25,827 nt of DNA from a virus. Below, piece after piece: positions 1-25,827 of this stretch. Positions within the stretch are counted from its first letter, which is position 1, and each line of letters starts with the position of its first letter. A program made the translations under genes and the position numbers. The notes beneath the pieces were generated by a model, which was not told where the DNA came from, searched no databases, and was given only the letters and a program-made list of their open reading frames with translations. The stretch is taken from the IMG/VR virus record IMGVR_UViG_3300030333_003802, positions 30,158-55,984 of that record; one strand, 5' to 3'.

Positions 1-932
1 TTGCAGGCGTTCAAGAAACTGCTACATCATTATTAAATTTAGAGCCTGGTCAAAAGTTTGATTTAGATATATTATTAAAAGATACAAAAGATTCTTTGTT
101 TAGCCAAAGAAACCTTACCACTACTGGATTAAAAGCTTTGGATAGCATAATATCTGGAATGACTAGGGGTGAAATCACTATATTTGCTGGACGACCAGGA
201 AATGCGAAAACTACAACCGTTGCAAACATAGCGCGCAATCTTGTGTTGTCTGGCAAAAAGGTGGTTATGTTTAACAGAGAAATGCCTAATACTGAAATGA
301 TGAAAAAATTTATTTCTATGGAGGCAGATGGTATAACATATCATATGTTAAGACATAATGCAGTCACTAATAAAGAATCAATTGAAAAAAGTTTAAATAT
401 TATTAAAGAAAAGTATACCGACAGACTATTTATGTTTGACAATATACGAAATTTAGATGGAACTTTTAGAGAGATACGTCGTATAAAACCAGATATAGTT
501 ATTGATGACCATATCGGTCTTATCGAGTATCCAAATAATGATATGAGAGACTTAAGATTAAAAATTGGTGATACATCAAGAAGATATAAATGGTTGTGTA
601 AATCAGAGGATATATCAGTTATTCTCGTATCACAACTGAATCGTAATATTGAGTATAGAACAGAGAGAATACCAAAACTTAGTGACCTTGCTGAATCTGG
701 AAATTTAGAACAAGACGCAGAGATTGTAGCTTTTACACACTACCCTTGGACTGTAGATTTTGAAAATGCTAAAAATGGTAGGTATGGATTAGATATAGTA
801 GTTGCTAAAAATAGATATGGTTCTACTGGGAAAGCGAGTGTTGGATTTTCTCCAGATACTTGTACTTTATATGATACTCCAGAAGAGGCTGAAGCGTGTG
901 ACGCTCAGCCTATGGAAGATGTTCCTTTCTAA
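1..932 (+). CDS. DnaB-type replicative helicase, C-terminal ATPase domain (5' end outside window)
   Basis: This is the RecA-fold motor of a replicative DNA helicase that unwinds the phage replication fork. The reading frame is open to the left edge (first full codon at base 3), so the N-terminal part lies upstream. The TTG at 96 is internal and not a credible start. Visible landmarks are the DnaB-style entry TTGLKALDSIISGMTRGE, a Walker A-like GRPGNAKTT (bases 189-215), the NREMPNTEMM segment, a Walker B-like strand DIVIDDH (492-512), ILVSQLNRN, the LSDLAESGNLEQDAE sensor segment, and KNRYGSTGK near the end. These match the order of motifs in DnaB helicases. Walker A has Ala where Gly normally precedes the Lys. 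This is the only + strand gene here, and its stop is 1 base from the stop of the convergent late block, so it probably marks the end of the replication module. Confidence 0.93.
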   Translation, partial: AGVQETATSLLNLEPGQKFDLDILLKDTKDSLFSQRNLTTTGLKALDSIISGMTRGEITIFAGRPGNAKTTTVANIARNLVLSGKKVVMFNREMPNTEMMKKFISMEADGITYHMLRHNAVTNKESIEKSLNIIKEKYTDRLFMFDNIRNLDGTFREIRRIKPDIVIDDHIGLIEYPNNDMRDLRLKIGDTSRRYKWLCKSEDISVILVSQLNRNIEYRTERIPKLSDLAESGNLEQDAEIVAFTHYPWTVDFENAKNGRYGLDIVVAKNRYGSTGKASVGFSPDTCTLYDTPEEAEACDAQPMEDVPF

Positions 933-951
933 ATTATTCTTTAGATTTTTT
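928..951 (+). terminator. Possible weak rho-independent terminator of the helicase transcript
   Basis: TCTAAA (928-933) pairs with TTTAGA (940-945) across a 6-base loop and is followed by six T residues (946-951) on the + strand. The stem spans the helicase stop codon and the end of the convergent gene. It is all A-T except one pair, so it would be weak. There is no T tract on the minus-strand side, so it could only act on rightward transcription. Confidence 0.3.
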
Positions 952-1488
952 AATAACATCAATTATATCTTTACTGTTAAAACCTTTTTCATTTTTTAAG
1001 GTCTTAATTAAATCTAAATCTTCTTGTATAACTTCTTCAGCCATCTCTTGCTGTTTTCTTAAACCTGGGTCCTTGTACCAATCTTGCATTCGTTTAATCT
1101 CTGCAGGGTCAGCGTCTACAACCCTTGTATCGCCTGCTTTAGATGTCTTTTGATTTTTTCTTAAAATTTCAATAGCTTCTTCTTCGCTCATACCTGTATT
1201 TTTCATAAGATATTTCAAATCATCTATTTTTTTAATTCCAGCAAACATACCTATACCTGGAACCATTGCTCCTAGATTTAATAAAGAGTCTCCATATTGC
1301 TTGTTTGCCAAAGAATGAATTAAGGCTGTAGCGTCAGCTCCTATTCCATATCCTGGAGCCATACCAGCAACACCTAGTGCAAGCTGTGTTTTCATATATT
1401 CGTCTAAAGCTCCTTTTGTAACTTCAGAATTTTTAGTTTCAACATTTTGATTTTGATTTTTAATTACTTCTATAATATCTTTTTTCAT
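934..1488 (-). CDS. Last late gene: 184-aa alanine/glycine-rich protein, probable virion/ejection-associated
   Basis: Not recognised as a named family. I chose ATG at 1488 over the upstream TTG at 1500. It overlaps the stop of the preceding gene as TAATG and has GGAGA about 6 bases upstream. The protein has a polar N-terminus, then two hydrophobic helices with glycines (residues about 35-58 and 68-85, containing APGYGIGADATALIHSL and AMVPGIGMFAGI), then a charged helical C-terminus. The helix-GD-helix-PGIG pattern resembles hydrophobic segments of phage-ejected proteins and of pre-toxin regions in polymorphic toxins, but this is resemblance only. The motif KDII[ED]VIKK/N occurs at both ends (residues about 3-10 and 173-180). 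It follows the three large putative ejection proteins, and its stop abuts the convergent helicase gene. A lysis or toxin role cannot be excluded. Confidence 0.8.
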   Translation of the reverse strand: MKKDIIEVIKNQNQNVETKNSEVTKGALDEYMKTQLALGVAGMAPGYGIGADATALIHSLANKQYGDSLLNLGAMVPGIGMFAGIKKIDDLKYLMKNTGMSEEEAIEILRKNQKTSKAGDTRVVDADPAEIKRMQDWYKDPGLRKQQEMAEEVIQEDLDLIKTLKNEKGFNSKDIIDVIKKSKE

Positions 1489-4400
1489 TAAGGTCTCCAA
1501 GTTCTTTCTTTTTCACCAGCATCTTTTTCTAGCTTCTTTATATATCTGTTAAACATAACATTAGGAGCAAAGTCTTTTGGTGTTATTAACATTGACGGAT
1601 ATCCTAAATAAGATTCGTCTCTAAGTATCCATTTATTAGGGATTACATCTTTAAGTGGAGCAGTTCCAATTCTTAAACCTTCCTCATTGTCAAATCCTAA
1701 TCCCAGTCTTTCTATTTCGTAATATCCATAAGTTTTATTAAAATTGTTCATTTGTTCTAAAGCTTGTTTACTTCTTCCTTGTTGTATAAGGTCTCTAATA
1801 TACTCAACTTGTTCTCTTCTATATCCCATTATTCTATCTCTAGTCATTTCTTCTGTTTCTAATGCTTTTCTAACAAATCTTGAAGGAATACCACCGAACA
1901 TAGGAGATAATTTTTTAGCTCCTTTTCTTAAAGGTATATCCCAAGTATTTAAAGAGTCATAGTCTTTAGTATATCCATCCCAAACTTCTCCTACTGAATC
2001 CCACATTCTAAAAATATCATCTGCAATTACTGGAGTAATAAAGAAGTCAACAGCGTCCATAGGGTCTTCGTCTGACAAAACATCTCCTAAAACACCTAAA
2101 GCTCCAACATTTGAGTATGCATTAACAAGGTCATTCCAACCTATTTCGTTAGGAGAATCCATAGTCAACAATTTAGCTCTATTTCTTTTACCAAAATACT
2201 GTTCTTCTCCAGTTAAAATTCTCTGATATTGGTCTTTAGCCCACATAACAAATTGACCTCCAAGGAAACCTCCTGCGGCTAACTGTAATAAAGGCATAAC
2301 ATTTCCATATGCTAGTTGTTCTGTAACTTCTCTTTTAACTAACTGAGCTTGTCTATATCCAAATCTTTTAAATAAAAACATAGATTTCCAAACAGGGTCA
2401 TTAAAAATAAAAGGGTCTCTAATAAAACTTCTTTGTTGCTGTGTGTCTACAGCAAAACTAGTCATACCTCTCAAAACTTTCTTTCTAAAAGCTCTTTGTG
2501 CAGCTGAGTTCATATCGTATTTTCTATTTATAATATTGTCACCATATTTTAAAACTTCTTTTTCTGAAATTCCCATTTTTTTCATTTGGTCGATAGCCCA
2601 TTTTCTTCTCTGATTTGGGGCGATAGAATCTAAAATACCTAATCCAGTCTTATCTCCTTTAATTATTCTTGAAAACTTAACCATTAGATTTTCTGCGGTT
2701 GCTGCAGATATTAATGAATTTATGTGATTTATTTTTTGGAATCCACTCCATTTTGCAGATTTTTGAGCCATAAAAGAAATAGCGTCTCTATAATGCATCT
2801 CTCCTTTACCTGTTAATAGCTTAAAAGCAACTTCTCCCGTAGGAGTTTTATCAAGAAGTCTTGCTGCGGCACCAGTTTGAAGGTTTGGATTTGAAGATAA
2901 CATATCGTCAAACGCAGACATAATAACCGAACCAGAATCTTGTACCCACTGACGAATACTTCCTTGGTTTCCTTTAGAAGAATTTATAGCCAAATCAATA
3001 GTAGCTTTCATTCCAGACATAGGGCTTTTTAACATAGAAGATATCATCACCTGAGTTAAATTTGGAATAACAGCAAAACCACTAGCTATCTTAAATGTCA
3101 TTTCTAGGTTAGCAGCAGTCTGAAATATTTTAGAAGCTAATAAAGGATTTTTAAAATTTACATCACCAAGGAAAATATCTCTTTGCGTTTCTACTGCTGT
3201 TCTTTCCAACGTTTTCATTTCAAATCTTCCTTCTTTAAATCCAGGGAAATTAATACCTGCAATTTTTTTAGTTGGGTCAATTTTACTTATAAGGTGATTT
3301 AAAAATTCATAATTTGCTCCAAAAGCTTTAGCCATTTCTATTCTTTTTGTAGAACCTGCTGTATATTCATATCCTAATCTAGCCAAATCTTTTTCAAAGA
3401 GTTCGGTAGCAGAGCTAAAAAGCGTAGCGTTAAAATCGTTTGTTGTTATTCCGCTTTTTCCTAACGTTCTTGACCTTTCAAGTGGAGCAAAAACTTTTTC
3501 TGTATTATTATGAAAACCTTGTTTCATCGCCATAATGACTTCAAACTCATCTGGTTTTCTTCCTTCGCGAGCAAATTGTTCTTCCAATTTTTTAAATATT
3601 GCTGAAAAACTATTTTTATCTTCACCTTTAGCTTTTACTTTTTTATCAAATTTCTCAACAATTGCTCTAATTTCTCGGTTAATATTTTTTTGCAGTTCTC
3701 CACTATATCCGTCCATATTAGGAACAATTCCCGCTCCTAAAAGGTCAGAGATTTTATCATCAACCTCTTTCATAGGTTGAAACAAAATATCTAATATTGG
3801 TTTTCTTATCATATTAGGAACATAAAAATCTACATAAGAAGCAACCTTAATACCAGACATTTTTGCGTCTTCGTATATACTGTCGGTATATTTTTTCCAT
3901 CCTTTAAGAAAATCTACTTTTAATTGTTGTTTTTCAAGAGCTTCTCCTGTTAATTTTTTAAGCTTAAGTTCTTCAGCTTTCATAGCTTTGGTAAAAAATG
4001 CTTTTTGTTTTCCAGGGTCTAATTTTCTGGCTTCTGTTGCCATAGTACTAAACCAAGTAAACGCAGAATCTCCAGTATTAACACCAGAATACCAGTCTTT
4101 AAACCAAGCTTTATTAGCAGAGCTTGCATTATCTGCTATGCCAAAGAGCTCATCTAACATTCTATATCTTTCAGAAGTTTTGTTTCTAGCTCCCATATCT
4201 GTTTCTTCAAGCATTCTAATAGCTTTTTTTGCATATAAATCATCTACGGCTTCATAACCTGGTTTTAACCAAGCAAACATTTTAGAGAAAACGCCTCTTT
4301 CTGAGTTTGGAACTGCAGCGTGATTATGTAATGATAGCTTATTATATTCTGGATAGTATTTTTCTAAACTAAGTCTTATGTGTTTAGCATCATCAATTCT

Positions 4401-6041
4401 TCTACCAAGCATAGCTTTTTCAGCAGGAGTTAAGTCTTTGGAAGTAATCTCTCCTTTTTTATTTAATAATTTTTTAAGTCTAGTGTTTCCAGCGTTAATT
4501 AAAGACTGTATTCCTTCGTCCCAATCTTTTTTAGTAAGTCCTTCCCTACTTTTTCCTTTAAATCCTCTTCCATAACCAATACCTTTAGATTTGTTCTCCC
4601 AAGATTCTATAAGTTTAGTTAGTCTAACTTTTTCAAACTTCTTCCCTTTTGTAGGTCCTTGTCTTTTTACAAGCTCTCTATAAGCTCTAGGGTCTTCAAC
4701 ATAATGTTCTAAAACTTTCATTGAATTTTTAGCATCTAACCTAATTACAGCTGGCTTACTACCTGGACCTTTACCTGGACCTCTTCCCACCTTAACATCA
4801 AAAGTAACTGTACCATCTTTTTTCCATTTTATACTATCTGGAACTATGTCTAAATTTCTAGAATTTAATTCTGTCTTCGGTATAGGTCCTTTTTTACCAG
4901 CGTCTTTTAATTTCTGTTCTAATGCAACATCTACTCCTTTAATAACAGGGCCAGCTTCATCAACTAAAGGAACCATTGAAATTGCTTGTTTTCTAGCTGA
5001 CTCTTCAGCTACCTCTTTTCTCATTTTTTTCTCAAATGCTTTATCAAATTCTTTTGATAATTTTCCTTGATGAGCTCCTCTAATTTTTTGAGTTACTGAG
5101 CCTGGAAGACTTAATGCACCAACTATACCAGCAGACATAATAATATCAGAAAGGCCTGGAGCTCTTCCTTCATAGACTACTGGAGAAGCTGCTCCAAAAG
5201 CAAGCCCTTCAAACATAAATCCAGCAGGTTGACTACCCTTTGTGTGAGGTCCTCTTAAAAACCATCTACCAGTTCTAGCCGTACCACCTAATATTCCCAA
5301 TCCAAAACCTTTAGCATAATCTTTAGGGTCTGATACTTTTAAGACTTCTTTCATTGCAGCGCCCCAAAGTTCAGCTCCTTCCTTTCCTTTAAATTCTTTT
5401 TTCTCCCTAAGTCTTTCGTCATTTCCAGACATAATAATATCATCTCTAACTTCTCTTGCAGCTTTATATAATCCGTCGTGAGCACCTAAAAGAGTTGCTT
5501 GTTGTATTCCTATGTTAGCAACATCATCAATAACTTCTTTAGCTTGTTCTTTTGAAAGTTTTCCGCCTCTTGTTAAAACAGTCGATGCTCTTTTTTTACT
5601 TAAAGCACTAACAATTTGTTTACCAGCAGTTTTTTGAACAACTCCTTTAGCAATCGTTCCTGTTCCAAGAGTCGCAGCCATTAAACCTAAGTCTTCCTTT
5701 GAGGCAAAGAAAGATAAAAGACCTGCAGCCAAATCTCTTTTCATACTTGGAGGTGCCGCACTTATATCATAATACTTTTTTCCAGTCATTATTTCGTGCA
5801 TCATTCCGCCTAAAGATTCATTATAAGCTTGTTTATAAACCAATGGCATAGAATCCCAAAAACCTTCTTTTTCTGATTCTACCTCTTCTGGAGTTAGGTC
5901 TTCAGTGATTTTTGCAAGACTATTATTTTCTTCGTCATCATCAAAAAGACCTGAGACTACATTTCCTTGATTAGCAATTATTTGATTTCCTACAATCTGT
6001 TCATCGTCAAACAGACCTTTGATTATGTTATCTTGAGGCAT
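1488..6041 (-). CDS. Giant putative internal virion (ejection) protein, 1517 aa
   Basis: This is the second-largest protein in the window. It sits at the end of the structural block, where podoviruses commonly keep proteins carried inside the head and injected with the DNA (role comparable to T7 gp15/gp16; homology is not shown). It is mostly charged and helical with hydrophobic glycine-rich stretches: about residues 103-135, 244-315 (GFGLGILGGTARTGRWF onward), about 990-1020, and about 1245-1265 (QLAAGGFLGGQFVMW). These could span a membrane after ejection. The N-terminus carries two copies of a short acidic motif, GLFDDE (residues 9-14) and GLFDDDE (31-37). No lysozyme-type ES...Q motif was seen, and a separate transglycosylase-like gene lies upstream. 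The ATG at 6041 has AGGAAG 8 bases upstream and starts one base after the previous stop. Confidence 0.85.
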   Translation of the reverse strand: MPQDNIIKGLFDDEQIVGNQIIANQGNVVSGLFDDDEENNSLAKITEDLTPEEVESEKEGFWDSMPLVYKQAYNESLGGMMHEIMTGKKYYDISAAPPSMKRDLAAGLLSFFASKEDLGLMAATLGTGTIAKGVVQKTAGKQIVSALSKKRASTVLTRGGKLSKEQAKEVIDDVANIGIQQATLLGAHDGLYKAAREVRDDIIMSGNDERLREKKEFKGKEGAELWGAAMKEVLKVSDPKDYAKGFGLGILGGTARTGRWFLRGPHTKGSQPAGFMFEGLAFGAASPVVYEGRAPGLSDIIMSAGIVGALSLPGSVTQKIRGAHQGKLSKEFDKAFEKKMRKEVAEESARKQAISMVPLVDEAGPVIKGVDVALEQKLKDAGKKGPIPKTELNSRNLDIVPDSIKWKKDGTVTFDVKVGRGPGKGPGSKPAVIRLDAKNSMKVLEHYVEDPRAYRELVKRQGPTKGKKFEKVRLTKLIESWENKSKGIGYGRGFKGKSREGLTKKDWDEGIQSLINAGNTRLKKLLNKKGEITSKDLTPAEKAMLGRRIDDAKHIRLSLEKYYPEYNKLSLHNHAAVPNSERGVFSKMFAWLKPGYEAVDDLYAKKAIRMLEETDMGARNKTSERYRMLDELFGIADNASSANKAWFKDWYSGVNTGDSAFTWFSTMATEARKLDPGKQKAFFTKAMKAEELKLKKLTGEALEKQQLKVDFLKGWKKYTDSIYEDAKMSGIKVASYVDFYVPNMIRKPILDILFQPMKEVDDKISDLLGAGIVPNMDGYSGELQKNINREIRAIVEKFDKKVKAKGEDKNSFSAIFKKLEEQFAREGRKPDEFEVIMAMKQGFHNNTEKVFAPLERSRTLGKSGITTNDFNATLFSSATELFEKDLARLGYEYTAGSTKRIEMAKAFGANYEFLNHLISKIDPTKKIAGINFPGFKEGRFEMKTLERTAVETQRDIFLGDVNFKNPLLASKIFQTAANLEMTFKIASGFAVIPNLTQVMISSMLKSPMSGMKATIDLAINSSKGNQGSIRQWVQDSGSVIMSAFDDMLSSNPNLQTGAAARLLDKTPTGEVAFKLLTGKGEMHYRDAISFMAQKSAKWSGFQKINHINSLISAATAENLMVKFSRIIKGDKTGLGILDSIAPNQRRKWAIDQMKKMGISEKEVLKYGDNIINRKYDMNSAAQRAFRKKVLRGMTSFAVDTQQQRSFIRDPFIFNDPVWKSMFLFKRFGYRQAQLVKREVTEQLAYGNVMPLLQLAAGGFLGGQFVMWAKDQYQRILTGEEQYFGKRNRAKLLTMDSPNEIGWNDLVNAYSNVGALGVLGDVLSDEDPMDAVDFFITPVIADDIFRMWDSVGEVWDGYTKDYDSLNTWDIPLRKGAKKLSPMFGGIPSRFVRKALETEEMTRDRIMGYRREQVEYIRDLIQQGRSKQALEQMNNFNKTYGYYEIERLGLGFDNEEGLRIGTAPLKDVIPNKWILRDESYLGYPSMLITPKDFAPNVMFNRYIKKLEKDAGEKERTWRP

Positions 6042-6042
6042 A

Positions 6043-8325
6043 TTAGATACTTCCTGATGCTAACATTTGTTGTTGTTCAGCGTTCATCATAGGAGCTAAT
6101 TTTACTTCATATAAACCAGTTTTTGAATTAAAGATAAGTGATAAATTTACACCATATTTGTTTTCGTGTTCTAATATCTTTTTCTCAACGTTTTTTCTCT
6201 GAGTATCTACATTTTTATTTGCGCTTGAAAGGTTTCGGTCATAACTTTTCTGTTTAGATTCTTGAGTCTGCCCAGGGTATCCTTCAACGCCTTTGTCCTG
6301 GACTTTTTTGACCGACAAAAGATTTTTATTTAATTGATAAAGCGGTCCAGATGTATACTCCCAATCCTTTTCAGGGCTATTAATTGTAACTCCTCGGTTT
6401 TTATTTTCTTTACCGTACATAGTTAAATACTGAACGTAATTATTTCTTTCACCCCAAAAAGCATTACTTAATCTTAATCCAACATTTTTAAACCCTCTAC
6501 CAAATTCTCCCATATATCCTATAGGAGTTTGTTCTCTTCTTTCCAAGAAAGCAGCTTCCATTTCATCTGGGTCTCCGTATATTTGAACAAGCTCTTGCTG
6601 TCTCATATTTGCATCTGGTTGACTTTCTGTCGCTCCATATGTTGATACTACGTCAGAAGTAACAGTTAAATCTGTATCAATTTCTTCTACCTCAACTGAG
6701 TCATCTACTTGTTGGTCTACTTGGTCTACTTGGTCCACTTGGTCTACTTGAGCGTCTTGGTCTACTTGGTCTACTTGAGCATCTTTCTTAGGTAATGTTT
6801 CTCCAGGAGTATCTTTAATGTTTTCTTGTTCAGCTATAATGCCTTTTATTCTTTCAACATCTATAGTATTGTTATCTAATACCAACCCTGAGTCAAGTAA
6901 GTATTTTAAAACGTCATTTGACACAGTCGAATCTCCTAGATTAATTTCATTTCCGTCATCATCTACTAATGTACCTAAATTTTTCAATGATTCTTTTTGT
7001 TCCATTATTTCAGATTGATTAAATTCGTAACCAGCATTTTTAAAAAATGTTTCATCTTCCGTTGGAGTTAATTTAGTTTCTGTTTCTTTTTTTGTTTTGT
7101 CGGAAATATCGCCTTTTAATCCAGGGAATTGTCTATCAAGAGCTGATTCAAGATAACCAAATTCAAGCATATCAGCTTTAATTGCTTTCCTTGAAAGCAT
7201 TTGATAACTTTGAAATTTAGCTGGGTTTTCTAGCTTAAGTGCTTCTAATGTTCCTTTTTCTGCCGCTTCAACAACTTTTTTGTGATAATCTCCAAAACCT
7301 GCGGCTTCATAGTCTACTAGAGTTCGCTGTGAAAAAACATAAAACCCGTCCTTAACCATCATATCTTGAGCTTGAGTTCCCATCTTGCCCATTTGAGTTC
7401 TCATTAAATCAGGTGTACCAAATTCGTTCCTAACATTAAATAGATATTCCTGACGCTTATTCTTATTGGCTTCTCTATACGTCTTTTCGTATCTAGCTTT
7501 AACCATATTGTCTAATTCTGTTTTAACCGCATTATATTCTGGACTTCCTATCGTTTTACCAGCCAGTTTAGCAGACATCAATGCATATGACTGGTCGTCT
7601 TTAAATGTGTCTCTAACTTTTTTTACGCCATCTGGGTCTGTCTCGAAAGAATCTTTCCTTACCTCTTTTCCGTATTTCGCCAAGCTACCGAAAACTGTTG
7701 CATCTAATGCTGCTGTTGCTAAACCTGCATATTTCGGGTCTTGAGAAAGAGATTTTTCATCAAGGAAATCAATAATATCTGTATTTACTTTACTTCCTAC
7801 AGGAAAAGCGTCTTGGTTTTGATAAAATTTAGTAACTGCTAAATTAATATCTTCTTTAGTAGATGCAGGATTAGTTAAACCGCCCCACACCTCTTTTCTT
7901 AGATTTGAATCTTTAGCTACTTTTGCACCAGTGTCTAAGTCAATTTTAAATGTTGTAATGTGGTCATCTATATTTATACCTCTTTTCGTAAAGTCTAAAG
8001 TCATAGCATCATATCCCGCTTGTAATATAGAATCACCTCTGCCTTCATTTCCTAGTAACCATTGTTCTTCAGCAGACTCATAAATAGATTTATAGTCATC
8101 TTTTTGGGTACCTATCCAACTGTCTAAAGCTTGTTCTTTTCTTAAATCTAAAGACTCTTTACTTAAAGTATTTTGAATTAAATCTTGTTGTTTTTTATAT
8201 TCTAAAGCTTCGTCTTCTCTTCTGCGGTCGGACCTAGCTTGAATAAGTCTAGGCAAAGTGTCATTTAAAAATCTGTCTACAGCTGTTTCTCCAGCTGTTC
8301 TTGGGTATAGTGGGTTTCTAGCCAT
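6043..8325 (-). CDS. Putative internal virion protein, 760 aa, with QVD repeat
   Basis: A large, charged, predominantly helical protein with no recognised enzymatic motif. The N-terminus (MARNPLYPRTAGETAVDRFL) is followed by a long coiled-coil-like region rich in Lys, Glu, Asp and Gln. At residues about 515-541 there is a low-complexity run of Gln-Val-Asp triplets, probably a flexible acidic linker, encoded by a 9-base tandem repeat. It lies between the glycine-rich 335-aa gene and the 1517-aa gene. Its ATG overlaps the stop of the preceding gene (TAATG), with GGGAGG as ribosome binding site inside the preceding gene's terminal Gly codons. Position and composition suggest it is packaged and ejected with the DNA. 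That role is inferred from context only. Confidence 0.85.
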   Translation of the reverse strand: MARNPLYPRTAGETAVDRFLNDTLPRLIQARSDRRREDEALEYKKQQDLIQNTLSKESLDLRKEQALDSWIGTQKDDYKSIYESAEEQWLLGNEGRGDSILQAGYDAMTLDFTKRGINIDDHITTFKIDLDTGAKVAKDSNLRKEVWGGLTNPASTKEDINLAVTKFYQNQDAFPVGSKVNTDIIDFLDEKSLSQDPKYAGLATAALDATVFGSLAKYGKEVRKDSFETDPDGVKKVRDTFKDDQSYALMSAKLAGKTIGSPEYNAVKTELDNMVKARYEKTYREANKNKRQEYLFNVRNEFGTPDLMRTQMGKMGTQAQDMMVKDGFYVFSQRTLVDYEAAGFGDYHKKVVEAAEKGTLEALKLENPAKFQSYQMLSRKAIKADMLEFGYLESALDRQFPGLKGDISDKTKKETETKLTPTEDETFFKNAGYEFNQSEIMEQKESLKNLGTLVDDDGNEINLGDSTVSNDVLKYLLDSGLVLDNNTIDVERIKGIIAEQENIKDTPGETLPKKDAQVDQVDQDAQVDQVDQVDQVDQQVDDSVEVEEIDTDLTVTSDVVSTYGATESQPDANMRQQELVQIYGDPDEMEAAFLERREQTPIGYMGEFGRGFKNVGLRLSNAFWGERNNYVQYLTMYGKENKNRGVTINSPEKDWEYTSGPLYQLNKNLLSVKKVQDKGVEGYPGQTQESKQKSYDRNLSSANKNVDTQRKNVEKKILEHENKYGVNLSLIFNSKTGLYEVKLAPMMNAEQQQMLASGSI
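6705..6784 (-). repeat. 9-base tandem repeat encoding (Gln-Val-Asp)n
   Basis: On the + strand, the unit TTGGTCTAC and close variants repeat head to tail, with one variant TTGGTCCAC and two interruptions that encode Asp-Ala. A longer unit, TTGGTCTACTTGAGC followed by GTC or ATC, occurs twice, so the array seems to have grown by slippage plus a larger duplication. It stays in frame with the 760-aa gene and encodes an acidic, uncharged-hydrophobic alternating linker. It is a coding minisatellite, not a CRISPR array. Confidence 0.85.
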
Positions 8326-9332
8326 TAGCCGCCTCCCGATTCTGATTCGGTTTGATATTGGTTGTATATAGCTTGAGCTAATTCGTGTAAGTAGTCTGAT
8401 GTTAAATTGCTATGAGCTAAAGAAACAAAGTTATTAAAAGCTGCTTCTGCATTAGGCAAATCACTAAACATTCCTCTATATTCAGAAAGCTGGTCTGCGG
8501 TCATAGGATTTCCTTTAGGCATATCCTTCCAAGTAGTAGCTCCTCCAGATTGCGTCATAGTAGGGTCTGACATTTCTATATTTAAAGCAATGTTTTGTTG
8601 TCTTGCAATAAAGTCAGCTAAAGTTCCTTCCAACATACCTAATTGTTTTGCTGTTTGTTCTTGAGCTGCTCCATATTTAGCTTCAGTCTGTCTTCCTAAA
8701 TCGCTAAATTTACTTTGACCAAGCTCTCTTGTCATACCTCTTCTTGCTCCAGCTCTACCTCCAACAAGTCCACTAACACTTTCTTCTCCCATCATTTCAA
8801 GTAAAGTGTCTTGTAAACTTCCCTGCAACTGCCCTCTTCCATATTCATATTGTTGACCAATATCTTTAAATTTTTGTTCTTGAAGTGCACTTAATGAAGC
8901 TAAAGCATCATCATATGCTCCTTTGTCAAATGTTCCAAAATATTTACCATAGTCAGTATCTTTTCCAAATCCAAATCTTGCGCCAGGGTCTGTTAAAAAA
9001 CCTTCTCCATACCCATATCCGCTTAAAAGGTCAGATAAAGTATTACCGCTTCCTGCTCCAAATTGAGTTTGGTATTGACCTCCATAAACAGTTTGTCCAG
9101 GTATAATGTTTGAACCGCCGACATTATTATCTCCGCCGCCAGTGTCACCGCCCATACCGTCTCCTTGGTTTCCGCCTCCAGTGTTTCCTCCACCACCGCC
9201 TGGCTTAATAATGCCTGGGTCGTTAAAATTAAAGCTTTGATTTGTAAAACCTCCTGGTTTGCCAAAGCGTTGAGGATTGTTTTGCATAAAACTTCCTTGC
9301 ATTTGTTTTAATATTTGGTCGTACATAGACAT
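8325..9332 (-). CDS. 335-aa virion-type protein with glycine-rich linker
   Basis: The protein begins MSMYDQILKQMQGSF, then has a Gly/Asn/Asp linker (about residues 45-73, many GGG runs), a Tyr/Gly/Phe-rich stretch (about 82-140), a helical segment rich in Gln, Ala and Leu (about 145-240), and a C-terminus ending SGGG. No enzymatic motif is visible. The linker plus helix layout suggests a structural or scaffold-like virion component, perhaps packaged with the neighbouring large proteins. Start: ATG at 9332 with GGAG upstream, three bases past the previous stop. Its terminal Gly codons contain the GGGAGG ribosome binding site of the next gene, and its stop overlaps that gene's ATG (TAATG). Confidence 0.8.
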   Translation of the reverse strand: MSMYDQILKQMQGSFMQNNPQRFGKPGGFTNQSFNFNDPGIIKPGGGGGNTGGGNQGDGMGGDTGGGDNNVGGSNIIPGQTVYGGQYQTQFGAGSGNTLSDLLSGYGYGEGFLTDPGARFGFGKDTDYGKYFGTFDKGAYDDALASLSALQEQKFKDIGQQYEYGRGQLQGSLQDTLLEMMGEESVSGLVGGRAGARRGMTRELGQSKFSDLGRQTEAKYGAAQEQTAKQLGMLEGTLADFIARQQNIALNIEMSDPTMTQSGGATTWKDMPKGNPMTADQLSEYRGMFSDLPNAEAAFNNFVSLAHSNLTSDYLHELAQAIYNQYQTESESGGG

Positions 9333-9333
9333 T

Positions 9334-10056
9334 TTAAATTTCTCCTAATAGTGCTTGTCTTAATTGTTCGTTCATTAATTCTTTCTTATATCCCGTTAAT
9401 TGGTTTTTTCTCATCCTATCACCAAATTTACCTTTAAACGTTCTTTTTCTAAATTTATTAGACATTCCACCTTCATACTCAACATCAACTACATTTCCAG
9501 CAGCATCAAGTTTCCCTCCTGTAGGTTTTCCTACAGCCCAATCACGAAAACTTTCTTTAATGTTAGGTATTTCTTGTCCAAGTTGATAAATTGTTGTTGC
9601 ATCTCCCAATGCATTTGTCCAATTTAATAAACTTTGTCCAGCTGCTGCGTCTGATATGAAAGCATTTGTTGAATCAATAGATGAAGCTAAATCTTTTCTT
9701 GCTTCTGAATGAAATTTACCTCCAGGTAATGTATTCATTATTGTTCCAGAGTAAGGCTTAACACTTTCTCTACCAAGACCAGAAGCAACTCCTCCTACTA
9801 TCATACCTGCAATAGGATTAGCAAAAGAAATTGCTGTTCCTAAAAGTGTTCCGAGAAGACCTCTTTTGCTTCTTTTTCTTTGATTTCTAGCCATTTGTCT
9901 TTCAGCTTCTTCAACTTGTTCTTGATAAGTTCTTTGAGCGGCTTTAATGTTTTGGCTTTCTTGTGTTACGTCAATACCTAATAAAGATTTTAGTTCAGCA
10001 CCTTCTACTTGCTGCTCGTTTTTCAGTCTGTTAACCATTGTATAAAAACTTGACAT
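9334..10056 (-). CDS. 240-aa putative internal virion protein with one hydrophobic segment
   Basis: Residues 1-62 form a charged coiled-coil-like helix. A basic patch RNQRKRSKR (about 58-65) leads into a glycine-rich hydrophobic segment (66-95, GLLGTLLGTAISFANPIAGM). The remainder is mixed and polar. This layout, a coiled coil plus one potential membrane-inserting helix in a small protein next to two giant ones, is what small ejection proteins of podoviruses such as T7 gp14 look like. That is an analogy and not a demonstrated homology. The ATG overlaps the stop of the transglycosylase-like gene (TAATG) and has GGAAGG upstream. It is the first gene of the putative ejection group. Confidence 0.8.
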   Translation of the reverse strand: MSSFYTMVNRLKNEQQVEGAELKSLLGIDVTQESQNIKAAQRTYQEQVEEAERQMARNQRKRSKRGLLGTLLGTAISFANPIAGMIVGGVASGLGRESVKPYSGTIMNTLPGGKFHSEARKDLASSIDSTNAFISDAAAGQSLLNWTNALGDATTIYQLGQEIPNIKESFRDWAVGKPTGGKLDAAGNVVDVEYEGGMSNKFRKRTFKGKFGDRMRKNQLTGYKKELMNEQLRQALLGEI

Positions 10057-10544
10057 TATAATTTACCTTCCGTTAAGTGCAAGAAATGCTCTACAGTTCC
10101 TGCTCCTTGTTCTGTGTTGTAGTGTTCTTTCCAATATTTAGCAAGTCCCATATTCCCATCTTCGATAGGCTCTGGTACGCGCCAGTACTTAATTCTGCAA
10201 TGCAAAATACCAGCAGCAACATTAGTACGAAGAATCCAGTCCCAATCATCAATGTTAGCGTCAATAAAATAATAAGGGTCGATATTAAGAATATCTGCAG
10301 ACTTTTGAAGAAGTTCAGGGCGTAACGATATAAAGTTAATACAGTTGTCCACAGCAGTCTCTGGTTCCACTTGCCAGAAACTTTTTGCTGGACCTTCTCC
10401 AATCTGTTCAATGTATTCGTACTTGCTTTCCACAAGTCCAGTTGCATACACAATATCCAATGCTTTAGGTTGCGCATATTTTTCTCCCATCTGAACGCAA
10501 ACATCTTTAATTAATCCTTTAATTTGATTGTTATTTACGCCCAT
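10056..10544 (-). CDS. Transglycosylase/lysozyme-like protein, 162 aa
   Basis: Likely a peptidoglycan-cleaving enzyme of the lytic-transglycosylase (SLT/goose-lysozyme-like) type. Support is a candidate catalytic Glu39 in the ES motif of ATGLVESKY, followed at SLT-like distance by GEGPAKSFWQVEP, which resembles the G-x-x-Q motif, and a C-terminal YWKEHYNT...GAGTVEHFL segment seen in phage proteins of this kind. It could serve as the endolysin or as a virion-borne wall-opening enzyme next to the ejection proteins. No other endolysin candidate is visible. Start: the frame is open to 10637 (TTG), but ATG at 10544 has a strong AGGAG 5 bases upstream. An ATG at 10604 would add a hydrophobic leader, FLLIFTLIL, but lacks a good ribosome binding site and overlaps another small frame. 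Confidence 0.65.
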   Translation of the reverse strand: MGVNNNQIKGLIKDVCVQMGEKYAQPKALDIVYATGLVESKYEYIEQIGEGPAKSFWQVEPETAVDNCINFISLRPELLQKSADILNIDPYYFIDANIDDWDWILRTNVAAGILHCRIKYWRVPEPIEDGNMGLAKYWKEHYNTEQGAGTVEHFLHLTEGKL

Positions 10545-10662
10545 TGTTTCTCCTCTTAATATTAGGGTAAAAATTAGCAAGAATGTCTTGATGTACTTCA
10601 CCATTATAAAATACAAAATTACCTCTATTCTTGTCAATATCTTTCTTTAAAACTTTATTCAT
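10531..10662 (-). CDS. Small overlapping ORF, 43 aa, basic
   Basis: Fills the apparent gap between its two neighbours. ATG at 10662 overlaps the stop of the 131-aa gene as TAATG, the junction used throughout this block, and its TAA lies 14 bases inside the next gene. The product begins MNKVLKKDIDKNRGNFVFYN and ends KRRNNGRK. It is strongly basic, with no signal peptide or known motif. No clear ribosome binding site precedes it (the nearest GGAAAG is about 17 bases away), so it would rely on translational coupling. The alternative is that this stretch encodes a hydrophobic leader of the transglycosylase-like gene in another frame. Only one is likely to be used. Confidence 0.45.
   Translation of the reverse strand: MNKVLKKDIDKNRGNFVFYNGEVHQDILANFYPNIKRRNNGRK
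10608..10637 (-). promoter_or_regulatory. Weak sigma70-like promoter candidate
   Basis: On the minus strand TTGACA (10637-10632) is a perfect -35 hexamer. At 18 bases spacing follows TATTTT (10613-10608), which matches the -10 consensus at only 4 of 6 positions. A better TATAAT (10608-10603) is at 23 bases, too far. It lies inside the 43-aa frame and could drive the transglycosylase-like and ejection genes, but in AT-rich DNA it may be chance. Confidence 0.2.
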
Positions 10663-11057
10663 TACGGTATCAACATCTTTCCTGCATTAGCTCCTGATGT
10701 TATTAGTTGAGTTTCTCCAGATTCAAGAGCAGAATCAGCTTCCTCTGCTATTGCAAAATAAGTTTTTTTACCTTTAGATAATCTAACACCTTCTTTAATA
10801 ATTTTAATTGCATCTTTCTGAGGTTTTTTTACATCAGAGTTTTTAGCAAATGTTTTTAATTCTTTATCTTCAGCTCTTCCTTTTGATTGAACAAATTCTA
10901 GTTCAAACATTTTTCCAAATTCTTTTCTTATAATTTTAAGTCTTCCATTATGGTATTGTATCATTTCTTCACCATTTTTTAAATCAGATTTAGCCACTGC
11001 GCCTTTTTTAACCTGTTTATTTGTACCCGCTATTCTTCTTCCTCTTACTAATGACAT
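10662..11057 (-). CDS. Conserved-looking late protein of unknown function, 131 aa
   Basis: Not recognised. The protein is Lys-rich, starts MSLVRGRRIAGTNKQVKKG, has a beta-like central part (MIQYHNGRLKIIRKEFGKMF), and ends in an Ala/Glu helix then ITSGANAGKMLIP. It has no signal peptide, membrane segment or catalytic motif. It is coupled by TAATG to both neighbours: its ATG overlaps the stop of the tail hub/nozzle-like gene, and its own stop overlaps the 43-aa frame. Position between a tail protein and the cell-wall enzyme suggests a small virion or assembly factor. This is inference. Confidence 0.7.
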   Translation of the reverse strand: MSLVRGRRIAGTNKQVKKGAVAKSDLKNGEEMIQYHNGRLKIIRKEFGKMFELEFVQSKGRAEDKELKTFAKNSDVKKPQKDAIKIIKEGVRLSKGKKTYFAIAEEADSALESGETQLITSGANAGKMLIP

Positions 11058-13195
11058 TATCTTTGCCCCATTGCTCTTAAGTTGATTGATATATCTTGTA
11101 TTTCAAAATCTGACTGTACTGAATTGCTTCCATCGTCTGTAATTCTTAATGTAATAGACTTTTTATCTGTTGGGCTTGTTACTTTAAACTCTTGAGTTGT
11201 TAAAGCGCTACTACTACTAAAGTCGTTGCTATCAAAAATATCGTTAGTTCCAGGAGAAGCTCCATTATAATCTGCAAATAATTGCATATTATCTCCACCT
11301 ATATGAGTTATATATACCTTATAAAACCTTTTGTCTGTAGAAGGCATTCCAAAATCAATTTCTCCAGTATCAATTACTAAATTAGTTTGAGCTGCTGAAG
11401 CTGGGTTATAATATTTTGTATTTCCATCTTCTTCCATATAACAAAGTTTGTCATCAAATATAACAAAATTACTTACTTTGTCATTATGTAGTACACTTTC
11501 GTGGTCAACTTGAACAATAGAACCTGTTTGTAAGTCATAAATATATCCAGCTGGAGTTTCATCGCTTGAATCATTAACTACAACTACTTGATTTTTCACT
11601 GGTATAAATCCTACTATAACATTAGAACTAATAGCACTGTTCCAATCTGTGTCTTTTATAGTCGTAGATAGCTTTCTTACTTCTTCATCAAATGCGAATA
11701 ATCCATCTTTATTTGCCCAGATTATTCCTATATCAGATTTTGTTACAGCTCCAGGATGTTCAACTCCTCTATTTAAAAACTCTCCTTCTACATACCAACC
11801 AGCATCAGAACCTGAAGCAATATTAATAATAAATAATTTATTCTTTTTAAATACAAATAGTTTATCGTTAAATTCTATTAGTTTAACAATCTCATCTCCA
11901 TCATTTGTTCCAATATCTAAATAATAACTTTGAGGAAATATATCATATTTTCTAACAGGAGTATATTGTATTCTGTCTCCCATTTGTCTAGTTTCTCCAA
12001 CAGAGTCTTTATATAAAACATTTCCTACAAAAGCTCTTTGATTTGCTACCACCGCTGTTTTATATCCATAAGCGCTGTTTCCATTAAAAGTAATTTCTTT
12101 TTCATCTGTATTATACCCGTTTATTGTAGCGTATGTATCAAGACCTGGTTGTTTTATTGCATAAGCTCTATTGTCAGCATTTACATTTTTAGAATCGCTT
12201 GTTACAAAATAAGTATCACTACTTACACTAACCAAAGGGTCAAATTCATCCGCTAAAGATATTCTTGAACCTTGTTCAAAATCTATGTCTAATAATAAAG
12301 TCCATTCATCATCTGGGTTGTTATTATCTCTTAAGTAAATTCTCATTCCTTGTATTTCATCTGACTTAATATCACCTTCTCCTATAGAAACACTAATATT
12401 TGGAAATTGACCATCTCCTATAGTTATAGTTCCATCTGCTGATATATTTGTTAATCCAGTAGATACTAACGATTCTTGGTTTCCATAATAAACATAACTT
12501 ACTCCAAATGCATAAGTACTTGCAGGCCACAACCCATCTGTTCCGCTAGGCAATGTTTGTACTAAAAAGTCAGAACTAGGATTTTCTCCGTCTTCTGCTC
12601 CACTAGCTGCAGCCACACAATCTTTAGCATCGCTGTCTTCAAAATCTGCATTTAATGGTCCAGGAAATCCACCGTCAATTAAATCCATTTGCTCTGAAAG
12701 AGCATTATAAGGAGTAGCTGCTTCTGTTCTTTTTAATCTTTGTAAAGCAATTTGCTCATTATTGGTATTCCCAAAATGTGCATCTGCAATACGCAAACCA
12801 CCATCTGCATAATAATATACTGGCTTACAGTTATCAGTATCACTTCCTAAGTCTGCTCCATTCCAAGTATTAAAACCTACATCTTTGTTTCCAATATTGA
12901 CTTCGCCATTGCCGTCAGTATGGACTAAATATTCTCCAGCTGCACCACTTGCTTCTGGTGGAGCATCTATATTAATTCTAAATAATCCATATCCAGGTTC
13001 AAAATTAGCTATCCCACTTAAATTAGTTTGCGCATCTAAATCATTATTAAAACTACCTAAAGTAGTAATTCTACCAACAGCACTAACATCTACATTTGTA
13101 GCAGCAGATAAAAAACCTTCACTTAAATCCTTAGGAGAGCTTTTACTATCTAAGCCTTTTTCAAAACTATTTAATGTAACTGTTCTTTTAGGCAC
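11057..13195 (-). CDS. Putative podovirus tail hub/nozzle protein, 712 aa
   Basis: The N-terminal segment (residues about 8-47, with FEKGLDSKSSP, then LSEGFLSAATNVDVS and GRITTLG) has the layout of short-tailed phage tail proteins such as T7 gp12 and P22 gp10, in which a start like G-G-x-x-x-x-x-S-P leads into NVD-x-x-x-x-G-R-L-x-x-x-x-G. The rest is rich in beta strands, Asp, Asn and Gly (for example RAFVGNVLYKDS, KLFVFKKNKLFIIN, GIIWANKDGLFAFDE), consistent with beta-propeller blades. It would form the distal tail tube or needle hub through which DNA leaves. Start is GTG at 13195, with AAAGGT upstream, 8 bases inside the holin gene. Assignment rests on local motifs and position, not on a full alignment. 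Confidence 0.6.
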   Translation of the reverse strand: MPKRTVTLNSFEKGLDSKSSPKDLSEGFLSAATNVDVSAVGRITTLGSFNNDLDAQTNLSGIANFEPGYGLFRINIDAPPEASGAAGEYLVHTDGNGEVNIGNKDVGFNTWNGADLGSDTDNCKPVYYYADGGLRIADAHFGNTNNEQIALQRLKRTEAATPYNALSEQMDLIDGGFPGPLNADFEDSDAKDCVAAASGAEDGENPSSDFLVQTLPSGTDGLWPASTYAFGVSYVYYGNQESLVSTGLTNISADGTITIGDGQFPNISVSIGEGDIKSDEIQGMRIYLRDNNNPDDEWTLLLDIDFEQGSRISLADEFDPLVSVSSDTYFVTSDSKNVNADNRAYAIKQPGLDTYATINGYNTDEKEITFNGNSAYGYKTAVVANQRAFVGNVLYKDSVGETRQMGDRIQYTPVRKYDIFPQSYYLDIGTNDGDEIVKLIEFNDKLFVFKKNKLFIINIASGSDAGWYVEGEFLNRGVEHPGAVTKSDIGIIWANKDGLFAFDEEVRKLSTTIKDTDWNSAISSNVIVGFIPVKNQVVVVNDSSDETPAGYIYDLQTGSIVQVDHESVLHNDKVSNFVIFDDKLCYMEEDGNTKYYNPASAAQTNLVIDTGEIDFGMPSTDKRFYKVYITHIGGDNMQLFADYNGASPGTNDIFDSNDFSSSSALTTQEFKVTSPTDKKSITLRITDDGSNSVQSDFEIQDISINLRAMGQR

Positions 13196-13559
13196 TTCTT
13201 TTTACCTTTTCAAAACTGCGCATTCCTCCAAGACCGAGCATCCCAAGTAATACTGTTGTTAAAGTTCCCATATCAAATGTAGGTAAAACTACTTCATTGC
13301 CAAAGCTGTATAAAACAAATGTAAGTAAAGGTTGTAATATATAATGATAAGCTAACGCAGTGGCACAAATCCAGCCCGTAAAGGGCCTCCAGCCCGCTAC
13401 AAACATAGACGTGTGTCCTGCTTCAACTTTATTTACTTCCATTTGTGCTTTGTTAATTTCTGCAATTAACTCAGCTTTCTCTTGTTTATCTAAAGTAAAC
13501 TTGTCTACGTGACCAGCTACTTTATCGATAATATTAGTTACTACGTTTAGCTTTGGCAT
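13188..13559 (-). CDS. Holin, three-TM family
   Basis: Forms lesions in the inner membrane to time lysis and let the wall enzyme through. The signature GWRPFTGWICATALAYHY (residues about 56-73) with following LQPLLTFVLY is characteristic of the 3TM holin family (PF11351). Hydrophobic segments at about 60-85 and 90-112 (MGTLTTVLLGMLGLGGM) follow an amphipathic charged N-terminus, and the tail is basic (KVKRSA). I chose ATG at 13559 because it overlaps the stop of the upstream 37-aa gene as TAATG and has AAAGG 9 bases upstream. A second in-frame ATG at 13577 would add MERFKI, reminiscent of dual-start holins. The gene overlaps the hub/nozzle-like gene by 8 bases. Confidence 0.88.
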   Translation of the reverse strand: MPKLNVVTNIIDKVAGHVDKFTLDKQEKAELIAEINKAQMEVNKVEAGHTSMFVAGWRPFTGWICATALAYHYILQPLLTFVLYSFGNEVVLPTFDMGTLTTVLLGMLGLGGMRSFEKVKRSA

Positions 13560-13672
13560 TATCTTAAACCTTTCCATTGACTACACTCGCAATTACGAAG
13601 ACAAGCTCCATAAGAACATATAAGGTAGTGCAATGAAAGTCCAGCTAATATTCCTAATCCAAAATATAACAT
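13559..13672 (-). CDS. Tiny membrane protein with four cysteines, 37 aa
   Basis: Found in what looks like an intergenic gap. The product starts MLYFGLGILAGLSLHYLICS: one hydrophobic helix of about 18 residues, then a short tail with Cys19, Cys24, Cys28 and Cys30 (CSYGACLRNCEC) ending QWKGLR. AAGGAG lies 6 bases before this ATG and overlaps the stop of the barrel-like gene. An ATG two codons earlier (13678) directly abuts AAGGAG and is a less likely start. Its own stop overlaps the holin ATG as TAATG. The setting, directly before the holin, suggests an antiholin, holin partner or small spanin-like factor. Cysteines would suit disulfides or metal binding if the tail is periplasmic. No family recognised. 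Confidence 0.65.
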   Translation of the reverse strand: MLYFGLGILAGLSLHYLICSYGACLRNCECSQWKGLR

Positions 13673-13682
13673 ATTCATCTCC

Positions 13683-14774
13683 TTAATAAATTAACCAATT
13701 AAATCCAACTTTAGACTCATAACTTTGTACATCGTACATATTCAGATATCTTCCTTCTAAGAAAACACCAAATTTGTCAGTAAGTTTCCATCCATATACT
13801 AAACCTAAGTCATAATCCATTCCATTTTCAGCTACGTCATAATTAAATGAATAATCAGACATACCTTTTGTTACTGGATATGCAGTAGCCCAAAAGTGAA
13901 ACCAGTTTTTAGGCATATATCTGTAATAATCTGCACCAACTGATAAACTTAATTCGTTTTGATACCCTAAATCTCTAGCGTATTCTTCGTTATATTCTCT
14001 AACAATTTCTCCATATACTTGAGTATAAAACTCTTCATCAGTAGTTGCTACAAGATTTCCTTCAGCATCCCACCATAGATAATCAAAAAATTCATATCCG
14101 TATTGAGTAAATTGTTGTTCAAAAGAATCTGTATATCCATAGAAATAAGCAAATTCCCAAAATGGAATATATTCACTAGTATCTATACCTTGTTCATCCC
14201 ACCATAAATCAATAGGTAAAAAGTCTAAATAAGCTGGATGCATTCTTCCAGCAACACCCATAGATAAAGCAAGATTACCAAAATCTTTTTTAAATCGCAT
14301 ATCTAAAGCTGCGAACTCTACATCTTCTAATCCTCTAAAATCGTAATTAGCTTTTGCGATAAATTTACTTCCCATATATCTAAGCATAAATTGTTGGTTT
14401 GTAAATTCTTCTTCAAACTCTTTATGGTCTGAATATTCAATTACATATTCCCAACCAGTAGGAACATTACCAATAGCAACGCTTTCATTAATAGGTGCTT
14501 CTTTACCAGTATACCACACTTCAGGTTTATTTTCATACCCAAATCGTGCTAATTTTCTAATACCAAAAGTCATAACTGAATTGTCATCTAACTCTTGTTG
14601 TAGTTCCTGTAATTGCCCACCTGTTACTTGGTATTGCAATTCTTTAGATATTGGGCTACTAAGGCTATATGCGCCGTATATAGTGCTAAATTTAAAGAAG
14701 TCTTGTGCTGATAAAGTACCTACTAGCAATAGACAGCCTAATATTTGTTTATACCATTTACTTAAATAATACAT
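13683..14774 (-). CDS. Secreted outer-membrane beta-barrel-like protein, 363 aa
   Basis: An N-terminal Sec signal peptide is visible: YLSKWYKQ, hydrophobic ILGCLLLVGTL, and a likely cut after LSA (residue 23) before QDFFKF. The mature part is very rich in Tyr, Phe and Trp with alternating polar/hydrophobic strands typical of outer-membrane barrels (FMLRYMGSKFIAKANYDF, ALDMRFKKDFGNLALSMGV, LSVGADYYRYM, YDLGLVYGWKL, FGVFLEGRYLNMY) and ends on an aromatic residue (FNWLIY). An aromatic acidic insertion (about 188-255) contains LWWDE/LWWDA twice. Cys14 is too early and in poor context for a lipobox. Coupled to the secreted thioredoxin-like gene by TAATG and followed by the Cys peptide and holin. 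Possible roles are outer-membrane disruption, receptor blocking or a host porin mimic. All are inference. Confidence 0.7.
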   Translation of the reverse strand: MYYLSKWYKQILGCLLLVGTLSAQDFFKFSTIYGAYSLSSPISKELQYQVTGGQLQELQQELDDNSVMTFGIRKLARFGYENKPEVWYTGKEAPINESVAIGNVPTGWEYVIEYSDHKEFEEEFTNQQFMLRYMGSKFIAKANYDFRGLEDVEFAALDMRFKKDFGNLALSMGVAGRMHPAYLDFLPIDLWWDEQGIDTSEYIPFWEFAYFYGYTDSFEQQFTQYGYEFFDYLWWDAEGNLVATTDEEFYTQVYGEIVREYNEEYARDLGYQNELSLSVGADYYRYMPKNWFHFWATAYPVTKGMSDYSFNYDVAENGMDYDLGLVYGWKLTDKFGVFLEGRYLNMYDVQSYESKVGFNWLIY

Positions 14775-15184
14775 TATTCAAATCTCCTTAACATCATTTC
14801 ATCAATTTCATCTTTAATTTGTTCAATTATAGATTTTTCATCTAAGTTAAAAGATAACCCAGCTTCAAACCTCTTTATTTCTTTACCGTATTCAAACATA
14901 ATAATAGTAGGAACTGATTGAATTTTCCATTCAGCCGCTATAATTGCTCCATATTCTTTGTTATCAATACTAGCATTAAACCAATTACAATTTTTGATTT
15001 TGCCGTATTTATCCAAATTAATAGAAGCTCTTGCGTTCCAGTCTGCATTTACTTGAACAATTACACATTCATTTTGACTAAGTAATTGTATTTGTTGTAA
15101 ATCTTTTAGTTTACCTTGTGAGTGTAATGGCGTAAGCCACAACAGCAAACCAAGTAACGATAAAATACCATAATATAAGTTCAT
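14774..15184 (-). CDS. Exported thioredoxin-fold protein lacking the CxxC active site, 136 aa
   Basis: A signal peptide covers residues 1-23 (GILSLLGLLLWLTP then HSQ). The mature part follows the thioredoxin fold: strand VIVQVNADW (41-49), helix start, strand with NASID, then WKIQSVPTIIMFEYG (86-100) with the cis-Pro loop SVPT (Pro92), and KRFEAGL before the last helix. Where thioredoxins have W-C-x-x-C, this has W-N-A-R-A (residues 49-53), so both redox cysteines are absent. Two other cysteines remain (40 and 66). It is probably a periplasmic binding or chaperone-like thioredoxin relative and not an oxidoreductase. SD GAGGT lies 6 bases before the ATG, and the stop overlaps the barrel-like gene (TAATG), so the two may be made in matched amounts and work together. 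Confidence 0.75.
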   Translation of the reverse strand: MNLYYGILSLLGLLLWLTPLHSQGKLKDLQQIQLLSQNECVIVQVNADWNARASINLDKYGKIKNCNWFNASIDNKEYGAIIAAEWKIQSVPTIIMFEYGKEIKRFEAGLSFNLDEKSIIEQIKDEIDEMMLRRFE

Positions 15185-15196
15185 CTCTGTACCTCA

Positions 15197-15487
15197 TTAG
15201 TTTTGTTGCATCATCATACGTTCGATATTTTTGACATCATCACGCATTTCTTTTTGCTCTTCCTTCATTTCAGTTACATCTTTTTGCGTTTCTATGATGG
15301 TGTTTCGTATCATTTGGTCTTTTAAATCATATTCTGTACGACCCACTTCTGGAACTGGTAGTTCTTTTGCTTCTTCAATATCCGCTTGAAGAGTAAACCA
15401 CATACCAATAACCATACCAACAGAAACTAGAATACTAATTGCTGTTTCAATTGTAAGACTAAACTTAGTGTCTTTTCCTACTTCCAT
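15197..15487 (-). CDS. One-TM coiled-coil protein, 96 aa (possible i-spanin-like or holin accessory)
   Basis: Residues 12-33 form one transmembrane helix (TAISILVSVGMVIGMWF). After a Pro-containing linker (LPVPEV), residues about 55-94 form a strongly charged coiled coil (TQKDVTEMKEEQKEMRDDVKN). The N-in, coiled-coil-out layout is that of Rz-type inner-membrane spanins, but no matching lipoprotein partner is evident, and other small phage membrane proteins look similar. CGGAG lies 6 bases before the ATG. It sits directly before the thioredoxin-like and barrel-like genes with 12 bases between, inside the envelope/lysis cassette. It is not a known family to me. Confidence 0.65.
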   Translation of the reverse strand: MEVGKDTKFSLTIETAISILVSVGMVIGMWFTLQADIEEAKELPVPEVGRTEYDLKDQMIRNTIIETQKDVTEMKEEQKEMRDDVKNIERMMMQQN

Positions 15488-15515
15488 GTTATCTCCGTAA
15501 TCTAAAGGTTAAAGT

Positions 15516-15535
15516 GGGGGAGAATTAACTCCCCC
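15516..15535. terminator. Strong G+C hairpin between two late genes
   Basis: GGGGGAG (15516-15522) and CTCCCCC (15529-15535) form a perfect 7-bp stem with loop AATTAA, very G+C-rich for this genome. On the + strand it is followed by a T-rich run (TCTTTTCTATTTTT), as in intrinsic terminators. On the minus strand, the direction of the genes, only ACTTTAACC follows, and an A-rich tract precedes it. It starts 7 bases after the stop of the 57-aa gene. It may block antisense transcription, act as a partial terminator, or stabilise or process the late mRNA between the fibre/methyltransferase part and the envelope/lysis part. Confidence 0.6.
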
Positions 15536-15542
15536 CTCTTTT

Positions 15543-15716
15543 CTATTTTTCAGCTTCAGCTGGTGGCAACACTTTAAAGCCTTGTTGTAAAAGACTATTT
15601 ATGTAGTTGTGTGTTCCACGCAATTCAGCAATTTGAGATTCAATTACCTTCAATTGTTCTTCTAAATTGATAGGTTCTTGAACTACTTCTTTTGCTATTT
15701 CTTTTTCTTTAGCCAT
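15543..15716 (-). CDS. Small coiled-coil protein, 57 aa
   Basis: Read directly from the apparent gap between the methyltransferase and the one-TM gene. The start ATG at 15716 has AAGGAG 5 bases upstream, and the frame ends TAG at 15543. The product begins MAKEKEIAKEVVQEP, has a heptad-like helix (about residues 18-47, EEQLKVIESQIAEL) and ends KVLPPAEAEK. Its coil resembles that of the 79-aa protein beside the large fibre gene (both start MAK and share an EEQL..E.Q..EL pattern), so the two may be diverged copies or similar assembly factors. No membrane segment. Function unknown. Confidence 0.65.
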   Translation of the reverse strand: MAKEKEIAKEVVQEPINLEEQLKVIESQIAELRGTHNYINSLLQQGFKVLPPAEAEK

Positions 15717-15731
15717 TGTTTCTCCTTATTT

Positions 15732-15743
15732 ACTATTAATAGT
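15732..15743. other. 12-base perfect palindrome upstream of the 57-aa gene
   Basis: ACTATTAATAGT reads the same on both strands and lies in the 38-base spacer between the methyltransferase stop and the 57-aa gene, just before its ribosome binding site. It could be an operator or a small hairpin that influences initiation, but in DNA this AT-rich it may be chance. No second copy was noticed. Confidence 0.25.
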
Positions 15744-15754
15744 GCTTTAATTTA

Positions 15755-16405
15755 TTAATTTAAATCATTATTATCCACAATTAATTTAGGTGCATAATAA
15801 GTATTACCTTCGCCTTTTAAGTACCAATCTACTCTAGCTTTTTCAGGTATTGTTAAATTAACTGATTCAAAATCTATCCTACTCTTTCTTTCAAATTGTT
15901 GTATTTCGTGTACTTTTTTAATGTATTTTTGTACTCCGTCATACTGACTTTCTTCTTGTAAAAAATTATTATACCAAGTAAGTATAGTCCCTTCTTTACA
16001 ATGTTGCATTATTCTGGTAGGAAAATATCTTTTATTTATCATATCACCAAAACCATCATAAAATACACCATCGTATTTTTTATCAGTAGGTATATCGTCA
16101 TACCAATCGCCTTTAACTGGTATTACATTAGGTTTATCTTTAGCCCATTCTACTAATGCGTCATATATGCCGTCATTTATTTCAATAATCGTATGTGATT
16201 CAATATCTTTTTCTTGTATTAAACCAGCACTAATTCCCATACCAAAACCAAATTCTAATATATGTCCACCATTAGCACATACAATATCAGCGTGTTTTTG
16301 CATAATAGGAGTTTCCCAAGTAGACATTACATCCCACCCAGTAGCTTCATCTATAATGCAATCTTCTTTAATTGTATAGTTTGCTGCATATGCGTATCCC
16401 TTCAT
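15755..16405 (-). CDS. Class I SAM methyltransferase resembling guanidinoacetate/arginine N-methyltransferases, 216 aa
   Basis: Transfers a methyl group from S-adenosylmethionine. The acceptor is unknown. Landmarks are VMSTWETPIMQKHAD (about residues 26-40), motif I HILEFGFGMGISAGLIQ (48-64), acidic strand HTIIEINDG (71-79), VIPVKGDWYDDI (94-105) and YDGVFYDGFG (111-120). The WETP segment, E-x-G-F-G-M, IIE-x-ND-G and YD-G-x-x-YD are hallmarks of the GAMT/RMT2 group that methylates guanidino groups, including an aspartate (here Asp117) at the acceptor-binding place. The C-terminal part (after about 140) is less similar. It overlaps the 103-aa gene by ATGA, and GGAGGT inside that gene is its ribosome binding site. 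A phage copy between fibre and lysis genes is unusual. It could modify a virion protein or a small host metabolite. Confidence 0.8.
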   Translation of the reverse strand: MKGYAYAANYTIKEDCIIDEATGWDVMSTWETPIMQKHADIVCANGGHILEFGFGMGISAGLIQEKDIESHTIIEINDGIYDALVEWAKDKPNVIPVKGDWYDDIPTDKKYDGVFYDGFGDMINKRYFPTRIMQHCKEGTILTWYNNFLQEESQYDGVQKYIKKVHEIQQFERKSRIDFESVNLTIPEKARVDWYLKGEGNTYYAPKLIVDNNDLN

Positions 16406-16713
16406 CGACCAGGACCTCCACCAGCAACGTGTTCTCCACCTATAAGTTCAGACATTTTATACGGAGCTTGTTCTATAGCCAATGTTTGAGCTGCTGTAAT
16501 GTTTTGTTGAGTAGATTGAAAATCACTATTAGTGCCTCCAATTTTATCAAACTCATCTCCAGGTCCACCATCGTTAGCAAAGGTCATACCTTCGCCACCA
16601 GTAGATAATCCTTTTAAACTAATATTTGCCGTTTCTTGAACAACAGTAGCTTCACCTACCGCTGAACCATTACTAAACAATCCTACATTAGTACTTCCTA
16701 CTGTAACGCCCAT
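16402..16713 (-). CDS. Glycine-rich small protein of unknown function, 103 aa, ending GGGPGR
   Basis: Not recognised. It is rich in Gly, Thr, Ser and Asn (GVTVGSTNVGLFSNGSAVGE, then STGGEGMTFANDGGPGDEFD), has a short helical part (NITAAQTLAIEQAPYKMSEL) and ends HVAGGGPGR. It has no signal peptide or TM helix. It resembles small fibre-associated or virion proteins. AAAGG lies 8 bases before the ATG. Its stop overlaps the methyltransferase ATG (ATGA), so the two are translationally coupled, and the terminal Gly codons contain that gene's GGAGGT ribosome binding site. The terminal Gly-Arg makes it a candidate substrate of the methyltransferase, but ribosome-binding-site constraint explains the glycines equally well. 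Confidence 0.65.
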   Translation of the reverse strand: MGVTVGSTNVGLFSNGSAVGEATVVQETANISLKGLSTGGEGMTFANDGGPGDEFDKIGGTNSDFQSTQQNITAAQTLAIEQAPYKMSELIGGEHVAGGGPGR

Positions 16714-16717
16714 TTAA

Positions 16718-16957
16718 TTAACCTTTAATTTTTTTATATTCAGCAATGTCTGCTTTAAGTTCAGTAACTTGTGCTTCTGCTCTTGCTAATTGTTCTTCTG
16801 CGTCTGCTATTGCTACATCAACACCTTTAACTTCGCTATAGTCAATAATAGTTACATCTTTGCCAGATGCATCTTTTACTACTTTAGTGTGTTTAATTTC
16901 AACATTTTTAGACGAAGGTGCTTCTGCTACCGCTTTTTCTGCTATTATTTTAGCCAT
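16718..16957 (-). CDS. Small coiled-coil protein downstream of fibre gene, 79 aa
   Basis: The N-terminus is Ala/Lys-rich (MAKIIAEKAVAEAPSS), the middle is a short beta-like part (VTIIDYSEVKG), and residues about 48-77 form a regular coiled coil (AEEQLARAEAQVTELKADI). No membrane or secretion signal. It starts 8 bases inside the end of the 1527-aa fibre gene, with AGGAG 7 bases upstream of the ATG. Small coiled-coil genes directly after fibre genes often act in fibre folding or attachment, but no specific family was recognised. The 57-aa protein at 15.6 kb looks similar in its coil. Confidence 0.65.
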   Translation of the reverse strand: MAKIIAEKAVAEAPSSKNVEIKHTKVVKDASGKDVTIIDYSEVKGVDVAIADAEEQLARAEAQVTELKADIAEYKKIKG

Positions 16958-19900
16958 TATATTCTCCTAATTTAGTTTTAAGTTCATTTATTTGAACTTG
17001 TTGTTCTTGTATAGCTTTTATTAATACGGAAGCTAATTTACCGTAATCTACTACTTTGTGTGTTCCTTCTGAACCACCAATACTTTTTACATCTTGAACT
17101 ACTTCTGGTATAATTTCTTCTATTTCTTGAGCAATAACACCTATATCGTGTTTACCTTTTCTTTTTTTAATCCAATCATATTCTACTGCTCTCATTTTCA
17201 TTACATCAGATAACCCGTAAGAAGTATCTTTAATATTCTTTTTAAACTTTTTATCTGAACCTACTGAACTAGAAAAAGCTATAACATCTTCGTCTGCGTG
17301 AAAATCTCCATTATCATGCATCATAAATAAACCTTGGTCGTTACTTAATCCAGCATACGTTGAACCACCTACACCAAAATGCATTTCAGTTCCACTCCCT
17401 AAACACCATATACCACTATGTTTAGTATCTGTAAAGTGAATACCTCCTCCATAACTACCAGATAAATTAATTGCCATATTTGTATCGGCATTTGGATTTG
17501 CATTTCTACTTATAGTTATACCAGCAGACCCCATTTTTAATCTTTCTACTGCATCAGTATGAAATTTTATTTCAGAAGCTTCTATAGTCATTCTATCGTC
17601 ATTATTGGTAGTTCTTCTTAAGTATAAATCATTTCCTTGTCCAGATATATAACCTGAATTACAAATTATATCTCCAGTAGAAAATAAACTAGCATTACTT
17701 CCATCTGCTTGTTTAACATATAATGTTCCACCACTTGCAACAATACCCGTAGCATTAGCATAACTACTATCAGAACTACTATAAAAACCTCCACCTTGAT
17801 TAGTACCAGCTTCATAAGCAAAATGACTACCATCTATAATTGTAGACATTTGATTATTCTTTAATGCCCAAGACATTACTCCACCACCATTATCTAAAGT
17901 AAATACTCTAGTCCATCCATTGCTTCCCAAGTCTCCAAACCAACTACCATTTTCAGTCATAACTGGTTTATTCCCGTTAGCTGTAACACTACCTTTAAAT
18001 ACTGCATTACCACTATTATTAATAGTAAGCCAAGTATCTGTCATAGGAGCAGTAACACTGTTAGTTATAGAACCAGTTTCAACGTCTGAATCTCCTACCG
18101 CAAATACATTATCTGCTACCACAGCCATACCATGACCAGCAGTACCATTACCACTTGCTTTTAAATATACATAATCACCAAGATTAGTTCCATAACCATT
18201 ATATACAACATCGTGAGTTTGAGCATTGCTCCAAGCGTCTACATATCTTCTTATAGTTGTTCCACTACTATTTACTTGATATTCATTTGTTGTTCTAACT
18301 TGCCCACTAGTTAATGTTCCACCAGCATCTACTCTAAATTCTTCATTATTATCTACAATAACTCTTGTATAGTCTGCTGTAATATCTATTCTATCAGCAC
18401 TAGCATCTGTTCTTCTTAAACTTAAATCTTCATCATACGAAGTAATAATACCGCTATCTACTGTAATTTGTTTATTAAAGTAAAATTTGCTTCTATCAGT
18501 ATTAATATGTCCCCAACCACTATTAGCTGGTCCTAATTCTATTAATCCATGGTCAGTTGTAAATCTATGATAATTTCCAGATGCTGCATGAAAATGTACT
18601 CTATCATCATCTACATACATTTCCGCATAATCACTTGTATCTCCTGGCTGATATAATCTTAATTTATTATCATTTTGTAATTGCATAGCAAGTTCATCAC
18701 TACCAGCTCTTGAAGTCCAAAATCTTAAATGTCCAGCTCTACCTCCAGAACTTCCATCTACAAGATAACCTGATATTCTTGCCATAGCTGTTGTTGAACT
18801 ATCTTGATTATGCCCAAATGTTAGACTTCCACCATTACCAGCACTAGTACCTGTGTTTCTTATTTCAAAAATAGGGTTACTATTATAACCTACTTTTGCA
18901 CTACCAGTTTCAGACATTAGAAACATTACTTTACTTGTTGTTCTATTGTAAAAATATAATTGAGAACTATCTTGTTCTATACTTACTACATCAGCACCAC
19001 TTCTAGTAAATCTAATCATGTGGTCGCCATTACCAACTACTCTTAAATCTCCATTTACATCAAGTTTATAACTTGGAGAACCTTCATTTATACCAATTTT
19101 ATCTTCTGAAGCATCTACTTTAAAAAGATTTGCTTGTGTGTCACCTTCTATTCTAAAATCTGAATTATTTCCATCTTCATTAAATACTGCTCCATAATTA
19201 AACGTAGAAGCTCCAGTAACAGTAAGATTGTTTGTTACTGTAAGTCCAGATGAATTAATATACATTTGTTGCGTACCACTACTAGCACCAGTTGTTGCTC
19301 CGCTCCTAAAACTTAATGCACTACCCGATTGAAATATTGCACTTGTACTTGAACCTTCAAAAAATATTCTTGCACTATTAGAGGTAGCTCCAGTATCATT
19401 ATTAATTAATAATCCATCTGCTCCACTATCTGTAATAGTTACTCTACCAGTTAAATCTGATGAACCATTTACTGTTAAATTACCAGCAGCTTTTAATAAT
19501 CCACCATAGATACCTTCTTCGTGTGCAAATCCATAAGTATTTAAATCTGTTAACGCATTTCCGTGCACAGAAAAACCACTAATAGTATCTTCTATTGTAG
19601 GTGTGTGTATTGTATGGTCTGAGTAATGATTATTATCTCCCATACGAAATATTTTAGCTTCATAAGAAGAACTTACTGTTACATAAACTTGAAGAACTTT
19701 TTCTCCATAAGTGTTATCACTATCTTGACTTAATACTCTAACACCAGTTATTCTATTAGTATGTCCACCGCAATTAATTACTGTAAAATTGCTATCAGCA
19801 TAACTTCTTAACCAATGTATTCTAATAAATCCGTGGTCCCCAGAATCTCCGTCTGTAACTAATATTTCTCCAGCTCTTCTACCGCTTGTGTTAGTAGCTA

Positions 19901-21533
19901 CTGTCATCCAACCTGGACCTACTGTAGCAGAAGCACTTCCTTGTCTTCTAAAAAATCTTGATGAATCGTATCCGTCTAATGTATCAGCGTCTAAGCCACT
20001 TCCACTTCCGTCTACTGTTTTAATAGCAGTTAATATTTCAGCAGCTGATTGGTCTGCAGTAGCACTTGCTTCTATTCCGTCTAATTTACTATGGTCAGAA
20101 CTTGTAAAGGCAACTGATGTAGTTCCATTAATAGTAAGTGCATCAGTTTCTAATGTTCCGTCTACATCTACATTTCCAGATATGTCAAGAGAATTAGCGG
20201 TAACACTACCTTGAACTGTAGTATTATAACCAAGATTAATACTACTTACAGCATTATTTTCACCATTAGTAATTACTTGCAATGGATAAGTACCAGTATT
20301 GTTTAATCTTATACTTAAATTACCTCCGTCTACACCAAACCAAAATTCAGGTGTATTTGTTACTCCACTTTCTTCAATTAAAATAAATGGAGATGAACCA
20401 TCCATGTGTAGTCTGTTGTTTATTTGTAAAGTAGTTCCGTCAAAGGTAAGGTTAGCTTCTCCATTTAAAGCTGTTGAACTACTAAATGTTGCTATTCTAT
20501 TATCTGAACCATTTGCTACTGCTGATACTGCGCCACCACTTTGAGAATCTACATATGCTTTAACACTTTGTTGTGTAGGAACATGACTAGCACTATTAGA
20601 AGACATATCATCTTCATCTTTAGTTGGAAGCCTATCCATATCAAAAGCTCCACTTGTAATTTTACTTGCTGGTAAATTAGCTACATAAGCATTAGCAATA
20701 GCTGTACCTTGCCAAGTACCATCAGTTACTGTTCCAAATTCCATACCAGCAAGAGCATTGCCGTCAGTTAAAAATTTAAATGAATTAGAAACGTTTTGTA
20801 TTCTATCTTCTCCAGCAACATTACCAATAGTAAACCCACCACTTACCGTACTTTTTATTTTACCAGTTGCAGTTAATGCTCCAGTTACATCTGCGCCTGC
20901 TGAATCAATTCTAAGTTTTTCGCTTGTATTAACAGACACTCCATCTGAAACGCTACCTGCTAATTCAAATGCCATATATTCGCCACCAGAACTATCAGTA
21001 TTTACTTCAATTCTACCTGAGTTACCATCTTGTTCTGGAACTTTATTTCTATGATTAAATGTTACATTAGCATTACCACCACCGTCATTAATAGTTAATG
21101 CTATACCACCACCACCATATCCAGCAATAATATCATTTGTTGCAACAATACTACCCGTATCTGATAGTGGATTAGTATGTACGCCTAAACTACCAGAATC
21201 TATTTTAATCTTTCCAGTAGTAGTTAATTGTGTTCCATTAAAAGTAAGATTAGACTCTGCTTGTATAGCACTTGTGCCATTACCAGTTAATATAGCATTA
21301 GAAGTAAAAGTAGATGCACCAGTACCACCATTAGCTACTGCTAAATCAGTACCAGACCAATTTGAATTATTAATAGTAGCACTACCACCAATAGGTGTTA
21401 AACCAGTAGCTGCAGTAGAGCCATTACCAACATATAGTTCGTTAGTATCGCTTTTATATATTAACTCTCCTGCTTCTGGTGTACCAGCATTTGAGAGATT
21501 AGTACCTCTTTTTATTTTAATCGTATTTGACAT
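16950..21533 (-). CDS. Large tail fibre/spike with C-terminal S74 self-cleaving chaperone, 1527 aa
   Basis: Host-recognition fibre. The N-terminus (SNTIKIKRGT...GELIYKSDTNELYVGNG) is a short attachment domain shared with the 544-aa neighbour. The shaft is repetitive, rich in Gly, Ser, Thr and Asn, with repeats of the type LTVTG.STF and SPSYKLDVNGDLRV. A globular-looking insertion lies around residues 560-690 (HGFIRIHWLRSYADSN, VLQVYVTVSSSYEAKI). The last ~102 residues are an intramolecular chaperone (peptidase S74): SDKKFKKNI supplies the Ser1426/Lys1431 dyad (S-x4-K, as in K1F endosialidase), followed by AVEYDWI, GVIAQEIEEIIPEVV, VDYGKLASVLIKAIQE and a terminal coil. By analogy it cuts itself before Ser1426 after trimer folding. 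AAGGAA precedes the ATG. Confidence 0.93.
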   Translation of the reverse strand: MSNTIKIKRGTNLSNAGTPEAGELIYKSDTNELYVGNGSTAATGLTPIGGSATINNSNWSGTDLAVANGGTGASTFTSNAILTGNGTSAIQAESNLTFNGTQLTTTGKIKIDSGSLGVHTNPLSDTGSIVATNDIIAGYGGGGIALTINDGGGNANVTFNHRNKVPEQDGNSGRIEVNTDSSGGEYMAFELAGSVSDGVSVNTSEKLRIDSAGADVTGALTATGKIKSTVSGGFTIGNVAGEDRIQNVSNSFKFLTDGNALAGMEFGTVTDGTWQGTAIANAYVANLPASKITSGAFDMDRLPTKDEDDMSSNSASHVPTQQSVKAYVDSQSGGAVSAVANGSDNRIATFSSSTALNGEANLTFDGTTLQINNRLHMDGSSPFILIEESGVTNTPEFWFGVDGGNLSIRLNNTGTYPLQVITNGENNAVSSINLGYNTTVQGSVTANSLDISGNVDVDGTLETDALTINGTTSVAFTSSDHSKLDGIEASATADQSAAEILTAIKTVDGSGSGLDADTLDGYDSSRFFRRQGSASATVGPGWMTVATNTSGRRAGEILVTDGDSGDHGFIRIHWLRSYADSNFTVINCGGHTNRITGVRVLSQDSDNTYGEKVLQVYVTVSSSYEAKIFRMGDNNHYSDHTIHTPTIEDTISGFSVHGNALTDLNTYGFAHEEGIYGGLLKAAGNLTVNGSSDLTGRVTITDSGADGLLINNDTGATSNSARIFFEGSSTSAIFQSGSALSFRSGATTGASSGTQQMYINSSGLTVTNNLTVTGASTFNYGAVFNEDGNNSDFRIEGDTQANLFKVDASEDKIGINEGSPSYKLDVNGDLRVVGNGDHMIRFTRSGADVVSIEQDSSQLYFYNRTTSKVMFLMSETGSAKVGYNSNPIFEIRNTGTSAGNGGSLTFGHNQDSSTTAMARISGYLVDGSSGGRAGHLRFWTSRAGSDELAMQLQNDNKLRLYQPGDTSDYAEMYVDDDRVHFHAASGNYHRFTTDHGLIELGPANSGWGHINTDRSKFYFNKQITVDSGIITSYDEDLSLRRTDASADRIDITADYTRVIVDNNEEFRVDAGGTLTSGQVRTTNEYQVNSSGTTIRRYVDAWSNAQTHDVVYNGYGTNLGDYVYLKASGNGTAGHGMAVVADNVFAVGDSDVETGSITNSVTAPMTDTWLTINNSGNAVFKGSVTANGNKPVMTENGSWFGDLGSNGWTRVFTLDNGGGVMSWALKNNQMSTIIDGSHFAYEAGTNQGGGFYSSSDSSYANATGIVASGGTLYVKQADGSNASLFSTGDIICNSGYISGQGNDLYLRRTTNNDDRMTIEASEIKFHTDAVERLKMGSAGITISRNANPNADTNMAINLSGSYGGGIHFTDTKHSGIWCLGSGTEMHFGVGGSTYAGLSNDQGLFMMHDNGDFHADEDVIAFSSSVGSDKKFKKNIKDTSYGLSDVMKMRAVEYDWIKKRKGKHDIGVIAQEIEEIIPEVVQDVKSIGGSEGTHKVVDYGKLASVLIKAIQEQQVQINELKTKLGEYNG

Positions 21534-21541
21534 TTAATTCC

Positions 21542-23176
21542 TTAATAAGTTCCGCAATCTATAGTAGCACTTGTAATAGTAGCTGCTTCTACATCATTGA
21601 ACTCAGCGCTACCTACACTACCACTAAAGACTTCACTTGAATTACTAGCGTCTGGAATAAATTTAAATTTGTAATCAGTATCATCAAATCCAAAGAATCC
21701 AACTTTTGCTGCACTTCCAGTATGATATTTAAACTCAATACCTCTATCTTTGTTATCGTCAGAACCTGCATTTCCGTCTCCGCCTAATGTAAATATAGGG
21801 TCATCAACAGTTACTGTAGTTGAATTAACAGTAGTTGTAGTACCATCTACTTGCAAATCACCTTGAATGGTAACTTTTTTGTCCCATCCAATTTTCATTG
21901 CTTCTTGAGCTACTCCACTTTCGCCAACATAAAATATTAAATCAGTTTTGTTAGCGGTTGCCGTAAAGTCTGCTGCCGCTTTTGCTTCAATAGAAGCTGC
22001 TAGCGCTACAGCATCTGAACCAGCTGATTCATTTTCGGCTGCAAAGTCAATTCTTCCTAACACATTAGATACATCTACATCAGTTCTAGCTGAATATAAT
22101 CTTAAAATAGCCCCAGATGTTGAATCTACTGAAATTTTAGAGTTTGCATTTTGTGTCATTGCTGCATTAAAGTTAACTCCTCCACTTGCTCCAATTGTAA
22201 ATGCAGTATTTCCAGCACTACCACTATTATTATATTTGTAAGTATTTGCTACTACATTTGTACCAATATAGTTTGTTGTGCTAATTGAATTAGTAGTTAA
22301 TGCTCCAGCAACTGTTACTGCACCATCACTAGCTTGTACGCTAAATGCAGAACTTCCACTTGAATCATATACTTTAAAATCTACATCAGTACTTCCAGGT
22401 CCAATTTCTACTAAATCTTGTGTAGCATCTATAACTTTAATCATAGGAATGTTATTAGCCGCAATTCTGACTTCGTTGTCTGTACCAAAATCTATATATT
22501 CAGTATCTGCTGCTCTACCTACTTTAAGTGAAGTATTAATTACAGATGTAATAGCTGTTTGTGCTGGAGTTATAGATATTGTTCTAGCATTTGCTCCATC
22601 AAAAGTTCCAGCTGAAGTTATACCAGTACCCGCAGTTAATGCATTTGGTACTTTTAATACAGATAAAGTATCGCTTGATAATTCTATTGTTGAAGTATCA
22701 GCTACATCCGTGTTTAACATAGTTCCATGAACTTTGTCTGTTCCAATAGTTGCTGCTCCACCTGCTGCTATAGTAATGTCAGAACCAACATTGCCAAAAA
22801 TAGTATCTTCTAAATTACTAAAAGTAATTTTTTGTGAACCATTGTCATCAGCATCTACCATTGCTATAAAATCAGCTTGTGCTATACTTGATTCAGTTCC
22901 TAATTCGTTTAAATCTAATGCTAATGTTACACTATTATCTGTATCTCCACTTGCTACAGTTTTTGTAAGTCCATTACCATCAGTTAAGTCAGATAATAAT
23001 GGTAAGTGTATTGTTGTTGCTCCACTATCCGCTTGATTATCTGCTGTACATCTTCCTATAAATAGTTTTTTCTGATAATTTTGAAAAGCTAACTCACCAT
23101 AATGTAAACTAGATGGCAAACTTGATGAATCAAAATCAGCAGAACTATTTCTTTTTATTTTTATTCTATTGCTCAT
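21542..23176 (-). CDS. Tail fibre-type structural protein, 544 aa
   Basis: Starts SNRIKIKRNSSADFDSS and continues LHYGELAFQNYQKKLFIGRC, the same attachment-domain layout as the 1527-aa fibre. The body is low-complexity beta-rich repeats in Ser, Thr, Ala, Asp and Gly (NALTAGTGITSAGTFDGANA, VTVAGALTTNSIS, GDLQVDGTTTTVNSTTVTV), a pattern familiar from fibre proteins of marine phages. The VDDPIFTLGGDGNAGSDDN segment near residue 455 is part of that pattern. There is no S74 chaperone at the end (SATIDCGTY), so it may need a separate chaperone or form the proximal fibre on which the large fibre sits. AGGAG lies 7 bases before the ATG. Confidence 0.85.
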   Translation of the reverse strand: MSNRIKIKRNSSADFDSSSLPSSLHYGELAFQNYQKKLFIGRCTADNQADSGATTIHLPLLSDLTDGNGLTKTVASGDTDNSVTLALDLNELGTESSIAQADFIAMVDADDNGSQKITFSNLEDTIFGNVGSDITIAAGGAATIGTDKVHGTMLNTDVADTSTIELSSDTLSVLKVPNALTAGTGITSAGTFDGANARTISITPAQTAITSVINTSLKVGRAADTEYIDFGTDNEVRIAANNIPMIKVIDATQDLVEIGPGSTDVDFKVYDSSGSSAFSVQASDGAVTVAGALTTNSISTTNYIGTNVVANTYKYNNSGSAGNTAFTIGASGGVNFNAAMTQNANSKISVDSTSGAILRLYSARTDVDVSNVLGRIDFAAENESAGSDAVALAASIEAKAAADFTATANKTDLIFYVGESGVAQEAMKIGWDKKVTIQGDLQVDGTTTTVNSTTVTVDDPIFTLGGDGNAGSDDNKDRGIEFKYHTGSAAKVGFFGFDDTDYKFKFIPDASNSSEVFSGSVGSAEFNDVEAATITSATIDCGTY

Positions 23177-23185
23177 TTTATTCTC

Positions 23186-23698
23186 CTATAAGAATGTTCC
23201 GCCGTTAATATCATCTACGTCTATCCACTTTGAACTACTACTATCATATTTTAATAAAGCTCCATTGTTTGGGTTTGTTATGTTAGTATCATTCATTTCA
23301 TCAAGAGTATCTTCTCCTGAAACTTGTGTATCAACGTAACTTTTTACTGCCTTGGCACTAGGCAATGTTGTATCAGTACCAGCTGTTGAACTTAAGTCCG
23401 TATCTAGTACTCCCGCTTTCAAATTATCTACTTCTACGTTGCTGAGTGTATTATTATCAGCATTAATTGTTTTGTTTGTTAATGTTTGTGTAGCATCAGC
23501 TGTTGCAGTATCGTTTAATGCATCTCTAACATTAGTCGCATCGCTATTGTCTAAACTAATAGGTATTTGGCTAGCATCAATACTAAAACTATCTTGAACT
23601 TTAGTAGCATTTTGTACACCTACACTTTTTGTAGCGCTTGTTCTTTGCACAGTAGCTTTTACAGCTTTATTCGTTGTAACTTTAGCACTTATAGCCAT
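23186..23698 (-). CDS. Fibre-associated structural protein, 170 aa
   Basis: The N-terminus is basic and Thr/Lys-rich (MAISAKVTTNKAVKATVQRT). The middle has DALNDTATADATQTLTNKT, a segment typical of fibre repeats, and then TTLPSAKAVKSYVDTQ. That last segment matches in layout the VPTQQSVKAYVDSQ of the 1527-aa fibre, indicating a shared module. The C-terminus, NPNNGALLKYDSSSSKWIDV, is a common fibre beta motif. Probably a small proximal fibre or adaptor of the same family. Its ATG overlaps the previous stop (TAATG), and GGAGGAGGAGG inside the previous gene's terminal Gly codons is the ribosome binding site. Confidence 0.8.
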   Translation of the reverse strand: MAISAKVTTNKAVKATVQRTSATKSVGVQNATKVQDSFSIDASQIPISLDNSDATNVRDALNDTATADATQTLTNKTINADNNTLSNVEVDNLKAGVLDTDLSSTAGTDTTLPSAKAVKSYVDTQVSGEDTLDEMNDTNITNPNNGALLKYDSSSSKWIDVDDINGGTFL

Positions 23699-24165
23699 TA
23701 TCCTCCTCCTCCAATTCCTGACACAGATGCCGTAAATGTATGTGTTAACTTAGTTGCACCTTTAGAAATTATTACATCTCCTTGTATGTGCCTTACCCAC
23801 TTATCGTTTGTTAGGTCATTTTTCTCTACCAAATCCCAATGTCCTTCAAAATCGTCATTAAAATGTTGTATAGCTTCAGCTGGTAATGTAAGAGTTATTG
23901 TTTTAGCAGCTCGATTTGCTACTACATCAAAATGTACTTCATTTTGATTTCCTGATGCCCATTGGTCATTATCTGCTGGCGTTCCATTTACCCCGTTACC
24001 AGTTTTACCTGGTCCAGTAAATGCACTATGTTTATAATCTTTTACAATTACAGCTGCATATTTCATATCGCTAGTCATAGTATATGAACTATCCAATGTA
24101 ATCACATTAGTAAAATCTGCGTTTTGTTGTAATTCTATATCTTGATATTGATTTGATGAAATCAT
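23698..24165 (-). CDS. Baseplate/fibre-adaptor-like beta protein, 155 aa
   Basis: The layout IELQQNADFTNVITLD, then two polar beta strands, then KTITLTLPAEAIQHF and EGHWDLVEKND...WVRHIQGDVIISKGATK resembles a small beta-sandwich protein common in tailed phages near fibre genes. In these a G-x-Y-D-L-E strand is followed by V-x-R-L-L-x-G-x-V-x-V-S-x-x-V-T. It probably links fibres to the tail. It ends in GIGGGG, and those glycines encode the next gene's strong ribosome binding site. TAGGAG lies 6 bases before the ATG. No enzyme motif. Confidence 0.7.
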   Translation of the reverse strand: MISSNQYQDIELQQNADFTNVITLDSSYTMTSDMKYAAVIVKDYKHSAFTGPGKTGNGVNGTPADNDQWASGNQNEVHFDVVANRAAKTITLTLPAEAIQHFNDDFEGHWDLVEKNDLTNDKWVRHIQGDVIISKGATKLTHTFTASVSGIGGGG

Positions 24166-24174
24166 TTATTACTC

Positions 24175-24411
24175 CTAATATAAAAATACTACTGTGTTAG
24201 CACTTGCTTTTGTCGCACAAATTGGATATGTGTGTCCTTGTAACAAATAAAATACAACATCAACACCATTTACTGTTAAAGTAACGTTTGCTGATGTGCC
24301 TTTCATATGAACTGCTCTACACGCATCTTGGTCGCTAGTTGTTGCAACTACTGCTTTAATATACGGAGCAACACTTTCTTGTACCGCATAATCATTAAGT
24401 CCTTTTGCCAT
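24175..24411 (-). CDS. Small structural-type protein of unknown function, 78 aa
   Basis: Not recognised. After a short helix (GLNDYAVQESVAPYIKAV) it is beta-strand-rich (ANVTLTVNGVDVVFYLLQGHTYPI, NTVVFLY). It has two cysteines and no signal peptide or membrane helix. The compact beta layout suits a decoration or spike-type virion protein. It lies between the 154-aa and 155-aa genes, with AGGAG 7 bases before the ATG. Confidence 0.65.
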   Translation of the reverse strand: MAKGLNDYAVQESVAPYIKAVVATTSDQDACRAVHMKGTSANVTLTVNGVDVVFYLLQGHTYPICATKASANTVVFLY

Positions 24412-24427
24412 TTTAATCTCCTATGAT

Positions 24428-24892
24428 TTATTTTAATATTGAAAAAGTTTTTATTGGACTTGCCATAAATACTTTATTTTTATTGCTTTCGTTATCTGCT
24501 ACTTTTTTATAAAATTCTCGCATATAATATTCTTTTACATCTATTTGCCCCATTCTTTCTGCTAATTGAGCTTTTACATAACAAACTATTGCTAATGAAA
24601 TCATTCTATTTGCATTTAAATGAGAATTTTCATCAGGAGAAGTATCTTCAGTTAAGCTAGAATGAACTGTGCTTTCTGGGTCTTCTTGAACAAAAGGTTT
24701 TTCAATAGCAGTATATTCAATTCTTAATCCATTAGTAATTGCTTCATCTGGATAAATTATATCATCAAGTTCCCCGCCACTTAATCTTCCTTGATTGTCT
24801 ACAATTCTACCAGCACTTCTAACAATTTTATATAATCTTAATTGTTTGCCATTTTGTACATATGCGTACGTTCTATTTGTATCATAACTCAT
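24428..24892 (-). CDS. Putative head-tail connector protein, 154 aa
   Basis: The N-terminal part is beta-like (YAYVQNGKQLRLYKIVRSAG) with an acidic loop. The C-terminal half is a helical bundle: LNANRMISLAIVCYVKAQLA, GQIDVKEYYMREFYKKVA, then KVFMASPIKTF. This resembles small podovirus connector or tail-gatekeeper proteins, but I cannot name the family. It overlaps the 92-aa gene as ATGA, so both are translationally coupled and probably made in fixed ratio. Confidence 0.6.
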   Translation of the reverse strand: MSYDTNRTYAYVQNGKQLRLYKIVRSAGRIVDNQGRLSGGELDDIIYPDEAITNGLRIEYTAIEKPFVQEDPESTVHSSLTEDTSPDENSHLNANRMISLAIVCYVKAQLAERMGQIDVKEYYMREFYKKVADNESNKNKVFMASPIKTFSILK

Positions 24893-25167
24893 GGGTTTGT
24901 ATCCTCTGTAACAACTGGGTCATCTAATAATCTTCTAATTTTTTTATATTTATTATCATCTTCAGTATCTAACACACTAACACTTTTGATTGCTACTAAC
25001 CCAGCAGGTAAATCATAATCTCTAGTATTTTTAACTATATTTGATTTAGTTGTTTTTGTATCTAATTCGTTAGATGATTGTATTTGTAAAATTGCATCTT
25101 TAATATAAGCAATTACTAATTTAGTATCACGTGAATTTGCTCTTTCCATAATTTCTAAAACTTTCAT
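24889..25167 (-). CDS. Putative head-tail adaptor, 92 aa
   Basis: A helix (KVLEIMERANSRDTKLVIAY) is followed by a strand-turn-strand segment, TRDYDLPAGLVAIKSVSVLD, and TEDDNKYKKIRRLLDDP. The DLP-x-x-L-V-x-I-x-S-V-S pattern, with a following D-N-K-Y-x-x-I-x-R-L, is seen in small phage adaptor-type proteins. I cannot place it in a specific family. GGGAAG lies 6 bases before the ATG, and its stop overlaps the 154-aa gene. Confidence 0.6.
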   Translation of the reverse strand: MKVLEIMERANSRDTKLVIAYIKDAILQIQSSNELDTKTTKSNIVKNTRDYDLPAGLVAIKSVSVLDTEDDNKYKKIRRLLDDPVVTEDTNP

Positions 25168-25169
25168 AA

Positions 25170-25827
25170 TTAACTTCCCTCTTGTTGTCTTTGAGATTGT
25201 TGTTGTTGCGCTGGAGCTGATAATGCCCCTGTAATAGATTGTAATTCTGCGACAGCTCTTTGATAATATGAAATCGCCGCTTGCAATCTTTGATTTGCAA
25301 CACTTAAATCTCCTTGAGAAACTTGCAATACTGATTCAGCTATTTCAGGGTCTTCGTCTTGCAACCAATGTATTGCTGATAAACTTGTTTTACTTGTTGC
25401 GTCATCTGAAGACATACCGCCCTTTAAAATCTTTTCTGCATCTTTTGAATGTGATAATCTTAACATATCTAATGACGCTGCATATAATAAAGCTACGTTT
25501 TCAAATTCTGTTAATACCCATGCATCGGTATTTTCGTCAATAATTGGAGGAGCTGAATAAACAATCACTCCTTTATCTCCCTCTTTGTAATTAAGGGCTG
25601 TCAAGCTTCCTCCTATTGGCGTATAAACTTTACCAAATGTTAATGTGACATTTGTTCCATTTTGTGAAGCGTTTGCTGACGCTACAAATGTTGTAGAATT
25701 AGTAATACTTTGAACAGTAGTCCCTGTTAATCCAGGACCAGTTATTTTCATCCCAACTTCTATATTTGCTGTGCTATCCATTGTAACGTTAGGACTTCCT
25801 TGTGTAGTATCACAAGTATTATCTGAT
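25170..25827 (-). CDS. Structural protein, N-terminus outside window
   Basis: The frame is open through the right edge. The ATG at 25781 is internal because codons continue upstream (DTTQGSPNVT). The N-terminal visible part has VGMKITGPGLTGTTVQSITN...FVASANA, a small beta motif (G-M-x-V-x-G-x-G-I-x-x-G-T) frequent in phage surface domains. The following part has ALLYAASLDMLRLSHSKDAE and a long helix (LSVANQRLQAAISYYQRAVAEL), ending in a Gln-rich tail (QQQQSQRQQEGS). It is the first gene visible in the late operon here and probably belongs to the neck or tail-tip region. Function not identified. Confidence 0.65.
   Translation of the reverse strand, partial: SDNTCDTTQGSPNVTMDSTANIEVGMKITGPGLTGTTVQSITNSTTFVASANASQNGTNVTLTFGKVYTPIGGSLTALNYKEGDKGVIVYSAPPIIDENTDAWVLTEFENVALLYAASLDMLRLSHSKDAEKILKGGMSSDDATSKTSLSAIHWLQDEDPEIAESVLQVSQGDLSVANQRLQAAISYYQRAVAELQSITGALSAPAQQQQSQRQQEGS

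Follow-up and report, generated by a model that had tools for sequence, protein, structure and literature searches.

A phage branch of the GAMT superfamily encoded in a recurrent structural-gene setting

The methyltransferase gene and its locus

The stretch of DNA analyzed here (the window, 25,827 nucleotides) is the middle part of a 71,658-base IMG/VR virus contig from a marine phage. On its minus strand, positions 15755-16405, the very coordinates of the initial annotation, encode a 216-residue protein that was assigned to the GAMT superfamily of SAM-dependent methyltransferases by its sequence, by profile searches, and by an AlphaFold model. The reading frame is intact, with an ATG start and no internal stops, and it is under purifying selection, the dN/dS against same-clade relatives being 0.07-0.22. 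Its start shares 4 bases (16402-16405) with the stop of the minus-strand gene just upstream (16402-16713), which encodes a 103-residue protein of no assigned function that ends in AGGGPGR and is a candidate substrate of the enzyme. Reading along the minus strand toward the methyltransferase, there is a tail fibre of 1527 residues (16950-21533), then a 79-residue gene of no assigned function (16718-16957), and then the 103-residue gene. The C-terminal part of the fibre resembles other phage tail-fibre proteins (PHROG 5668), and the protein matches the PHROG tail fibre at 3.1e-25. A holin gene lies farther along the same strand. The initial annotation had placed the methyltransferase among late structural genes, and the long minus-strand run around it, with its tail-fibre and holin genes, bears this out; from this gene content, we infer that the run is a late operon.

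Two other minus-strand genes of the window encode a signal-peptide-bearing, thioredoxin-like protein with weak Pfam and NCBIfam matches (14774-15184) and an exported-looking protein of 363 residues (13683-14774). Together with a lysis-like gene, this module recurs in a second contig (L123) and in a contig from a Flavobacteriales metagenome-assembled genome (L377), a distribution that hints at Bacteroidota hosts. Outside the window, inspection of translations from the source record (G000; L164 and L166) revealed what seem to be two sets of genes for large terminase, portal, and capsid-like proteins, and runs of N are present at or near the window's ends. The 71,658-base record may combine two related phages in one scaffold.

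A separate branch of the GAMT superfamily

A guanidinoacetate- or arginine-type methyltransferase had been proposed for this gene, and GAMT is indeed the best match in searches of PDB sequences, profiles, and structures, at a level well outside what chance would give. All four matches in a single-sequence search of all PDB sequences were GAMT (E 5.5e-22 to 1.8e-21), and a profile of 24 phage sequences matched GAMT at 3.6e-28, with the next family at 0.0014. When the AlphaFold model (mean pLDDT 89) was used for a structural search, the five best hits were GAMT entries (E 8e-13 to 7e-12), and the next methyltransferase family appeared only from E 1.9e-7. None of the Pfam, NCBIfam, or PHROG models recognizes the window protein, and no family of the type I-III protein arginine methyltransferases was found among its Pfam or NCBIfam matches.

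The residues expected of such an enzyme are retained. Glu31, in a WETP motif (codon 16313-16315), aligns with Glu45 of GAMT; the SAM-binding motif EFGFGMG (E51-G57, 16235-16255) carries the conserved E51, G53, and G55; and Asp117, in the sequence FYDG (codon 16055-16057), aligns with Asp134 of GAMT, the proton acceptor. Among 76 phage representatives, less than 90% identical to one another, D117, E51, G53, G55, and E75 are kept in all 76, and E31 is kept in 74 of the 75 that are readable at this position. Glu45 is reportedly the second guanidino contact in the GAMT crystal structures of Komoto. Asp134 of GAMT accepts a proton from the guanidino group (PMC12471008, PMC12842229). Thus, the best match is not to an unrelated methyltransferase family, and neither the SAM-binding nor the acceptor residues have been lost; as judged from alignment and model, the window protein is predicted to be a SAM-dependent methyltransferase with a GAMT fold and with both guanidino acids in place. 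In one divergent homologue, located between very long Thr-Pro-repeat proteins (L060, 8001-8531), the equivalent of Glu45 is replaced, with WIRP in place of WETP, and the acceptor has possibly changed.

The initial annotation holds at the level of the superfamily, but the phage proteins stand apart from GAMT. A maximum-likelihood tree was built from 91 sequences, with human and rat GAMT entered as the core region only. The two vertebrate enzymes fall inside a group of cellular homologues (support 98/99, branch 1.74), and all phage sequences lie outside this clade of cellular and vertebrate GAMT; one cellular sequence (L157) forms a long branch whose position is uncertain. A median of 25 residues precedes the VMxxWE motif in the phage proteins, as in the window protein (25), versus about 40-50 in GAMT and about 50 in most cellular homologues, whose long N-terminus contains a conserved Trp. 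In GAMT, an N-terminal lid (about residues 1-42) covers the active site (PMC12842229). Y203 and P206, in the acceptor-side C-terminal region, are conserved only in phages, unlike GAMT. The tree and the N-terminal lengths indicate that the window gene belongs to a separate, phage-specific branch of the GAMT superfamily and is not GAMT proper.

Among cellular members, the one in Desulfamplus (L150) adjoins an amidinotransferase that matches SxtG and AGAT, which ties the superfamily to guanidino chemistry. Bacterial members also occur in PKS/NRPS-like settings, such as this same SxtG/AGAT-like arrangement (L150, 1197-7669) and a member embedded within an NRPS reading frame (L149, 1-1959).

A search of 50,697 phage records returned one homologue, in the uncultured megaphage LR745206, whose record is unannotated, and none in an annotated phage; one profile scan of IMG/VR returned 488 confirmed methyltransferase stretches. 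The best 80 of these 488 were read, and the context counts below come from this sample. Four phage groups were distinguished: C1, the window type; C2, T4-like with a tail sheath gene downstream; C3, with T4-like gene order and the methyltransferase between 2OG-Fe(II) oxygenases; and C4, the remainder. A clear member was present in only 1 of 298 Flavobacteriales genomes, and that one lies on a phage-like contig; a recent host origin was consequently rejected. This single occurrence, together with the spread among phages, indicates a phage-borne gene in the viruses read.

Neighbouring genes and candidate substrates

In 54 of the 76 representatives, the methyltransferase lies directly behind either a fibre with an FNPD-type C-terminal motif (39) or a small protein with a Gly-rich, Arg-terminated tail (15), and in 38 of 76 the next gene encodes an adhesin-like protein of about 230 residues. 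The spacing from the upstream gene has a median of -1 base. Part of the upstream proteins match PHROG tail-fibre families, and many match nothing. The linkage to fibre and adhesin genes recurs in podovirus-like, T4-like (with a tail sheath nearby), and megaphage genomes, the megaphage copy directly following a large fibre-like gene. For phage members of the GAMT superfamily, this structural-gene setting is both unexpected and recurrent.

There are exceptions. One methyltransferase (L058) lies by a SET-domain gene, and three copies (L182-type) were seen by inspection to lie between GNAT-like and sulfotransferase-like genes. SET-domain genes directly adjoin GAMT-like genes both in this phage contig (L058, 7472-8501) and in a bacterial contig (L152, 5851-7084), the latter arrangement having been read by inspection and being possibly split. 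In T4-like contigs (L104, 3425-7812; also L110 and L118), four 2OG-Fe(II)-oxygenase-like genes form a run that encloses the methyltransferase and adjoins a 451-residue protein with a weak intein/Hint match that ends in VHNIPKR. This run is a possible protein-modification island.

The sole family match of the adhesin is one weak hit to CBM96, and its model resembles chondroitin-sulfate- and alginate-binding modules (7.2e-6 and 1.6e-4). All 25 aligned adhesins have R52-G53, which in the model is located in a turn between two strands. A single-sequence scan with the adhesin gave three loci, and a search of the phage collection found none. The idea that the GRGG loop depends on the enzyme was dropped, since the sole adhesin from an enzyme-lacking locus (L251) keeps GRG, as GRGS, and one such case is too few.

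The proteins encoded directly upstream in C1 and C2 share another feature: all 28 distinct sequences end in Arg, and three or more of their final seven residues are Gly. The proteins represent three families that have no detectable similarity apart from the last 12 residues, and among 1738 ORFs of the same contigs, such an end is found only in these three families and in one other ORF. In addition, the terminal Arg of the 103-residue window protein is its only Arg. The consistency of this end, together with the sole Arg, suggested a substrate of the methyltransferase.

Enzyme-lacking relatives, known from partial contigs, keep the same end, as GSGPGR (L140 and L142) or GGGPGR (L144). In C1, the codons for the Gly-rich Arg end double as a ribosome-binding site and overlapping start codon. 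Four unrelated phages (L254, L275, L317, and L320) have an ORF with a C-terminal GGGGGR whose stop overlaps the next start (ATGA), and this junction is apparently a coding habit that combines a ribosome-binding site with an overlap. C2 lacks the overlap, and its terminal Arg codon alternates between CGA and AGA, suggesting that coding convenience may not explain everything. The Gly-rich Arg end was rejected as a proven substrate because both enzyme-lacking relatives and unrelated phages have it. For the same reasons, the terminal Arg of the 103-residue protein is only a candidate methylation target, partly explained by translational coupling.

Proposed role, alternatives, and known systems

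Given the family and the gene context, it is tentatively proposed, with confidence somewhat short of even, that the gene encodes a methyltransferase that acts late and whose substrate is an arginine in a fibre or adhesin encoded nearby. Late in infection, the enzyme would methylate the guanidino group of such an arginine while the attachment protein (a fibre, a small tail-associated protein, or an adhesin) is also being produced, perhaps at the internal nitrogen, the atom that GAMT methylates in guanidinoacetate. Gly-flanked arginines would be the candidate targets: in the large clade, the GRGG loop of the carbohydrate-binding-module-like adhesin, and in the window's clade, the Arg at the Gly-rich end of the protein encoded upstream. 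The methyl group could then tune binding to an acidic surface polysaccharide. The steps of this argument fall in strength, from the acceptor probably being a guanidino group, through this group lying on a protein, to that protein being a neighbour.

The shorter N-terminal lid of the phage enzymes is consistent with a larger substrate. 2OG-Fe(II) oxygenases often modify proteins, and the placement of the C3 gene among them was counted for a role in protein modification. Recent work on marine Cellulophaga phages has detected methyl-arginine on virion proteins, one of which is a putative tail fibre (2026; PMC13288928), and thus such a modification has been reported; the methylated phages encode no known methyltransferase (PMC13288928). 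The phage GAMT-like family is a phage-encoded candidate for this virion methylation, with a short list of candidate substrates, and if the proposal is correct, phages would have their own enzyme for virion arginine methylation. On the other hand, enzyme-lacking relatives keep the candidate arginines, and some copies of the gene lie elsewhere. Virion-protein modification, as suggested in the initial annotation, is consequently favoured but falls short of proof, given the credible non-enzymatic explanation for the upstream terminal Arg. A bolder form of the proposal appears rather unlikely: that these enzymes are their own class of marine-phage protein-arginine methyltransferase, sister to GAMT, which targets the adhesin loop or the terminal Arg of the small protein, so that receptor binding would be set post-translationally and the creatine reading would be wrong for the family.

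An unlikely alternative is that a host component is modified, either a surface structure, for instance to block reinfection, or a guanidino-bearing host protein; the gene would then travel with fibre and adhesin genes because both concern the host surface. This fits an accessory gene in the fibre/adhesin region that is missing from some relatives at the same site, an adhesin that, as modelled, looks polysaccharide-binding, and the rise in host protein methylation in infected Cellulophaga (PMC13288928). However, the close stop/start coupling with late fibre genes is explained no less well by virion assembly.

It is quite improbable that the enzyme has a different acceptor (a small natural product, another amidine or amine, or another protein site) and that its likeness to GAMT reflects ancestry only. 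The superfamily members in NRPS/PKS settings, the C-terminal acceptor-side region with its phage-only Y203 and P206, and the homologue without the Glu45 equivalent would all agree with such a change, but E31 and D117 are kept in nearly all phage members, and no biosynthetic neighbours are present in the phages read.

Nor is it probable that the gene is an auxiliary metabolic gene, encoding a functional GAMT (K00542) whose product in the infected cell is creatine or a similar small methylated guanidine. In a 2024 ocean survey, GAMT is given as the most virus-enriched auxiliary metabolic gene, 85.4-fold over microbial homologues, and a creatine hypothesis is advanced (PMC11360552). In favour of this hypothesis, GAMT is the closest characterized relative, both guanidino acids are kept, and a cellular superfamily member adjoins an amidinotransferase. 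However, this reading predicts no linkage to fibre or adhesin genes, and the phage enzymes lie outside the GAMT clade and have the shorter lid. Furthermore, a search of 21 phage records, with a control that worked, turned up no amidinotransferase, although these records may be fragments and a host could supply the enzyme; a PF02274 search was also negative. A search for guanidino kinases had no working control and is given little weight. The initial annotation's other option, a host guanidino metabolite, is thus weakened by the missing amidinotransferase and by the repeated fibre/adhesin linkage in unrelated phages.

Finally, a nucleic-acid methyltransferase or a decayed gene is scarcely credible: a generic class I fold and a sub-threshold match to Pfam Methyltransf_25 (E 0.11) would allow the former, but no DNA or RNA methyltransferase model of Pfam, NCBIfam, or PHROG claims the protein and inspection found no (D/N/S)PP(Y/F) motif, so that this candidate was rejected and the better fit to the GAMT type that had first been noted is upheld, whereas the conserved residues and purifying selection argue against decay.

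Returning to the proposed methylation of an attachment protein, the nearest and sole clear relative of the phage enzyme, by both sequence and structure, is GAMT (PDB 1xcj, 3orh, and 1khh). The two have in common the SAM motif, WE(T)P with Glu45, YD with Asp134, and the IIE ribose acid; the phage enzyme differs in lying outside the GAMT clade, in its shorter N-terminus, in its fibre/adhesin gene context, and in that no amidinotransferase partner was found. Bacterial GAMT-like enzymes (L150, L151, L153, and others) share the superfamily and the guanidino acids with the phage enzymes but, unlike them, group with vertebrate GAMT and have the longer N-terminus with its Trp. A lead in terms of activity is Rmt2, the type IV arginine methyltransferase of fungi and plants, which presumably is related to GAMT in sequence. 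Rmt2 converts Arg67 of Rpl12 to delta-N-methylarginine (PMC3365026); this methylation of an internal nitrogen of a protein arginine parallels the activity proposed for the phage enzyme.

Among viral structures, the best match to the window protein is BFVD A0A8D9CBY1, "putative guanidinoacetate methyltransferase [uncultured marine phage]" (E 5.6e-17, 30% identity). This protein and the marine-virus "GAMT" of the ocean survey (K00542, PMC11360552) are very probably members of the phage methyltransferase family. In that survey, the marine-virus gene was read as serving creatine synthesis; the gene context seen here argues against the creatine reading. If the phage branch does modify attachment proteins, the GAMT entry of the survey has been misread, and where the survey describes nine populations, the present analysis has hundreds of methyltransferase loci.
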